A DNA stretch of 56,230 nucleotides, taken from the NCBI GenBank assembly GCA_025352375.1, contig JANXTL010000066.1:1-56230 (forward strand). The letters run 5' to 3'. Below the pieces are notes generated by a model, which worked only from the letters and a program-made list of their open reading frames with translations, did no database searches and had not been told where the DNA came from. The position numbers and the translations under genes are program-made. Source of the DNA: Acetobacteraceae bacterium. Its GTDB lineage: Bacteria; Pseudomonadota; Alphaproteobacteria; Acetobacterales; Acetobacteraceae. Position 1 is the stretch's first letter. Every line of letters begins with the position of its first letter. Positions 1-56,230 of the stretch are shown here, one piece after another.

Positions 1-66
1 ATCGTCGGCCACCCACTCCCCGGCAAAATCATGCACGGCGGCAGCCTGTCGCGGTACCGGCAGTGA
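1..66 (+). CDS. 3' tail of an upstream reading frame (partial)
   Basis: Frame 1 is open from the window edge to a TGA at 64-66, giving 21 residues that end in SLSRYRQ. The stop overlaps a GTG that opens the next reading frame (GTGA), the kind of junction seen at many coupled genes in this window. Too little is left to name a family, and chance openness over 22 codons at this GC content is possible. Confidence 0.25.
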   Translation: MVGHPLPGKIMHGGSLSRYRQ

Positions 67-260
67 CACCCGAAGTGTTCATTACGACATGGCACAATAA
101 CACGCGCAACGAAGCGGCGGCGTCGAAGTCGCACTTCCTCGATCTCTGCGCGCTGTTGGACGTGCCGCCGCCGCACAGCGACCCCACCGGCACGACCTAT
201 GCCTTCGAGAAAGGCGTTGCCCATTTCCCCACCCGTATCGACCCGAAAGCTTTGCAATGA
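63..260 (+). pseudogene. N-terminal remnant of an MmeI-like class I DNA methyltransferase
   Basis: The 65-residue frame opens MTPEVFITTWHNNTRNE, continues with SHFLDLCALLDVPPP and SDPTGTTYAFEKGV. This matches, from memory of the family, the start of large (about 900 residue or more) class I SAM-dependent DNA methylases of the MmeI/YeeA type, where the N-terminal domain precedes a nuclease-like or helical spacer and then the methylase domain. After roughly residue 52 the similarity I can recognise stops, and the frame ends 13 codons later at a TGA overlapping the crotonase ATG. No SAM-binding or NPPY motif remains, so it cannot methylate DNA. I read it as scar tissue of a lost restriction-modification gene joined to an unrelated 3' end. 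Start is GTG at 63. Confidence 0.6.
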
Positions 261-1030
261 CCGAAGTCCTCATCGAAAAGCGCGGCATGGTCCAATGGAT
301 CGGCATCAACCGCCCCGAACGCCGCAACGCGATGAACGACGCGGTGATCGAGGGCATCTCGGCTGGGTTCGCCGCGGCAACCAAAGATCCCGACATGCGC
401 GCGGTAGTGCTGACCGGGGTCGGCGATAAGGCGTTCTGCGCGGGGGCCGACCTGTCATCGGGATCAGGCTCCTTCAAATACGATTATTCGAAAACCGGCC
501 TGAACTTCGTCCAACTGATGAAACAGGCCCGCGACCTGACGCTGCCTTTGATCGCCCGCGTCAACGGCCACGCCATGGCCGGCGGCATGGGCATGCTCGG
601 CATGTGCGACATGGCCATTTCGACGGACAAAGCCCTGTTCGGCATGCCCGAGGTGAAGGTCGGCGTGTTCCCCATGCAGATCATGGCGGTGCTGCAACGG
701 CTGATCCCGTCCCGTAAACTCTACGAAATGGCCCTGACCGGCGAACCCATCTCCGCCACCGAGGCCCTGGAACTAGGCCTGCTGAACTACGTTGTTCCCG
801 TAGCCGAGCTGGACGCCAAAACCGAGTGGCTGCTGTCCCGCCTGCTAGACAAATCCCCCACCGCCATCCGCCGGGGCAAATACGCCATGCGCACTACCGA
901 ACAGCTCAACTTCGACCAATCGGCAGCGTTCATGGAGGCGCAGATCGGGACTCTGGCCCTGACCGAAGACGCCGCCGAGGGGCGTGCGGCGTTTATCGAG
1001 AAACGGGCACCGGTTTGGACCGGCCGATGA
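257..1030 (+). CDS. enoyl-CoA hydratase/isomerase family protein (crotonase)
   Basis: A 257-residue crotonase-fold protein, normal length for the family. The oxyanion-hole strands are visible as AFCAGADLSS (about residues 55-64) and NGHAMAGGMGMLGMCD (about 100-115). The second glutamate of classical enoyl-CoA hydratase is kept in FGMPEVKVG, but the first one (GGGCE in the rat enzyme) is not seen, so this is more likely an isomerase, a racemase-like or another crotonase than a standard hydratase. The usual C-terminal tail AAFIEKRAPVWTGR is present. The start ATG at 257 overlaps the stop of the preceding fragment, and its own stop overlaps the cupin start (ATGA), so it is probably translated coupled to the cupin. 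The acyl-CoA substrate is unknown. Confidence 0.9.
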   Translation: MTEVLIEKRGMVQWIGINRPERRNAMNDAVIEGISAGFAAATKDPDMRAVVLTGVGDKAFCAGADLSSGSGSFKYDYSKTGLNFVQLMKQARDLTLPLIARVNGHAMAGGMGMLGMCDMAISTDKALFGMPEVKVGVFPMQIMAVLQRLIPSRKLYEMALTGEPISATEALELGLLNYVVPVAELDAKTEWLLSRLLDKSPTAIRRGKYAMRTTEQLNFDQSAAFMEAQIGTLALTEDAAEGRAAFIEKRAPVWTGR

Positions 1031-1389
1031 CCGACAGCCCCTACCTTTTCCGAGCAGCCGACCACCCCCTCGCACAAGCGAACGAGCGCCTGAAAGTGCG
1101 GGAGGCCCAGTCCGGATTCGGCATCGCGCTGCGTTACCAGGAACGCGCGCCCGACCCCAACGCCCCAGACCCCAATGCCCCAGACCCCAATGCCCCCGGG
1201 CCCAATTGGTGCGAAACCGGCCATTCGATCTTCATCCTGGCCGGCCGCATCCAGTATCGCTTCGACACCCACACCGTCGAAGCCGGTCCAGGGGACATGC
1301 TGCACATCCCCGCCGGCCCCGAACACCGGCACAAGCCCAGTGTCCTCGGGGAGGAAACGGTCCGCTACTTCCTGACCGAATTCGGTTAA
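1027..1389 (+). CDS. small cupin-domain protein
   Basis: A 120-residue single-domain cupin. The second half carries the beta-barrel signature GDMLHIPAGPEHRHKPSV, with two to three histidines able to hold a metal, after FILAGRIQYRFDTHTVEAGP. The start ATG overlaps the stop of the crotonase (ATGA), suggesting a two-gene operon and a role connected with the same acyl-CoA or oxidised substrate; that link is inference. Residues about 43-57 are three copies of a DPNAP pentapeptide encoded by a 15-bp tandem repeat, an insertion in a loop ahead of the barrel. No enzymatic activity can be assigned. Confidence 0.75.
   Translation: MTDSPYLFRAADHPLAQANERLKVREAQSGFGIALRYQERAPDPNAPDPNAPDPNAPGPNWCETGHSIFILAGRIQYRFDTHTVEAGPGDMLHIPAGPEHRHKPSVLGEETVRYFLTEFG
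1153..1197 (+). repeat. 15-bp tandem repeat x3 inside the cupin gene
   Basis: Three head-to-tail copies of gaccccaaYgcccc(a/c) at 1153-1167, 1168-1182 and 1183-1197, differing at two positions. Each copy is exactly five codons (Asp-Pro-Asn-Ala-Pro), so gain or loss of a unit keeps the reading frame. Confidence 0.9.
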
Positions 1390-1403
1390 AAAAATGCGCG
1401 GCG

Positions 1404-1419
1404 TTAACCTTTCCTTAAC
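1404..1419 (+). promoter_or_regulatory. CtrA-type site TTAA-N7-TTAAC
   Basis: TTAA at 1404-1407 and TTAAC at 1415-1419 are separated by exactly seven bases, the consensus full site for the alphaproteobacterial cell-cycle and motility regulator CtrA. It lies 37 bp before the methyltransferase start at 1456, where it could overlap a promoter. The match is exact, but binding is not shown and AT-rich words occur by chance. Confidence 0.5.
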
Positions 1420-1455
1420 CTGACGCTGGCAGCATGGGGGCAGGAGACATCTGCC

Positions 1456-2355
1456 ATGCTCACCCCCTCGATGCGAAACTGGTTCGGACGCTCATCGCGC
1501 TCGACCGTCACGATGCTGCTGGAACCCACGTTAGACCTGCCGCCGGAACGGGAGCCGAAGCCGGTGCAGCCGATCGAGGCCCTATGGCATCCTGGGCGAT
1601 TGGCGGTGTCCGACGCGCTGTGGGGGGACGGCTACCTCATCCCCGGCGGCGAAATCGCGCTTCTGCAGCTCGCCAAGCCGCTCGGCCTGTCCGCCGCCGC
1701 GAGCCTGCTACTGCTGGGCGCCGGGGCTGGCGGCGCGGCGTGCAGCCTGGTGACGGCATTGGGCGTGTGGGTCAACGGGTTTGAGGCCGACCCCGACCTG
1801 GTGGAGGCCGCGACGCAACGCATCGCACGCAGCAATTTGGGTAAGCGGGCACGGATCGACGCCTGGAACCCCGCGGACCCCAGTTTTGCCCGGCAGTACT
1901 ACCACCATGCGTTGGCGCTGGAGCCGCTGCTGGGCCACCTGCCGGAGGCGATCCTGGCCGCAATCTCCGCCGCCCTAAAGCCGGGTGGGCAGCTGATGAT
2001 GACCGAGTTGGTGGCGGATGCGCCGTTGAATCCCGATGACGCGCTGGTGGCGCAATGGGCAAGGCTGGAGCGTCGCGACCCGCTGGCGCTACCGACGGAG
2101 ATCGCGATCACCCGGGTGCTCGGCCGGCAGGGCTACGACGTTCGTATCGTCGAGGATCTATCCCAACGCTTCATGCACCAGGGCATCATGGGCTGGCGCC
2201 GCATGGTGCGCTCGTTACAGGACGCCAAGCCGTCGCGGCAGCAGGCCAAGATCGTGGTGCACGAGGCGGAAGTGTGGCTGGTGCGCCTGCGGCTGTTCCG
2301 CGAGGGGCGGCTGCGGCTGGTACGATGGCACGCGATCGGGAACGGGTTGGGGTGA
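1456..2355 (+). CDS. class I SAM-dependent methyltransferase, substrate unknown
   Basis: A 299-residue protein. The glycine-rich SAM-binding motif I is LLLLGAGAGG (about residues 84-93), followed by an acidic strand end (NGFEADPDLVE) typical of the residue that binds the ribose hydroxyls, and a later LKPGGQLMMTEL segment matching post-motif III. The N-terminal 50 residues are proline and arginine rich and not recognised; the C-terminal third is basic. The ATG at 1456 follows a GGAGA ribosome site at a good distance. It stands alone behind a CtrA-type site (1404-1419), and is followed by 370 bp without a clear gene. Small-molecule, lipid or protein methylation are all possible. Confidence 0.75.
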   Translation: MLTPSMRNWFGRSSRSTVTMLLEPTLDLPPEREPKPVQPIEALWHPGRLAVSDALWGDGYLIPGGEIALLQLAKPLGLSAAASLLLLGAGAGGAACSLVTALGVWVNGFEADPDLVEAATQRIARSNLGKRARIDAWNPADPSFARQYYHHALALEPLLGHLPEAILAAISAALKPGGQLMMTELVADAPLNPDDALVAQWARLERRDPLALPTEIAITRVLGRQGYDVRIVEDLSQRFMHQGIMGWRRMVRSLQDAKPSRQQAKIVVHEAEVWLVRLRLFREGRLRLVRWHAIGNGLG

Positions 2356-2728
2356 GACGCATAGCACCTTGTGCTAAGAACAGGCCTTGAGCGTCTTTAT
2401 GGTTCCTCAGGTGTCCAAGTTGCTTCGGATGGAACATCTCCCGCATGCCGCGTTGTGCAATGCGGCACGTGAGGTTCTGGCCGGGCGGTTTGGGGCGGGT
2501 GAGGCCGGATGACAAACAGATCGCGGTGCTGAGCGGGATGGGCGACATCATGGAATTGAACTGCAATGGCATTGAGGAAAGCTAAATCCGTGCGGCGGAC
2601 CACCGAAGACGATGTGCCCTAACCGAAACATCGATCCCAGGCCGAATCGCAGCGACCCCCGGACCATCGGCGGTTCCGATCCGAAAAAGATCGAGGTTTG
2701 TGACGACGCCAAGAGACATCGCTTACCC
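2356..2728. other. 373-bp stretch without a supported gene
   Basis: On the plus strand a GTG-started frame from 2411 gives 33 residues (with EHLPHAALCNAAREVLAG) and ends at 2512. The next frame then continues KQIAVLSGMGDIMELN to a stop at 2585. Together they could be a frameshifted, decayed coding remnant, but I recognise no family. No repeat or clear terminator is visible. Confidence 0.3.
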
Positions 2729-3190
2729 CTACCGCCGCCCCTTCGCCGCCACCGCGCCATCCCGCGCCGCCGTTGCCAGCTCATCCGCCCGCTCGTTCAG
2801 CGCGATCCCGACATGCGAGCGCACCCATTTCCACTCGATCTCGTGCGCCTTCGCCGCGGCCAAAATCCGCTCCCACAGATCCATGTTCTTCACCGGATCG
2901 CCCGAGGCATTGCGCCAGTTCTTCCGCACCCAGCCGGTCATCCAGCGGGTGATACCGTTCTTCAGGTATTCGCTGTCGGTGTGCAGCTTCACCTTGCAGG
3001 GAAATTTTAACGTCTCAAGCGCCTCGGCTGCCGCGGTCAATTCCATCCGGTTGTTGGTTGTGTTCAGATCGAAGCCGGACATTTCCCGCTGTTTGCCCTT
3101 GTAGACCAGGATCGCGCCCCAGCCGCCGGCCCCCGGGTTGGGCTTGCAGCCGCCGTCGGTCCAGATTTCCACCACATCTTCATCGGCCAT
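2729..3190 (-). CDS. rnhA: ribonuclease HI
   Basis: A 153-residue RNase HI, standard bacterial length. It cuts the RNA strand of RNA-DNA hybrids in the cytoplasm. The catalytic acidic residues fall where expected: Asp12 (IWTDGGCKPNPG), Glu50 (NNRMELTAA), Asp72 (HTDSEY) and Asp136 (NERADELA), with the flexible-loop His at 126 (SHVGIA). The basic protrusion helix (WMTGWVRKNWRN) is present. The start overlaps the 3' end of the AhpD-like gene by 11 nt, and thrB lies just upstream on the same strand; the thrB-rnhA order is common in alphaproteobacteria. A housekeeping gene with nothing odd. Confidence 0.97.
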   Translation of the reverse strand: MADEDVVEIWTDGGCKPNPGAGGWGAILVYKGKQREMSGFDLNTTNNRMELTAAAEALETLKFPCKVKLHTDSEYLKNGITRWMTGWVRKNWRNASGDPVKNMDLWERILAAAKAHEIEWKWVRSHVGIALNERADELATAARDGAVAAKGRR

Positions 3191-3725
3191 GCGTCAGCTC
3201 CGGTTCTTCTTCAATGCCCATGGCGTCATTGAACTTGTTGAAGAAACCGCAAAGCGTCAGCCGCAAGGTCAGCTCCACGATCTGCGCTTCCGAGAAATGC
3301 GCCCGCAGGCGATCGAACAACCGCTCGCGCAGCTTATGCGGGTCGGTCCAGGCGGCGATGGTGTATTCGATCACCAGCTTGTCGACATCTGTCAGTTCCG
3401 GGTGGTTCTGCCATTCCAACACCGCGTCGATGCCGTCAGAGGAAATGCCCTCGACCGCCAGAAACGGCTTGTGGTGCGCGACGCAGTAGTCGCACTCGTT
3501 CAGCCGCGACACGACGACGATGGCCAGTTCGAGATACCGCTTGGGCAGTGTCGCCGCGTCCCGCAATTCCATCAGCATCGGCATCAAATGGCGCAGCGCC
3601 GCCGGCACATGCGCGAACACCGCCGCCTGGTTGGCGAACGGCCCGTACGACCCAGCGAAGCGGTCGTAAATAGCGGCGAGGTCGGCGGGAAGTTCGGATG
3701 ACGGGATAGATCGGACGCGGGCCAT
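3180..3725 (-). CDS. carboxymuconolactone decarboxylase/AhpD-like peroxidase-related protein
   Basis: A 181-residue all-helical protein of the CMD/AhpD family. The redox motif ECDYCVAHH (Cys-x-x-Cys followed by His three residues later) is at about residues 97-105, the arrangement used by AhpD-type alkylhydroperoxidases and related disulfide enzymes. It sits between thrB and rnhA, 10 bp after the first and overlapping the second by 11 nt, so it is an insertion into an otherwise conserved pair and probably co-transcribed with them. The physiological substrate cannot be read from the sequence. Confidence 0.85.
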   Translation of the reverse strand: MARVRSIPSSELPADLAAIYDRFAGSYGPFANQAAVFAHVPAALRHLMPMLMELRDAATLPKRYLELAIVVVSRLNECDYCVAHHKPFLAVEGISSDGIDAVLEWQNHPELTDVDKLVIEYTIAAWTDPHKLRERLFDRLRAHFSEAQIVELTLRLTLCGFFNKFNDAMGIEEEPELTHGR

Positions 3726-3735
3726 GGGAAAACCT

Positions 3736-4695
3736 TCAGATGCCGTATGCGTGTTCGTCGCGGGCGCTCAGATGGAAGCGCAGCCGGCGCAGATACTCCA
3801 CCGGGTCTTTACGGGTCACCAGCGCCCCGTCCGGCGTATTGAGCCAGTCGAATAGCCGCGTCAGCAGGAACCGGATCGCCGCCCCCTGACACAGGACCGG
3901 CAAAGCCGCCCGTTCGGCGTCGGACAGCGGGCGGAGCGCCTGATACGCCGTCAGCAGCGCGCGTGCCTTGGTCACGTTGAAGGAAAAATCCTGCTCGAAG
4001 CACCAGGCGTTCAGGCAAACCGCGACGTCGTAAGCGAGGATATCCGTCGCCGCGAAGTAGAAATCGATCACCCCGGACAATTGCTCGTTCAGGAAGAATA
4101 CGTTGTCGGGGAACATATCGGCGTGGACGTGACCCACCGGCAGGCAAGTTGGCCAAGCCGCCAGAATGCTCGATAACGCGAGGTCGAGCGTTGCCCCCAG
4201 GTCGGGCACAACCTCGTCGGCCCGATGCCGAGTGCGCTCCAACAGCGGGGACCAGCCGAGCGGCCCCAGGGCGTTGGGGCGCGTTGGCGCGTAATCGGCA
4301 CCGGCCAAATGCAGCGACGCCAGGGCGGCGCCCACCGGCCCGCAATGCTCGACCCGTACGCGGCGTGGCCAGACGCCCGGCAAAAACGTGGTAATCGCCG
4401 CGTGCCGCCCGGCCAGATGCCGCAAGGCCTGCCCGTCCCGTCCGCGCACCGGCTGAGGGCATACGAACGCGCGGCTGGCCAGATGCTCCATCAAACCCAG
4501 GAACCAAGGGAGTTCCGATGGATCGACCCGCTTTTCATAGAGCGTGAGGATGAAATCGCCTGCCGTCGTGCGCAGGGAATAATTGGAGTTCTCAACCCCC
4601 TCGGCGATGCCGCGAAAGGCCACGGCCGTGCCGATGTCGTAGCCTGCCAGAAAGGCCGCCAACGCGTCGTCGGTAACTTCGGTATAAACCGCCAT
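3736..4695 (-). CDS. thrB: homoserine kinase (ThrB2, choline-kinase-like fold)
   Basis: A 319-residue kinase of the APH/choline kinase fold used for homoserine phosphorylation in most alphaproteobacteria, the step before threonine synthase. The start MAVYTEVTDDALAAFLAGYDIG is typical, then GIAEGVENSNY (nucleotide loop region), the catalytic loop GHVHADMFPDNVFF (about 188-201) with the Asp acting as base, and VIDFYFAATD, the magnesium-binding DFG-like motif. The C-terminal RKDPVEYLRRLRFH is also family typical. It is the first gene of the thrB-AhpD-rnhA run. The upstream 98 bp contain a palindromic repeat. Confidence 0.95.
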   Translation of the reverse strand: MAVYTEVTDDALAAFLAGYDIGTAVAFRGIAEGVENSNYSLRTTAGDFILTLYEKRVDPSELPWFLGLMEHLASRAFVCPQPVRGRDGQALRHLAGRHAAITTFLPGVWPRRVRVEHCGPVGAALASLHLAGADYAPTRPNALGPLGWSPLLERTRHRADEVVPDLGATLDLALSSILAAWPTCLPVGHVHADMFPDNVFFLNEQLSGVIDFYFAATDILAYDVAVCLNAWCFEQDFSFNVTKARALLTAYQALRPLSDAERAALPVLCQGAAIRFLLTRLFDWLNTPDGALVTRKDPVEYLRRLRFHLSARDEHAYGI

Positions 4696-4743
4696 TTCGC
4701 GCTATTCAGGCGCGAACACGGTATGGACGGCCGCGCCCCCATC

Positions 4744-4774
4744 CGTCATGGCCTGGCTTGTCCCGGCCATGACG
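4744..4774. repeat. REP-like palindromic intergenic repeat
   Basis: CGTCATGGCC (4744-4753) and its exact reverse complement GGCCATGACG (4765-4774) flank an 11-base centre. This is the core of a palindrome scattered between genes of many alphaproteobacteria. It lies between convergently read-through neighbours thrB and the NDUFS4-like gene and could act as an RNA hairpin or a transposase (RAYT) substrate. Confidence 0.75.
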
Positions 4775-4793
4775 TGGGGGAACGGGGGTGTCA

Positions 4794-5099
4794 TTAGTGG
4801 GTCCAGTTTTCCGTGCGGGACCAGTGGAAATTGTCGGCGTAGGCCTTGGGCTTGATGCGGCGCGCCTGCGGCAGCTCCACATCGTAGGCGATGCCGTTCT
4901 TCTGGGCGAAAGCCTCGGCATCCGGCTGGCTGCCAAAGGTCAGCTTCACCTGCGCTTGAGTGTCAGCGCCGCCAATCCAGCCCATCAGGCCATCGGCGCG
5001 CTTGGCCGTACCTGATACAAACTCCAGAATCCACTCATGCGTCTTCGCTCGGCCGGACTGCATGGCGTTCTTCGGCGGCAAATAGATGCGGGCGCGCAT
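4794..5099 (-). CDS. NDUFS4-type accessory subunit of respiratory complex I
   Basis: A 101-residue protein of the ETC complex I subunit family (the bacterial NDUFS4/18-kDa homologue). It opens MRARIYLPPKNAMQSG and carries the family core RAKTHEWILEF, then WIGGADTQAQVKLTF and AYADNFHWSRTENWTH at the C-terminus. In mitochondria and Paracoccus the subunit stabilises the N-module of NADH:quinone oxidoreductase on the cytoplasmic/matrix side. It is away from any nuo operon, as usual for alphaproteobacteria. It lies 20 bp downstream of tRNA-Pro on the same strand and could be read from the tRNA promoter. Confidence 0.92.
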   Translation of the reverse strand: MRARIYLPPKNAMQSGRAKTHEWILEFVSGTAKRADGLMGWIGGADTQAQVKLTFGSQPDAEAFAQKNGIAYDVELPQARRIKPKAYADNFHWSRTENWTH

Positions 5100-5119
5100 A
5101 ACAAACTCCGAAACTTAAG

Positions 5120-5196
5120 TGGTCGGGGCGGCGGGACTCGAACCCACGACCTCCTGTACCCAAAACAGGCGCGCTACCAGGCTGCGCCACGCCCCG
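5120..5196 (-). tRNA. tRNA-Pro (anticodon UGG)
   Basis: Reading the minus strand, CGGGGCG pairs with CGCCCCG to give a 7-bp acceptor stem, followed by discriminator A and an encoded CCA. The D arm contains AGCCTGGTAGCGC. The anticodon stem CCTGT/ACAGG closes the loop TTTGGGT with anticodon TGG, and the T arm has the invariant GGTTCGAGTCC. Total 77 nt. The 3' end of tRNA genes is a frequent integration target, but no attachment duplicate or integrase is seen near it. Confidence 0.97.
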
Positions 5197-5404
5197 ACGG
5201 TGGCATATCTCCGCTTTTTTCAATCGCTTCCACCGTTTTTGGCCTCGGCCATTTTCGGCTTAGTCGCTTCCTCGTGGCTCCTCGCCTCTCGTAAGCCTCG
5301 TTCTTCTACCGACCGGCATTGGATACCGCAAGGCGGCACTGGTGGAGACTTCCCGGTCGTCGCGAGGCGCTATAAAGTGATGGATCGATTTCGGGCAGGT
5401 GCCA

Positions 5405-5896
5405 ATGACCGAGGATAGAACATCGTCGGTGGAGGATCCGGACAACACGGTGCCCTCAAGCGCGAGATGGCTTGGCGGGCTCGGTGTTGCCCCGTTCATA
5501 TGCTTGGCTGGTGCGGCTCCTCTCCTCGGAGGCTCAACGAGGACACTCGTTGCTCATGCCCTGGTGGCCTATGGTGCTACCATCCTGTCATTTCTGGGTG
5601 GCGTGCATTGGGGGTTGGCAATCGGACCGCAACGCGTCGCACACAGCGGAAAGCTCCCGGGCAGGCTGATTGTTAGCGTTATTCCGTCATTGGCGGGTTG
5701 GACAGCGCTTCTGGTCGCGGAATCAACTGGATTGCTCGTCCTGGCCGCAGCCGTCGCCGCGATGCTTTGGGTCGATCTTCGCGCGACCCGGCTGGGCCAG
5801 GCCCCGCCGTGGTACCCGAAGCTGCGTAGACCCTTAACCTTTGCGGTAGTTGCCGCCCTGCTGTCTGGCGCGATGGCATTAATAACCCCGGCCTAG
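5405..5896 (+). CDS. DUF3429 integral membrane protein
   Basis: A 163-residue membrane protein with five hydrophobic segments. The DUF3429 signature is seen in ARWLGGLGVAPFICLAGAAP, then AYGATILSFLGGVHWGLA, and a late LRATRLGQAPPWYPKLR that separates the last two helices. The ATG at 5405 is preferred over an in-frame GTG two codons earlier because it aligns with the family start and has GGCAGG upstream. Function is unknown. It converges on the photolyase gene with 176 bp between them. DUF3429 genes are, from my memory, often neighbours of photolyase/cryptochrome genes in marine and photosynthetic bacteria, so it may belong to the light locus. Confidence 0.8.
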   Translation: MTEDRTSSVEDPDNTVPSSARWLGGLGVAPFICLAGAAPLLGGSTRTLVAHALVAYGATILSFLGGVHWGLAIGPQRVAHSGKLPGRLIVSVIPSLAGWTALLVAESTGLLVLAAAVAAMLWVDLRATRLGQAPPWYPKLRRPLTFAVVAALLSGAMALITPA

Positions 5897-6072
5897 GGCC
5901 AGTGACTGGGTCGAACCGAACGGTAGGATATAAAATGAAGATGCTTCCCTACCGGGCCACGACCAGCGGCGCTGAAGGCAACTGCCGACGTTTCGCGCGA
6001 ACGTCCGCGACGGGGCATGCTTAGCCATATCATTGCAGAATTGATAATAACGCGCAACCGCGCCTCACCCGA

Positions 6073-7626
6073 TCATCGGCTATCTTCGGAGAACCGATCA
6101 TTTTCATCCAGCTTATCGAGAAAAGCGTCCGCCTCGGCGAGGATCGCCGTTTCGCGTTCGCGCGTCCAACCGGCAAGCGTTCGGTAAGACAACGCCAACC
6201 TTGGATTGCCCACAAGCTGCTCTTTCCGACGGATTAAAAAAGCCCAATAAAGATAGTTGAACGGACAAGCTTTCGGGCCCGATTGCTGTTTGACATTGTA
6301 AAAGCAACCGGAACAAAAATCCGACAAACGGTTGATATATGCGCCAGACGCCGCATAGGGTTTGGACGCCATTCGTCCCCCGTCCGCATAGACAGCCATA
6401 CCCAGAGTGTTGGGCATCTCGACCCATTCGAAGGCGTCGGCATAAACGGCGAGATACCAGCGCTCGATTTCGCGTGGCGCGACACCGGCCAGCAGCGCGA
6501 AATTCCCGGTCACCATCAGCCGCTGGATATGATGCGCGTAAGCATAGCGCGCCGTGGCGCCAATCGCTTCGCGAAGGCATCGCATATCGGTTTCGCCCGT
6601 CCAATAGAAAGCCGGCAGTCGCCGCGTCGCCCGCAGCGCATTGCAGTCCGCATAGTCAGGCATTAATGTCCAATAAACGCCCCGCACATATTCCCGCCAG
6701 CCCAGGATCTGACGCACGAACCCCTCGACAGCATTCAAGGGCGCATGACCCGAACGCCACGCGGCCTCGGCCGCCCGGCAAACCTCGCGAGGGGAAAGCA
6801 GCCCAAGGTTCAAAGACGGCGCCAGTAGCGAGTGGAACAGGAACGGCGCGCCAGACTTCATGGCGTCCTGGTAGTCGCCGAAGTCGGGCAGGCTATACAA
6901 TATGAAATCGTCCAGCCCGAGCAACGCGTCGGCCCGGGTCACCGGCCAGCCGAATGCCTCAAGCGCCCCAAAATGATGGGGGAAACTGCGCTCTACAAGC
7001 GCCATCGCCTCCCGTGTCGTCGCATCGGGCGGGAACCGGAGCCGCGCCGGCGGAACGGTCCGCGCCGGGAGCCGCTTTCGGTTCGCGGCATCGTAATTCC
7101 AGACGCCGCCCGCCGGCTGCTCCCCATCCATTAGAATTACATGCTCGCGCCGCATCTTCCGGTAGAAATGCTCCATACGCCAGGTGCGCCGTCCATGCGC
7201 CCAGTCAGCGAAACGGGCTCGGCTGGCAAAAAAACGGTTGTCGGGGCGCACCTCGACCGGCCGCCCCGTCAGAACGGACCAGGTCTCAACCATCTTTTGC
7301 ACACGCCACTCGCCGGGTTCGGTTAACACCAAGCGGTCGGGACGGTGCCTTTCCGCCGCTCGCTGGACCTCGCTGGTGAGCGCGCCAGTATTGCCCGAGG
7401 CATCGAGCGCTATATAGTCGACGGCAACACCGCGCAGGCGCAGTTCGTCCGCGAAGTGACGCATGGCCGACAGCACCAGAACGATCTTCTGTTTGTGGTG
7501 CGGGACGTAGGTGCCTTCTTCGGTCACCTCCATCATCAGAACCGTGTCGCATCCAGGGTCGAGGTCGGTCAGCGCGGAAAGATCGTGCGATAGCTGGTCA
7601 CCCAGAACGATTCTCAGGACGCTCAT
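6073..7626 (-). CDS. FeS-type (6-4) photolyase / bacterial cryptochrome (PhrB/CryB class)
   Basis: A 517-residue protein of the cryptochrome/photolyase-related class with an iron-sulfur cluster. The N-terminal alpha/beta domain starts [18 protein letters not shown]; the C-terminal FAD domain contains [15 protein letters not shown] and GNFALLAG. Four cysteines sit at 350 ([10 protein letters not shown]), 438, 441 (DFCSGCFYN) and 454 (ACPFNYLYW), exactly the positions known as cluster ligands in Agrobacterium PhrB. That family repairs (6-4) photoproducts or acts as a light sensor, with FAD and a ribityl-lumazine antenna; which one applies here is open. The ATG at 7626 overlaps the DUF2256 stop (ATGA), so I reject a longer start inside the DUF2256 frame. 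Last gene of the minus-strand light operon. Confidence 0.95.
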
Positions 7627-7799
7627 GTCTCGACCCTCCCCGGCATCGAAGCAACCGGCCCCAGAGCGTCCCGGCAGCGGCGGGAGCAATACTTCACACT
7701 TTCCCAGTCCCGCGCCCACTTCTTGCGCCATGCGAAGGTAAGGCCGCACGATGCACAGCGCTTGGTCGGCAATTCCGCTTTGCGGCGCATCCGGGGCAT
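7623..7799 (-). CDS. DUF2256 zinc-ribbon-like small protein
   Basis: A 58-residue protein. It has two cysteine pairs, Cys15-x-x-Cys18 (RCASCGLTF) and Cys38-x3-Cys42 (YCSRRCR), separated by the conserved [10 protein letters not shown], which is the DUF2256 pattern and suggests one zinc site. Families annotated this way lie almost always next to cryptochrome/photolyase genes, as here: its TGA overlaps the photolyase ATG, and its start is 4 bp after the stop of the SDR gene. Translational coupling to the photolyase is therefore likely. Possible roles are a chaperone for the iron-sulfur or flavin enzyme, or a nucleic-acid contact; neither is shown. Confidence 0.88.
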
Positions 7800-7803
7800 G
7801 GCG

Positions 7804-8505
7804 TTACCAGGGCACCGGCTTGCCGCGCCAGTCGAAAAAGCCGCCGGTCGCTTCAGCCGTCAGGCCATCGACGACGGCGAGCAAATGGCCCGCTGCCTCT
7901 GCGGGCGTATGGACCTCGAACCCAGTCGCCGCGAATGGGGCGGATAGCGGTGTGGCGACCGTGCCAGGATGCAGCGCGATACAAAGCGCTTCGGGCGCCC
8001 GCCGAGCCAGTTCCACAGCCGCGGTCCGCACCAGTTGGTTGAGGGCCGCCTTCGACGCCCGATACGCATACCAGCCGCCGAGCCGGTTATCGCCGATACT
8101 GCCAACCCTGGCAGACAGCGTCACGAAAACAGCCTTGCCCGAACGCGGCAGAAGCGGCAGCACATGTTTCATGATCAACGCCGGTCCAATGGCGTTCAAG
8201 GCGAAAGCGCGCGCGAGCCTGCCCGCATCGAGCTGACGCCAGCTTTTCTCCGGCGGCTGGTGGTCATCGTGGAGGAAGCCTGTCGCGTCGATTACGAGCC
8301 GAACTTCACAATGTGTTGCAACGAACGACGCCGCGCGTTCCAAACTTGCCTCATCGAGCAGATCGATCGGAGGCGAACTCCCGCGGCTGAAGCCGATCGT
8401 GTGCTCGAAGCAAAGCGTGGCACACAATGCTTCCAACAAAGCGCTTCCGATGCCCCCGCCGGCACCGAAAACGACCGCGACGCTGGGCCGAGGAAAGGAC
8501 TTCAT
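7804..8505 (-). CDS. short-chain dehydrogenase/reductase in the photolyase operon
   Basis: A 233-residue SDR. The dinucleotide-binding motif is [13 protein letters not shown] (residues 11-23). Catalytic residues are in [14 protein letters not shown] (Ser) and [14 protein letters not shown] (Tyr-x3-Lys), followed by [12 protein letters not shown]. The ATG at 8505 was chosen over a longer open frame because it begins directly at the Rossmann fold. It is 4 bp from DUF2256 and 34 bp after the DCC gene, all on the minus strand. SDRs of this CsgA-like type recur in photolyase clusters. A pterin or carotenoid-related reduction would fit the presence of folE, but the substrate is not deducible. Confidence 0.9.
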
Positions 8506-8539
8506 GCCGATGCCTGCATCGACGGCGAAAAAACCTCGA

Positions 8540-8950
8540 TCACCGGTGTTGGGCCTGATCGATGCGCCCACGAAGTCTTTGCAGTTCGCCGAAAAGCCGA
8601 GAGATGAACGGCCGGATCGGTAAAAAAAGACGGTAGCCAGCCTCCAACGCGCCGATTGCTCCCGGCAGCGCCGCGGCGCGGGCCGCCCAGCGCCATCCTG
8701 GCAATCGGCTCCACACTTCGGCGAACGCCGCCGCTCCCGACAGCAGTTGTCCTTCGGTGTCGCGCACATGAAACCGTCCCATGGCCTGCGGGCGGGTCAA
8801 GCCGTCCGGAAGACACGTATCTGTTGCCGAGACATCGACGAAACACAGCGCCCCTGCGCGATCCGAAGCGCGATAATGCGCGATCTCCGCTCGGCACAAA
8901 GGACAGGCGCCATCGAAATATACGGCCGATTTCGGGGTTTCGGTCTGCAC
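8540..8950 (-). CDS. DCC-family thiol-disulfide oxidoreductase-like protein (DUF393)
   Basis: A 136-residue protein with the DUF393 motif VYFDGACPLCRAEIAHYR near the N-terminus (Cys-x-x-Cys after an Asp-Gly), and a hydrophobic C-terminal part, AGYRLFLPIRPFISRLF. The family is thioredoxin-like and named for its DxxCxxC motif; redox function is inferred. The start is a GTG at 8950, supported by AGGAG six bases upstream. It is the first gene of the DCC-SDR-DUF2256-photolyase run; 129 bp separate it from the BLUF gene, so it may have its own promoter in addition to read-through from folE. Confidence 0.88.
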   Translation of the reverse strand: MQTETPKSAVYFDGACPLCRAEIAHYRASDRAGALCFVDVSATDTCLPDGLTRPQAMGRFHVRDTEGQLLSGAAAFAEVWSRLPGWRWAARAAALPGAIGALEAGYRLFLPIRPFISRLFGELQRLRGRIDQAQHR

Positions 8951-9079
8951 GCGGAACTCCTGGAACGCAGAAACTCAATGGATCGACACGGAAGGCTTAC
9001 TTATTGTGCCGGACGGGTACTTGGCGGGTTCTCTCCAATCCGATGCCGTTGCAGGCTTCGCCCTTGGCGTGATCGGAGG

Positions 9080-9508
9080 CTATTTGCTACGGCTGGAAAT
9101 AGACCCCGTGGCAACGAGGTCGTCGAGCAGGGCCATGGTGGCCCGCCCCGAACAGCCGAACGGGTTCAACTCGGCTTTTTCAGAATGCTTGAGAATCAGA
9201 GCCCTGTTTATGTTGTCGATATCCACCTGTCCCATCGTCCAATTGCCGAATCGCCGTTGGGCGATTTCTTCGAAGGCCAGAAGCCGAATGTCGCGGTGAC
9301 GGCTATCGCGTGAAATGGCCATGAAGAGTTCGTTCACTTCGTCGCGGCCTCCCTCGATAATTTGGACGAAAACATCGTTGGTGAGGCACAGCAAGCCGGT
9401 TATCCCGACTTTCGGATTGTTTTTGCTGGATTGCTCCAGAATCGAATCCAGAAGGCCTGAGGTCAGCGGTTGCGCCGAGCGGCTGGCGTAAAGACAATGA
9501 ACGAGCAT
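9080..9508 (-). CDS. BLUF-domain blue-light photoreceptor (short form)
   Basis: A 142-residue protein that is essentially one BLUF domain, which binds FAD non-covalently and reports blue light through a hydrogen-bond switch. The key residues are present: Tyr7 (HCLYASRSAQ), Asn31 before VGITGLL, Gln49 (FVQIIEG), and Trp90/Met92 in FGNWTMG. About 45 residues after the core form the C-terminal cap; there is no EAL, GGDEF or HTH domain, so it must signal by protein-protein contact. The gene starts 7 bp after the stop of folE and is therefore very likely co-transcribed with it. The partner is unknown; the nearby photolyase operon is the obvious candidate context. Confidence 0.93.
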   Translation of the reverse strand: MLVHCLYASRSAQPLTSGLLDSILEQSSKNNPKVGITGLLCLTNDVFVQIIEGGRDEVNELFMAISRDSRHRDIRLLAFEEIAQRRFGNWTMGQVDIDNINRALILKHSEKAELNPFGCSGRATMALLDDLVATGSISSRSK

Positions 9509-9515
9509 CGGAACC

Positions 9516-10235
9516 TCAGGTGTTCGGTTTGATGAGGGACAGGAATTCGCGACGGAGGGCTGAGTCCTTAAGAAAGGATCCTCGCATGACGCTGTTCGTC
9601 ATTTTCGCGGCCGTATCTTTGACACCGCGCCAGTGCATGCAAAAGTGGTTTGCTTCCATGACAACTGCCAGCCCGTCGGGTTTGACCCGCTTCATGAGCA
9701 AGTCCGCCATCTGCACGATCGCTTCTTCCTGAATTTGGGGCCGGGTCATGATCCACTCGGCGAGCCGCGCATATTTCGATAGCCCGATCAAATTCGAATG
9801 CTGATTCGGCATCACGCCAACCCAAATTCGTCCTGTAATAGGGCAAAGGTGATGACTACATGCGCTTCGCACGGTGATCGGGCCGACGATCATAAGCTCG
9901 TTGAGACTTGCCGCATTCGGGAACTCGGTAATCGGCGGCGTTGGCACGTAACGCCCGCGAAATACCTCGTTCAGATACATTTTGGCGACGCGGCGTGCGG
10001 TGTCATGGGTGTTGTGGTCATGTTCGATATCGATCACAAGACTCTCGAGCACCGCCGTCATCTTACCGGCGACTTCATTCAAAAGCCCGTCCATTTCCGC
10101 GGGCTCGATAAACGCGGAGATGTTGTCATTGGCAAAAAATCTTTGCTTCGCACGCAGCAATCGTGCGCGAATGCGTCGCGAAACCGGCAGGTTGGGGTCG
10201 TCGTCAGCATTATCCGTATGATCGTCCATCGTCAT
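9516..10235 (-). CDS. folE: GTP cyclohydrolase I
   Basis: A 239-residue FolE that would convert GTP to dihydroneopterin triphosphate, the entry to folates and other pterins. Zinc ligands are recognisable as Cys126 and His129 (SACSHHLCPITG) and Cys199 (NHFCMHWRGV). The residue after the first zinc cysteine is Ser127, where the classical enzyme has Glu in CEHH. The N-terminal 40 residues are acidic and variable. Two in-frame ATGs lie at 10235 and 10229. It heads the light locus, 7 bp before the BLUF gene, and an RpoE-like promoter is seen at 10259-10286. In photolyase clusters an extra folE is thought to boost pterin/folate for antenna cofactors; the genome may carry another copy for housekeeping. 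Confidence 0.92.
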   Translation of the reverse strand: MTMDDHTDNADDDPNLPVSRRIRARLLRAKQRFFANDNISAFIEPAEMDGLLNEVAGKMTAVLESLVIDIEHDHNTHDTARRVAKMYLNEVFRGRYVPTPPITEFPNAASLNELMIVGPITVRSACSHHLCPITGRIWVGVMPNQHSNLIGLSKYARLAEWIMTRPQIQEEAIVQMADLLMKRVKPDGLAVVMEANHFCMHWRGVKDTAAKMTNSVMRGSFLKDSALRREFLSLIKPNT

Positions 10236-10258
10236 TCTCTGTTGTTCGAGCGGAAGAC

Positions 10259-10286
10259 CATACGAGCGCGATTGCCGCCTGGATCA
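10259..10286 (-). promoter_or_regulatory. RpoE (singlet-oxygen ECF sigma)-like promoter before folE
   Basis: On the minus strand TGATCC (10286-10281) is followed after exactly 18 bases by TATG (10262-10259). The Rhodobacter RpoE consensus is TGATCC-N18-TAAG, so the -35 is perfect and the -10 has one mismatch. Transcription would start around 10252, about 17 nt before the folE ATG at 10235. Binding is inferred. Confidence 0.45.
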
Positions 10287-10324
10287 CCGGGGCAGCCGTC
10301 TGCCAACCCGAACAGGCGGCTGGC

Positions 10325-10807
10325 TCACGGTTGGGTGCCGAATAACCGGTGCTGCACCTTGTCGCCCACACGAATATCGAGCTTCGCCGTCACCCCAGCC
10401 GCCAGTTCCAGGGTCGCCCGAACCGGTCCGCGGCTGTCGATCGTGGCCAGGCTGCGAGGCACGGTGTTCTCGGCGATGGAGCGGATGGTGCCATCGGCGT
10501 TGATGAACACCATGTCCAGAGCCGCCAGGGTGTTCTTCATCCACATCTGGGACTCGCGCTGGCTGCCCCAGTCGAACAGCATGCCGCCGTCCTCGGGCAC
10601 CGTTGGCCGAAACATTTCCCCGACCTCCTGCTGCTCAGGGGTCAGCGCCATTTCGACGGTGAAAATGTGGGATTTGCCGGCCTTGGTCACGATGACGAGC
10701 TTCTCGGTCGGCAATATGGACTGGGGCCCGGTCGCCTCCGGCCGTTGCGCCCAGGCATAGGCCAGGGGCACGCCGATCAGCGCGGCCAGTATTGCGCGGC
10801 GGTTCAT
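10325..10807 (-). CDS. DUF192 periplasmic/exported protein
   Basis: A 160-residue protein with an N-terminal export signal (MNRRAILAALIGVPLAYAWA). The DUF192 core follows: FTVEMALTPEQQEVGEMFR, then GGMLFDWGSQRESQMWMKNT and a pair of beta segments ending LDIRVGDKVQHRLF. Members are small secreted or lipoprotein-like folds with no assigned reaction; the conserved WMKNT and MLF motifs are present. The start ATG is followed closely upstream by the 3' end of the PrpB-like gene, which it overlaps by 4 nt, so the two are probably one transcript, although no functional link is evident. Confidence 0.88.
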   Translation of the reverse strand: MNRRAILAALIGVPLAYAWAQRPEATGPQSILPTEKLVIVTKAGKSHIFTVEMALTPEQQEVGEMFRPTVPEDGGMLFDWGSQRESQMWMKNTLAALDMVFINADGTIRSIAENTVPRSLATIDSRGPVRATLELAAGVTAKLDIRVGDKVQHRLFGTQP

Positions 10808-11727
10808 GACCGCTGCGCCATGGCTTGCGGGACGATCGTGGTCACGATGGAGGCGTCCAGCGCCTCATAATCGTGATACCCGATCGTGGCGTAGAGTTCG
10901 GCGCGGGTTTGCATGCGGTCGATCATCGCATGGGTGCCCCCGTCGCGCTTGATCGCTTTGTAAAGCTCGTCCGAGGCCTTGTTGGCGACGCGCAGGCTGC
11001 TCACCGGCCAGATCACCATTTTGTATCCCATCGCCTCGAACTCGGACGCGGTGAAGAACGGGGTGCGGCCGAATTCGGTCATGTTCGCCAGCAGCGGCAC
11101 ACCGGGAAGCCGAGCGGCGACTTCCTTAAACATTTCGGCGGTGGTCAACGCTTCGGGGAAGACCGCGTCCGCGCCGGCTTGCAGGTAAAGCTTGGCGCGG
11201 CCCACCGACCCGTCGATGCCCTCCGACCCGGCGGCATCGGTGCGGGCAATAATATACAGGTGGCGGCGCGCCTTGCGGGCGGCGGCGATTTTGGCGGCCA
11301 TATCGTGCGGGTCGGCCAGTTTCTTGTCGTTCAGATGGCCGCATTTTTTGGGGAGCAGCTGGTCCTCGATGTGGACCGCGGCGGCGCCGGAATCCTCGAA
11401 GCTGCGGACCATGTGCATGACGTTCAGCGCCTCGCCATAGCCGGTGTCGCCATCGGCGAGCAGCGGCAGACCGGAGGCGCGGGCGATTTGGCGGATGAAG
11501 AAACACACCTCGTCGACGGTAATCATGCCGACGTCGGGGATACCCATCGAAGCCGTCATTGCCGCACCGGACAGATACAGCGCGTCGAACCCAGCGGCCT
11601 TGGCCTGCAACCCGGCCTGGCCGTTGTGCGCGCCGGGTATTTGCAGAATGCCGGGGCGGGCCAACAGGGCGCGGAACCGCTCCCCAGCCGGGGCAGTCGG
11701 CAGATCGTCGGCGACGAGGTAGGTCAT
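10804..11727 (-). CDS. isocitrate lyase/PEP mutase family; probable 2-methylisocitrate lyase
   Basis: A 307-residue TIM-barrel enzyme of the ICL/PEPM superfamily. The lyase signature KKCGH is seen in DQLLPKKCGHLNDKK (about residues 117-131), with the metal-binding DGDTGYGEAL and HIEDQ ahead of it. This fits PrpB, which splits 2-methylisocitrate to pyruvate and succinate in propionate breakdown. No prpC or prpD is in the window, so an oxaloacetate-decarboxylase-like or other C-C lyase remains possible. The ATG at 11727 has AAGGAG upstream; a 445-residue extension of the open frame is rejected because it reads antisense through an antitoxin remnant. Confidence 0.85.
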   Translation of the reverse strand: MTYLVADDLPTAPAGERFRALLARPGILQIPGAHNGQAGLQAKAAGFDALYLSGAAMTASMGIPDVGMITVDEVCFFIRQIARASGLPLLADGDTGYGEALNVMHMVRSFEDSGAAAVHIEDQLLPKKCGHLNDKKLADPHDMAAKIAAARKARRHLYIIARTDAAGSEGIDGSVGRAKLYLQAGADAVFPEALTTAEMFKEVAARLPGVPLLANMTEFGRTPFFTASEFEAMGYKMVIWPVSSLRVANKASDELYKAIKRDGGTHAMIDRMQTRAELYATIGYHDYEALDASIVTTIVPQAMAQRS

Positions 11728-11941
11728 TTCGGAAACTCCTTTTGCGGTAAGGGATAGCGGATGCCGGGGTGGAAGAACAGCCGGGCACGCGCATCTGGAG
11801 GGGGCACCGCCGGCGCATGTCACCCCGGCAGGAGGCACCCGGCCCGCGACCGCCCTGTCAGGACCATGCCCTCGGGCAGGCGTTCCGGCAGAAACGCCAG
11901 TGCCGCCTGGTGGTCGGGGGTGTTTCGGGTCGAGCCAAGCG
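11728..11941. other. intergenic stretch upstream of the lyase gene
   Basis: Contains the promoter region of the minus-strand lyase gene and the 5' side of a decayed antitoxin. On the minus strand a frame ends PERLPEGMVLTGRSRAG; I do not recognise it and regard it as chance or debris. Confidence 0.3.
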
Positions 11942-12130
11942 ATGGCGCATTCCTCCACCGGCAAGACCAGCGCCGTGGTGCTGACGAAGCACAACCGCCC
12001 GGTCGCGGCGATCGTGCCGATCGGCGACGACCTCCCGGAGCTCTGGGGTGCGATGCGCGGCAGCGTGACGGTCGCGCCCGGCACCGATTTGACTGCGCCC
12101 ACCGGCGAAGTCTGGGATGCGAGACTACGA
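11942..12130 (+). pseudogene. Phd/YefM-type antitoxin remnant
   Basis: The plus strand encodes SAVVLTKHNRPVAAIVPI followed by ELWGAMRGSVTVAPGTDLTAP and GEVWDA. This corresponds to the second half of a type II Phd/YefM antitoxin (beta strand of the dimer plus the flexible toxin-binding tail). The DNA-binding N-terminus is missing, and no PIN or RelE toxin gene lies on either side. An ATG at 11942 exists, but without a ribosome site I can see. After the tail the frame runs on into unrelated arginine-rich sequence. I read it as the leftover of a toxin-antitoxin module. Confidence 0.6.
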
Positions 12131-12240
12131 GAGCGCACCAACGCCCAACAAAACCATCGATGGGGCCATAGATGTTCAGCCGTTGCCGCCCGCTGCTCTG
12201 TGTGATCGCGCCGAGGTGGAAAACAGAGATTCCCCTTCGG

Positions 12241-13005
12241 CTATCGAAATACTTCGACTCCGCCCCAAACGATAAGCGCAATGCCCGTCAGCCGGCTTAC
12301 GCGCGGCCCTACTGGAAGCAGCTTCTCGATCAAGACCAGCAACGCGAGAGCGGCGATCCAGAGCAAGTTCATCAAGCCGCCGACGAACAGGAGCACCATC
12401 AACAACCAGCAGCATCCAAGACAGAACAACCCGTGCATAGCGCCGGCTCGGAGCGGTCCGAACCTGCCCTGGCGCCAAAATCGGCCCAGTTGCTCTGTCG
12501 GTGAGCGGCACTGCACAAGACAGGCCTGTTTCCACGGTGTCCATTGATAGATGCCCGCGACGATCAGCATCACACCCGCCAGCTTGGTGCTGGCACTGGC
12601 CATGTCCGCCGACAGCAATTCGGCCCGGTCGAGGCCGAATTGGAGGATTGTAGCGGCCAGGCTGAAGCCGAACCAGATCAGCAGGTAGCCCATGACAAAG
12701 AGCCCAATCGGGCCAAACAGCCGGTTGCCTCCGCGCTTGCTCATCAGCGCGACCGCCAGCAGGATGGCCGGGGCGGCGCTGGGAAGCATCATCGCCATCA
12801 TCATGATGGCCCACATTAGGAAGATCACTACGGCGTAGCCGGCGGACCACGCGGGCGCCATCAGCATGATCTGACCGCCGCCCATGTCCATTTGCCCCAT
12901 CTCGATGCCTGCGCCGAGAAACAGCCAGCCCCATGAGAGCAGGATCACCGTGAGCAAACCGGTCAGCGCGACCAAGCGCTCGCGCCGGAGAAGGGCCCGC
13001 AGCAT
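12241..13005 (-). CDS. DUF2182 membrane protein
   Basis: A 254-residue protein with about seven hydrophobic helices. The family hallmarks are the Met-rich helix FLMWAIMMMAMMLPSAAP (about residues 62-79), YLLIWFGFSLAA, YQWTPWKQACLVQCR and GLFCLGCCWLLM. Methionine, cysteine and histidine residues inside or near the membrane suggest metal handling; DUF2182 has been described as a predicted metal-binding membrane protein. It starts 14 bp after the DUF1326 gene on the same strand, and the pair DUF1326-DUF2182 recurs in many proteobacteria, so a joint function is likely. Substrate unknown. Confidence 0.88.
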   Translation of the reverse strand: MLRALLRRERLVALTGLLTVILLSWGWLFLGAGIEMGQMDMGGGQIMLMAPAWSAGYAVVIFLMWAIMMMAMMLPSAAPAILLAVALMSKRGGNRLFGPIGLFVMGYLLIWFGFSLAATILQFGLDRAELLSADMASASTKLAGVMLIVAGIYQWTPWKQACLVQCRSPTEQLGRFWRQGRFGPLRAGAMHGLFCLGCCWLLMVLLFVGGLMNLLWIAALALLVLIEKLLPVGPRVSRLTGIALIVWGGVEVFR

Positions 13006-13019
13006 GGGCGGGGCGGCGG

Positions 13020-13658
13020 CTAGTTCATGCGCCCCTTGTGGCTGAGATGGATATGGGCGAACTGGCCGTAGGTCCCCGCCAGGTCCAACGCGATCGGTCC
13101 GGCGGTCTTGCTGGTGCCACTGCCAATCTCGGCCTGCTTGAACTCGAAGCTCTGTGGGAAGTCGATGCGGACGCGATGCTCCGCGCCGGTCACCGGGTTG
13201 CGAATCGGCTCGCCCACAGAGGTGGCAACGCCCGGGATATCGAGCCGCGCCCGGCGTGCCTCAACATCGACGTCGAGAGTGATCGGATGGAAGGCCGGCG
13301 GATGCTTGGTCGGGCTCATTGTGCCGAATATCCACCATACCGTGGCCATGTCTTCGGTCTCCTGCCCGGACAGTATCTTGATCAGCGCGTCCCGCTGCGC
13401 GGCATCGGCCCGTTCATCGATGATGAGTTGCATACTGCCGTTGCCTTCGTGCACCGCACCCGGCCAGCGCCACATCGCGGCTGCCCTCAACCCATCGAGG
13501 CGGACATCGCCGAAGTGTCCGGCGTCGATCTGGTAGCCTGCTACCGCCTCACAAAAGCCCTTGTCGGGAAGTGCGTTGAATTGGCAGGGGCAGGCATAGA
13601 TGCAGTTGCAGTTGGTAAATTCGGTTGCCTTGATTTCCCATTCGATTGAGACAGTCAT
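13020..13658 (-). CDS. DUF1326 cysteine-rich protein
   Basis: A 212-residue cytoplasmic protein without signal peptide. Four cysteines close to the N-terminus, Cys17, Cys19, Cys23 and Cys25 in TNCNCIYACPCQFNALP, plus Cys36, form the hallmark of DUF1326 and would suit soft-metal binding. The rest is a beta-rich domain with RIDFPQSFEFKQAEIGSGTS. The ATG at 13658 has a strong GGGAGGA site. It is followed by the DUF2182 membrane protein, with which it likely works. No characterised reaction is known to me. Confidence 0.88.
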   Translation of the reverse strand: MTVSIEWEIKATEFTNCNCIYACPCQFNALPDKGFCEAVAGYQIDAGHFGDVRLDGLRAAAMWRWPGAVHEGNGSMQLIIDERADAAQRDALIKILSGQETEDMATVWWIFGTMSPTKHPPAFHPITLDVDVEARRARLDIPGVATSVGEPIRNPVTGAEHRVRIDFPQSFEFKQAEIGSGTSKTAGPIALDLAGTYGQFAHIHLSHKGRMN

Positions 13659-13857
13659 GCGATCCTCCCAGGATGCCGCTCAAACCGTACACCATTTTTA
13701 GGCTTTGTGCAAGCATATTATTCCGTGCACCCCGCCGGTTACGCTGCTAATCTCTGCTTGGCCTCCGGTCATACCGGATCGGACGATGGCTGGGAGCCTG
13801 AACCTGTAACGTCACGAGGATGTCTACACCACCAACAACAAACTGGAGGACGACGAC

Positions 13858-14196
13858 ATACTGTTCTGTTTGACGGCGGAATATACCCCGCAGGCGCTGA
13901 ATGCAATGCGGGAGAACCCCAACACCAACCGCCAGGCGGCGGTCGAGAAACTGCTTGCAGCCGCCGGCGGGAAGCTCGTCTCAATGTACGGCAAGGCCAC
14001 GAACGGTCCCGGCACGATGATAATCTTCGACGTCGCCGACCCAGACATGTCGGCCGCTATGACCGGCGTCGCGGTGTCGGCCGGTACTCTTCAGAACGTC
14101 CATCTGACACGGCTGTACACCATGGAGGAAATTGCTGGCATCCGGCAAAAGGCCAAGCAAATTCGCGGTGCCTACGTACCGCCAGGCTCGCAATAG
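13858..14196 (+). CDS. GYD-domain protein with apparent ATA start
   Basis: A 112-residue GYD-family protein. The family start is normally Met-(x)-(F/Y)-C-L-T-A-x-Y-T-P-Q-A-L; here the matching frame reads LFCLTAEYTPQALNAM and has ATA (13858) where the Met should be. A good GGAGG at 13845-13849 sits 8 bases before that ATA, which argues that translation starts there; CTG at 13861 and TTG at 13870 are the alternatives. The rest is intact: NTNRQAAVEKLLAAAGGKL, TMIIFDVADPDM and LYTMEEIAG. Members are small ferredoxin-like-fold proteins of unknown function. It is followed by a strong hairpin. Confidence 0.8.
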   Translation: MLFCLTAEYTPQALNAMRENPNTNRQAAVEKLLAAAGGKLVSMYGKATNGPGTMIIFDVADPDMSAAMTGVAVSAGTLQNVHLTRLYTMEEIAGIRQKAKQIRGAYVPPGSQ

Positions 14197-14203
14197 TTGC
14201 AGC

Positions 14204-14239
14204 ATATCGCGGGTCCGCTCACGCACGGACCCGCGATAT
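14204..14239 (+). terminator. 14-bp perfect hairpin after the GYD gene
   Basis: ATATCGCGGGTCCG (14204-14217) and its exact complement (14226-14239) with an 8-base loop start 8 bp after the GYD stop. There is only a short T-poor tail (TATCTACAAAT), so it may end transcription weakly or protect the 3' end. Between it and coxG lies a second palindrome and otherwise nothing I recognise. Confidence 0.65.
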
Positions 14240-14257
14240 TATCTACAAATCAACGAC

Positions 14258-14300
14258 CTAGAGCGGTTCCCCGTTTACGGTCAAACAGGAACCGATCTAG
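14258..14300. repeat. palindromic interspersed repeat (ctagagcggttcc type)
   Basis: CTAGAGCGGTTCC (14258-14270) and GGAACCGATCTAG (14288-14300) are inverted copies with one mismatch, around a centre CCGTTTACGGTCAAACA. This layout (tctagagc...gctctaga) is a common intergenic element of alphaproteobacteria. A related but different element lies at 43542-43654. Confidence 0.7.
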
Positions 14301-14443
14301 CCGAAAGCGGGGCGGTAACGTCCCGCCCTTTCCCAGCCACGTACATCGGTGGCACGCCGTTCGCCCATCGGGGCAACGCCGCCGGTTGCCCATCCCCCAC
14401 CCCGCCGCTACCCTATCCCCTGGCAACACGGACAAAAAACCGA

Positions 14444-15070
14444 ATGGATATGACGGGTGAGCGACGCATCCCGGCGCCGCGGCAGATCGTGTGGGACGCA
14501 CTCAACAACGTGGACGTGCTGAAAGCCAGCATCCCCGGCTGCGAGTCGCTCGACAAAACCTCCGACACCACGATGACCGCCAAGGCCGGCATCAAGCTCG
14601 GCCCCATTTCCGCGAAATTCTCGGGCAACGTGACCCTGTCCGACATCGACGCGCCCAATAGCTACACCATAAGCGGGGAGGGCCAGGGCGGCGTCGCCGG
14701 TTTCGCCAAGGGCGGCGCCAAGGTGTTCCTGACCGACGACGGCGCCGACACCCTGCTGAAATACGAGGTCAACGCCCAGGTCGGCGGCAAGATCGCCCAG
14801 CTCGGCGCCCGCCTGATCGATGCGACCGCCAAGCAGATGGCGACCCAGTTCTTCGACCGCTTCACCGCCCAGGTGAAAGCCATGGTGCCCGCCGCACCAG
14901 AACCGGAAACCCCGGAAGCCGCCCCCGTCGACATGACCCCGCCGCCGTCCATGATCCCCCTAAGCGCCCTGATCCCGCGGGAGGCGTTCGGCCTGCCGAT
15001 CGCCGCCTGGGCCGGCATCGGTGCCCTCGCGATCCTGCTGATCCTGTTCCTGGCGGGCGCGTTCAAGTGA
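14444..15070 (+). CDS. coxG: CoxG-like SRPBCC protein
   Basis: A 208-residue protein: an N-terminal START/SRPBCC domain typical of carbon monoxide dehydrogenase subunit G (TGERRIPAPRQIVWDALN, SIPGCESL, and LGARLIDATAKQMATQFFDRF), a Pro-rich linker (residues about 150-175) and a C-terminal membrane anchor (AAWAGIGALAILLILFLAGAF). CoxG helps insert or localise Mo-hydroxylases of the CODH type at the membrane. Its stop overlaps the coxD GTG (GTGA). No coxSML structural genes lie in the window, so it may serve another Mo-hydroxylase elsewhere. ATG at 14444 or 14450. Confidence 0.88.
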   Translation: MDMTGERRIPAPRQIVWDALNNVDVLKASIPGCESLDKTSDTTMTAKAGIKLGPISAKFSGNVTLSDIDAPNSYTISGEGQGGVAGFAKGGAKVFLTDDGADTLLKYEVNAQVGGKIAQLGARLIDATAKQMATQFFDRFTAQVKAMVPAAPEPETPEAAPVDMTPPPSMIPLSALIPREAFGLPIAAWAGIGALAILLILFLAGAFK

Positions 15071-15960
15071 CGCCCCTTCCCGCGTCAGTCGACGAAACTG
15101 CCAAACTGCTGGCGGCGCAGGGCTACATCGCCGACCGCGAGCTTGCGACGACGGTGCATCTGTCGCTGGCGATGAACCGCCCGCTGTTCCTGGAAGGCGA
15201 GCCCGGCACCGGCAAGACCGAAATCGCCAAGGTGCTGGCAGCCGGCCTCAACCGCCGGCTGGTGCGGCTGCAATGCTACGACGGCATGGACCTGTCCGCC
15301 GCCGCGTACGAGTGGGACCACGCCCGCCAACTCATGGCCATCCGCCTGGCCGAGGCCGGCGGCCGCACCGATCGCACCGAGCTGGCCAACGACATCTACA
15401 CCCGCGAATTCCTACAGGCTCGGCCGTTGCTGTCGGCCATCGACCCCGACCTGCCCCCGGCGGTGTTGCTGATCGATGAACTGGACCGCGCAGACGAACC
15501 GTTCGAGGCGTTTTTGCTGGAACTGCTGGCGGATTTCCAGATCACCGTGCCGGAACTGGGAACGGTGAAGGCCAAGATCGCGCCGGTGGTAGTACTGACG
15601 TCAAACCGCACGCGCGAAGTGCACGACGCCATCCGCCGCAGATGCCTCTATCACTGGGTTGCATACCCCGACGCCGCGCGAGAACGCGCCATCCTCGCCG
15701 CCAAGGCCCCCGGTGTGCCGGCCCTGCTGGCCGGGCAGGTGGTGAATTTCGTGCAACGCCTGCGCAATGAGGAGCTGTTCAAGCTTCCTGGCGTCGCCGA
15801 AACCATCGATTGGGCGCAGGCACTGACCTATCTGAACAAGACCGAGCTCACCTCCGGCGACGTCGATGAGACGCTGGGCGTGCTGCTGAAATACCAGGAC
15901 GACATCGCCAAAGTGAAGGGCGCCGAGGCCGCCCGGCTGGTAGTCGAGGCCAGCATTTAA
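15067..15960 (+). CDS. coxD: MoxR/CoxD-type AAA+ ATPase
   Basis: A 297-residue AAA+ ATPase of the MoxR family. Walker A GEPGTGKT (residues 44-51), Walker B VLLIDELDRADEPFEAFLLE, sensor 1 VVVLTSNRTREVHDA and the following RRRCLYHW are all visible. In the carboxydotroph system CoxD works as a chaperone, with the VWA protein CoxE, to build the CuSMo cluster of CO dehydrogenase; related pairs mature other Mo-hydroxylases. Start is GTG overlapping the coxG stop. The usual next gene coxE (VWA) is missing; a sulfite-oxidase-family gene follows after 115 bp. Confidence 0.88.
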   Translation: MTPLPASVDETAKLLAAQGYIADRELATTVHLSLAMNRPLFLEGEPGTGKTEIAKVLAAGLNRRLVRLQCYDGMDLSAAAYEWDHARQLMAIRLAEAGGRTDRTELANDIYTREFLQARPLLSAIDPDLPPAVLLIDELDRADEPFEAFLLELLADFQITVPELGTVKAKIAPVVVLTSNRTREVHDAIRRRCLYHWVAYPDAARERAILAAKAPGVPALLAGQVVNFVQRLRNEELFKLPGVAETIDWAQALTYLNKTELTSGDVDETLGVLLKYQDDIAKVKGAEAARLVVEASI

Positions 15961-16075
15961 CCACTGCGCCGCAAAAATTTAGGATAAAGCCGCCCAACAA
16001 TCGGCGGTTGCTGGTATTTTCTTCTGCCTCCGTCAAATCTTGGATCTGGACGACACCAGAACCGAGGGGACTCAC

Positions 16076-17284
16076 ATGCAGCGCCGCGCCATGTTGACTG
16101 GGCTTGGGGCCGTTGCGGCCTCGGGCGCTCAGGCTGCTCAAAAGCCGAACTGGATGAGCGCGGCATTGCCGGACGGCACGCGGGAGGAAGCGATGCTTGA
16201 GCGCCTTCCCGGCAAACAGCCGCTGATCAAGCTCACCGAGCGGCCGCCCAATTTCGAAACTCCCATCGACGCGTTCGGTACTGCGATCACGCCGAACGAC
16301 CGGTTTTTCGTGCGCTACCACTTGGCCGATATCCCATCGATGGACGCACTGAAAAACTGGTCTCTGACGGTTGGCGGCGACGCGGCGGAACGTCAGGTCA
16401 AGTACACCATGGCCGACCTGAAGAAGGATTTTGCCCAGGCCGAGATCGCCGCGGTCTGCCAATGCTCCGGCAATCGGCGCGGGCTGTTCGATCCGCATGT
16501 GCCGGGTGTGCAATGGGGCTACGGCGCCATGGGCAACGCCGTGTGGCGTGGCGTTCGCCTGAAGGACGTGCTGGCCAAGGCCGGTGTGAAGCCTGGCGCC
16601 ATCGAGGTTTGGTTTGGCGGCGCGGACGGGCCGGTCATGCCCGCGACCCCGGCATTCCGGAAAAGCCTGCCCGTGGCGTTGGCGCAGCGGGACGATGTCA
16701 TCATCGCCACCACCATGAACGGCCAGCCGTTGCCGCATTTGAACGGTTTTCCGGCGCGGTTGATCGTGCCCGGCTGGACCGGCACATACTGGATAAAGCA
16801 CCTCAACTCGATCGAGATCAGCACCAAACCGCTGCCCAATTTCTGGACCCAGAAGGCGTATCGCGTGCCCGCGGGGCTGTTCCCGGTCGATCTGCCGTTC
16901 ACCAGTCAACTGGACGCCAACACTTGGCCAATCACCGAAATCGTGGTGAACGCGGTCATCGCCGCGCCGCTGGATGGATCGAAGGCTACCCGATCGGGAT
17001 TCACCGTACGCGGCGTGGCCTGGGATCGCGGCCACGGAATCAAAACGGTGGAAGTATCCTTCGACGGCGGCAAAACTTGGCAACCCGCCGCGCTCGGCAA
17101 GGACCTGGGGAAATACGCCTTTCGGGAGTTCAGCCTCGCATCCGGAACCTTACCCCTCGGGCCGTGCGTCGTTTCGGCCCGAGCGGTGGCAAATAACGGG
17201 GAAACGCAGGCGGTGACGCTGGTGAAGAACCCCGCCGGTTACCACCACAACGTGCCGCAAACCCTGACGGTGACAGTGGCATGA
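16076..17284 (+). CDS. sulfite dehydrogenase-type Mo enzyme (SorA/SoxC-like)
   Basis: A 402-residue exported enzyme of the sulfite oxidase family. The N-terminus MQRRAMLTGLGAVAASGAQA resembles a Tat signal with a shortened RR motif. The molybdenum cysteine lies in AVCQCSGNRRG (Cys130), followed by WGYGAMGNAVWRGVRLKDVL; substrate and dimerisation parts are in HLNGFPARLIVPGWTGTYW and the C-terminal Ig-like domain (FTVRGVAWDRGHGIKTVEVS). The downstream c-type cytochrome overlaps its stop (ATGA), the layout of SorAB sulfite dehydrogenases, so it probably oxidises sulfite in the periplasm and hands electrons to that cytochrome. ATG at 16076 has GAGGGG before it; an earlier in-frame start is rejected. 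Confidence 0.9.
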   Translation: MQRRAMLTGLGAVAASGAQAAQKPNWMSAALPDGTREEAMLERLPGKQPLIKLTERPPNFETPIDAFGTAITPNDRFFVRYHLADIPSMDALKNWSLTVGGDAAERQVKYTMADLKKDFAQAEIAAVCQCSGNRRGLFDPHVPGVQWGYGAMGNAVWRGVRLKDVLAKAGVKPGAIEVWFGGADGPVMPATPAFRKSLPVALAQRDDVIIATTMNGQPLPHLNGFPARLIVPGWTGTYWIKHLNSIEISTKPLPNFWTQKAYRVPAGLFPVDLPFTSQLDANTWPITEIVVNAVIAAPLDGSKATRSGFTVRGVAWDRGHGIKTVEVSFDGGKTWQPAALGKDLGKYAFREFSLASGTLPLGPCVVSARAVANNGETQAVTLVKNPAGYHHNVPQTLTVTVA

Positions 17285-17565
17285 GGACCATGGCCATGTT
17301 TCGGATTTTTGTCGGCGCCGGCCTGCTGCTGTCCGGTCCCGCCCTCGCGCAATTGAAACCCGGCGCGGGCATGGACACGGTGGAGGCCAACTGCGCCGCC
17401 TGCCACAGCACCGACTACATCAGAATGAACGCGCCCTTCCTGACGGAGCAGGTCTGGAAGGCCGAAGTCGCCAAGATGCGCACCGCCTTCGGATCGCCAA
17501 TCGACGACGCGGTCGCGGCGGAGATCGTGCAGTATCTAACCGCGCAGTACGGGCCGAAGAAGTAG
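17281..17565 (+). CDS. small c-type cytochrome, electron acceptor of the sulfite dehydrogenase (SorB-like)
   Basis: A 94-residue monohaem cytochrome. A signal peptide (MFRIFVGAGLLLSGPALAQ) is followed by NCAACHSTDYI, with Cys38, Cys41 and axial His42; the distal ligand is most likely Met66 in VAKMRTAFGSPI. The C-terminal DDAVAAEIVQYLTAQYG is typical of SorB. It overlaps the Mo subunit gene by 4 nt and ends 1 bp before the convergent PhyH gene. The two proteins would form a periplasmic heterodimer passing electrons to a larger cytochrome. Confidence 0.9.
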   Translation: MRTMAMFRIFVGAGLLLSGPALAQLKPGAGMDTVEANCAACHSTDYIRMNAPFLTEQVWKAEVAKMRTAFGSPIDDAVAAEIVQYLTAQYGPKK

Positions 17566-17566
17566 C

Positions 17567-18367
17567 CTACTCCGCCGCCAGTTTGTATCGCGACGCCGCG
17601 TAGCGCATCAGCGCGTCGTCGTCGGTCGGGATAATGGGGGAAAAGTCGGTGTGCGCGATCCACTCCGCCCGCGTCGGTGTGCGGATGTAGTTCGAAACCG
17701 CGTTTAAAGTCAGGTAGACGATCTTCCTCGGGTATGGCGTGATATTCCCCGCCGACCCGTGCACCAAATTGCCGTGGAACAGCAGCAGCCCGCCGGCTTT
17801 GCCGGTCGGTGCCACGATGCCGCCATCGTCCACCAGCTTGGTCACAGTCTCCTCATCCAGCGTCCACAGCGGATAGGACGTGGTGGTCACGTCGTGCTCG
17901 GCTTTCAGCACGCCGGCCGTGTGGCTGCGGGGGACCAGCATCAGGGGTCCGTTGATCGGCATCACCTCATCGAGGAACACGGCGATGTTCATGGCCCGAG
18001 GCTCCGGCATGCCGTCATCGCGCGCCCAGGTGCCGTAATCCTGGTGCCACTGCCACACGTCGCCGGTGAAGGACGCTTTGGCGTTGATCTTGTATTGGTG
18101 CATGTAAACCTGCTCGCCGAACAGCTGCTCGACCGGGTCGATCATGCGCGGGTGTTTGCCCAGCAGGCCGTGTGCCTCATTGTACAAATGGGCGGCGAAG
18201 GCGGTGCGGGGTGCGCCCGAGCGTTCGCGCCAGACTTCGGGGCGTTCCTGGGCGTAGATGCTTTCCGCTTCCTCCCGCAGGACCGCGATTTCCTTCGGCC
18301 GGAAGGTCTCGGGCAGGAACAGGTAGCCTTCGTCGCGGAACTGGCGGATCTGGGCTTCGGTCAGCAT
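17567..18367 (-). CDS. phytanoyl-CoA dioxygenase (PhyH) family Fe(II)/2-oxoglutarate oxygenase
   Basis: A 266-residue double-stranded beta-helix oxygenase. The iron-binding His-x-Asp is in VWQWHQDYGTWARDDGM, the distal histidine in LLLFHGNLVHGSAGNI, and the 2-oxoglutarate-binding arginine probably in PRKIVYLTLN. The start MLTEAQIRQFRDEGYLFLP is the classical PhyH opening. The WHQDYGTW stretch resembles ectoine hydroxylase relatives, but no ectoine genes are nearby, so the substrate is left open. It faces the sulfite dehydrogenase genes end to end and has a small divergent partner gene upstream on the same strand at 18429. Confidence 0.88.
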   Translation of the reverse strand: MLTEAQIRQFRDEGYLFLPETFRPKEIAVLREEAESIYAQERPEVWRERSGAPRTAFAAHLYNEAHGLLGKHPRMIDPVEQLFGEQVYMHQYKINAKASFTGDVWQWHQDYGTWARDDGMPEPRAMNIAVFLDEVMPINGPLMLVPRSHTAGVLKAEHDVTTTSYPLWTLDEETVTKLVDDGGIVAPTGKAGGLLLFHGNLVHGSAGNITPYPRKIVYLTLNAVSNYIRTPTRAEWIAHTDFSPIIPTDDDALMRYAASRYKLAAE

Positions 18368-18428
18368 GGCGTATGCTCCTGCTTGGTTGGTACGTTGAGG
18401 CGGGTAATATACCTTAGCGTGCCCGCTG

Positions 18429-18623
18429 TCATCCCGCTGCTAAACGATGAATGGGGGGCGCCAGTTTTGCGCCGATGGTCTCGTGATCCATGCGCAGGCC
18501 GGCATTTTTGTTCAGATACCTATCCGGATCGAACCCGCATGCCAGCACGCAGCGCGCCAAGGTATCGCTATCCCAAAAACCGGATTTACGTGCGACGGCC
18601 GCAGCCCGATCCGGACGGGGCAT
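18429..18623 (-). CDS. hypothetical 64-residue protein
   Basis: A short ORF supported by a good ribosome site (AGGAGAA six bases before the ATG at 18623). The product opens MPRPDRAAAVARKSGFWDSD, then has LARCVLACGFDPDRYLNKN and a tail LAPPIHRLAAG. No signal peptide or membrane segment; two cysteines. It lies in the 329-bp gap between the PhyH gene and the amidohydrolase, upstream of and on the same strand as PhyH, with 61 bp between them. I do not recognise a family. It could be the first gene of the PhyH transcript. Confidence 0.5.
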   Translation of the reverse strand: MPRPDRAAAVARKSGFWDSDTLARCVLACGFDPDRYLNKNAGLRMDHETIGAKLAPPIHRLAAG

Positions 18624-18696
18624 GGTTCTTCTCCTGCTTGACGGCGCGGCGACCTGCCCCGAACCTTCTTCTGCCCGTTCACGAGGATTAGCAGAC

Positions 18697-19728
18697 ATGT
18701 CCGACGCGCCGAAACTGGTTTTGAGCCACCCCGTCCCCAACCCGGCCTGGCTGGCCCGGTTGACCGAAGATATCCTGGAACCTGAACTACCTATCGTCGA
18801 TCCGCACCATCATCTGTGGGACCACAGCGGCAATCCTTATCTTCTGGATCAACTGCTGGCGGACACCGGATCGGGCCACAACGTCGTCGCGACCGTTTTC
18901 CTCCAGTGCTTCTGGGCCTACCGCACATCCGGACCGGAGGAGATGAAGCCGGTCGGGGAGACGGAATTCGTCGCCGGGGTCGCCGCCGAGGCCGAGCGCC
19001 GTCGGGTGAAAACCCGGGTCGCCGCCGGAATCGTCGGCTACACCGATTTCCGGCAGGGCGAGAAAGTGGATGCTGTGCTGGAAGCCCACATCGAAGCCGG
19101 CGCCGGCCGCTTCCGCGGCATTCGGCAAATTACCGCTCGACATAAGGCGTTCCTGGCGAGCATGGCAACGCCCCCGGATTTCGGCCTGATGGCCGATCCG
19201 GACTTCCGAGCGGGGTTCGCATTGCTGGAGAAATACGGATTGTCGTACGATGCGTGGCTGTATCATACGCAGATCGGCGAACTGGTCGATTTGGCGCGCG
19301 CCTTCCCGGACGTGCCGATGGTGCTGAACCACGTCGGCGGTCCGTTGGGCGTAGGACCGTATCGTGGTCGCGGCGATGAAGTCTATGCGGAGTGGCGTGC
19401 GGGAATAAAGGTTTTGGCGGGGTGCGAGAATGTCCGCATGAAGCTCGGCGGACTGGCCATGGTGGTGAATGGTTTCGACTTCCACGAAAATATTCTGCCG
19501 CCGTCGTCGGGCGAACTGGCCGACGCGTGGCGCCCATACATGGAAGCGCTGATCGAGGATTTCGGGGCGAACCGCTGCATGTTCGAGAGCAACTTTCCGG
19601 TGGACAAAGCGATGTGCTCCTACCCCGTCCTTTGGAACGCGTTCAAGCGCATCGCGGCCGGGTGCTCGGCTGCCGAGAAAGCGTCGCTGTTCCACGACAC
19701 GGCCGCGGGATTCTACCGGTTGGGGTAG
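18697..19728 (+). CDS. amidohydrolase-2 family metal-dependent hydrolase
   Basis: A 343-residue TIM-barrel hydrolase. The first metal motif is PIVDPHHHLWDHSGNPY (His-x-His), with further candidate ligands in PMVLNHVGGPLG (His) and RCMFESNFPVDKA at the end of the barrel, where the family has its Asp/Ser cluster. Relatives include lactonases and 2-pyrone-4,6-dicarboxylate-type hydrolases acting on ring-opened acids. The ATG at 18697 follows an ACGAGGA site. It stands alone; neighbours are an unknown small gene and, after 249 bp, the convergent acyl-CoA ligase. Confidence 0.88.
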   Translation: MSDAPKLVLSHPVPNPAWLARLTEDILEPELPIVDPHHHLWDHSGNPYLLDQLLADTGSGHNVVATVFLQCFWAYRTSGPEEMKPVGETEFVAGVAAEAERRRVKTRVAAGIVGYTDFRQGEKVDAVLEAHIEAGAGRFRGIRQITARHKAFLASMATPPDFGLMADPDFRAGFALLEKYGLSYDAWLYHTQIGELVDLARAFPDVPMVLNHVGGPLGVGPYRGRGDEVYAEWRAGIKVLAGCENVRMKLGGLAMVVNGFDFHENILPPSSGELADAWRPYMEALIEDFGANRCMFESNFPVDKAMCSYPVLWNAFKRIAAGCSAAEKASLFHDTAAGFYRLG

Positions 19729-19794
19729 GATCGTGCGGTGGTCAATATAGTTCAAACGCCGCGTCCGAGCGGTATGCTCGGTCGGAAGGTTCCT

Positions 19795-19896
19795 CGCGAA
19801 GAGCGCGAAGGAAGATGACGCCGCGAAGAATCGCGAAGAGTAGCCGAACGGACCGGAACTATGAACGGTTAACCCGAGCTGCTTCGCGGTTCTTCG
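19795..19896. repeat. CGCGAAG-rich intergenic repeat with inverted copy
   Basis: CGCGAAGAGCGCGAAG (19795-19810) and CGCGAAGAATCGCGAAG (19822-19838) are followed by an inverted version CTTCGCGGTTCTTCG (19882-19896), so the RNA could fold into a long hairpin between the two convergent genes. It fills most of the 249-bp gap between them and may serve as a two-way transcription barrier. Confidence 0.6.
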
Positions 19897-19977
19897 TGGC
19901 TTTGAACCTCCGCGCCGTTCGTGAGGAACCTTGCGGCAGAACAGACCGACCGTCGCTGCGTGCGCGGCTCCCGCGCT

Positions 19978-21555
19978 TCATGGGCTCAACCGCCCTTCCT
20001 TCAACCACTCCCGGAGCACGTTCTTCGCCAGCTTGCCCGTCGGCCCGTGCGGAAGGTCGTCAACAAAGCAAACCGAATCCGGCAGCCACCATTTCGGCAC
20101 GATCCCGGACAGATGGGCCCGCAGATCGTCCTCCGTCAGCCCGCCCCCCGGCCGGGGCACCACGACCAGAAACGGGCGTTCCTGCCATTTCGGATGCGGG
20201 ATGGCGAGGACCGCCGCCTCCAGCACGCCGGGATGGCGCAAGGCGGCGTCCTCCAGCGCCTGGCTGCTGATCCACTCGCCGCCGGATTTCACCATGTCCT
20301 TGGCGCGGTCCAGCAGATGCAGGGTGTTGTCCGGGTCGATGGCGGCGATGTCACCGGTTTCCATCCAGCCGTCCTCGGTCTGGAATTCCACTTCCGGGCG
20401 GCGGAAATATGCCCCGGCGACCCAATGCCCGCGCACCTGGAGCAGGCCCGGCGATTTCCCGTCGCGGGCCACCGGGGCACCAGACTCATGCACGATGCGT
20501 ATCTGGTTGCCGTAAAGCGGTTTACCCTGGGTGCGCATGACGGCAAGGTCATCTCGGGCGAACGACATCGTCGAACCTGACGTCGTCTCCGTCATCCCCC
20601 AGCCGTGGATGGTGCGCACGCCGTAATCGCGCAGATAAGCCTCCATCATCGCGGCGGGCGGCGCGGTGCCACCAGAAAAAATTCGGTTCAGACGGCCGAG
20701 GCGCAGCCCATGCGACCGGCAATGTTCCAACAGGCCCAGCCAGATCGTGGGCACGCCGGGGCCGACGGTGATGCCTTCCTCGACGATCAGCCGGTGCAGG
20801 AACGCGGTGTCGGCGCTGCGGCCGGGCAGCACCAGCTTGGCCCCGAACATTGGCCCGAAGAACGGGACCGCCCAGCCATTGCAATGGAAAAATCCCGGCA
20901 CGGCCAGGATCGCATCGTCCGCGCACAAGCCCCAGCCGTTGCCGCCGCCGGTCGACATCGCGTTCAGAACGGTGCCGCGGTGGCTATACAGCGCACCCTT
21001 CGGTGCCCCGGTGGTGCCGGAGGTGAAGCACAGCAGCGCCGCCGTGCGTTCCTCGAATATCGGCCAGACGAAATCGGGATCGCCGGCATCGATCAGGTCC
21101 TCGTAGCACACGACTCCAGGCAGCGTGGTCGCGGGCATTGCCGATCGCGGCGCCATGATGACGAAATCCTCGACCGACGGGAGTTGCGGCCGCAACGATT
21201 CTGCCAACGCGAGCGTATCGAGGTCGATGAACAGCGTACGGCAGCCCGCGAAATCGATCGTATAGGCGATCTGCGCCGGCGGCAGCCGGGGATTGGCCGT
21301 GTGCAGCACCGATCCGATGCCGGTGACTGCGTAGAATAATTCCAGGTGCCGGTGGGTATTCCAGGCCAGCGAGCCAACCATCTCCCCCTTCAGCAACGAC
21401 CCCAACCGCCGAGCGCGCGATGCGACGGAAGCGTAGTCGGTGCGGATTGTTTCGGCGTGACCGTGGGATATAATCTCGGTCGCACCGTAATTCGCCGCCC
21501 CGTGCTCCAGCACGGTCGACAGCAGCAGCGGAAAATCCTGATTAAGGCCCAGCAT
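19978..21555 (-). CDS. fatty-acyl/aryl-CoA ligase (AMP-forming)
   Basis: A 525-residue ANL-superfamily ligase of normal length. The P-loop-like A3 motif is LLCFTSGTTGAPKGALYSH, the A5 motif IHGWGMTETTSGS, A7/A8 are WMETGDIAAIDPDNTLHLLDRAKD and MVKSGGEWISSQALED, and the catalytic lysine near the end is in GPTGKLAKNVLREW. It resembles the branch of medium/long-chain and methylthiopropionyl-CoA ligases; the acid used cannot be told. On the minus strand it follows the CDO-like cupin and ferredoxin genes with a 12-bp gap, so the three are probably one transcript. Confidence 0.92.
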   Translation of the reverse strand: MLGLNQDFPLLLSTVLEHGAANYGATEIISHGHAETIRTDYASVASRARRLGSLLKGEMVGSLAWNTHRHLELFYAVTGIGSVLHTANPRLPPAQIAYTIDFAGCRTLFIDLDTLALAESLRPQLPSVEDFVIMAPRSAMPATTLPGVVCYEDLIDAGDPDFVWPIFEERTAALLCFTSGTTGAPKGALYSHRGTVLNAMSTGGGNGWGLCADDAILAVPGFFHCNGWAVPFFGPMFGAKLVLPGRSADTAFLHRLIVEEGITVGPGVPTIWLGLLEHCRSHGLRLGRLNRIFSGGTAPPAAMMEAYLRDYGVRTIHGWGMTETTSGSTMSFARDDLAVMRTQGKPLYGNQIRIVHESGAPVARDGKSPGLLQVRGHWVAGAYFRRPEVEFQTEDGWMETGDIAAIDPDNTLHLLDRAKDMVKSGGEWISSQALEDAALRHPGVLEAAVLAIPHPKWQERPFLVVVPRPGGGLTEDDLRAHLSGIVPKWWLPDSVCFVDDLPHGPTGKLAKNVLREWLKEGRLSP

Positions 21556-21567
21556 GTCCTAAACCGA

Positions 21568-21861
21568 TCATCGCCCCCCACGCCCCAACCACCTAATCCC
21601 CACATCCGACCGGGGCCGTGCTCGGCAGGCCAAAGTCTGCCCGGCCGCGACTTGCCCGGGGGTCAAGGAGGCATCGCCACGCGGCATCATATCCACCGTC
21701 CCTTCGGACAAAAGCGACACGCATTGCCCGCAATTGCCGGATGCACAGGCATAGGGGTAATCGATTCCGGCGGTCACCGCCGCGTGCAGGATCGTTTGGT
21801 CGGGCGCGCAGGCGATTTTCTGCCCGGTATTGCCGATGGTGACCGTAAACATAACGCTCAT
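21568..21861 (-). CDS. plant-type [2Fe-2S] ferredoxin
   Basis: A 97-residue ferredoxin. Cluster ligands are in YACASGNCGQCVSLL (Cys-x4-Cys-x2-Cys) and the fourth in GQTLACRARPRSDV. It would shuttle single electrons to an oxygenase or reductase. The start ATG overlaps the stop of the CDO-like gene (ATGA), and the acyl-CoA ligase follows 12 bp downstream. No reductase or oxygenase partner is coded in the same run, so the partner may be elsewhere. Confidence 0.9.
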   Translation of the reverse strand: MSVMFTVTIGNTGQKIACAPDQTILHAAVTAGIDYPYACASGNCGQCVSLLSEGTVDMMPRGDASLTPGQVAAGQTLACRARPRSDVGIRWLGRGGR

Positions 21862-22430
21862 GCCGCCAGCCGCTTCGACGGGGATGCTCTTGTCGATCCG
21901 AAATCAGGATGATACCAAACCACCGCGGGGAAGCGGGCCAAAGCGTAACCGTAGAGGGCCAATCCAATGGCGGGCTCGTTGCCTTCGACGATGGTGGAAT
22001 GAATAGCGCGATCGCTCATCGCCATACCGTGGCCGGGGCGAACCACGACCTCCCCGGTTTTGACCACAGTGCCGCTGCCGGTATCGGTCAGGCTGTAAAA
22101 TTCGTGCTTCTCGACGCCCGACACTGCTGCGTTGACGCACCAGATGCCGTGATCGTGCGGTGCGGCCTCCTTCCCCGGCATGTTGATGGTGAGGTAAAGG
22201 CCGTGGCCGTCGTTCTCCTCCACCAGCAAGGGGTGGTTACGGCCCTGCGTCACCGGCATTTCGAAGTCCGACAGCGGGAACAGATCCGAACGGGCGGCCA
22301 GCGCCACCAGCTTCAGCTTGAGGGCATGCAAGGCCGACGGGGTCGGGCCTTCGGCGTCGGTGACGGCATGCACTTGCTGCATCAAAGCGGCGCAGGCGCG
22401 CTGGCGTTTGACGGCGATGGAAAGCGGCAT
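21858..22430 (-). CDS. cysteine-dioxygenase-like cupin
   Basis: A 190-residue protein of the metal-dependent beta-barrel group that includes cysteine and 3-mercaptopropionate dioxygenases. Iron ligands are visible as His-x-His in AAPHDHGIWCVNAAVSGVEK and a third His in SDRAIHSTIV. The arginine that binds the thiol carboxylate in true CDO is not evident, so the substrate may differ. First gene of the cupin-ferredoxin-ligase run. The ATG at 22430 begins the aligned part (MPLSIAVKRQRAC); a start 12 codons upstream is possible. It is divergent from the CaiB gene at 22518. Confidence 0.75.
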   Translation of the reverse strand: MPLSIAVKRQRACAALMQQVHAVTDAEGPTPSALHALKLKLVALAARSDLFPLSDFEMPVTQGRNHPLLVEENDGHGLYLTINMPGKEAAPHDHGIWCVNAAVSGVEKHEFYSLTDTGSGTVVKTGEVVVRPGHGMAMSDRAIHSTIVEGNEPAIGLALYGYALARFPAVVWYHPDFGSTRASPSKRLAA

Positions 22431-22517
22431 GGAGAGAACATCCTGTGTTGCGACGGACCCGATCATTGCGCGTGTCCGCCGCCGCTGGCAACCTCGGTCC
22501 AACAGTCAGGAAACGCC

Positions 22518-23690
22518 ATGACCAAGCCATTGCAGGACGTTCGGATCCTCGACTTCACCACCACCATCGCCGGCCCGCATTGCACGCGGCTGATGGCCGA
22601 CCTCGGTGCGACGGTGATCAAGATCGAGGCGGCGGAGGGCGACCTACTGCGGTCCCGCCCGCCGCTGCGCAACGGCGCCAGCACGTCCTACGGCCAGTTG
22701 AACGCCGGCAAGCAGAGCATTGTGTTGGACCTCAAGCGGCCGGAGGCACGAGAGGTCGTCATGCGCCTGCTGGCGACGACCGACATTCTGGTGGAGAATT
22801 TTCGTCCGGGCGTGATGAAACGCTTCGGGCTGGATTATGCGGCGCTGAGGGACAGGCATCCGACGCTGATATATTGCGCGATTTCGGGGTATGGGCAGAC
22901 GGGGCCGTCCTCCGGTCAGGCTGCCTATGCGCCGGCGGTGCATGCGTCATCCGGCTTCGATCTGGCGCATCTGTCGTACCAGCATGGGCGCGAACGGCCG
23001 GACAATTGCGGCATCTATGTCGCCGATTACTTCACCGGCACCTACGCGTTCGGCGCCGCCATGACCGCTTTGGCGCACCGCCATGTGACCGGCCGCGGGC
23101 AGATGATCGACGTGACCATGCTCGAAACCATGCTCAGCACCCTCGGGCCGGAGGTGCAGATGGCACAGTTCGACGTGGAACCCCCAGGCCGCCCGATGTT
23201 CGGGCCGGTGCGGACGAAGAACGGCTACATCATGCCCGCCATCGCCAGCGAGCGTTCGTTCCAAGGCCTGTGCAAAGCCGCGGGGCGAGAGGATTGGCTG
23301 ACCGACCCCAGATTCGCGATCTACGGCGACCGCCGCCGCAACTGGGGTCTGCTGATCGATGAGTTGGAGGTCTGGTCGTCGACGCTGACAACCACCGAAT
23401 GCCAGGCAGCGTTCGACCGGGAGGGTGTGCCAAGCAGCCCGTACCGGACGGTGAGGGAGGTGATGCGGGACCCACAACTCGCGCATCGCGGCGCATTGGC
23501 GACGGTGCGGGATGCCGGGGGCAGCTTCCAGGTGATGAACCCCCCGTTCCGCTTTTCCAACGCCACCGTCGGCGTTGGCGGCTACGCGGCCAGTCTCGGT
23601 GAAAACACAAGAAGCGTGCTGGACGCGGCGGGCTACACCGATGCGGAAATCGGTGCGCTCGCCGCGTCGGGGGCGATTACTGAAGGGTGA
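22518..23690 (+). CDS. CaiB/BaiF family CoA-transferase
   Basis: A 390-residue class III CoA-transferase. N-terminal ILDFTTTIAGPHCTRLMADLGATVIKIE and LVENFRPGVMKRFGLDY are family hallmarks; the catalytic aspartate that forms the acyl-CoA anhydride is expected in CGIYVADYFTGTYAFG. The C-terminal DREGVPSSPYRTVREVM is also typical. CoA is moved between two organic acids in the cytoplasm; donors cannot be read. The ATG at 22518 has AGGA before it. Its 3' end overlaps the convergent TonB receptor gene by 14 bp. Confidence 0.92.
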   Translation: MTKPLQDVRILDFTTTIAGPHCTRLMADLGATVIKIEAAEGDLLRSRPPLRNGASTSYGQLNAGKQSIVLDLKRPEAREVVMRLLATTDILVENFRPGVMKRFGLDYAALRDRHPTLIYCAISGYGQTGPSSGQAAYAPAVHASSGFDLAHLSYQHGRERPDNCGIYVADYFTGTYAFGAAMTALAHRHVTGRGQMIDVTMLETMLSTLGPEVQMAQFDVEPPGRPMFGPVRTKNGYIMPAIASERSFQGLCKAAGREDWLTDPRFAIYGDRRRNWGLLIDELEVWSSTLTTTECQAAFDREGVPSSPYRTVREVMRDPQLAHRGALATVRDAGGSFQVMNPPFRFSNATVGVGGYAASLGENTRSVLDAAGYTDAEIGALAASGAITEG

Positions 23691-25617
23691 TCCGCACCCC
23701 CGCGATCACGCTGGTCCCAGGTGTTTGAAACCCGTTCACGCTTTCGAAGCGGGACCCGAACAGGTTTTTCGCGGCGGCATAGACTTGCACCGCCGGCGTG
23801 ACTTCGTAGCTGACGCTCAGATTGGCTATCAGCCCGTGCTGGGTCGTGCCGCTGGTGAGGAAGTTCCCCCCGTTGTCGATTAGCGCGTCGCGAAAGGCGC
23901 CGGTGTACGCCACGTCCGGCACGATCTTCAGGCCGGGCAGCGGGGTTATGATGGCGTCGAACGACCCGGTGTGCTGCGGCCGGCGGAGCAGCTTGCTGCC
24001 GGCGTCCGCGTCCTGCGCATCGGTGTAGGTGTGGGTCACCCGCAGCGTCAGCCATTTCGCGGGATGCAGCGCGAGCTGCGTCTCGAAACCCTGCAAATGG
24101 GCGGAGCCGATGTTGATGGCCGTATCCACGGGAAAGAAGACCCCGACGATCAGGTTATTCACCTGCTCGTTGAAATAGGTCGTGCCGAACGTCACGAAAT
24201 CGGACTGGCCATAAGCCGGCAACGTGGTGGAGAAGCCAATCTCCCAGCCCTGTGCTGTCTCCGGTTTCAAGCCGGGATTGCCGACATATCCGAACGAGTC
24301 CACGCCGAACCGGTCGAACAATGACGGTGCGCGAAAGGCGGTGCCGTACGCTACCTTGAAGCGGGTATCGATCTCCGGCGTGTCCAGCACCGCGCCGAGG
24401 CGCCAGGTGAAGGGCGCATTCATCGCCACCCAATCCTGCCGGATTTGTCCCGTCAACGTCAGGCGCTTCCAGAGCGTAGTTTGCACGCCGGCATAGATGG
24501 CGTCGCCGATCATCCGAGCGCTGGCGTTTTGCGTGAAGGGAAATCCGCCGAAATTGTTGTTCGCCCGCACAGTGATCGAGTCGATCAGGTGCTGGTAGCC
24601 GAACGTCACGCTGGTGGTGTCGCCGACATGCACCGTGTTGTTCCACTGCACGTCGGTACGGCGGGTGTGGTAGCGGTTGTCCATCGCGTTCTGGTTGGGA
24701 TCGGCGGGCGCCAGCGCCTCGAAATAGCGCCGGTCCTCCTGGAGGCGACCAACAAAAAGGCCGGTTTCCCACACACCGCCGAACAGCGTGGATTGAACAC
24801 CGATGCGCCCCAGCAGCGAATCCGCGGAACCCTGGGAATTCGCGGTATCGTAGGTGGGCGTGCCCAGCGTGTTGAAACTGAACAACGCCTGCCGCCCACG
24901 CAGGAACAGGGAGAACCGCGTGCCCTCCACCGGCGTGTAGCCGAGGTTCAGGGTGGCGATGCGGTCGTGATACCCCTGTGGGATGCCGGTGTAGGACGTC
25001 ATGCGCTGCGGGGTGCTGTCGAAGCCGCGCTGCGACTGGCTTGCGGCGGTCAGGGCGTAATCGAATTTTCCCTCGGTGCCCGTGACCGAAACCGCGCCGC
25101 GCACCTGTGCGGGGTAGCCGCCTGACAAATCCACCGTTAGATGCGGGCCGGGTTCGGTGCCGCGCCGCGAAATTAAGTTGATCACCCCCCCGATGGCACC
25201 TGACCCGTACAGTGCCGCCATTGGGCCGCGGATCACCTCGATTCGCTCGACGTCGGACAAGGTATCGACCCCAAAATTGAAGGCACTGCCGGGGTCTGAA
25301 GAATCATTGATCGGCATCCCATCCCGCAGCACCAGCACGTGGTTGGAATTGGTGCCGCGCACGAACACGCTGGCCTGACCGCCGGGGCCACCGGACGCGC
25401 TGACATGGAACCCTGGCACGTCGGCCAGCGCATCGGTCAGCGTGTTGTAGCCTCGGGCTTCGATCGTTTGCCGGTCGATCGTGGTGACGCCGGCGGGAAT
25501 CAGGCTTGCCGGGGTCGGGACACGGGTGGCCGTGACCACGGTATCCGGTAGCGCAATTTCTTCGGCATAAGCCGAAACGCATGAAACCATTACCAACGCT
25601 GCGAGCAATTTGCGCAT
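23677..25617 (-). CDS. btuB: TonB-dependent outer-membrane receptor, cobalamin type (BtuB-like)
   Basis: A 646-residue receptor. Signal peptide MRKLLAALVMVSCVSAYA, then a TonB box resembling that of BtuB (LPDTVVTATR), a plug with HVLVLRDGMPINDSSDP and VERIEVIRGPMAALYGSGA, and a 22-strand type barrel ending GVRITLQ. The assignment to vitamin B12 rests on the cobalamin riboswitch immediately upstream (25711-25867). No inner-membrane btuCDF genes are in the window. The ATG at 25617 has TAGGAGAA before it; a second ribosome site and ATG 38 bases upstream opens a short overlapping ORF. The 3' end overlaps the convergent CaiB gene. Confidence 0.9.
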   Translation of the reverse strand: MRKLLAALVMVSCVSAYAEEIALPDTVVTATRVPTPASLIPAGVTTIDRQTIEARGYNTLTDALADVPGFHVSASGGPGGQASVFVRGTNSNHVLVLRDGMPINDSSDPGSAFNFGVDTLSDVERIEVIRGPMAALYGSGAIGGVINLISRRGTEPGPHLTVDLSGGYPAQVRGAVSVTGTEGKFDYALTAASQSQRGFDSTPQRMTSYTGIPQGYHDRIATLNLGYTPVEGTRFSLFLRGRQALFSFNTLGTPTYDTANSQGSADSLLGRIGVQSTLFGGVWETGLFVGRLQEDRRYFEALAPADPNQNAMDNRYHTRRTDVQWNNTVHVGDTTSVTFGYQHLIDSITVRANNNFGGFPFTQNASARMIGDAIYAGVQTTLWKRLTLTGQIRQDWVAMNAPFTWRLGAVLDTPEIDTRFKVAYGTAFRAPSLFDRFGVDSFGYVGNPGLKPETAQGWEIGFSTTLPAYGQSDFVTFGTTYFNEQVNNLIVGVFFPVDTAINIGSAHLQGFETQLALHPAKWLTLRVTHTYTDAQDADAGSKLLRRPQHTGSFDAIITPLPGLKIVPDVAYTGAFRDALIDNGGNFLTSGTTQHGLIANLSVSYEVTPAVQVYAAAKNLFGSRFESVNGFQTPGTSVIAGVRITLQ

Positions 25618-25655
25618 GCGGGTTCTCCTATCGACACTGTGTCGACAACTCGCAT
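25590..25655 (-). other. possible 21-codon leader ORF overlapping the btuB start
   Basis: GGGGAGAAACCCGCATGCGAG and, 38 bases later, AGGAGAACCCGCATGCGC are near copies, so the ribosome site plus ATG of btuB is duplicated. The upstream ATG (25655) opens a different frame: MRVVDTVSIGEPACANCSQRW, ending in TAA at 25590, inside btuB. Between the copies is TCGACACTGTGTCGA (25631-25645), an inverted repeat able to fold next to the btuB ribosome site. Translation of the leader is not shown. Confidence 0.4.
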
Positions 25656-25710
25656 GCGGGTTTCTCCCCGCTGCCCCGGTGCACCCCGCCCGTCGCGCGC
25701 GCGTAGTCTC

Positions 25711-25867
25711 GATGCCGGCCGGTCTCCTGGCTCGCGGGTTTTCGCCTCCCCCGCCTTCTCGCCCTTCGAAAGGCAATGGCTCGTTTGGGTTTGGCTAACC
25801 GCTTACAGTTGCGGGGGCAGCCGCCTTTCGGCAGTTCCCGTTTCAGCCCTTGCGGGCCACCGGCATC
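25711..25867 (-). promoter_or_regulatory. cobalamin riboswitch (AdoCbl-type aptamer)
   Basis: On the minus strand the closing helix P1 is GATGCCGG (5' side, 25867-25860) with CCGGCATC (3' side, 25718-25711). Inside are AAACGGGAACTGCC, the highly conserved GCCCCCGCAACTGTAAGCGG core and the B12 box AGCCAGGAGACCGGCC near the 3' end. It lies 93 nt before the btuB ATG, so control is probably on translation or on a terminator within that stretch; I see no T-run terminator, favouring translation. B12 would switch the receptor off. Confidence 0.93.
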
Positions 25868-25902
25868 TGGGGGGAAACTCGCACACCCCAAGAGAGCACA
25901 CA

Positions 25903-27123
25903 ATGATACCCCGCATAGAATTCGACCCCGACGCCCCGGTGCCCTTGTCTGGCATCCGCGTCGTGGACCTGTCCCGCCTCGTTGCCGGCAACATGATCAG
26001 CCTGCAGCTCGCCGATCAGGGCGCCGAGGTGATCAAGATCGAGGACCCCAAGGTCGGCGATCCCCTACGCGCCTGGCGGACCAAGGGGCTGTCGCTGCAT
26101 TGGAAGGTGTACGCACGCAATAAGAAAAGCCTGGCTTTGAATTTGCGCGCCGAGGCGGGGATGGAGGTGCTGCGCGACCTGTTGGCCACCGCCGATATCA
26201 TGATCGAAAACTACCGGCCCGGCACTCTGGAGGCAATGGGCCTGGCCCCGGCCGACCTGCACGCTCGGAATCCTCGGTTGATTATCGTGCGCGTCACCGG
26301 CTTCGGCCAGACCGGCCCCTACCGCGACCGGCCGGGCTTCGGCACGCTGGTTGAGGCGATGTCAGGCTTCGCATCCAAGAACGGATTTGGGGATCGCCCC
26401 CCGGTGCTGCCGCCACTGGCGATGGCCGACATGATTTCCGGGCTGTATGGCGCCTATGCCATCATGGTGGCGCTGCGGGTGGTGGAGCGTGGCGGTCGCG
26501 GACAAATCATCGATTTACCGCTGCTTGAGCCGATGATCTCCGTGTTGGGGCCGGAAGCGGCGATGTATCGCGTGAGCGGCGAGAAACCGAAACGAACCGG
26601 CAGCCGCTCGCTGACGACCTCCCCCCGAAATGTCTACGAAACCAGCGATGGGCGGTTCATTGCTATTTCGGCGTCGATCCAGCAAATGGCCGAGCGGGTG
26701 TTCCGCGCGATCGGCCGAGCAGACATGATTGAGGACCCTCGGTTCCGGACGAACACCGACCGCGTGCACCACATCGACGAGTGCGACGGCATCGTTGCCT
26801 CGTTTATCCTGGGCAAGACGCTGGCGGACAACATGGCGATTTTCGAAGCCGCCGAGGTCACGGCGATCCCCGTCTACGAAATCGACCAGCTGATCGACGA
26901 TCCGCACGTGCAGGAGCGCGGCGTGCTGGTCGAGGCGCCGGACGACGAGGCCGGATCGGTCTTGATGCACAACATTATTCCACGGTTGTCCGAAACGCCC
27001 GGACGCCTGCGCTCAGCCGCGCCGTCGTTGGGGCAACACAATGTTGAAATCCTCTCCAGCCTGGGACGCGACGCGGCGGCCATCGCCGCTTTGGTCGCTG
27101 CCGGCGTTATTAAGGAATCCTGA
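25903..27123 (+). CDS. CaiB/BaiF family CoA-transferase
   Basis: A 406-residue class III CoA-transferase. Visible hallmarks are GIRVVDLSRLVAGNMISLQLAD, IENYRPGTLEAMGLAP, VTGFGQTGPYRDRPGFG and the catalytic Asp region PPLAMADMISGLYGAY. It starts only 35 bp from the divergent cobalamin aptamer, so its promoter must lie in the DNA that encodes the riboswitch on the other strand. The HpcH-family lyase follows 2 bp downstream. Together they could activate and then cleave a C4-C6 hydroxy-dicarboxylate such as malate or citramalate, the logic of the itaconate and malyl-CoA routes; this is inference. Confidence 0.92.
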   Translation: MIPRIEFDPDAPVPLSGIRVVDLSRLVAGNMISLQLADQGAEVIKIEDPKVGDPLRAWRTKGLSLHWKVYARNKKSLALNLRAEAGMEVLRDLLATADIMIENYRPGTLEAMGLAPADLHARNPRLIIVRVTGFGQTGPYRDRPGFGTLVEAMSGFASKNGFGDRPPVLPPLAMADMISGLYGAYAIMVALRVVERGGRGQIIDLPLLEPMISVLGPEAAMYRVSGEKPKRTGSRSLTTSPRNVYETSDGRFIAISASIQQMAERVFRAIGRADMIEDPRFRTNTDRVHHIDECDGIVASFILGKTLADNMAIFEAAEVTAIPVYEIDQLIDDPHVQERGVLVEAPDDEAGSVLMHNIIPRLSETPGRLRSAAPSLGQHNVEILSSLGRDAAAIAALVAAGVIKES

Positions 27124-27125
27124 CC

Positions 27126-28016
27126 ATGCGTAATGACCTTCCCGTCTGGCGTTCGCTGATGTTCGTCCCCGTGACGGCGGAAAAATTCGTCCGCACCGGC
27201 GCCGACAAGGGAGCCGACGCCATCATCCTGGACCTGGAGGACGCGGTCGCCCCATCCCAGAAGGACTTCGCCCGCACCTTGATCGCAGGCGCCATCCCGC
27301 AGGTGAACCGCAACGGTGCCGACGTGGTCGTCCGCGTCAATCGCCCCTGGCGCATGCTGGTGCGCGATATCGAGGCGGCGGTCATTCCGGGTGTGGCAGC
27401 GCTCATGCTGACCAAAGTGGATAGCCCCGAACACGTGCATGCCGTCGCGGAAATCGTGAACGAACTGGAAGCCGAACGCGGCCTGCCTTCGGGTCGTTTG
27501 AATTTCATCGTGCTGGTGGAAACCGCCGCCGGTTTCTTCCGCATCGCCGAAATCGCCAAATGCCATCCTCGGATTGTCGGAATCAGCCTGGGATCGGAGG
27601 ATTTTGCCGCCGATGTCGGCATGCAATCCGACCCCGAGGGCCTGTTCTACCCGAAGCAACACACCATCTTCGCCGCCAAAGCCGCGGGGATCATGCCGAT
27701 GGGCTTCATCGGCTCCATCGCCGATTTTCGCGATCAGGAGGCATTCCGAGCGATTGTGCGGCGGTCGCGGCGGTTGGGGTTTATGTGCGCCAGTGCGGTG
27801 CATCCGTTGCAGGTGCAGGTTCTGAACGAGGAGTTCTCCCCCGATCCGGCGGAGGTTGCGAAAGCGGAGAAAATGATCGCCGCCTACGACGATGCCTATG
27901 CAAAAGGCCTCGGCGCTGTCCAATTCGAAGGTGCGATGATCGACGTTCCCGTCGTCAACCGTGCTCGGACGGTCGTTGCGCGTGCGGCGGCGATACGAGG
28001 GCGGATGGGGGGTTAG
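27126..28016 (+). CDS. HpcH/HpaI (CitE-like) CoA-ester lyase
   Basis: A 296-residue TIM-barrel lyase of the citrate-lyase-beta/malyl-CoA lyase family. Opening RSLMFVPVTAEKFV and ADAIILDLEDAVAPSQK are typical; the substrate arginine is in VVVRVNRPW, and the magnesium ligands in FIVLVETAAGF (Glu) and ISLGSEDFAADVGM (Asp). Such enzymes split malyl-CoA, citramalyl-CoA or related thioesters into acetyl-CoA and an oxoacid. Coupled to the CaiB gene 2 bp upstream. Malyl-CoA lyase versus citramalyl-CoA lyase cannot be separated by eye. Confidence 0.9.
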   Translation: MRNDLPVWRSLMFVPVTAEKFVRTGADKGADAIILDLEDAVAPSQKDFARTLIAGAIPQVNRNGADVVVRVNRPWRMLVRDIEAAVIPGVAALMLTKVDSPEHVHAVAEIVNELEAERGLPSGRLNFIVLVETAAGFFRIAEIAKCHPRIVGISLGSEDFAADVGMQSDPEGLFYPKQHTIFAAKAAGIMPMGFIGSIADFRDQEAFRAIVRRSRRLGFMCASAVHPLQVQVLNEEFSPDPAEVAKAEKMIAAYDDAYAKGLGAVQFEGAMIDVPVVNRARTVVARAAAIRGRMGG

Positions 28017-28063
28017 TCGGCACGGCGGCTACGGGCGTTGCGCGGGCGACGCGTCAAGCGCAA

Positions 28064-28879
28064 TCACCGCCCGGCAAACACTGGCCGCCGCTTCTCCATG
28101 AACGCTGTCCGCCCTTCTTTGAAATCGGCGCTGTTGAAGCACGTATCGCTGATGGCCTTGATCGCCCCCAAGTCGCGCTGGCTCTCGTCCTTCAGCATTT
28201 GCGCAATGGTCAGCTTGGATGCGCGAACCGACAACGGGGCGTTTTCGGCGATGGAACGAGCGATGCCCATGACGGTGTCGTCCAGATCCTCGACCGGGAC
28301 GCATTGGTTGATCAGACCGATGCGTTCAGCCTCGTGCCCATCGATGCGGCGGGCGGTGTACAGGATCATCCGCGCGTGCGCCGGGCCCACCAGGTCGATC
28401 AGGTTACGAACCGCACTCGGTGCGTAAGCGATGGACAAACGCGCCGCCGGGATGCCAAACTGGCTGTCGGGTGTGCCGATGCGAATATCGGCGGCCATCG
28501 CAACGGCCAGCCCGCCGCCCATGCAAAAACCCCGGATTTTAGCGATGATCGGCTTGGAAAACGAATGCAATTTCTCGCGCCCGATGCCGGTGATCCGGTC
28601 GTATTCCTTTTGCGAGTCCGCGCTGTTGCGGTGTTTGGCGAACTGGCTGATATCGGCACCCGAAACGAATGCCTTTTCGCCCGCACCGCTCAGCACCACC
28701 ACGCAGATGCTTTCATCGGCCTCGTATTCCGTGAGAATTTCACCAAGACCCAGCCACATCTCCATCGACATGGCGTTGCGTTTTTCGGGCTGGTTGAACG
28801 TGATCAGTCCGATCCCGCCCTCCCGCGCGGCCAGCATCTGGCCCTTCGCGAAGGCGGTGGTGCCAGTGGATTCCAGCAT
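28064..28879 (-). CDS. enoyl-CoA hydratase/isomerase family protein lacking both catalytic glutamates
   Basis: A 271-residue crotonase. The oxyanion-hole motifs are AFVSGADISQFAK and GFCMGGGLAVAMAADIRIG. Where classical hydratases have Glu, this protein has no acid (GGGLAVAMAAD and FGIPAARLSIAYAP), so simple hydration is unlikely. The C-terminal FKEGRTAFMEKRRPVFAGR matches the related protein at 48238, and the two are clear paralogues. It follows the CaiB gene at 28882 with 2 bp between, so the pair forms an operon on the minus strand that converges on the CaiB-HpcH pair. Confidence 0.9.
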   Translation of the reverse strand: MLESTGTTAFAKGQMLAAREGGIGLITFNQPEKRNAMSMEMWLGLGEILTEYEADESICVVVLSGAGEKAFVSGADISQFAKHRNSADSQKEYDRITGIGREKLHSFSKPIIAKIRGFCMGGGLAVAMAADIRIGTPDSQFGIPAARLSIAYAPSAVRNLIDLVGPAHARMILYTARRIDGHEAERIGLINQCVPVEDLDDTVMGIARSIAENAPLSVRASKLTIAQMLKDESQRDLGAIKAISDTCFNSADFKEGRTAFMEKRRPVFAGR

Positions 28880-28881
28880 GA

Positions 28882-30099
28882 TCAGATCACCCCTTTGGTT
28901 CGGAGCTCGGCGATTTCGGCGTCGGTGTAGCCGACGGACTTCATGACCTCGTCCTGATGCTCCCCGGCGTCGGGGGTGTAGCGGCGGATGGACTTGTCGA
29001 AGCCGGAGATGTTGATGGCGGAGGCAACGACTTCGGCCTCGCCCACATAAGGGCTTTGCATCTTCGTTGCCATACCGAGGTGCTTGACCTGAGGATCGGC
29101 AAACACCTGGTCGATGGTGTAGATCGGGCCGCAGGGGATGCCGTTCGTTTCGAACAACTCAATCCAGTGGTTCGACGGTTTGGTCGCGGTCACCTCGGAG
29201 ATCGTGGCGTTGATTTCCTTTCGGTTCTTGCTTCGCTCGCCCTGGCTGGTCCAGCCGGCCTTGGTCAGCCATTCCGGCCGCTCGATCGCCTCGCAGAACC
29301 GCGAGAACACGCGCGACGAACTGGCGGCGATATTGATGAAACCGTCGCTGGTGGGGAACACGCCGGTCGGAATGCCGGTGGGGTGATCGTTGCCGGCCTG
29401 GCCGGCGACTTCCTTTTCCATCAGCCAGCGGCTGCCCTGGAAGTCGAGCATGAAGATCTGCGCTTCCAGCAACGACGTGGTGACCCAGCGGCCAACGCCG
29501 GTGCGCTCGCGGTCGAACACCGCCATCATGCAGCCCAGCGCCAGCAAATTGCCGGCGGTCAGGTCGTCGATGGGGATGCCGACGCGCATCGGGCCGCGGC
29601 CGGGCTCCCCAGTGATAGTCATCAACCCGCCCATCCCCTGCGCGATCTGATCGACGCCGGCGCGCGGGCCATAGGGGCCGTCCTGCCCGAAACCGGAGAT
29701 CGAGCCATAGACGATGCGGGGGTTCACCGCCTTCACGTCCTCATACGACACTTTCAGGCGGTGTTTTACGGCCGCGCGCATGTTTTCCAGCACCACGTCG
29801 GCGGTGGCGGCCAGTTTCATGAACGCGGCGTGGCCTTCCGGGGTCTTCAGGTTCAGGGTGATGGCGCGCTTGTTGCGGTGCAGGTTCTGGAAATCGAAGC
29901 CATGCCGGCGTCCGGTGACGCCTTCCGCTTCTTCGCTCGGCGGTTCGATGCGGATGACGTTCGCACCCCAATCGGCGAAATGGCGCACCGCCGTCGGCCC
30001 CGCTCGGGCGAGCGTCAGATCGAGGACGGTGATGCCGTTCAGCGGCAAACGGGTGGTGGCATCGGCCAGCGCGGCCTTGTCGGCGGGACTTTCGGGCAT
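28882..30099 (-). CDS. CaiB/BaiF family CoA-transferase
   Basis: A 405-residue class III CoA-transferase. It shows GITVLDLTLARAGPTAVRHFAD, VLENMRAAVKHRLKVSYED, SISGFGQDGPYG and the Asp-bearing VGIPIDDLTAGNLLALG. The N-terminal 17 residues (MPESPADKAALADATTR) are an extra leader. The stop lies 2 bp before the crotonase gene. The start at 30099 abuts the divergent DUF1194 gene. Third CaiB paralogue in 8 kb; they differ enough to have separate substrates. Confidence 0.92.
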   Translation of the reverse strand: MPESPADKAALADATTRLPLNGITVLDLTLARAGPTAVRHFADWGANVIRIEPPSEEAEGVTGRRHGFDFQNLHRNKRAITLNLKTPEGHAAFMKLAATADVVLENMRAAVKHRLKVSYEDVKAVNPRIVYGSISGFGQDGPYGPRAGVDQIAQGMGGLMTITGEPGRGPMRVGIPIDDLTAGNLLALGCMMAVFDRERTGVGRWVTTSLLEAQIFMLDFQGSRWLMEKEVAGQAGNDHPTGIPTGVFPTSDGFINIAASSSRVFSRFCEAIERPEWLTKAGWTSQGERSKNRKEINATISEVTATKPSNHWIELFETNGIPCGPIYTIDQVFADPQVKHLGMATKMQSPYVGEAEVVASAINISGFDKSIRRYTPDAGEHQDEVMKSVGYTDAEIAELRTKGVI

Positions 30100-30161
30100 T
30101 GATTGAACTCCTTGGCGTTGAGGCCGATATTCCGCCGCATTCGGAGATCACTCAAGTCCCC

Positions 30162-30770
30162 ATGGATCACGTGGATTTAGCCATGGTGCTGGCGGTGGAT
30201 GGCTCCGCCAGCGTCACCTACGACGAATTCGGCCTGATCGCGGGCGGGATGGCGGCCGCCTTGCGCGATCCCGCAGTCGTCGCGAGCCTTACAAAATCGC
30301 CTTGCATGCTTTCGCTGCTGTTGTGGTCCGGGCCGGGTGCGCAGGAGGTCATCACCGGCTGGACTCGCGTCGCCTCACCGGCGGAGCTGGAAGCCTTCGC
30401 CGATGGCGTCGACAACATGCCTCGTGTGGTCCGGGCCGGCGAAACCGCGATCGGGGAGGCGTTGCTGGCCTCGATCACCCTGCTGGCGCACCTCCCGGCG
30501 GTCACCAAGCGCAGCATCGTCAACGTGATCGGCGACGGGCGTTCGAATGCCGGCATCGCCCCCGGCCCGATCCGCGACAAGATGGCAGCCGCGGACATCA
30601 CCATCAACGGGCTGTGCATTTTGCATGAGGAACCCGACCTGCTGGATTTCTACAACGCCGAGGTGATCGGCGGCCCCGGCGCCTTCGCGGTCGTGTGCCG
30701 CGATTACCCCGGCTTTCAGGATGCGATGCGGCGCAAGCTCATTCAGGAACTGGGAGAGAAGTTGGTTTAG
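30162..30770 (+). CDS. DUF1194 (VWA-like) protein without a signal peptide
   Basis: A 202-residue von Willebrand A-like protein of the DUF1194 family: VDLAMVLAVDGSASVTYDEF carries the metal-site pattern Asp-x-Ser-x-Ser, then SIVNVIGDGRSNAGIAP and a C-terminal FAVVCRDYPGFQDAMRRKL. Typical members begin with a signal peptide; here the ATG at 30162 starts right at the domain, and an upstream TTG in frame (30099) would add 21 residues without a signal. So either the export signal is lost or the protein is cytoplasmic. Divergent from the CaiB gene; 109 bp of unremarkable sequence separate its end from parE. Confidence 0.82.
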   Translation: MDHVDLAMVLAVDGSASVTYDEFGLIAGGMAAALRDPAVVASLTKSPCMLSLLLWSGPGAQEVITGWTRVASPAELEAFADGVDNMPRVVRAGETAIGEALLASITLLAHLPAVTKRSIVNVIGDGRSNAGIAPGPIRDKMAAADITINGLCILHEEPDLLDFYNAEVIGGPGAFAVVCRDYPGFQDAMRRKLIQELGEKLV

Positions 30771-30879
30771 CGCTAACGATCCTGTTTACGCCCAAACCAA
30801 TCCGTGAATGCCCACGATGACACCGTCACCGCGATCAGCATCTTCTACAACCACGCCGGCGCGGAACGGCCCAACATTG

Positions 30880-32943
30880 CTATACATCGACATCGATCAC
30901 CGACTTCGCGTGTTCCTGTATGAACGCGAACCGCAATTCCGGCCGTCTTCCCATCAGGCTTTCCACCAATTCCGCGGTCGCCGCGCGATCTTCCGGCGCC
31001 GCCATCACCTTCAGCAGCGTGCGCTTGGACGGGTCCATCGTGGTTTCCTTCAACTGCATCGGCGGCATCTCGCCCAGGCCCTTGAAGCGGCTGACATCGA
31101 TCTTCGAACCCGCCTTGAACTCCTTCTTCGTCTTCCGCGCGAGATCGTCGTCGTTCATGGCGTAAACGGATTTGGCCCCCTGCGTCATGCGGTACAGCGG
31201 CGGCTGCGCCAGATAGATGTGCCCGTTGCGCACGAGTTCCGGCAATTCGCGATAGAAGAACGTCATCAGCAGGCTGGCAATATGCGCCCCGTCCACGTCG
31301 GCGTCCGTCATGATGATGACGCGACCGTAGCGCAGCTTGCCGCGATCGAAGCGGTCGCCAACCCCGCACCCCAGGGCCTCGATTAGGTCCTTCAGTTCCT
31401 GATTACCTCGCAGCTTGTCGGCGGAAGCGCTGGCGACGTTCAAAATTTTACCTCGTAGCGGCAGCACCGCCTGGGTTTCGCGGTTGCGCGCCTGCTTCGC
31501 GGACCCACCGGCCGAGTCGCCCTCGACCAGGAATATTTCCGTCTCGGCGACGTTGGTACGCGAGCAATCGGTCAGTTTGCCCGGCAGACGCAGGCGGCGG
31601 GTCGGAGACTTGCGCGCGGTATCCTTGTTTTCCTTGCGGCGAATGCGCTCCTCGGCACGCTCGATCATGAACGCCAACAGGTTGTCGGCACTTGCCGGGT
31701 CGCCGGCCAGATAGTGATCGAAGCGGTCGCGTAGCGCGGTTTCCACCAAGCGAGTGGCCTCTCCGCTCGTGAGCTTTTCCTTGGTCTGGCCCTGGAACTG
31801 CGGTTCGCGCAGGAACACCGACAGCTTGGCGGCCATCGGTTCGAGCACGTCGTCCGCGGTGACCTGGGCGGCGCGTTTGTTGCCGCGCTGCTCCCCCCAG
31901 GCGCGCAACCCTTTCACCAGCGCGTTGCGGCAGCCCGTCTCGTGCGTGCCGCCCTGCGCCGTGGGGACTGTGTTGCAATATGAGTGCAGGAACCCGTCGC
32001 CCGTTTCCAGCCACACCGCCGCCCATTCGACGCGGCCGGTGCCTTGGCCCGGCAGGTTGGCCTCACCCGACCAGATCTGCGGCAGCACCCGGCCGCCACC
32101 GTTGATATCGGCTTCGAGGCTGTCGCGAAGGCCGCCGGGGAAGTGCAGCACTGCCTCGGCAGGGGTTTCGTCCTTGATCACGCTGGGGGCGCAGGACCAG
32201 CGGATTTCCACGCCGCGGAACAGGTAAGCCTTGGAGCGGCATAGCTTGTACAGCCGCGCCGGCCCGAACTTCAGCGGTCCGAAAATGGAGGTGTCGGGCT
32301 TGAAGCGGATCGTCGTGCCGCGCCGGTTATGCACGGTCCCGCCATTGACCAACTTCGTAAGAGGCTTGCCGAGCGCATAGGACTGCTTCCACAGGATGCG
32401 GTCGCGGGCGACCTCGACCTCCATCTTCTCCGACAGGGCGTTCACCACCGAACTGCCGACGCCGTGCAATCCGCCGGACGTTTCGTACGCCTTGCCGCCG
32501 AACTTTCCCCCGCTGTGCAGCGTGGTGAGGATGACCTCCAGCGCGCTCAGGTGTTTGAACTTGGGGTGGGCATCGACCGGGATGCCGCGGCCGTTGTCAC
32601 GGACGGTCAGAAAATTATCGGGTTCCAGCGTGACCTCGATGAAGCTGGCATGGCCGGCCACCGCCTCATCCATCGCATTGTCGAGGATTTCCGCCGCCAG
32701 ATGGTGCAGCGCGTTTTCATCGGTGCCACCGATATACATGCCGGGCCGGCGGCGGACGGGCTCCAGCCCCTCCAGCACCTCGATGTCCTTGGCCGAATAG
32801 TCGCTGCCGTCCGGAGCAGCCGGCCGCGGTCCCCGGTCGGAGGGAGCGGCCGATCCGGCGGGCTTCGGCTGGGTTTGAGCCTGGGCCTTGGCCGGCTTCT
32901 TCGCCGGGACCCTGTCGGGCCCGGCGCCAAACAGGTCGTTCAT
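30880..32943 (-). CDS. parE: DNA topoisomerase IV subunit B
   Basis: A 687-residue type IIA topoisomerase ATPase subunit; with ParC it decatenates daughter chromosomes. The GHKL ATPase site is EILDNAMDEAVAGHA and VRDNGRGIPVD, the TOPRIM domain is EIFLVEGDSAGGSAKQ, LRGKILNV and MTDADVDGAHIASLL. The N-terminal 45 residues are a low-complexity Lys/Ala/Pro leader (KKPAKAQAQTQPKP) before the ATPase domain. The ATG at 32943 (MNDLFGAG) fits the family; a GTG seven codons upstream is an alternative. ParE rather than GyrB because of the C-terminal length and lack of a GyrB insert. Confidence 0.95.
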   Translation of the reverse strand: MNDLFGAGPDRVPAKKPAKAQAQTQPKPAGSAAPSDRGPRPAAPDGSDYSAKDIEVLEGLEPVRRRPGMYIGGTDENALHHLAAEILDNAMDEAVAGHASFIEVTLEPDNFLTVRDNGRGIPVDAHPKFKHLSALEVILTTLHSGGKFGGKAYETSGGLHGVGSSVVNALSEKMEVEVARDRILWKQSYALGKPLTKLVNGGTVHNRRGTTIRFKPDTSIFGPLKFGPARLYKLCRSKAYLFRGVEIRWSCAPSVIKDETPAEAVLHFPGGLRDSLEADINGGGRVLPQIWSGEANLPGQGTGRVEWAAVWLETGDGFLHSYCNTVPTAQGGTHETGCRNALVKGLRAWGEQRGNKRAAQVTADDVLEPMAAKLSVFLREPQFQGQTKEKLTSGEATRLVETALRDRFDHYLAGDPASADNLLAFMIERAEERIRRKENKDTARKSPTRRLRLPGKLTDCSRTNVAETEIFLVEGDSAGGSAKQARNRETQAVLPLRGKILNVASASADKLRGNQELKDLIEALGCGVGDRFDRGKLRYGRVIIMTDADVDGAHIASLLMTFFYRELPELVRNGHIYLAQPPLYRMTQGAKSVYAMNDDDLARKTKKEFKAGSKIDVSRFKGLGEMPPMQLKETTMDPSKRTLLKVMAAPEDRAATAELVESLMGRRPELRFAFIQEHAKSVIDVDV

Positions 32944-33145
32944 ACTCTGTTCCCATGCGTCCACGGAAACCTAGCCGGGCCGGAGGAGTCTTGGCAACAC
33001 GGTTTTTGGCTACAACGGGTCGGCCAGATCACCCGAGGCGTGGTGCCGGCGAACCGGCCGTCGTTAACGGTCCGGAGTGTTCCCCTTGCCGGTAGCGGAA
33101 CCGGCCGTAAGCGAGGCACTGGTCCGCATTACGTTCCGACTTCAA

Positions 33146-34204
33146 TCAAGTCGTAGATCCCGGAACGATAACATGGGTGCTGTCGGCGGTCAGGCCCTTC
33201 CACTTCTCGAGCGTCCATCGGATCGTGTCATAGTGGCGCTTGTGCAGGCGACCGGCGGACCCTGTGTTGTTCATCAGGCTTTCCGTCGTGAACGCCGGCT
33301 GGTTGTAGATCCCGGCCGGCACGTCCCGCCCCATGTACTTGGTGGTTTCGTACTCGTCAGGCAGGCCCAGCACATGTCCGACCTCATGCGAAACGGCGCA
33401 GACGTCGCCCGCACCCCAGTTGCTCAGGTCGGGCGTCCCGACGCTGCCGCCGACCTGTCGGTCATCCACGTCGCCGGAACGGAGCCGGGACTGCGTCTGC
33501 TGCCAGGTTTCCGCCGGCACCGGCGGAGTCGGGTTGGTTGTTACCACGTTGCAAGAAGCGGTGCCGGCCGGATGCCATTCCAGCTTGACCGAAACCTCCA
33601 GCATACGATTCCCGTTGACCATGAACTTGGCACCTCTCCACATCGTGCCGACATGGGTCTGCCAAAGGGTCTTGGTGGCCTCGGTGGTACCGGCGCTGAC
33701 CGCGACGGGAAGGGTTACGACCAGCGCGCCGAGCGCGCCGGAGGTCAGGGCGAAGTTGCCAGGAGCCGTGAGTTTCAGCTTCCAGAATACATCCCATGCG
33801 AAATCCGTCCCCATGGTGTTCTGCGTGACGCTCATGGAATAGGCGGCGTTGTCGGCAGAATTCACGGTGCCCGGCGTCACCGCTATCGCCGCCTTTGCCG
33901 CCGTGCCGGCGGCCACGCCGACCGCCGAGATTTCCGCGACGATCAGCGTGCCGGATTCGCGATCGACTTCGTTCTTCAGTTCCTGGGCTGCCGGCAAGGC
34001 ATTCCGCAGCCCGCTGGTGGGATTGGGAAGGAGACCGACGAATGTGTTTACGGCGTCGCGCAGGGCGGGAAGCCTCGCGTGGCTGAGATGATATTGGGCC
34101 AGCGCCGCGTCGATCGCTGTCAGCGTGTCCGGTCTGCGATTGGCCGTGTTGAACAGGCCCTTCTTCGACTTCACTTCCCAGGTCGGGACACTCATGATCG
34201 GCAT
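33146..34204 (-). CDS. unidentified protein with a zincin-type protease motif
   Basis: A 352-residue protein I cannot place in a named family. The C-terminal third has DVCAVSHEVGHVLGLPDEY, a full HExxHxxGxxD zinc-protease motif (His273, Glu274, His277, Asp283), and a downstream SLMNNTGSAGRLHKRHYDTI where a Met-turn would be expected. The N-terminal part (WEVKSKKGLFNTANRRPDTL) and the centre, with two Ala/Val-rich stretches (VAEISAVGVAAGTAAKAAIA, ALGALVVTLPVAVSAG), are not recognised. No signal peptide. The ATG at 34204 follows GGAGAG; a longer start at 34261 is less likely. It stands alone between parE and pmtA. A delivered effector or toxin is one idea, but no immunity gene is seen. Confidence 0.7.
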   Translation of the reverse strand: MPIMSVPTWEVKSKKGLFNTANRRPDTLTAIDAALAQYHLSHARLPALRDAVNTFVGLLPNPTSGLRNALPAAQELKNEVDRESGTLIVAEISAVGVAAGTAAKAAIAVTPGTVNSADNAAYSMSVTQNTMGTDFAWDVFWKLKLTAPGNFALTSGALGALVVTLPVAVSAGTTEATKTLWQTHVGTMWRGAKFMVNGNRMLEVSVKLEWHPAGTASCNVVTTNPTPPVPAETWQQTQSRLRSGDVDDRQVGGSVGTPDLSNWGAGDVCAVSHEVGHVLGLPDEYETTKYMGRDVPAGIYNQPAFTTESLMNNTGSAGRLHKRHYDTIRWTLEKWKGLTADSTHVIVPGSTT

Positions 34205-34387
34205 CTCGGCTCTCCGTTGATTGCGCGGTTTAGCAGGTGCATCCGCGTGTTCCAAACTCATCCTAGGCGGCTGCGGCGGCGTGCCGCAATGGCTGGCCCG
34301 GCGAGATATCTACAGGACCGGCGCCCGGTTGTGCGACACGCCGTATCATTGTGGGCCTGACGGCGGGTGCCCTGGTTCGCCCGGGAT

Positions 34388-34984
34388 TCAGGCGTCCGCG
34401 GATGCCGGCATATACCGCCACACGCTCGCCGGTGGCAGGTTCATCGGGGTCCACACCTCCCGCTTCGCCGTCAGCCCCAGCTTTTTCGCTGGTAACGGCG
34501 AGGTGATGCAGTAGCTAAACAGCAGAAACCCCTGCCCCGGCGCCACCGCTTGCATCGCGTGGACGAAACGTCGTTGCTCCACGAACGGCAGCAACACCAA
34601 GGGGATGCCGCAGACGACCGAGGAAATGCGGCCTTGGAACCGCTTGGGCAAATAGTCCAGCATCTTGCGCGCGTCGCATTCCAGCACTTCCACGCCACGC
34701 AGCGTTCCGCGCAGATGGTCGGCCAGGTCGGGGTCGATCTCCAGCGTCACCAGCCGCTCGGCAGCCAATCCCGCGTCTAGAAAGGCCCGAGAAATCACCC
34801 CGGTTCCGGCACCGAGTTCCAGCACGACGCCATCATCCTCCGGCCAGGCGCAGCGCACCATGTGCTTGCATAGGGTGGCCGACGAGGGCACCACCGATCC
34901 CATGCGCAGCGGGTGTGCCAGCCAACGGCTCAGAAACAGCGGAACACCGTTCGGCGTGGCGCGGCCGACGAATGTTTCGGTCAT
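34388..34984 (-). CDS. pmtA: PmtA-type phospholipid N-methyltransferase
   Basis: A 198-residue class I methyltransferase matching the Rhizobium/Agrobacterium PmtA layout: FLSRWLAHPLRMGSVVPSS upstream of the SAM motif VVLELGAGTGVISRAFLDAG, then LVTLEIDPDLADHL and a membrane-active VVCGIPLVLLPF. PmtA methylates phosphatidylethanolamine stepwise to phosphatidylcholine at the inner membrane. It overlaps the glycosyltransferase gene by 4 nt. A broader label (rRNA adenine methyltransferase-like SAM protein) is sometimes given to this family. Confidence 0.82.
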   Translation of the reverse strand: MTETFVGRATPNGVPLFLSRWLAHPLRMGSVVPSSATLCKHMVRCAWPEDDGVVLELGAGTGVISRAFLDAGLAAERLVTLEIDPDLADHLRGTLRGVEVLECDARKMLDYLPKRFQGRISSVVCGIPLVLLPFVEQRRFVHAMQAVAPGQGFLLFSYCITSPLPAKKLGLTAKREVWTPMNLPPASVWRYMPASADA

Positions 34985-36036
34985 GGATCCCCCACGATGC
35001 CCTCATGCCCCGCCATGAGCGGTACGAGGTGAGACAAAAATGTTTCGGCGCAGGCGCGCCACGAATAGGTCTCGGCGTGTTGCCGGCAGGCGGCCCGATC
35101 GGCTGAAAGCGCCCTTAGCGCCGCGACGCGCAGATCGATATCCACCGCTCCGACGCAACCATTGGCGCCCGCCAGCACGTCCTTTGGGCCAGTCACCGGG
35201 AAGGCCGCGACCGGCGTGCCGCACGCCAGGGATTCGAGAATCACCAATCCGAACGTATCGGTCAAGGATGGGAACACAAACACATCGGCCCCGGCATACG
35301 CTCGGGCCAGCGCCTCCCCATGTTTCGGTCCGGTGAAATGCGCGTCATTGTATTCTCGCTGGAGTTTCGCGAGCATCGGTCCGCCGCCGACCACCACCTT
35401 CGATCCCGGGAGATCCAGGTCGAGAAACGCCGAAATATTCTTCTCCACCGCGATGCGCCCGACATGGATGAAGATTGGGCGCGGCAGGCCGAAATCCTCC
35501 CGGGGTTCGGGCTTGAACAGCGCCAGATCGACGCCGCGCGACCAGGGCCGGATGTTGCGGAAGCCGCGCCCGGAGAGTTCGTCCCGCAACGATGCGGTGG
35601 CGACCATGGTGCCATGTCCGGCGCTGTGGAAGCGGCGCATCCAGGCGTAGATCGGGCGCACGGGGATGCCGGTGCGGGCTTTAACATATTCCGCGAAGCG
35701 GGTGTGGAACGCGGTGGTGAACGCGAACCCGGTGCGCTTGGCCCAGCGGCGCGCCGCCAGGCCCAGGGGGCCTTCGGTCGCGATGTGCAGTGCGTCCGGC
35801 CGGAACGCCTCGATCATGCGGATCAGCCGGCGGGCCGGCAGCAGCGACAGCGAAATATCCGGATAGGTCGGGCACGGAATGGTGCGGAACCTGTTCGGTC
35901 CGATGACGTCGACCTCATGGCCCATGTCGCGCAATTCGCCGGCGAGCGCGGTCAGCGTACGGACCACGCCGTTCACTTGGGGCTGCCAGGCATCGGAAAC
36001 GATCAGGATCCGGTGCGATGGCGCGGGCGGCAACAT
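34981..36036 (-). CDS. GT4-family glycosyltransferase, lipid-mannosyl/glucosyl type (MgtA-like)
   Basis: A 351-residue GT-B glycosyltransferase. N-terminal ILIVSDAWQPQVNGVVRTL with the acceptor-side loop, the donor-side VGRIAVEKNISAFLDLDLPG and FVFPSLTDTFGLVILESLACG (the E-x7-E region, first acid shifted). The opening strongly resembles the alpha-mannosyltransferase MgtA and the sulfoquinovosyl/glucuronosyl lipid enzymes, which act on diacylglycerol. It sits with pmtA (overlap), a phosphoesterase and a divergent diacylglycerol kinase, so I infer glycolipid synthesis in the inner membrane. Confidence 0.87.
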   Translation of the reverse strand: MLPPAPSHRILIVSDAWQPQVNGVVRTLTALAGELRDMGHEVDVIGPNRFRTIPCPTYPDISLSLLPARRLIRMIEAFRPDALHIATEGPLGLAARRWAKRTGFAFTTAFHTRFAEYVKARTGIPVRPIYAWMRRFHSAGHGTMVATASLRDELSGRGFRNIRPWSRGVDLALFKPEPREDFGLPRPIFIHVGRIAVEKNISAFLDLDLPGSKVVVGGGPMLAKLQREYNDAHFTGPKHGEALARAYAGADVFVFPSLTDTFGLVILESLACGTPVAAFPVTGPKDVLAGANGCVGAVDIDLRVAALRALSADRAACRQHAETYSWRACAETFLSHLVPLMAGHEGIVGDP

Positions 36037-36073
36037 GTCGGGGCAGCCTGCGATGGAGTGGTAGGGGATTGAA

Positions 36074-36907
36074 TCAGGCAGCGGCCGGGACCTTGGCGCT
36101 GTTCGGCTGGAAGAAGGATAAGCGGTTCAGTGCCGCCCAGTCGATCAGCTCCAGCCGGCCGTCGTGATGCTCGACCAAAGCGGTGCAGCTTTCCACCCAG
36201 TCGCCGTCATTTAAATACAGCACGCCGTTGATCTCGCGCATTTCCGCATGATGGATATGGCCGCACACCACGCCGTCGAACCCGCGCCGACGGGCTTCGT
36301 TGGCCAGCGCGACTTCGAAACGGTCGATCGCCTTCACCGCACCCTTGACCTGCCGCTTCAGCCAGGCTGACAGCGACCAGTAGGGGTAACCGAATTGCCG
36401 GCGGATCGCGTTGAACCAGCGGTTGGTGATCAGCGCGAAGGTGTAGGCGCTGTCGCCGAGCACCGCGAGGAATTTGGCATAGCGCACCACGCTGTCGAAG
36501 GCGTCTCCATGCGTCACCAACAGGCGCAGGCCGGCGGCGGTGACATGGGTCGATTCAGCGCGCAATTTGATGCCCGCGATTTCCAGCCCCAGCGGCAGCC
36601 AGGCGCGAAACATCTCATCGTGGTTGCCGGGGATATAGGTGACCTCGGTTCCCGAACGGGCCTTGCGCAGAATCTGCCGCAGCACCTCGTCGTGGCTTTC
36701 GTCCCAATACCAGGATTTGCGAAGGCGCCATCCATCGATGATGTCGCCCACCAGAAACAGGTGGTCGCAACTCGCCTGGCGCAAGAAATCGGCCAGAAAC
36801 GCGCCGCGGCAACCACGGGTCCCAAGGTGCGTGTCTGATATGAAGACGCACCGATAGGCGTGCCCAGATGGGAGGTGACCGGAGGGCATTTTGTGAATGG
36901 CATTCAT
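36074..36907 (-). CDS. LpxH-like metallophosphoesterase
   Basis: A 277-residue calcineurin-type phosphoesterase of the UDP-2,3-diacylglucosamine diphosphatase-like family. Metal motifs appear in order: FISDTHLGTRG (Asp, His), FLVGDIIDGW (Asp), YIPGNHDEMF (Asn-His-Asp), LLVTHGDAFD (His) and VVCGHIHHAEM (His-x-His). The central KSWYWDESHDEVLRQILRKA is typical of the variant found beside glycosyltransferases in alphaproteobacteria. It lies 37 bp upstream of the glycosyltransferase. The role could be a lipid-phosphate or nucleotide-lipid pyrophosphate hydrolysis. ATG at 36907 chosen over a TTG five codons earlier. Confidence 0.88.
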   Translation of the reverse strand: MNAIHKMPSGHLPSGHAYRCVFISDTHLGTRGCRGAFLADFLRQASCDHLFLVGDIIDGWRLRKSWYWDESHDEVLRQILRKARSGTEVTYIPGNHDEMFRAWLPLGLEIAGIKLRAESTHVTAAGLRLLVTHGDAFDSVVRYAKFLAVLGDSAYTFALITNRWFNAIRRQFGYPYWSLSAWLKRQVKGAVKAIDRFEVALANEARRRGFDGVVCGHIHHAEMREINGVLYLNDGDWVESCTALVEHHDGRLELIDWAALNRLSFFQPNSAKVPAAA

Positions 36908-37099
36908 GCGAGGCCGATGCAATAGGCCCGAATCCGTCTATGCAAAATGAAGGTTCGGTTACGCGGTCACTATTTCCGGTCCGCGCCGAATATTATGATG
37001 CTGTCACTGAAATGACGCTTGGTTGTCATGATATCTTGGGCAAAAGCATGATTTTCCGGGTAGGAAGAAACCGATTCGCACGCTCGCCGCGACGCTTCC

Positions 37100-37969
37100 A
37101 TGCTGATTATCTTCAATCCCAACGCCGGCCGCCGGCGCGCGGCGTTGTTGTGGCCCGTGCTCGACGTGCTCGTCGCCAATGGCGTGCGGCTCGACCTGAT
37201 GGAAACCAACCACGCCGGCCACGCCGAGGAACTCGCGCGCGAGGCCGCGTCCCATGGCAAAACACTCGTGGTCGCTGCCGGCGGAGATGGCACGATCGCC
37301 GAGGTCGCGAACGGTCTCATGGGCAGCAACACGCCGCTGGGCGTGATCCCCCTTGGCACCGCCAACGTGCTTGCGCATGAGCTGAACCTGCCCTTCGCGC
37401 CCAAAGCGGTGGCGGCGGCGCTGGCGTTCGGCCGGACTCGGACGCTCTGGCCCGGTATGGCCCGGAGCGGCGAAACGTCTCGGCTGTTCGTGCAGATGCT
37501 GGGCGCCGGGTTCGACGCACATATCGTGCATACGCTGCCTTTGCCGATGAAGCGGCTGCTGGGGCGTGGTGCCTACGTCGTCCAGACGTTACGGCAGTTG
37601 CCACAGTACGCCTTTAAGCCAATTCCCATACGCCTGGACGGACAGGAGATGCAGGCCGCGAGCGTCATCGTCAGCAAGGGGCGACTTTACGGCGGCAAAT
37701 ACCTGCTGGCGCCCGACGCCTTGCCCGGCGAACCCGGATTCTCTGTCGTGCTGTTCGAACGCGGCGGGCCGGCCATCACGCTGCTATATGGCGCCGCGCT
37801 GCCGCTGCACCGGCTCGGCCGAGCGCCGGGCGTGCGGCATATCCGTGCCAGGCGGGTGGAGTTCACCGGCAACAGTCCCGTCCCCGCGCAGACCGACGGC
37901 GACAAGGCGGGCTTCACACCGCTGACGGTCACCGATGCACCCGGCCCGATCCAGGTCGTGGTGGGGTAG
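37100..37969 (+). CDS. diacylglycerol kinase (DgkB/YegS family)
   Basis: A 289-residue lipid kinase catalytic domain of the NAD-kinase-like fold: IIFNPNAGRRR at the start, VVAAGGDGTIAEVANGLMG with the GGDGT nucleotide site (about residues 57-61), and LGVIPLGTANVLAHEL. The C-terminal beta domain carries YGGKYLLAPDALPGEPGF. It would phosphorylate diacylglycerol or a related lipid, feeding phosphatidic acid back into membrane lipid synthesis. Divergent from the LpxH-like, glycosyltransferase and pmtA run with a 192-bp gap that holds both promoters; function and position fit a membrane-lipid locus. Confidence 0.9.
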   Translation: MLIIFNPNAGRRRAALLWPVLDVLVANGVRLDLMETNHAGHAEELAREAASHGKTLVVAAGGDGTIAEVANGLMGSNTPLGVIPLGTANVLAHELNLPFAPKAVAAALAFGRTRTLWPGMARSGETSRLFVQMLGAGFDAHIVHTLPLPMKRLLGRGAYVVQTLRQLPQYAFKPIPIRLDGQEMQAASVIVSKGRLYGGKYLLAPDALPGEPGFSVVLFERGGPAITLLYGAALPLHRLGRAPGVRHIRARRVEFTGNSPVPAQTDGDKAGFTPLTVTDAPGPIQVVVG

Positions 37970-38018
37970 TGCCAGACTTCGTCGGCGCAGTCCGCGACCC
38001 CGGCTCCTTTCGGAACGG

Positions 38019-38801
38019 TTAAATGCCCGCATACCACTCATAGCCACGGTCCTCCCAGAATCCGCCATTACCACGGCCGAAACCGGCGAAACTTTCGACA
38101 ACCTCGATTCGCCGGATGTATTTGGCCATTTTGTAGCCAAGCTGACGTTCGAGACGCAGGCGCAGGGGCGCCCCGTGAGCGAGCGGCAGGGTGACGCCGT
38201 TCATCTCGTAAGCGAGGATGGTCTGCGGGTGGAAGGCATCGACAAGATCGATGCTCTCATAATAAATTCCGGTCCCATCGGGGGATTTTTCTAACACGTC
38301 GAAGCAATGAAAGACAACATACCTGGCATTGCGCTTAAGTCCCGCACTGTCGAGCAGTGCACCAAGTTTTACCCCTTTCCACTTACCGATGCAGCTCCAG
38401 CCCTCGACGCAATCGTGCCGTGTTATTTGCTCCCTGGCAGGCAAAGCGCGAAGTTCCGGCAAAGACAGTTTAGCCGGACGCTCCACAAGGCCGTCGATCT
38501 CCAGGCGATAATCGACAAAATTATTCGCCGCCAGCGCCTGAAAATGCGCGTCGTCCGGACTCTGCGTGCCGTTGGCCTTGAACACCGGTGACAGGTCGCT
38601 TTCGGCAAATTCCGGCGCGAGCGCACTTCGCGAGAAAAATAGCCGCTGTGCTCGGCGGGTCAGCGCTTCCACGCTGTGGAGGATGCTACGTCCCCAGGAC
38701 GTAGCAGCGATTTTCGAGCACCCGCCCAGACTCAACAAACCCAAGCCCACGATTGCCTGGGAAAGAAAGCCGCGGCGTATCATGTTTTTTTCAGTGCTCA
38801 C
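38019..38801 (-). CDS. MsrP/YedY-like molybdopterin oxidoreductase, lipoprotein form
   Basis: A 260-residue Mo enzyme of the sulfite oxidase fold in its short YedY-like form. The N-terminus has a Tat-like IRRGFLSQ, a hydrophobic stretch and LGGC (Cys28), a lipobox. The Mo-binding cysteine is Cys131 in RHDCVEGWSCIGKWKGVKL. The MsrP class repairs oxidised methionines in the periplasm with electrons from a membrane haem protein; here the partner is the cytochrome b gene directly upstream (11-nt overlap), which is not of the MsrQ type. Nitrate/thiosulfate or sulfite-like substrates are alternatives. Confidence 0.87.
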   Translation of the reverse strand: MSTEKNMIRRGFLSQAIVGLGLLSLGGCSKIAATSWGRSILHSVEALTRRAQRLFFSRSALAPEFAESDLSPVFKANGTQSPDDAHFQALAANNFVDYRLEIDGLVERPAKLSLPELRALPAREQITRHDCVEGWSCIGKWKGVKLGALLDSAGLKRNARYVVFHCFDVLEKSPDGTGIYYESIDLVDAFHPQTILAYEMNGVTLPLAHGAPLRLRLERQLGYKMAKYIRRIEVVESFAGFGRGNGGFWEDRGYEWYAGI

Positions 38802-39663
38802 GATTATCTCGTCCAGCAGGTTCGATCGTGTACCAGCCTGTGATCATGGAACACATGTTGTTCCACACGCCGGATACCAACACAAGGGCAACATGCACGA
38901 TGAAAAACAACACCAGCGCACTGGCCGCCAGAAAATGTATCGTGCGGGCTGACTGGCGACCGCCAAACACCGTGAGCAACTGTGGGAAGGCCGCGTCCAA
39001 ACCGGGCGACATGGTGAAACCCGCGAGCACCGTGACCGGAAGGACGACAAAAATAACCAAGATATAGGTCAGTTTTTGCAACACATTATACTGCTTCGCT
39101 TCCTCGCCTTTCGGGAAGCGAAGGCGAATGTGATCCCAGATCGACGGGCCAAAATGTCTGAGCTGGTCTCCCGTCGGCACCAGACGGTGCCAGAAGTGGC
39201 CGCTGACAAAACCATTTACAAAATAAACCATTAGGCTGAATACGATGCCCCATGCGGCAAGAAAATGCCATAGGCGACCGCTTGCCAGATCCTGCCAGGC
39301 GGGGAGGGTCATCCAACCAGGGAAGCCGCGCTCCGTGGGCCTGCCATCGGTGCCGGTCGAAACACCGAGTATGCCGGTGGTGATAAATTTATAACCCAGA
39401 ATATTGGTCGTTCCGATCAGTGTATTATCGCTATTTCTCTCGGCGCCCATGGACAGCAAAGGATGTTGGAAATCGGATTTCTGCCCCCAATATAACGCCG
39501 GATGAGCATTGAAAATCTGTAAGCCGCTCATAAGCAGTACAAACAAACAGATAGCGTTGATCCAGTGTGTAAGACGTACAAGGATAGGATGTCGGAATAT
39601 TCTATAACCTCCGGTTTCCAGACCTTCGGGATTCAAATTCGTGGATAAAAATTTGTTTTCCAT
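38791..39663 (-). CDS. cytochrome b/b6-domain membrane protein (PhsC/hydrogenase cyt b type)
   Basis: A 290-residue di-haem cytochrome b of the thiosulfate-reductase/Ni-Fe hydrogenase class. Haem histidines are expected in ILVRLTHWINAICLFVLLM, GRLWHFLAAWGIVFSL, SGHFWHRLVP and TIHFLAASALVLFFIVHVA. Four to five membrane helices. It would pass quinol electrons to or from the Mo lipoprotein coded next (11-nt overlap). A perfect hairpin with a T-run upstream separates it from the Met-rich gene, so it has its own promoter or is attenuated. Confidence 0.88.
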   Translation of the reverse strand: MENKFLSTNLNPEGLETGGYRIFRHPILVRLTHWINAICLFVLLMSGLQIFNAHPALYWGQKSDFQHPLLSMGAERNSDNTLIGTTNILGYKFITTGILGVSTGTDGRPTERGFPGWMTLPAWQDLASGRLWHFLAAWGIVFSLMVYFVNGFVSGHFWHRLVPTGDQLRHFGPSIWDHIRLRFPKGEEAKQYNVLQKLTYILVIFVVLPVTVLAGFTMSPGLDAAFPQLLTVFGGRQSARTIHFLAASALVLFFIVHVALVLVSGVWNNMCSMITGWYTIEPAGRDNREH

Positions 39664-39728
39664 GTGGATTCTATCGAACTCCAGATAGCCGTCACCGCCC
39701 GGTCGCCTTTTCGATCGCCGGAAATCCT

Positions 39729-39764
39729 AAACAAAAGCGCGGAGCCGGCGTAACCGGCTCCGCG
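39729..39764 (-). terminator. intrinsic terminator of the Met-rich gene
   Basis: On the minus strand CGCGGAGCCGG, loop TTACG, CCGGCTCCGCG form a perfect 11-bp hairpin (39764-39738), followed by C and TTTTGTTT (39736-39729). It starts 5 bp after the stop of the Met-rich gene, a classical rho-independent terminator. Confidence 0.88.
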
Positions 39765-39769
39765 AATTG

Positions 39770-40030
39770 TCACTTGGCAGGCATCATTTTCATGGCGCCG
39801 TCCATGTGCATCATGCACCCGGCGTTGTCGCTTTTGGCCATCATTTCCCGGGCCATGGTCATTTCTTTCATGGCGGCGTCCCTTTTGGTTGCGTCGCTCA
39901 TTGCTGCAACATCCGCATCCATCTTGGTCATGTCGGCCTGGGTGCAGGTTGCGGCGCTGGCCCCACTTGTAGCCGCAAGCACCGTCAGAACGCACGCTGA
40001 TGCGACACACATGAGTGTGGATTTGAACAT
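39770..40030 (-). CDS. small exported Met-rich protein
   Basis: An 86-residue protein. The signal peptide is MFKSTLMCVASACVLTVLAA, with likely cleavage after GASA. The mature part of about 60 residues has 14 methionines, including AAMKEMTMAREMMAKS and CMMHMDGAMKMM, plus two cysteines and one histidine, which would suit periplasmic Cu(I) or other soft-metal binding. The ATG at 40030 follows GGGAAG. It ends at a strong terminator and is therefore mono-cistronic, though next to the Mo/cytochrome b pair. Function unknown. Confidence 0.8.
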   Translation of the reverse strand: MFKSTLMCVASACVLTVLAATSGASAATCTQADMTKMDADVAAMSDATKRDAAMKEMTMAREMMAKSDNAGCMMHMDGAMKMMPAK

Positions 40031-40252
40031 GGTTTTCACTTCCCTATAAGCGGACCAAAGGCAGGATGCCGCTGGATGCCGCAATCCAAAGTTATTAACG
40101 AAGAACTTCGAAGGGCAGCCCCGGAATCTACGCACGTGGCGTGGCTCAAGTCCGACCATGACTGTCTCACGAGACCGACCGGAGAGTGAACGGGTAGGCC
40201 GATTGGCTTAACGCCGATCCGGCGAAAATAAATGTCGCGAACCCCCGTTTTG

Positions 40253-40268
40253 TAAACCTTTCGTTAAC
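40253..40268 (+). promoter_or_regulatory. CtrA-like site TAAA-N7-TTAAC
   Basis: TAAA (40253-40256) and TTAAC (40264-40268) with a 7-bp spacer, one mismatch from the CtrA consensus, 46 bp before the dctP ATG. Its spacer (cctttcg) is nearly the same as that of the site at 1404-1419 (cctttcc). The rest of the 283-bp gap shows nothing I recognise. Confidence 0.4.
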
Positions 40269-40313
40269 CTTCTCCCTGGATACTGCCTCCGACACCACAG
40301 GAGACGCATCCCA

Positions 40314-41369
40314 ATGACACACGGATTGACCCGCCGAAACCTTGCATTGGCGCTGGACGCCGCTGCTGTACTACCCGCGTCGAGGGCGCGTGCCGCCGAG
40401 TTCACGCTGCGCTTCGCATCGATCAACCCGGCCAATAGTATGACCTACGACAAGGTGCTGATGCCGTTCGCACAAGCGGTGGAAGCGGAATCCGGTGGCA
40501 GGATCGAGGTCGCGCTGAAACCGATGGGGGGCTACGGCAAGTCAGTCGACCTGTTCAATATGGCCGAACGCGGCGATATTGAGATCGCCGCGACCGTGCA
40601 GGGTTACAACGCTGGGCGATTCCCGCGGTCCTCGGTCATGGAACTGCCGCTGATGTTCGATTCCTCGGCGACAGGCACCAAGATACTGTGGAAGTTGTTT
40701 ACGGATGGCGACATCGCCGCCGATTACGCCGCGGTCAAAGTGCTGGGGCTGTACGTGTCGCCGCCATTCGGTATCTTCACCAGCGGCAAGAAAATCGAGC
40801 AACTCAGGGACCTGCGCGGCCTGCGTATCCGCACTCCCGGCCCGACGATGGGACTGGCGCTGTCCCGCCTCGGGGCGATTCCGGTCGGGGTCCCGGTCGA
40901 CATGGTCGGCGACATGCTGGAAAGTCACACCATCAATGCCATCACCTTCGGATGGGATACGCTGCTCACCGGCAAAGGCTCTGCCGGCAAGATGCTGACC
41001 GATCAGGTGAATGTCCTGCTGGACGCCAATTTTGCCGCGCCCACGCTCATGATCGTCATGAACCGAGCGAAATGGGACGCATTGCCGCCCGACCTGCGCG
41101 CCATCGTGGACAAACACAGCGAACGCCTGATCGGCGGCAATGCCAAAGTGCGCGATGAGGCGGAAACCGCCGCCAAAGCCAAATTGCGGGCGGATCCGCG
41201 CTTCACGTGTCGCGAGCTGACGGCCGACCAACGGGCGGAAATGGCCCGGCTGATCGAGCCCGCGGTCGCGGACTGGAAAGCGTCTATGGCGCACCAGGGT
41301 ATCGACGGGGAGGCGCTATACGAAAAAGCGCGCTCCCTCGCGCGGCAATTCAATACCGCCGCGCGTTGA
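40314..41369 (+). CDS. TRAP-type solute-binding protein (DctP family), orphan
   Basis: A 351-residue periplasmic binding protein. The N-terminus THGLTRRNLALALDAAAVLP has a twin arginine, though weakly hydrophobic. The DctP fold is shown by FTLRFASINPANSMTYDKVL, DLRGLRIRTPGPTMGLALSR (with the Arg that binds carboxylates) and VMNRAKWDALPPDLRAIVDK. No dctQ or dctM membrane genes are near. Instead a chemoreceptor follows 30 bp downstream, so it probably presents an organic acid to that receptor, or feeds a TRAP permease elsewhere. Confidence 0.9.
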   Translation: MTHGLTRRNLALALDAAAVLPASRARAAEFTLRFASINPANSMTYDKVLMPFAQAVEAESGGRIEVALKPMGGYGKSVDLFNMAERGDIEIAATVQGYNAGRFPRSSVMELPLMFDSSATGTKILWKLFTDGDIAADYAAVKVLGLYVSPPFGIFTSGKKIEQLRDLRGLRIRTPGPTMGLALSRLGAIPVGVPVDMVGDMLESHTINAITFGWDTLLTGKGSAGKMLTDQVNVLLDANFAAPTLMIVMNRAKWDALPPDLRAIVDKHSERLIGGNAKVRDEAETAAKAKLRADPRFTCRELTADQRAEMARLIEPAVADWKASMAHQGIDGEALYEKARSLARQFNTAAR

Positions 41370-41399
41370 TCGGCCGAATGCCAGCAACCGGAGCACACC

Positions 41400-43532
41400 A
41401 TGGTCCTCGCTATCCATAACTGGGGCATTCGCGCCCGCTTGTTTCTGGCATTCGGTGCCATCGCCAGTCTCACGATCGCGGCGTGCGTGGCCGCGTATCT
41501 GGTGTTGGCCGGCGTCGGCGACACGCTGCGAGTCATTACCCGGCAGGCCGTGCCGCAGGCGGTCCTCGGTCTGGAAGTGGCGGCGCAGGCGGCGGCGTTG
41601 GCCGCCCAGGCGCCCAACTTGCTTGCCGCCACCACACAGGATCAGCGGCGTCGGCGTGGCGCCGATTTGACCAAGGCCAGGAACGATCTGGCACAGCGGG
41701 TCAACGCCCTTGCGGCCTTCCCGGGCGGGCGTCAGGCCGCTGCCGCGCTAACCGAATCGACGACAAAGTTGAACGAACGGCTGGACCGGTTAGATGCCGT
41801 GGTTGGCACGCGCATTACGCTCATAGTGCAGCGGGACGGCGCCGCCGCCACCGCCGAACGAGCCCGCGCGGCAGTGGCCACGGTCCTGCATCCGGCCTGG
41901 GAGAAGGTCCGCTCCCGTATCGAGATGACATCGATGGCCGTCGGCGGCGACCAACAGGCCACCACCCGAACGTTGTTGCAATTGACGGCCTTCGACGTAC
42001 CGTTGTCGCAGGCGATGGCCGATTTGTCGTCGGATAGCAACGAGATGCTCGGCCTGCTGGTCCGCGCCAGCCAGGCTGCGTCGCCGGAGGCCCTCGCCGG
42101 ATTGCGCCGCGACCTGACGACGCTAACAGAGCGACTGGAGGAGCGAACCGATGTCGCGGAAAACCTGACCCCGACTCCGGGGTTGCGGACGGCGATCGAG
42201 GCTCTGGCAGGGTTAGGCACCAAACCCGACAACGTGTTCGCGCTGCGGGCATCGGAACTGCAAGCGCTCGCGGATGGGCGGCAGGCATTGGCCGATGCCC
42301 GCGATGTCGCCGTCGAGCTCGGCAACCGGGTCGACGCTCAGGTCGCAGCCGGGCAGACTGCGATCCACGCCTCGACCGATACGTCCGAGGCGCAGATCGG
42401 CCTCGGTTTGTGGATAATGGCCGCCCTGGCGGCGGTCGGCGTCGTTGCGTCGCTGTTGATCGCCTGGCTGTACATCGGCCGCAATCTGGTCGCCCGGGTG
42501 GTCGCGCTGAACGGGGTTATGGTGCGGCTGTCCGATGGGGACCTGACGGCGCAGGTGGCGCTGTCGCGGCACCACGACGAAATCGCGCACATGGCGGCGA
42601 CGGTCGGTGTGTTCCGCGATAGCATGATCCGCGCCGAACGCCTGACCGACGAGCGTGCGGCAGAACAGGCGGTGAGAGAAAAGCGCGCCGAACGGCTGGA
42701 CAGCCTGACGCAGGGGTTCGAAGGCCAGGTCGGCGGCCTTGTGGGTCTCGTATCCTCCGCCGCGGCGCAATTGCAGACCACGGCGCGGTCGATGACCGGA
42801 ACCGCCAGCGACACCACGCAACAGGCCGCCAATGTCGCGGCGGCGGCGGAGGAAGCCAGCACTAACGTTCAGACCGTCGCCAGCGCGGCGGAGGAACTGG
42901 CGGCATCGATCGGCGAAATCTCCCGCCAGGTGGCGCAATCTGCCAAGGTCGCCGGCAAGGCGGTCGAGGATGCGAAGCGCACCGATACCGTCGTCCGCGC
43001 GCTGGCCGAGGGTGCGCAAAAGATCGGGGAGGTCGTGGGCTTGATCAGCAACATTGCCGGTCAGACCAATCTGCTGGCGTTGAACGCGACGATCGAGGCC
43101 GCCCGGGCTGGCGATGCCGGCAAAGGCTTCGCCGTGGTGGCGAGCGAAGTCAAAAGCCTGGCCACCCAGACCGCCAAGGCGACCGAGGATATCGGCCGGC
43201 AAATTGCCCAGATCCAGGCATCGACGGCGGAGGCGGTGGCGGCCATCCAAGGCATCGGTAACACGATCGGCGAGGTCAGCGAGATCGCCGCCGCGATCGC
43301 CGCGGCGGTAGAGGAACAGGGCGCCGCGACGCAGGAAATTGCCCGCAATGTGCAACAGGTCTCGGCCGGGACTTTGGCGGTGACGACCAATATCGCCGGC
43401 GTGGGGCAGGGCGCCAACAACACCGGCGCGGCCGCGACCGAGGTACTCGACGCGGCCGGCGCGCTGACCCGTCAGGCGGAGGAGCTGAACGGCGTGGTGA
43501 CCGTGTTTATCCGGCAGGTGAAAACGGCCTAA
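41400..43532 (+). CDS. methyl-accepting chemotaxis protein
   Basis: A 710-residue transmembrane chemoreceptor. TM1 at about 14-37 ([20 protein letters not shown]), a roughly 300-residue helical periplasmic sensor, TM2 at about 333-357, HAMP with [20 protein letters not shown], and a signalling domain whose hairpin tip is [20 protein letters not shown] (about 550-570). Coiled-coil methylation helices flank it (many Ala/Glu/Gln). There is no C-terminal CheR-docking pentapeptide. The dctP gene 30 bp upstream suggests sensing through a binding protein. The sensor helices have no recognised named domain. Confidence 0.95.
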
Positions 43533-43541
43533 AGCTAGAGC

Positions 43542-43654
43542 GTGATCGCCTGAGGCTGACTTCAACCTCGGGCGTGAATCACCCTCTCAAACAAAGGCTT
43601 AGACCATGATCCAACGCCGAGATCGCGTGCAACCTCAAAAGATCATGGTCTAAG
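43542..43654. repeat. double palindromic element between MCP and MFS genes
   Basis: First palindrome: GTGATCGCCTGAGG (43542-43555) against CCTCGGGCGTGAATCAC (43566-43582). Second, perfect over 14 bp: CTTAGACCATGATC (43598-43611) and GATCATGGTCTAAG (43641-43654), the latter covering the MFS stop codon. This is an interspersed alphaproteobacterial element type; it may end transcription from both convergent genes. Confidence 0.75.
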
Positions 43655-45242
43655 GATCCGCCGCCAGATAACGCGCCGGCCGGTTGGCCTCGTGCTGGTA
43701 GTTCGCCGCCCTGGCCAGAACGGCGCGATCGGTATCCGACAGGCGCCCAGCCTCCCGCAGATGATCGGTCCAGCTTTCCATCGACCAGATTTCAACCCAA
43801 CCCTCGGGGTGAGCGACATTTTCGTAAAGCTGCCAAAACTGCGCCCCGGTGCGGCCCCGCAGCAGGCGCACTTCGCGCATGATCCCCATGAAGGCATCGC
43901 GCTCCGCCGAGGTCACCATGTAGTGCGCGGTTTCCATCACCCGTCCCCGCGCATTGCGCAGCAGCGGCACCAATTCGGCGGCGGGCGCTTCCGGCATCAA
44001 CGCGTTTTCGCTGCGAGCGGGCGCGGTCACCGGAACGAAAGCCTCGATCCGGAACCCCAAAGCACCGAAGGCCAGCGCGGCCCCTACCCCTGCCGCTATC
44101 GCCAATGTGACCGGCATGCCGATATGAACGGCGAGCCAGCCCCAACCGAACGAGCCTACCGTCAGCGCCCCGTTCTGCGCCAACTGGTAGATCGACAGCC
44201 CCCGAGCCCGCACCCACGGCGGGCAAACCAGCTGCGCCGCCGCTTGCATGGTGGCATAGGCGGAGGTCCAGCCTATCCCGAACAGCAGCATCCCGAACGC
44301 GGCCAGCGTCCAATGGTGCGCCAACGACAACAGCGCCATCCCGGCGCAGGACGACAGCGTACACAACAGCACTGTCTGCCCCCGGCTGAACCGCGCCCGG
44401 AACATCGGCAGCAGCATGCCGGAGGCAACCCCGCCGGCGCCCATCGCGCCCAGGATCACGCCATACATACCTGCTCCCAGCCCAAGCTCCTGCCGCACGA
44501 ACAGCGGCAGCAACCCCCATGGCGCGGCGCAGGGGATCGAGTAAGCGATGGTGCGCATCATCGCCGAGCGGATCGCCGGGGTGTTGCGCACAAAACGCAT
44601 GCCGGCGCGCATGGCCGACAGGAAATGTTCTCGAGGAAGGCCGGTGAAATGGCGGGCGTTGCGGCGCCAGGTCACCAGCGAGACGATCACCACCAGGATC
44701 GACACCGCATACAAACTGAACGCAAGGCTCGGCCCACCCAACAAAATCAAAAAGCCGGCCAACGCCGGGCCGACGGCGCGCGTCAGGTTGAACCCGATGC
44801 CGTTCAGCGCGATGGCCTGCACCAGGTCCTCGCGCGGGACGAGTTCGGGAACGACCGCGCTCCAGGCAGGGTTGTTCAGCGCGGAGCCGATGCCGATGGC
44901 GAACGTTAGGATGAGCAGCCAGGGCGCGGTCATCGCACCGGACAGCGTCAGGATCGCGAGCAACGCGGCGGCGGCGCAGGTCCAGATCTGGCAACCGATC
45001 AAAAAGATGCGGCGGTCGACGATATCCGCCATGGCGCCGCCGGGAATTGCCAGCAGGAACACGGGCATGATGGTCGCGGCCTGCACCATCGACACAATGA
45101 GCGGGTCCGGAGCGAGCGTGGTCATCAACCAGCCGGCGCCGGTATTCTGCAACCACATGCCCAACCAGGCGATGACACCCGCGCCCCACAGGGTACGAAA
45201 GACGCTGTTGCGCAGTGGCACGAGGGCGGCGGGAAGGGCCAT
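43650..45242 (-). CDS. MFS transporter with C-terminal ABM-like domain
   Basis: A 530-residue protein. Residues 1-420 are a 12-helix MFS carrier of the EntS-like (DUF894/TIGR00900) branch, with FLLAIPGGAMADIVDRRIFL between helices 2 and 3 and ALNGIGFNLTRAVGPALAG later. From about residue 430 a soluble domain follows: AHYMVTSAERDAFMGIMREV, GAQFWQLYENVAHPEGWVEI and SWTDHLREAGRLSDTDRAVL. This resembles the dimeric alpha/beta-barrel of antibiotic-biosynthesis monooxygenases and is often fused to this MFS branch. The export substrate is unknown. Convergent with the chemoreceptor. Confidence 0.88.
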   Translation of the reverse strand: MALPAALVPLRNSVFRTLWGAGVIAWLGMWLQNTGAGWLMTTLAPDPLIVSMVQAATIMPVFLLAIPGGAMADIVDRRIFLIGCQIWTCAAAALLAILTLSGAMTAPWLLILTFAIGIGSALNNPAWSAVVPELVPREDLVQAIALNGIGFNLTRAVGPALAGFLILLGGPSLAFSLYAVSILVVIVSLVTWRRNARHFTGLPREHFLSAMRAGMRFVRNTPAIRSAMMRTIAYSIPCAAPWGLLPLFVRQELGLGAGMYGVILGAMGAGGVASGMLLPMFRARFSRGQTVLLCTLSSCAGMALLSLAHHWTLAAFGMLLFGIGWTSAYATMQAAAQLVCPPWVRARGLSIYQLAQNGALTVGSFGWGWLAVHIGMPVTLAIAAGVGAALAFGALGFRIEAFVPVTAPARSENALMPEAPAAELVPLLRNARGRVMETAHYMVTSAERDAFMGIMREVRLLRGRTGAQFWQLYENVAHPEGWVEIWSMESWTDHLREAGRLSDTDRAVLARAANYQHEANRPARYLAADP

Positions 45243-45346
45243 CAGGCGATCGTTCGATTCGGCATGCGGGACATATACGGTGCAATCGCGACTATTTCAT
45301 GAGAAACTCGCGCGAACCGGCAAAAGCGATTGGAAAGGAACGGGCC

Positions 45347-45859
45347 ATGCCCGACGACGGCAAGATTTCGGGACTTTACGATCGGGATTTCTACGAGTGG
45401 TCCGGCCAGCAGGCGCGGGCGATCCGTGCGGCTCGGGTCGCGCTGTCCGATAGCCGCGTCAACGACATCCGCGCGAGCCTGACGGAAATGGACTGGGAGA
45501 ATATCGCCGAGGAGATCGAATCATTGGGCAAGCGCGACCGTCGTGAGTTACAGAACCGCATTGCCACGGTGATCGAGCATCTCATCAAGTTGCAGTTCAG
45601 TCCGGCCGACGAACCGCGCGAAGGATGGCGGGATACCGTCCGCCGGTCACGGGATGAGATTGAGATGCTCCTCGATGACAGCCCATCTTTACGCCCGATG
45701 GTGCCTGGGCTAGCGAATAAGGCCACTCGCAATGCGCTGCGTTACGCCATCGACGGCTTGCGTAACCACGCCGAGATCGACGGCGCGGCGTCCGCAATTC
45801 CGGCAGAATATACCCAAGACCAAATCCTTAACGACTGGTGGCCGGAGGCTCGCACGTGA
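45347..45859 (+). CDS. DUF29 family protein
   Basis: A 170-residue helical protein with the DUF29 core: LYDRDFYEWSGQQARAIR, DWENIAEEIESLGKRDRREL, VIEHLIKLQFSP and WRDTVRRSRDEIEMLLDDSPSL. Function is unknown; the family expands in cyanobacteria and Acetobacteraceae. The ATG at 45347 has AAAGGAA before it. Its stop overlaps the GTG start of the HDAC-like gene (GTGA), so the two are coupled. It is divergent from the MFS gene with a shared 104-bp promoter gap. Confidence 0.9.
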   Translation: MPDDGKISGLYDRDFYEWSGQQARAIRAARVALSDSRVNDIRASLTEMDWENIAEEIESLGKRDRRELQNRIATVIEHLIKLQFSPADEPREGWRDTVRRSRDEIEMLLDDSPSLRPMVPGLANKATRNALRYAIDGLRNHAEIDGAASAIPAEYTQDQILNDWWPEART

Positions 45860-46890
45860 AAGTCTTCTGGAATCCCGCCCAACTAACCCACGCCCCCGCC
45901 TTCTTCCTGGCGCGCGGCACCGTCCGCGCGAACTTCGAAGTTCCAGCCCGCGCGGAGGCGCTGCTGGAGGCGTGCCGAGCGATGGGAATGGATGCGGTGA
46001 CGCCGCCGCCGGTCGATATCGCGACGCTGGTGGCGGTGCACGACCCCGCCTATCTGACCTTCCTCCGCGACGGTTACGCCGCGTGGTCGGATATCCCCGA
46101 TGCGGGTCCCGAAATAGTCGCGAACCACCACCCCTCCCCCGAAATGATGGCGAACGGCGCCCGCGTGCCCTCCAACATCGTCGGTCAGGCCGGATGGTTC
46201 GTCGCCGACGCCGCCTGTCCGATCGGACCCCACACGTGGGAGGCCGCGTTCCACGCCGCAGCCGGGGCCGTCGCCGCCGCGGACGAAGCCGCTCGGGGTT
46301 TCAATGCCTACGCCCTGGCCCGTCCGCCCGGCCATCACGCGTTCAAAGCGCGCGCCGGGGGCCATTGTTATCTGAACAACGCGGCGATTGCCGCCGAACG
46401 GCTCCGCGCCAAAGGGGCGGACCGGGTCGCGATCCTGGACATCGACAGCCACCACGGCAACGGCACGCAGGGGATATTCTGGGATCGGCCCGATGTTCTG
46501 TGCGTGTCGGTGCACGGCGACCCCAACCGGTATTACCCTTGGTTCACGGGCCATGCCTCGGAACGCGGCGGCGGCGATGGCGCGGGTTGCACGCTGAATT
46601 TTCCTCTGGCGATCGGAACGGGCGATGACGGCTGGCTGGACGCGGTGGCAACCGGTGTCGCCGATGCGCGCGCCTATGGGGCAGAGGCGGTGGTGGTCAG
46701 CCTGGGCTTCGACGCCTCGGTCGACGAACCCCTGAACGCCCTGTCAGTCTCGGCGGACGGATTCGCCCGAGCCGGCGCCGCGATCGGCGCGCTCAGTCTT
46801 CCGACGGCGATCGTGCAGGAGGGCGGCTACAATGTTGGCGTCATCGGCGGTCTATTGACACGCTTCCTCACGGGATTTGGGAACCTGTAG
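45856..46890 (+). CDS. histone-deacetylase-superfamily amidohydrolase (acetylpolyamine type)
   Basis: A 344-residue arginase/deacetylase-fold enzyme. The active-site histidines are in ALARPPGHHAFKARAGGHCY (His160, His161), zinc ligands in ILDIDSHHGNGTQ (Asp197, His199), and the third Asp in VSLGFDASVDEPL; the C-terminal IVQEGGYNVGVIGG is a signature of the bacterial members. Such enzymes remove acetyl groups from polyamines or from proteins. GTG start at 45856 overlaps the DUF29 stop. The 3' end overlaps a small minus-strand gene by 39 bp. Confidence 0.93.
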   Translation: MKVFWNPAQLTHAPAFFLARGTVRANFEVPARAEALLEACRAMGMDAVTPPPVDIATLVAVHDPAYLTFLRDGYAAWSDIPDAGPEIVANHHPSPEMMANGARVPSNIVGQAGWFVADAACPIGPHTWEAAFHAAAGAVAAADEAARGFNAYALARPPGHHAFKARAGGHCYLNNAAIAAERLRAKGADRVAILDIDSHHGNGTQGIFWDRPDVLCVSVHGDPNRYYPWFTGHASERGGGDGAGCTLNFPLAIGTGDDGWLDAVATGVADARAYGAEAVVVSLGFDASVDEPLNALSVSADGFARAGAAIGALSLPTAIVQEGGYNVGVIGGLLTRFLTGFGNL

Positions 46891-47028
46891 CCCCGGCCAT
46901 TGTCGAGCGTTCATCATCAATGCCACGAATTCCGCGGCATTCACGCCGTCGCTTGCCATCACCATGCGGATCAATGGGTCGCAAAGCATGCTCTCGAAGG
47001 TCAGCTCGCCAGTCGTGTTCGAGCACAT
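46852..47028 (-). CDS. hypothetical 58-residue protein
   Basis: An ORF with a strong ribosome site, AAAGGGAGGAACC just before the ATG at 47028. The product starts MCSNTTGELTFESMLCDPLI and goes on RMVMASDGVNAAEFVALM. I recall small alphaproteobacterial proteins with a similar LTFETML...DPLIRLVM...SDGV core, but no named domain. No signal peptide, no membrane segment. The 3' end runs 39 bp into the HDAC-like gene on the other strand. It starts in the gap between that gene and the PHB-depolymerase-type gene, 77 bp from the latter's stop; both are read on the minus strand. Confidence 0.65.
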   Translation of the reverse strand: MCSNTTGELTFESMLCDPLIRMVMASDGVNAAEFVALMMNARQWPGLQVPKSREEACQ

Positions 47029-47104
47029 GGCAGGTTCCTCCCTTTGACGGTGGTATGGTGTGATCGGAAACGTCCCGAGGGTAGGTTCGGAAACTACTCA
47101 AACG

Positions 47105-48088
47105 CTACGTGGCATCGCAAAGGCCCCAGAACGCGGCGATACGCCGAGCCGCGCAAAGACCGCTATCGGTAACCCAGGCGCCGGCGCGACCTCTCCCCGG
47201 CGCGCTGGCGTCGACCGGAAATCCGTGCCCCAATCCGGCGATCGTCCATAGTTCGACAGCCGGTGGCCGGTTTGGTCGGCCCCATGCCCGTTGTCGCAAT
47301 CCCGGTTCCACCCGGTCGCTGCTTGGTTCCGCATCGAAGCCCTGCAATTCGCTCCATTGTTTGGCGAGCACCTCCGCATTGTCCGGGTCGACGGTGCGAT
47401 CGCGCTCGCCGTGCCAGATCGACAGGCGCGGCCAGGACTTTCGCGCAACCGAACCGGTCACCGACCGGACGTCGGCCGCCAGTGCCTGCCGGGTTCGGCC
47501 GGTATCGGCGCGCCGCATGCGAAGGATCGCACCGGCGGCGGACGTAGCGCAGCCGACTGGCATACCGGCGACCACACCACCGGCCGCGAACACCGCCGGG
47601 TAGGCGGCCAGTAACGACGCTGCCATGGCAGCCCCGGCCGAGAACCCAACGACGAAGATTTGTCCCGGGTCGGATCCGAAGCGCTCGGTCGCGCTGCGAA
47701 TCATCTGGCGAATGGACATCGCCTCCCCCGCCCCGCGCCGTGTGTCTCGCGCCAGGAACCAATTGAAACAGCCACCCCGATTGTTTTCATGGATTTGCGC
47801 CGGCAACAGCAGCGCGAGCCGGGCCTCGTCGGCCAAGGCAGTCCAACCGGCATCGGCGGCGAATGTCGTGGCGGTTTGGCCGCAGCCGTGCAGCACGACG
47901 ATCAGGGGCCGGCCAGCAGGGAGGCGCGGCGGCGCGTAAACCTGCATCTGCAACGCACCCGGGTTGGACCCGAAGGCCGCGGCCGCTCCGGTCGTTGGGC
48001 GGGCCGTCAGCGACGCGAGCGTCCGCCGGGCCTTGGCGGGCCGGCTTATGAACCGGCGAAGCAGCCGAGCGAACGATCTTATTCTCAT
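47105..48088 (-). CDS. PHB-depolymerase-type esterase (LpqC family)
   Basis: A 327-residue alpha/beta-hydrolase of the PHB esterase family. The nucleophile serine is in FVVGFSAGAAMAASLLAAYP, the oxyanion region in PLIVVLHGCGQTATTFAADA, GGCFNWFLARDTRRGAGEAM is a family-specific stretch, and the catalytic Asp/His are expected in WHGERDRTVDPDNAE and IAGLGHGFPVDA. The N-terminus MRIRSFARLLRRFISRP is basic and not a clear signal peptide. Whether the substrate is a storage polyester or another ester is open. Divergent from the crotonase at 48238. Confidence 0.9.
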   Translation of the reverse strand: MRIRSFARLLRRFISRPAKARRTLASLTARPTTGAAAAFGSNPGALQMQVYAPPRLPAGRPLIVVLHGCGQTATTFAADAGWTALADEARLALLLPAQIHENNRGGCFNWFLARDTRRGAGEAMSIRQMIRSATERFGSDPGQIFVVGFSAGAAMAASLLAAYPAVFAAGGVVAGMPVGCATSAAGAILRMRRADTGRTRQALAADVRSVTGSVARKSWPRLSIWHGERDRTVDPDNAEVLAKQWSELQGFDAEPSSDRVEPGLRQRAWGRPNRPPAVELWTIAGLGHGFPVDASAPGRGRAGAWVTDSGLCAARRIAAFWGLCDAT

Positions 48089-48237
48089 GCTCGGTCTATC
48101 GCTTGCTGGGGCAGCCCGAGGTAAGAATCGGAAAGTGCTCAGGCTGGGCGACGTCCCCCTGTGACCGAACGAAACATCGGTGCTATGACACTTGCCTCTC
48201 GAAATCGAATGCGATGCTAATCGAAGGGCAGACAACC

Positions 48238-49032
48238 ATGAACCTCACCTCGGGCCTCGTCGGCGCGGAAGTCACCGGCTCCATCGGCTGGCTGATCTGG
48301 GACAACCAATCGAAGATGAACGCGCTGTCCCCTGGTATGTACGAGGACGCGCAGGAGGTCATCGACACCTTCATGGCGACCGACGCCATCAAGGTGGTGG
48401 TGATGCGCGGCGCCGGGCGCCGGGCGTTCATCTCGGGCGCGGATATCTCCAGCTTCACCAAAACCCGCTCCAACCCCGAAGCGGCCGCCGCCGCGCGGGA
48501 GGCACCGATCAAGCTGCGGCGCACGCTGATCGATATGGATAAGCCGCTGATCGCGATGATCTACGGTTACTGCCTGGGCGGCGGAATGGGCATGGCGCTG
48601 AACGCCGACATGCGGTTCGCTGCATCCGACTCGCAGTTCAGCGTTCCGGCCGCGCATCGCGGCATCGCCTACGCGCCCGAGGGTTTGAAGCAACTCGTCG
48701 ACCTCGTCGGCCCCAGTGCCGCCAAGGACATCATGTTCTCAGCCCGTCGTCTGAAGGCCGAGGAAGCCCTGCGCATCGGCCTGATCAACCGCATTGTCGA
48801 TGCCGAGGACCTGGAGAAGGAAACGATTGCTTACGCCGAGGTGCTGGCCTCCAACGCGCCGCTGTCGATGAAGGCGTCGAAATACTTCATCAACCAGCTC
48901 GGCCTTGAGGAGGCGCACCGCGACAACGCCCGCATGGACGCGATGCAGCGCGCCGCCGAGAAGAGCGACGATTTCAAAGAGGCCACGCAGTCCTTCATGG
49001 AAAAACGTAAGCCGGTCTTCACCGGGCGGTAA
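48238..49032 (+). CDS. enoyl-CoA hydratase/isomerase family protein lacking both catalytic glutamates
   Basis: A 264-residue crotonase. AFISGADISSFTKTRS and GYCLGGGMGMALNADMRFA form the oxyanion hole. The two acidic positions of hydratases are replaced (GGGMGMALNAD, FSVPAAHRGIAYAP), as in the paralogue at 28064 with which it shares IAYAP, LVDLVGP and the tail FMEKRKPVFTGR. The ATG at 48238 has GAAGGG upstream. It stands 34 bp ahead of the caspase-like gene; an operon is possible but a functional link is not obvious. Confidence 0.9.
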   Translation: MNLTSGLVGAEVTGSIGWLIWDNQSKMNALSPGMYEDAQEVIDTFMATDAIKVVVMRGAGRRAFISGADISSFTKTRSNPEAAAAAREAPIKLRRTLIDMDKPLIAMIYGYCLGGGMGMALNADMRFAASDSQFSVPAAHRGIAYAPEGLKQLVDLVGPSAAKDIMFSARRLKAEEALRIGLINRIVDAEDLEKETIAYAEVLASNAPLSMKASKYFINQLGLEEAHRDNARMDAMQRAAEKSDDFKEATQSFMEKRKPVFTGR

Positions 49033-49066
49033 CAGGCGCGGGCGCCTGGCGGCCAGGGGATGCGAT

Positions 49067-50260
49067 ATGTTCGATCGACTTTGTAAGTGCTCCCTGGCCA
49101 CTGCCCGCCTGATTCTGGTCGCCATATTTCTCCTGATGGGTATGCACATGGCGGCCGCGCAGGGACGCCGGGTTGCACTGGTCGTGGGCAACGGCGCGTA
49201 CCGCAATGTGCCCCCACTTTCGAACCCACGGAACGACGCGACTCTGATCGCTCAAACGCTCCAGGCGCTGGGTTTTCAGCTTGTTGGGGGCGGCGCGCGG
49301 ATCGATCTCGACAAAGCTGGTTTTGACGCCGCGGTGCGAGCCTTCGGGCAGGACATCCGAGGCGCGGAAGTGGCGCTTTTTTACTACTCCGGGCACGGTA
49401 TGCAGGTTCAAGGCTCCAACTGGCTGGTGCCGTTGGATGCCAATCCGACCCGGGTTCAGGACCTGGATTTCCAGATGGTCGACGCCCAATTGGTGCTGCG
49501 ACAGATGGAAGGCGCGGGGACCAAACTCAATCTCATGATCCTGGATGCGTGCCGTAACAATCCGTTCGGCGGGACCGGGCTGCGCGCCACGGACGCCGGC
49601 CTGGCGCAAATGCGGGCGCCCGAGGGCACGTTGATTTCTTATGCGACCCAACCCGGGAATACAGCCGCCGACGGAACCGGCCGAAACAGCCCGTATACCC
49701 AGGCCTTGGCGGAAACGATGCGGCAGCCCGGGCTCGATGTGCTGCGCATGTTCAACCGCGTCGGCGTCGAGGTGAAAAAGGTGACCGGCGGGTCCCAGCA
49801 ACCATGGGTGTCATCGTCTCCGTTGGACAGCGATTATTTCATGGCGGGCGCGGGGTCGAATACGCCCGTGGCACCCCCGCCGTTGAGGCCAGCCGAACCG
49901 CCAGCCGCCCCATTACAGCCCGTCCCGCCCAAACCGGCCCGGAGCACGGATATGACCCAGACGCTGGTCGGCAACTGGCGGCATAGCGATGGTGTCGGTT
50001 GCACGCCCACCCATGTCGGCATTGTCAACGTCGACAACGGACGCATTTATTTTGAGTGGCGTTTTGGTTCCGGCCGTCCCAACCTCGCGGTCGAGCGTAT
50101 CGACAACGTCCAAGGCAACGTCATCGAGACGACCGTTGAGAGCGATGTCAATACGACAAACCCGGAAACCGGCAACCGGATACGTTACAGGGTGGAAGGC
50201 GATTCCTGGACTTCGATGAATCTGTCGACCGGAAAATCCTACCGGCACAAACGATGCTAA
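49067..50260 (+). CDS. exported caspase-like (peptidase C14) protein
   Basis: A 397-residue protein. An N-terminal signal or anchor (ATARLILVAIFLLMGMHMAAA) is followed by a metacaspase/caspase-fold domain, residues about 34-265: RRVALVVGNGAYRN opens it, His110 lies in LFYYSGHGMQVQG and Cys162 in MILDACRNNPFGG, the catalytic dyad. The specificity loop SYATQPGNTAADG is also typical. A Pro-rich linker (PPPLRPAEPPAAPLQPVPP) leads to a C-terminal beta domain of about 90 residues with two cysteines. The L,D-transpeptidase gene overlaps its 3' end by 7 nt, placing both products in the envelope. Confidence 0.9.
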   Translation: MFDRLCKCSLATARLILVAIFLLMGMHMAAAQGRRVALVVGNGAYRNVPPLSNPRNDATLIAQTLQALGFQLVGGGARIDLDKAGFDAAVRAFGQDIRGAEVALFYYSGHGMQVQGSNWLVPLDANPTRVQDLDFQMVDAQLVLRQMEGAGTKLNLMILDACRNNPFGGTGLRATDAGLAQMRAPEGTLISYATQPGNTAADGTGRNSPYTQALAETMRQPGLDVLRMFNRVGVEVKKVTGGSQQPWVSSSPLDSDYFMAGAGSNTPVAPPPLRPAEPPAAPLQPVPPKPARSTDMTQTLVGNWRHSDGVGCTPTHVGIVNVDNGRIYFEWRFGSGRPNLAVERIDNVQGNVIETTVESDVNTTNPETGNRIRYRVEGDSWTSMNLSTGKSYRHKRC

Positions 50261-50829
50261 CGCGCAGGCACGTGCTGGGGGCTGCCGTCATGGGCGTTGT
50301 TCCGCCGGTCCTTGCCACGCCCCGAACCACGATCGTCGTATCGCCGGCCCCAGGCCGCATGCTGATCTGCGGCGACCTGAAATCGCCATGCTCGGTCGGC
50401 CGGACCGGGGTGAGGCAGGACAAGCATGAAGGCGACGGCGCGACACCGGCGGGGCGTTACCCCTTGCGCCGCTTGCTGTTCCGCCAGGACAGGATTGCAT
50501 CGATTGCCACGCAGTTACCTATAACACCGATCCAAGCGACGGATGGTTGGTCCGACGATCCCGAAGACCCGCTTTACAATCAATCGGTCACGCTGCCACG
50601 GACCTGGCATCATGAGGACTTGTGGCGTTCGGATAGTCTATACAATATCGTAATAGTCATCGGCTACAACGATGCGCCCGCGATCCCGGGAAAAGGCAGC
50701 GCCATTTTTCTGCACGTCGCGAGCCCGAGCATGGCCGCCACCGATGGTTGTGTCGGTCTTCCGTTGACGGCTCTCGTGAAGCTCGCCGGTCTATGTGATA
50801 CCACAACGTTTATCGACATTCGCCGCTAA
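50254..50829 (+). CDS. L,D-transpeptidase (YkuD) family protein
   Basis: A 191-residue exported protein with a Tat-like start MLTRRHVLGAAVMGVVPPVL. The YkuD active site is AIFLHVASPSMAATDGCVGL, with His154 and Cys166; upstream GRTGVRQDKHEGDGATPAG and YPLRRLLFRQD are the usual beta strands of short, LysM-less members. It would cross-link or modify peptidoglycan or attach proteins to it in the periplasm. The start ATG lies inside the caspase-like gene (overlap 7 nt), so it is translated in step with it. Confidence 0.9.
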   Translation: MLTRRHVLGAAVMGVVPPVLATPRTTIVVSPAPGRMLICGDLKSPCSVGRTGVRQDKHEGDGATPAGRYPLRRLLFRQDRIASIATQLPITPIQATDGWSDDPEDPLYNQSVTLPRTWHHEDLWRSDSLYNIVIVIGYNDAPAIPGKGSAIFLHVASPSMAATDGCVGLPLTALVKLAGLCDTTTFIDIRR

Positions 50830-50848
50830 CGTCCAGGGAACCCACCCC

Positions 50849-52021
50849 ATGAAAATCGTCCGCGTCACCGCCATTCCCATGTCGGCGCCCGTGCCACCCG
50901 AAAACCGCCATCGCACCGACCTCGGCACCAAGGTCAAAAGCGACGCCACCCTCATACAGGTCGAGACCGAGACCGGTCTGATCGGCATCGGTGCCGCCCT
51001 CGGGTCGCCGCCGGTCGTTAAAGCCATCGTGGACCACGAACTCGCGGCGGAGTGCGTGGGCGAAGACCCGATGTTCTCCGAACGCATCTTCGAGAAAATG
51101 TATAACGGATCGCGCGCCAAACCGGCGCTCGAACGCGGGGTGACACAGGCGAATGAAAGCCGCCGCCGGGGCGTCGTCATGGAGGCCATTTCCGGCGTCG
51201 ACATCGCGGTCTGGGACGTGAAAGCGCAGACGCTTGGCATCCCGCTGTATCACGCTCTGGGCGCGGTCCGTTCTTCGGTGCGCGGCTACGCCAGCGGCGG
51301 CTGGGCACCCGGGGACGAAGCGGAACAAGAACTCGGGGGCTACGCCGCCAAAGGATTCTCCGCGGTCAAAATGCGGGTGGTCGGGCGCGACGGGTTCTCG
51401 ATCCCCAACTGCGTGCGCAGGGTCGCCGCCGCCCGGCGCGGCATCGGTCCGAACGTGGAACTGATGATCGATGCCCATGGCTCGCTGGAGGTCGCGGTCG
51501 CCATCAAACTCGCCCGCGCCTTGGAACAATACGACATCGCCTGGTTCGAGGAACCGGTGACGCCCGACGATCACGCCGGCCAGGCCGAGGTCCGCCGGTC
51601 CACGATCATCCCCATCGCCTCCGGTGAGCGCGAATTCACCCGCTTCGACTTCCAGGACCTGCTGGAACGCCGCGCACTGGATATCGCCCAGCCCGACGTC
51701 GCTCGGGCCGGCGGCATCACGGAGATCCGGCGCATCGCCGCGCTGACCTCGACCTACGGTGTTCGCCTGGCGCCGCACGCCTGGGGCAGCGGCGTGCTGT
51801 TCGCCGCCAGCATCCACGTCGCGATGGCGGCGCCGAACTGCCACATCCTCGAAGTGACGCAGGGCCACATGCCGATGATGTGGGAGCTGTTCAACGAGAA
51901 GTTCGATATCCGCAAGGATGGGTCGGTGCACGCCCCCGACCGGCCCGGGCTGGGCTTCACACTGCGGGCGGACGCATTGGACAAATTTCGCTACGTCGAT
52001 GGGCCGGAGTACGAGTTTTAA
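50849..52021 (+). CDS. mandelate racemase/enolase superfamily enzyme
   Basis: A 390-residue enolase-superfamily enzyme. N-terminal capping domain (MKIVRVTAIPMSAPVPPENR), then the barrel with the KxR motif VKMRVVG, metal ligands in LMIDAHGS (Asp), WFEEPVTPDD (Glu) and ASGEREFTRF (Glu), and the general base His in LAPHAWGSG. The combination fits the mandelate-racemase subgroup, whose members mostly dehydrate acid sugars. Substrate cannot be read. It follows the L,D-transpeptidase gene after 19 bp. Confidence 0.92.
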   Translation: MKIVRVTAIPMSAPVPPENRHRTDLGTKVKSDATLIQVETETGLIGIGAALGSPPVVKAIVDHELAAECVGEDPMFSERIFEKMYNGSRAKPALERGVTQANESRRRGVVMEAISGVDIAVWDVKAQTLGIPLYHALGAVRSSVRGYASGGWAPGDEAEQELGGYAAKGFSAVKMRVVGRDGFSIPNCVRRVAAARRGIGPNVELMIDAHGSLEVAVAIKLARALEQYDIAWFEEPVTPDDHAGQAEVRRSTIIPIASGEREFTRFDFQDLLERRALDIAQPDVARAGGITEIRRIAALTSTYGVRLAPHAWGSGVLFAASIHVAMAAPNCHILEVTQGHMPMMWELFNEKFDIRKDGSVHAPDRPGLGFTLRADALDKFRYVDGPEYEF

Positions 52022-52048
52022 GCCCCCCGCGTCATGCCGGCGGGCAGC

Positions 52049-53086
52049 TTACCGAGCGGCCTTGCCGATCAGTTCCTCGTAAAGATTGACGTAATCCTCA
52101 GCCATCCGGCGCGAAACGAACCGGCGGTCGAACGTCGCACGCACCTTCTTGCGGTCCAACGTATGCACCTTCGCCACCGCGGCCACCGCCTCATCGACGT
52201 TGTTGACGATGAAGCCGGTGACGCCGTCGTCCATCACCTCGGGGACGGAACCGCAGTTGAACGCGATCACCGGGGTGCCGCAGGCCATGGCTTCGATCAT
52301 CACCAGGCCGAACGGCTCCGGCCAATCGATGGGGAAGATCAGGCATTGCGCGCCGGACAGGAAGGCGGGTTTCTGCGAGTCGTTGATCTCGCCAATGAAT
52401 TCCACGTTGTCGTGGCTGTCGATCAGCGGCTTTATCCGAGCGTAATAATATTCCCGATCGGCATTATCGACCTTGGCTGCCATTTTCAGCTTCATGCCGG
52501 CGCGGGTGGCGATCTCAATCGCTCGGTCTGCGCCCTTTTCAGGGGAGATGCGGCCCAGGAACGCGGCGTATTCCGGCTTTACCGGCTGCGGGGTCAGAAT
52601 ATTCGGGGGCATCCCGTGCTGCACCGTGCGCACCCAGTTCAGGTTCGGAATGGGCAGGCGCTGGTTGTCCGAAATGGACACAAACGGCGATTCCAGGAAC
52701 GTGCCGTACGTTTCCACGAACTCCGGCACATCGAGCCGGCCATGAATGGTCGTCAGGTATGGGGTCTTCTGGCGGCTGAACAGCTGCAACGGGAAGTAGT
52801 CGATATGAAAATGTAAAATATCGAAGTCGTCCTTGCGGCGGTAGACCAGCTCCACCATCCGGTAATAGCCGGCGACCCAGTCCTTCACGTCGGGATCGAG
52901 CCGTGATGCCCGCTCGCGCATCGGCGCCAAAGTGGCGGAGGTCGTGGAGTCCCCGCTGGCGAACAACGTCACGTCGTGACCCATCGCGACCAGTTCCTCG
53001 GTCAGCGAGTAGACGACACGTTCGGTGCCACCGTACAACTTGGGTGGCACCGCTTCGAACAGCGGCGAAATCTGGGCAATGCGCAT
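52049..53086 (-). CDS. GT4-family glycosyltransferase
   Basis: A 345-residue GT-B glycosyltransferase. N-terminal RIAQISPLFEAVPPKLYGG and TERVVYSLTEELVAMGHDV, donor domain YAAFLGRISPEKGADRAIE and FPIDWPEPFGLVMIEAMACG with an intact E-x7-E motif. The form resembles the glycogen/trehalose-free 'WcaJ-like' stand-alone transferases seen in Acetobacteraceae; acceptor unknown. The ATG at 53086 is preferred because it starts the Rossmann fold. Divergent from the ABC exporter at 53232 with 145 bp between. Confidence 0.9.
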   Translation of the reverse strand: MRIAQISPLFEAVPPKLYGGTERVVYSLTEELVAMGHDVTLFASGDSTTSATLAPMRERASRLDPDVKDWVAGYYRMVELVYRRKDDFDILHFHIDYFPLQLFSRQKTPYLTTIHGRLDVPEFVETYGTFLESPFVSISDNQRLPIPNLNWVRTVQHGMPPNILTPQPVKPEYAAFLGRISPEKGADRAIEIATRAGMKLKMAAKVDNADREYYYARIKPLIDSHDNVEFIGEINDSQKPAFLSGAQCLIFPIDWPEPFGLVMIEAMACGTPVIAFNCGSVPEVMDDGVTGFIVNNVDEAVAAVAKVHTLDRKKVRATFDRRFVSRRMAEDYVNLYEELIGKAAR

Positions 53087-53231
53087 AAAGTCGGGCCTGA
53101 TAAAGTATGGGGTTCGCGGGACTCGCCTCGCGTTCGGTTTGGTAGGAGGGGAATATGGCGAAATGTCGACGTCTTCAAGTCGCCACACTCGGGGCCGATA
53201 AGCTCCCCTTGCCCCGGGGAGTTCGCGCTTG

Positions 53232-55019
53232 ATGCCTTTCGATTCCTCCACCCAGATACTGCCAGCGCTGCGCGGGCGGCCGCTCGCGTACCTGTTTCAC
53301 TACATCGCGAAGCACAAGGCGGGCCATCTGACCGTGCTATTCTCGGTGATGGTGGCCGTCGCGTGCTCCACATCGTCCCAATACGGGATGAAGCACCTGA
53401 TCGACGTCGTTTCCATGGGTGTGGAGGCCGGCCGGCCGCACGTCTTGGGTGCCTTTGCTCTGCTGTGCGGGCTGGTGGCGGCGGACAATCTGATGTGGCG
53501 CGTGGGCGGCTACGCGGCACACAGAGCATTCGTAGCGGTGACGGGCGATATCAGGCGGGATTTATTCGCGCATTTGTCGGGGCACTCGCCCAGCTATTTC
53601 GCGGAACGCCTGCCAGGATCGCTGTCCAGCCGGATCAGTTCCACCGCGATGGCGGCCTTCACGACGCTGAATACGGGCGTGTGGAACGTGGTTCCGTCCT
53701 GCTTCGGGGTGGTGCTGTCGATCTGCTATATCGGCGTCGTCAATTTGCCGCTGATGCTGGTGCTGGCGGGCGTGGCGTTCAGCGTGGGCGCGTTGGTATT
53801 CTGGCTCGCCCGCCGCGGCACCGACCGGCATATCGCGTACGCCGAGCAGGCGGCGGCGGTGGATGGGGAGCTGGTGGACGTCATCGGTAATTTTTCCGTT
53901 GTGCGCGCCTTCGGCGCGACGTTCCGCGAACAGGGACGCATCGACGCGACCATGAAGCGGGAAATGGCAGTGCGCCGCCGCAGCCTTTACTACATGGAGC
54001 ACCTGCGCATGATCCACGCGGTCCTGACCGGGGTCATGACCGCAGGGGTGGTGGGTTGGGCGATTTTGCTATGGGAGGCCGGACTGGCCACAGTCGGCGA
54101 TATCGTGCTGTTGACATCGCTGGCATTCGGCATTCTGCATGGGACCCGCGACCTCGCGGTCTCGCTCGTAGACCTGACGCAGCACATCGCTCGGCTGGGG
54201 GAGGCGATCAACACCCTGCTGATCCCGCATGAGCTGCCGGACTGGCCCGACGCGTTGCCGATCGTGCCGGGGCCTGGTTCCGTAACGTTCGAGGACGTGA
54301 CCTTCGCCTATCCTGGCCGCAAGCCGGTGCTGTCGTCGTTCAATCTGTCGATTGCCGCCGGGCAGCGCATCGGGCTGGTGGGCTACTCCGGCGCGGGCAA
54401 GTCCACCGTTTTGTCGCTGCTGCAACGGTACTACGACGTTAGCGGCGGGCGCATCCTGATCGATGGGCAGGACATTCGCGATGTCACGCAGAGCAGCCTG
54501 CGCCAAGTGATGGCGATCGTGCCGCAGGATATCTCCATGTTCCACCGTTCGGTGCTGGAGAACATCGGCTACGCCCGCCCCGATGCCTCGCAGGCCGATA
54601 TCCTGGCCGCCGCCGAGATGGCGTATTGCCGCGAATTCATCGAGGCTTTGCCGGAGGGTTTTGCGACTATGGTCGGCGACCGCGGCGTGAAACTGTCCGG
54701 CGGCCAGCGTCAGCGCCTCGCCATTGCTCGGGCGCTGCTGAAGGACGCGCCTATTCTCCTGTTGGACGAGGCCACCAGCGCTTTGGACACGGAATCCGAG
54801 CAGGCGATCCAGGCGGCTTTGGATCGGCTGATGACGGGGCGGACGGTGATTGCGATTGCCCACCGGCTGTCGACGCTGCGCAGTTTCGACCGCATTATTG
54901 TGATGGATCGCGGCCGGATCGTGGACGACGGGTCGCCGGATGAGTTGGCTGGGCGGGCGGGTCCGTATCGGGATTTGCTGCGGAAGCAGCACATGGCGAC
55001 GGCGGAAGCGGTTTCCTAG
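53232..55019 (+). CDS. ABC exporter half-transporter (TMD-NBD fusion)
   Basis: A 595-residue half-transporter: six membrane helices (residues about 30-330) and a C-terminal ATPase with Walker A VGYSGAGKSTVLSLLQ, Q-loop IVPQDISMFH, signature VKLSGGQRQRLAIARAL, Walker B ILLLDEATSALDTES and the switch His in VIAIAHRLSTL. A homodimer would export a lipid, peptide or drug. In Acetobacteraceae this branch is often placed near glycosyltransferases, as here. An additional TTG one codon upstream is not needed. The 215 bp downstream hold a few short palindromes (TACCCGGGGTA, GTCACC...GGTGAC) and nothing else I recognise. Confidence 0.92.
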   Translation: MPFDSSTQILPALRGRPLAYLFHYIAKHKAGHLTVLFSVMVAVACSTSSQYGMKHLIDVVSMGVEAGRPHVLGAFALLCGLVAADNLMWRVGGYAAHRAFVAVTGDIRRDLFAHLSGHSPSYFAERLPGSLSSRISSTAMAAFTTLNTGVWNVVPSCFGVVLSICYIGVVNLPLMLVLAGVAFSVGALVFWLARRGTDRHIAYAEQAAAVDGELVDVIGNFSVVRAFGATFREQGRIDATMKREMAVRRRSLYYMEHLRMIHAVLTGVMTAGVVGWAILLWEAGLATVGDIVLLTSLAFGILHGTRDLAVSLVDLTQHIARLGEAINTLLIPHELPDWPDALPIVPGPGSVTFEDVTFAYPGRKPVLSSFNLSIAAGQRIGLVGYSGAGKSTVLSLLQRYYDVSGGRILIDGQDIRDVTQSSLRQVMAIVPQDISMFHRSVLENIGYARPDASQADILAAAEMAYCREFIEALPEGFATMVGDRGVKLSGGQRQRLAIARALLKDAPILLLDEATSALDTESEQAIQAALDRLMTGRTVIAIAHRLSTLRSFDRIIVMDRGRIVDDGSPDELAGRAGPYRDLLRKQHMATAEAVS

Positions 55020-55234
55020 TTTGCTGGGTTGGGGCGGCTTGGTGGTGTCCCTCTACCCGGGGTAGGCGTCCCTGTGTTAGGGATGGCGAGCAGAATTCCG
55101 GGATCGCATGTTGTCGTCCCAACTATAGCCAGACGTCCATACAGAGCGTCACCTGCCTGCTGGTGACCAGTCGTTTGCCTCGACGTATTGTGCCAAACGA
55201 CGCCGACGATCAGATTACCACATCAGGAGCCGCC

Positions 55235-56230
55235 ATGCGCCGCCGCACCCTGCTTGCCGCCACCGTCGCCCTCGCAGCACCCGCCGCGGTTCGTGCAGCG
55301 TCCGCCACCACCCTGAAGATCGTGCCCGCGAGTGATCTCGCAGCACTCGACCCGGTCTGGACCACGGCGCCCGTCGTGCGCAACCACGGCTACATGGTGT
55401 TCGACACCCTCTACGGGACCGACGCCGAACTTCGCATCCAGCCGCAGATGGCGGCGGGGCACTTGGTGGAAAACGACGGCAAGCAGTGGACAATCACCTT
55501 GCGCGAGGGGCTGCGGTTCCACGATGGAGAACCTGTCCTGGCGCGTGACGCCGTCGCCTCTATCCTGCGCTTCGGGGCGCGGGACAGCTTTGGCGAGACG
55601 CTGATGGCAGCCACCGACGAACTGTCTGCCCCCAGCGACCGCACGATCCGCTTTCGTTTGAAGCACCCGTTCCCGCTCCTGCCGAACGCCCTGGGCAAGC
55701 CGGCCCCCATGCCCTGCATCATGCCGGAGCGCCTGGCCCGCACCGACCCGGCCAAGCAGGTGACCGAGATGGTGGGGTCCGGTCCCTACCGCTTCCTACC
55801 GGACGAACGGATCGCCGGGTCGAGCGTCGCCTATCGGCGGTTCGAGGGCTACCAGCCACGCGCGGACGGCGTGGCCTCATTCACCGCCGGGCCGAAGCGG
55901 GCGCATTTCGATCGCGTGGAGTGGCAGGTCATCCCCGATGCCTCCACCAAGGCAAACGCGCTGATCAGCGGCGAGGTCGATTGGGTAGAGACCCCGTCCA
56001 GCGACTTGCTCGGCCTCCTGCGCGCCAGCCGCAAGGTTCAGGTCACGCGCTCCGCCTTGGCCGGCGACCTGGCGGTGATGGTGCTAAACCACCTGCAGCC
56101 GCCCTTCGATAACCCCGCGATCCGCCGTGCCCTGCTGGGCGCCTTCAGCCAGACAGATTTCATGCGCGCAGCCGTCGGCGACGATCGCAGCCTGTGGTCC
56201 GACGAGGTCGCCGTGTTCAATCCCGGCACA
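55235..56230 (+). CDS. family 5 extracellular substrate-binding protein (DppA/OppA-like), 3' end outside window
   Basis: At least 332 residues of a family 5 binding protein, cut by the window edge (usual length about 520). Signal MRRRTLLAATVALAAPAAVRA, then DPVWTTAPVVRNHGYMVFDT, WTITLREGLRFHDGEPVLA and VGSGPYRFLPDERI, the classic landmarks; the last part reads LAVMVLNHLQPPFDNPAIRR. It would bring peptides or other solutes to an ABC importer whose genes presumably follow. The ATG at 55235 has CAGGAG before it. Confidence 0.93.
   Translation, partial: MRRRTLLAATVALAAPAAVRAASATTLKIVPASDLAALDPVWTTAPVVRNHGYMVFDTLYGTDAELRIQPQMAAGHLVENDGKQWTITLREGLRFHDGEPVLARDAVASILRFGARDSFGETLMAATDELSAPSDRTIRFRLKHPFPLLPNALGKPAPMPCIMPERLARTDPAKQVTEMVGSGPYRFLPDERIAGSSVAYRRFEGYQPRADGVASFTAGPKRAHFDRVEWQVIPDASTKANALISGEVDWVETPSSDLLGLLRASRKVQVTRSALAGDLAVMVLNHLQPPFDNPAIRRALLGAFSQTDFMRAAVGDDRSLWSDEVAVFNPGT

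Follow-up and report, generated by a model that had tools for sequence, protein, structure and literature searches.

A conserved gene pair of a BLUF photoreceptor and a divergent GTP cyclohydrolase I: a candidate light-gated pterin module

The window—the whole 56,230-nt stretch of Acetobacteraceae DNA that was analysed—carries a gene for a short BLUF photoreceptor directly behind folE-L, the gene of a second, divergent GTP cyclohydrolase I (GCH I), and BLUFs of this clade occur almost exclusively in that position. The pair may well form a dedicated two-gene, light-gated pterin module in which BLUF regulates FolE-L and stress sets the amount, a reading that is held tentatively. The pair was not found described in the part of the literature on BLUF with GTP cyclohydrolase, folE or folate biosynthesis that was covered, bioRxiv and most subscription journals being outside the scope.

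Locus architecture and the two proteins of the pair

All seven genes of the block at 5405–10286 (Table 1) were confirmed with exact starts and stops and with Pfam matches above cut-off; their identities and positions are those of the original prediction, including the DUF3429 gene converging on the photolyase gene. The intergenic gaps amount to 7 nt for folE-L–BLUF, 129 nt for BLUF–DCC, 34 nt for DCC–SDR, and 4 nt for SDR–DUF2256. The gaps of 7, 34, and 4 nt had been given correctly, whereas the overlap of DUF2256 and photolyase, given as 3 nt, is one of 4 nt (ATGA). The block is made up of two modules: folE-L–BLUF and DCC–SDR–DUF2256–FeS photolyase. Third-position GC is lowered in all seven genes, at 0.64–0.78 compared with 0.80 ± 0.05 in 36 background frames, a contrast that is overstated because these frames were chosen by a rule favouring high third-position GC.

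Table 1. Features of the locus (positions in the window)
Feature	Position	Strand	Remarks
DUF3429 membrane protein	5405..5896	+	PF11911; convergent with photolyase
FeS-BCP/CryPro-type (6-4) photolyase	6073..7626	-	PF04244 (DPRP); E 8.4e-186 to 9hnk, 1.9e-174 to PhrB 4dja
DUF2256, small zinc-ribbon-like protein	7623..7799	-	PF10013
Short-chain dehydrogenase/reductase (SDR)	7804..8505	-	PF00106/PF13561
DCC1-like thiol-disulfide oxidoreductase	8540..8950	-	PF04134; GTG start; opens second run
Short PixD-like BLUF photoreceptor	9080..9508	-	PF04940, 102.6 bits; 7 nt 3' of folE
folE-L, divergent GTP cyclohydrolase I	9516..10235	-	PF01227, 146.6 bits; catalytic residues conserved
RpoE (sigma-E)-type promoter box TGATCC-N16-CGTA	10261..10286	-	25 nt before folE

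FolE-L exceeds the PF01227 cut-off of 27 bits by far. In alignment with the E. coli enzyme, it conserves C126, H128, H129, H197, and C199—which we take to be the zinc and catalytic residues. A canonical folE lies elsewhere in the genome (contig C155) and scores 252 bits compared with 146.6 for the window copy, which bears out the prediction of an extra folE. FolE-L differs from five canonical FolEs at 74 conserved positions and occupies a separate branch in the tree; judged by its sequence, it is a divergent paralogue and not a member of the canonical subfamily. It would make dihydroneopterin triphosphate alongside the housekeeping enzyme. A natural GCH II–FolE fusion is carried by two relatives.

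The BLUF protein (PF04940 cut-off of 25 bits) is the only one found in this genome. Its residues Y7, N31, Q49, W90, and M92 are invariant across 58 BLUF sequences, and the photochemical Tyr, Gln, and Met/Trp are all present (Y7, Q49, W90, and M92). The folE-adjacent BLUFs form one side of a branch with an SH-aLRT of 99. The closest solved BLUF is PixD, with residues 4–131 of the window protein aligning with PixD 8–139, a similarity that runs on past the BLUF domain through the C-terminal part. A Pfam search of the window BLUF matched only PF04940 and, below cut-off, TEX47, with GFRP absent from the matches. A reversed relationship, in which FolE-L serves BLUF by supplying a pterin product bound as ligand or second chromophore, would go with the fixed gene order and the near-exclusive pairing. 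However, the known BLUF flavin-site residues, which include Tyr, Gln, and Met (PMC8508746, excerpt), are invariant here and fit FAD alone, making this reading highly improbable.

Conservation of the pair across genomes

The neighbourhood counts rest on homology searches, which were preferred over greedy ORF clustering because antisense frames spoiled the latter. BLUF lies directly downstream in 78 of 80 loci retrieved by FolE alone, and the median gap between the two genes is 7 nt (90 rows). Of 337 alphaproteobacterial genomes, counting the own one, FolE-L and the clade BLUF occur in an identical set of five, adjacent in 5/5; in the 145 near genomes—again with the own genome—six FolE-L copies occur in five genomes, each with BLUF (6/6). 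Among 200 Burkholderiales, 29 of 41 FolE-L and 29 of 30 clade BLUFs stand adjacent. FolE and BLUF distances correlate over 83 pairs with r 0.76, the permutation maximum being 0.118. The pair stays constant while neighbours and promoter box vary among loci. Conservation of the adjacency in relatives, on which the original prediction had staked its own refutation, is thus borne out—one-to-one in the Alphaproteobacteria—and the folE-BLUF neighbourhood is more than a chance one. Since folE and BLUF stand side by side almost without exception, even where the bacteria are only distantly related, FolE-L may be switched on or off by light.

The clade BLUF is absent for 11 of the 41 Burkholderiales FolE-L, and in one genome of this order (G449) the two genes lie on separate contigs, so FolE-L can manage without BLUF. 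One in-frame stop codon was flagged in 3 of the 30 Burkholderiales BLUFs (G466, G553, and G590). A marked patch of BLUF-specific residues on FolE-L was rejected, as only nine sequence positions show conservation alongside BLUF and relaxation in its absence.

Conserved adjacency could also come from co-transcription alone. FolE-L and BLUF would then share a transcript of a light or singlet-oxygen regulon, and the target of BLUF would be some other protein, for instance a regulator encoded elsewhere, rather than FolE-L, an account that is a serious possibility albeit not a probable one. It draws on the known presence of a GTP cyclohydrolase in light regulons: FolE2 is part of the RpoE regulon in Rhodobacter (PMC7074977, excerpt), folM-folE-folX stands under LitR-LOV in Pseudomonas mendocina (PMC9758184, excerpt), and on Burkholderia and Caballeronia plasmids FolE-L lacks BLUF but has MerR, ECF sigma, and further light genes next to it. 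However, a BLUF acting elsewhere should stand apart from folE more often than 1 in 30 (Burkholderiales) or 0 in 5 (Alphaproteobacteria), and what changes between loci is the promoter box and the rest of the neighbourhood.

Transcription and the second module

The genome features an ECF sigma factor (Sigma70_r2/r4) beside a ChrR-type anti-sigma factor (Cupin_7 with zf-HC2) on contig C301, and both promoters of this rpoE-chrR locus carry the same box with the same spacing as folE-L. The box TGATCC-N16-CGTA is matched exactly only once in the window, where 0.12 matches are expected and 11 of 100 shuffles contain at least one, and its score upstream of folE is reached by 5 of 3000 random 200-nt segments. 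Genome-wide, 15 matches were obtained compared with 2 for the reversed control. Within the seven-gene block, the box occurs only before folE. As judged by these sequences, folE-BLUF in this genome is probably transcribed by RpoE. The statement that ChrR is missing holds within the window and fails for the genome, as does the argument that BLUF may be the light input for want of ChrR.

This control is at best local because few other folE-BLUF pairs are preceded by the sigma-E box: In 88 upstream regions, which exclude the window itself, the loose form occurs in 3 and the strict form in 2, compared with 1.7% and 0.31% for segments drawn at random from these loci. The box was accordingly rejected as a general feature of the pair, and word counts in the upstream regions yielded no nameable shared motif. 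LitR control in this genome was rejected as well. The Burkholderia light-cluster MerR protein, which we take to be LitR, found no match at 1e-8 in the genome (98% complete), and the sole MerR_1 match sits in a 196-aa frame.

The closest solved chains to the photolyase are 9hnk, PhrB 4dja, CryB 3zxs, and 7ykn. Four cysteines, presumably the FeS ligands, coincide when it is aligned with 9hnk, and its closeness to solved FeS-BCP/CryPro-type enzymes supports the prediction of an FeS photolyase. Among solved chains, the SDR comes nearest to carbonyl reductases of the sniffer type and others, and its designation as a proven pterin reductase was rejected.

The original prediction had tentatively joined both modules into one photodamage locus, a model in which BLUF would control all seven genes and FolE would supply the photolyase antenna. 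Similar groupings exist in a few relatives: L067 and L088 have folE-BLUF followed by DCC-SDR—with DUF2256 in addition in L067—and L065 has folE-BLUF-SDR-class I photolyase-DCC. The lowered third-position GC common to the seven genes, overstated as it is, points the same way. However, the genes form two runs separated by the 129-nt gap, with the box only at folE, and two genomes (G031 and G012) have the SDR-DUF2256-photolyase run and folE-BLUF on different contigs. In the 89 FolE-L loci surveyed—three of them repeating the same contigs and 87 with BLUF—SDR was found nearby in 12, DCC in 7, DUF2256 in 5, and a piece of FeS photolyase in 1, which leaves most loci with none of these neighbours found and does not support one joint photodamage locus. 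The pathway is likewise unfavourable: lumazine derives from GCH II and not from GCH I, and a lumazine antenna is not supported, even with the GCH II–FolE fusion of two relatives. A single seven-gene photodamage system was rejected on these grounds, and the joint model as a whole is very improbable.

Proposed mechanism and known systems

In the two-gene module, BLUF would be a photosensory regulator of FolE-L that acts by contact; we infer that it most likely binds FolE-L. Output control through protein contact, which the original prediction had suggested, is thereby kept as the leading idea. GCH I is a D5 decamer. Because the BLUF and GCH I families both build five-fold rings, BLUF could parallel GFRP and set FolE-L activity as its blue-light counterpart. 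By this analogy, a ring of BLUFs might cap the FolE ring, with blue light switching pterin synthesis; such a photoreceptor analogue of GFRP is a serious possibility, though less likely than not. Since the RpoE that ChrR would free under singlet oxygen probably transcribes folE-BLUF, photo-oxidative stress would determine how much is made, and blue light how active it is. Under light stress, this additional pterin may equip photolyase antennae with folate or reduced pterin, replace photodegraded folate, or act in quenching.

No effector is known for many of the short BLUF proteins. Here, a whole clade is accompanied by a single candidate partner, and this enzyme is simple to assay; what this BLUF acts on can therefore be tested directly, and two small soluble proteins suffice. 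Should the contact prove real, nature would have placed the committed step of pterin and folate synthesis under a light switch—a ready optogenetic part—and this would help to explain why a second folE is kept in light-stress regulons. The direct effector of a BLUF protein would then be a primary-metabolism enzyme on a separate chain.

The FolE2 of Rhodobacter belongs to a different enzyme family from FolE. The RpoE-ChrR regulon of this genus resembles the present system in its ECF sigma and ChrR-type anti-sigma factor and contains a GTP cyclohydrolase, with the word BLUF absent from the text of the paper (PMC7074977, excerpt). The folM-folE-folX system of Pseudomonas mendocina likewise unites a blue-light receptor and folE in one light response; however, LOV acts there on a MerR-type transcription regulator (PMC9758184, excerpt), whereas here BLUF pairs with folE itself and LitR was not found. 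PixD of Synechocystis is, like the window BLUF, short and free of a fused output domain; it assembles as two stacked pentamers and signals via a separate protein (PMC5899715, excerpt). Its partner PixE is response-regulator-like, whereas the candidate partner here is the metabolic enzyme FolE, with BLUF encoded directly behind. In animals, pentamers of GFRP, the small partner protein of GCH1, cap the GCH1 decamer (PMC7750480, excerpt), and the same ring-on-ring geometry would be possible for BLUF and FolE-L, provided that they touch. The proposed likeness is one of action only, as BLUF has no GFRP Pfam match, and in contrast to the inputs BH4 and phenylalanine of GFRP, the input here would be light.

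The seven-gene block and its proteins

All genes of the proposed blue-light and photodamage locus are present in the window, each with a Pfam match. The gene layout needs a sole correction: the exact starts and stops give a DUF2256–photolyase overlap of 4 nt instead of 3 nt.

Genes of the block in the window
Gene	Position	Strand	Evidence
folE (FolE-L)	9516-10235	minus	Pfam
BLUF	9080-9508	minus	Pfam
DCC	8540-8950	minus	Pfam
SDR	7804-8505	minus	Pfam
DUF2256	7623-7799	minus	Pfam
photolyase	6073-7626	minus	Pfam
DUF3429	5405-5896	plus, convergent	Pfam

The canonical folE of the genome that contains the window (5.1 Mb, 98% complete) lies on contig C155 and scores 252 bits; the window's folE (146.6 bits) is the second of two in the genome and thus indeed an extra one. 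The only BLUF match in the genome search is that of the window. The divergent GTP cyclohydrolase I (GCH I) of the window and its close relatives, FolE-L, retain the residues at the positions where E. coli GCH I has its zinc-site and catalytic residues. Compared with five canonical FolEs, 74 positions differ, for example, with CSHH in place of CEHH. In the BLUF protein, Y7, N31, Q49, W90, M92, and, in the tail, P116 are invariant (58 of 84 sequences aligned), and among solved structures it is closest to PixD proteins, with similarity over residues 4-131. The photolyase is of the FeS-BCP type as judged by comparison with solved structures. The third-position GC of the seven genes is 0.64 to 0.78 (six at or below 0.72), compared with 0.80 ± 0.05 in 36 neighbors chosen by a rule favoring high GC3; the lowered value over 5405-10235 hints at horizontal arrival—a pointer weaker than it appears because of this biased background. 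A tRNA-Pro gene lies near the block (5120-5196), and genes for a PpoB2 copper chaperone and a DUF1326 protein adjoin each other on the minus strand at 12241-13658.

Conservation and phylogeny of the folE–BLUF pair

The original observation holds, and BLUF as an operon mate of folE, its least familiar element, is the real finding. Species genomes were searched with the FolE protein alone, and among the best 80 of at least 586 confirmed stretches, 78 have a BLUF gene directly 3' of folE on the same strand; the exceptions are L079, which stops with the final base of folE, and the BLUF-less L120. The gap has a median of 7 nt (10th–90th percentile 2 to 11, range −1 to 45; 90 rows, some repeating one contig). 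By record title, most hosts are Beta- or Alphaproteobacteria; five are Gammaproteobacteria, and odd MAGs occur singly, several MAG titles looking unreliable. No description of the pair was found in the portions of the literature searched.

In a census not selected by the pair, 337 alphaproteobacterial genomes, including the window's own, were queried separately with FolE and BLUF. The FolE query returned five genomes at E 1e-45 (identity ≥72%), and the BLUF query the same five (E ≤1.3e-47, identity ≥52%), the other BLUFs listed (E up to 1e-12) having an identity of ≤39%; both genes are adjacent in all five. In 200 Burkholderiales genomes, FolE-L occurs in 41 and BLUF in 30 (E ≤2.1e-36, 44-61% over ≥139 residues, one stop codon flagged in frame in three of them). 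Adjacency to FolE-L holds for 29 of these 30, and 11 of the 41 FolE-L genes are without such a BLUF. In genome G449, folE and BLUF lie on different contigs (L170:7150-7293 and L171), and an open frame that starts 3' of folE is presumably a transposase. The 145 near genomes, including the window's own, contain six FolE-L copies in five genomes, each followed by BLUF, and nine other FolE copies (143-159 bits, L044 to L051, 37-52% identity to the window FolE) with no BLUF behind. On plasmids, the top four BLUF hits are all from Cupriavidus, and they adjoin the top four FolE hits.

In the BLUF tree, a single branch (SH-aLRT 99) parts 83 folE-adjacent BLUFs from 25 others. In the FolE tree, FolE-L stands apart from canonical FolE, and BLUF-less copies of Burkholderia, Caballeronia, and Roseibium lie beside BLUF-linked FolE-L. 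With more BLUF-less copies added (103 rows), BLUF presence requires seven changes on this tree, or five without L079 and L170; BLUF was therefore lost or gained several times. Across the 83 FolE–BLUF pairs, FolE and BLUF distances correlate with r 0.76, the maximum of 999 permutations being 0.118. Two loci of different classes by record title, L068 and L088, are nearest neighbors in both trees, which suggests transfer of their FolE and BLUF as one unit.

Surroundings and promoter of the pair

A neighborhood survey covered 89 FolE-L loci (three being second copies of the same contigs, some on short contigs), 87 of them with BLUF. Nearby genes encode SDR at 12 loci, DCC at 7, DUF2256 at 5, class I photolyase at 3, DUF3429 at 2, and a piece of FeS photolyase at 1; the constant part is the folE–BLUF pair. 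In genomes G031 and G012, the SDR–DUF2256–photolyase run occupies a contig other than that of the pair. At L065:2123-5960, a class I photolyase (PF00875, PF03441) comes after folE–BLUF–SDR, where the FeS enzyme would stand, and DCC comes next. Beside two BLUF-less FolE-L genes (L166:6311-7699, L169:5759-6846) lies an SDR homologue 62-69% identical to that of the window. On a Caballeronia plasmid, a BLUF-less FolE-L and a MerR regulator are encoded ~8 kb from an annotated photoactive yellow protein gene (L062:1-163).

A search of the window's own genome with the Burkholderia light-cluster MerR regulator found no LitR; the sole MerR_1 match sits in a 196-aa frame. On contig C301, adjoining genes for an ECF sigma factor and a ChrR-type anti-sigma factor border homologues of the FAD-oxidoreductase, DUF1365, and methyltransferase genes of that cluster, and both divergent promoters of this locus carry TGATCC-N16-CGTA. 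The window contains this string exactly once, 25 nt 5' of folE. Its occurrence somewhere in a sequence of this size is not unusual (at least one match in 11 of 100 shuffles); its position before folE is (5 of 3000 random 200-nt segments). Genome-wide, 15 matches compare with 2 for the reversed control; four lie ≤35 nt from the sigma, FAD-oxidoreductase, lipocalin, and folE genes, and for the other 11, no such gene link was seen. The lipocalin gene (L184, box 9 nt upstream) has a homologue in the Burkholderia light cluster. The region upstream of DCC in the window gave no comparable box, and the box is rare at other folE–BLUF loci; before folE, it may be read as a local addition to a pair that is itself portable.

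Another divergent class of folE (L046, L047 in two copies, L048-L051; 37-39% to FolE of the window) is followed in seven of eight copies by a gene for a PAS-GGDEF-EAL-type protein, with a small Oxidored_molyb-fold protein in between in the copies inspected (Pfam covered one EAL protein and two of the small ones). This arrangement resembles the pterin/c-di-GMP signaling pair PruR–DcpA of Agrobacterium.

Possible product use and BLUF–FolE contact

Folate and reduced pterins are made from dihydroneopterin triphosphate. Class I photolyases use an MTHF antenna, which folate might feed; newly made folate might also make up for losses to photodegradation. The antenna of FeS-BCP enzymes is lumazine, and the proposal that FolE helps to make it is not supported, as lumazine derives from GCH II. 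In two BLUF-less Burkholderiales genomes, GCH II is fused to FolE-L in one reading frame (L159:4449-6791, L168:4692-7061; the genome search had flagged one TGA in each). As far as the cited texts go, Pseudomonas mendocina has a light-responsive folM–folE–folX operon (PMC9758184), and the RpoE regulon of Rhodobacter includes FolE2 (PMC7074977).

Since FolE-L and BLUF are coupled in fixed order while neighbors and promoter vary, a protein-level link would be the simplest account. The BLUF-less 11 of 41 Burkholderiales FolE-L genes argue against a contact, as does the fact that adjacency by itself can reflect co-transcription. A geometrically attractive form of such a contact would be a BLUF ring on a FolE ring. 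PixD is reported to exist both as a double stack of pentamers and as dimers, the two being in equilibrium (PMC5899715), and human GCH1 to form a D5 decamer on which pentamers of GFRP sit as caps along the five-fold axis (PMC7750480).
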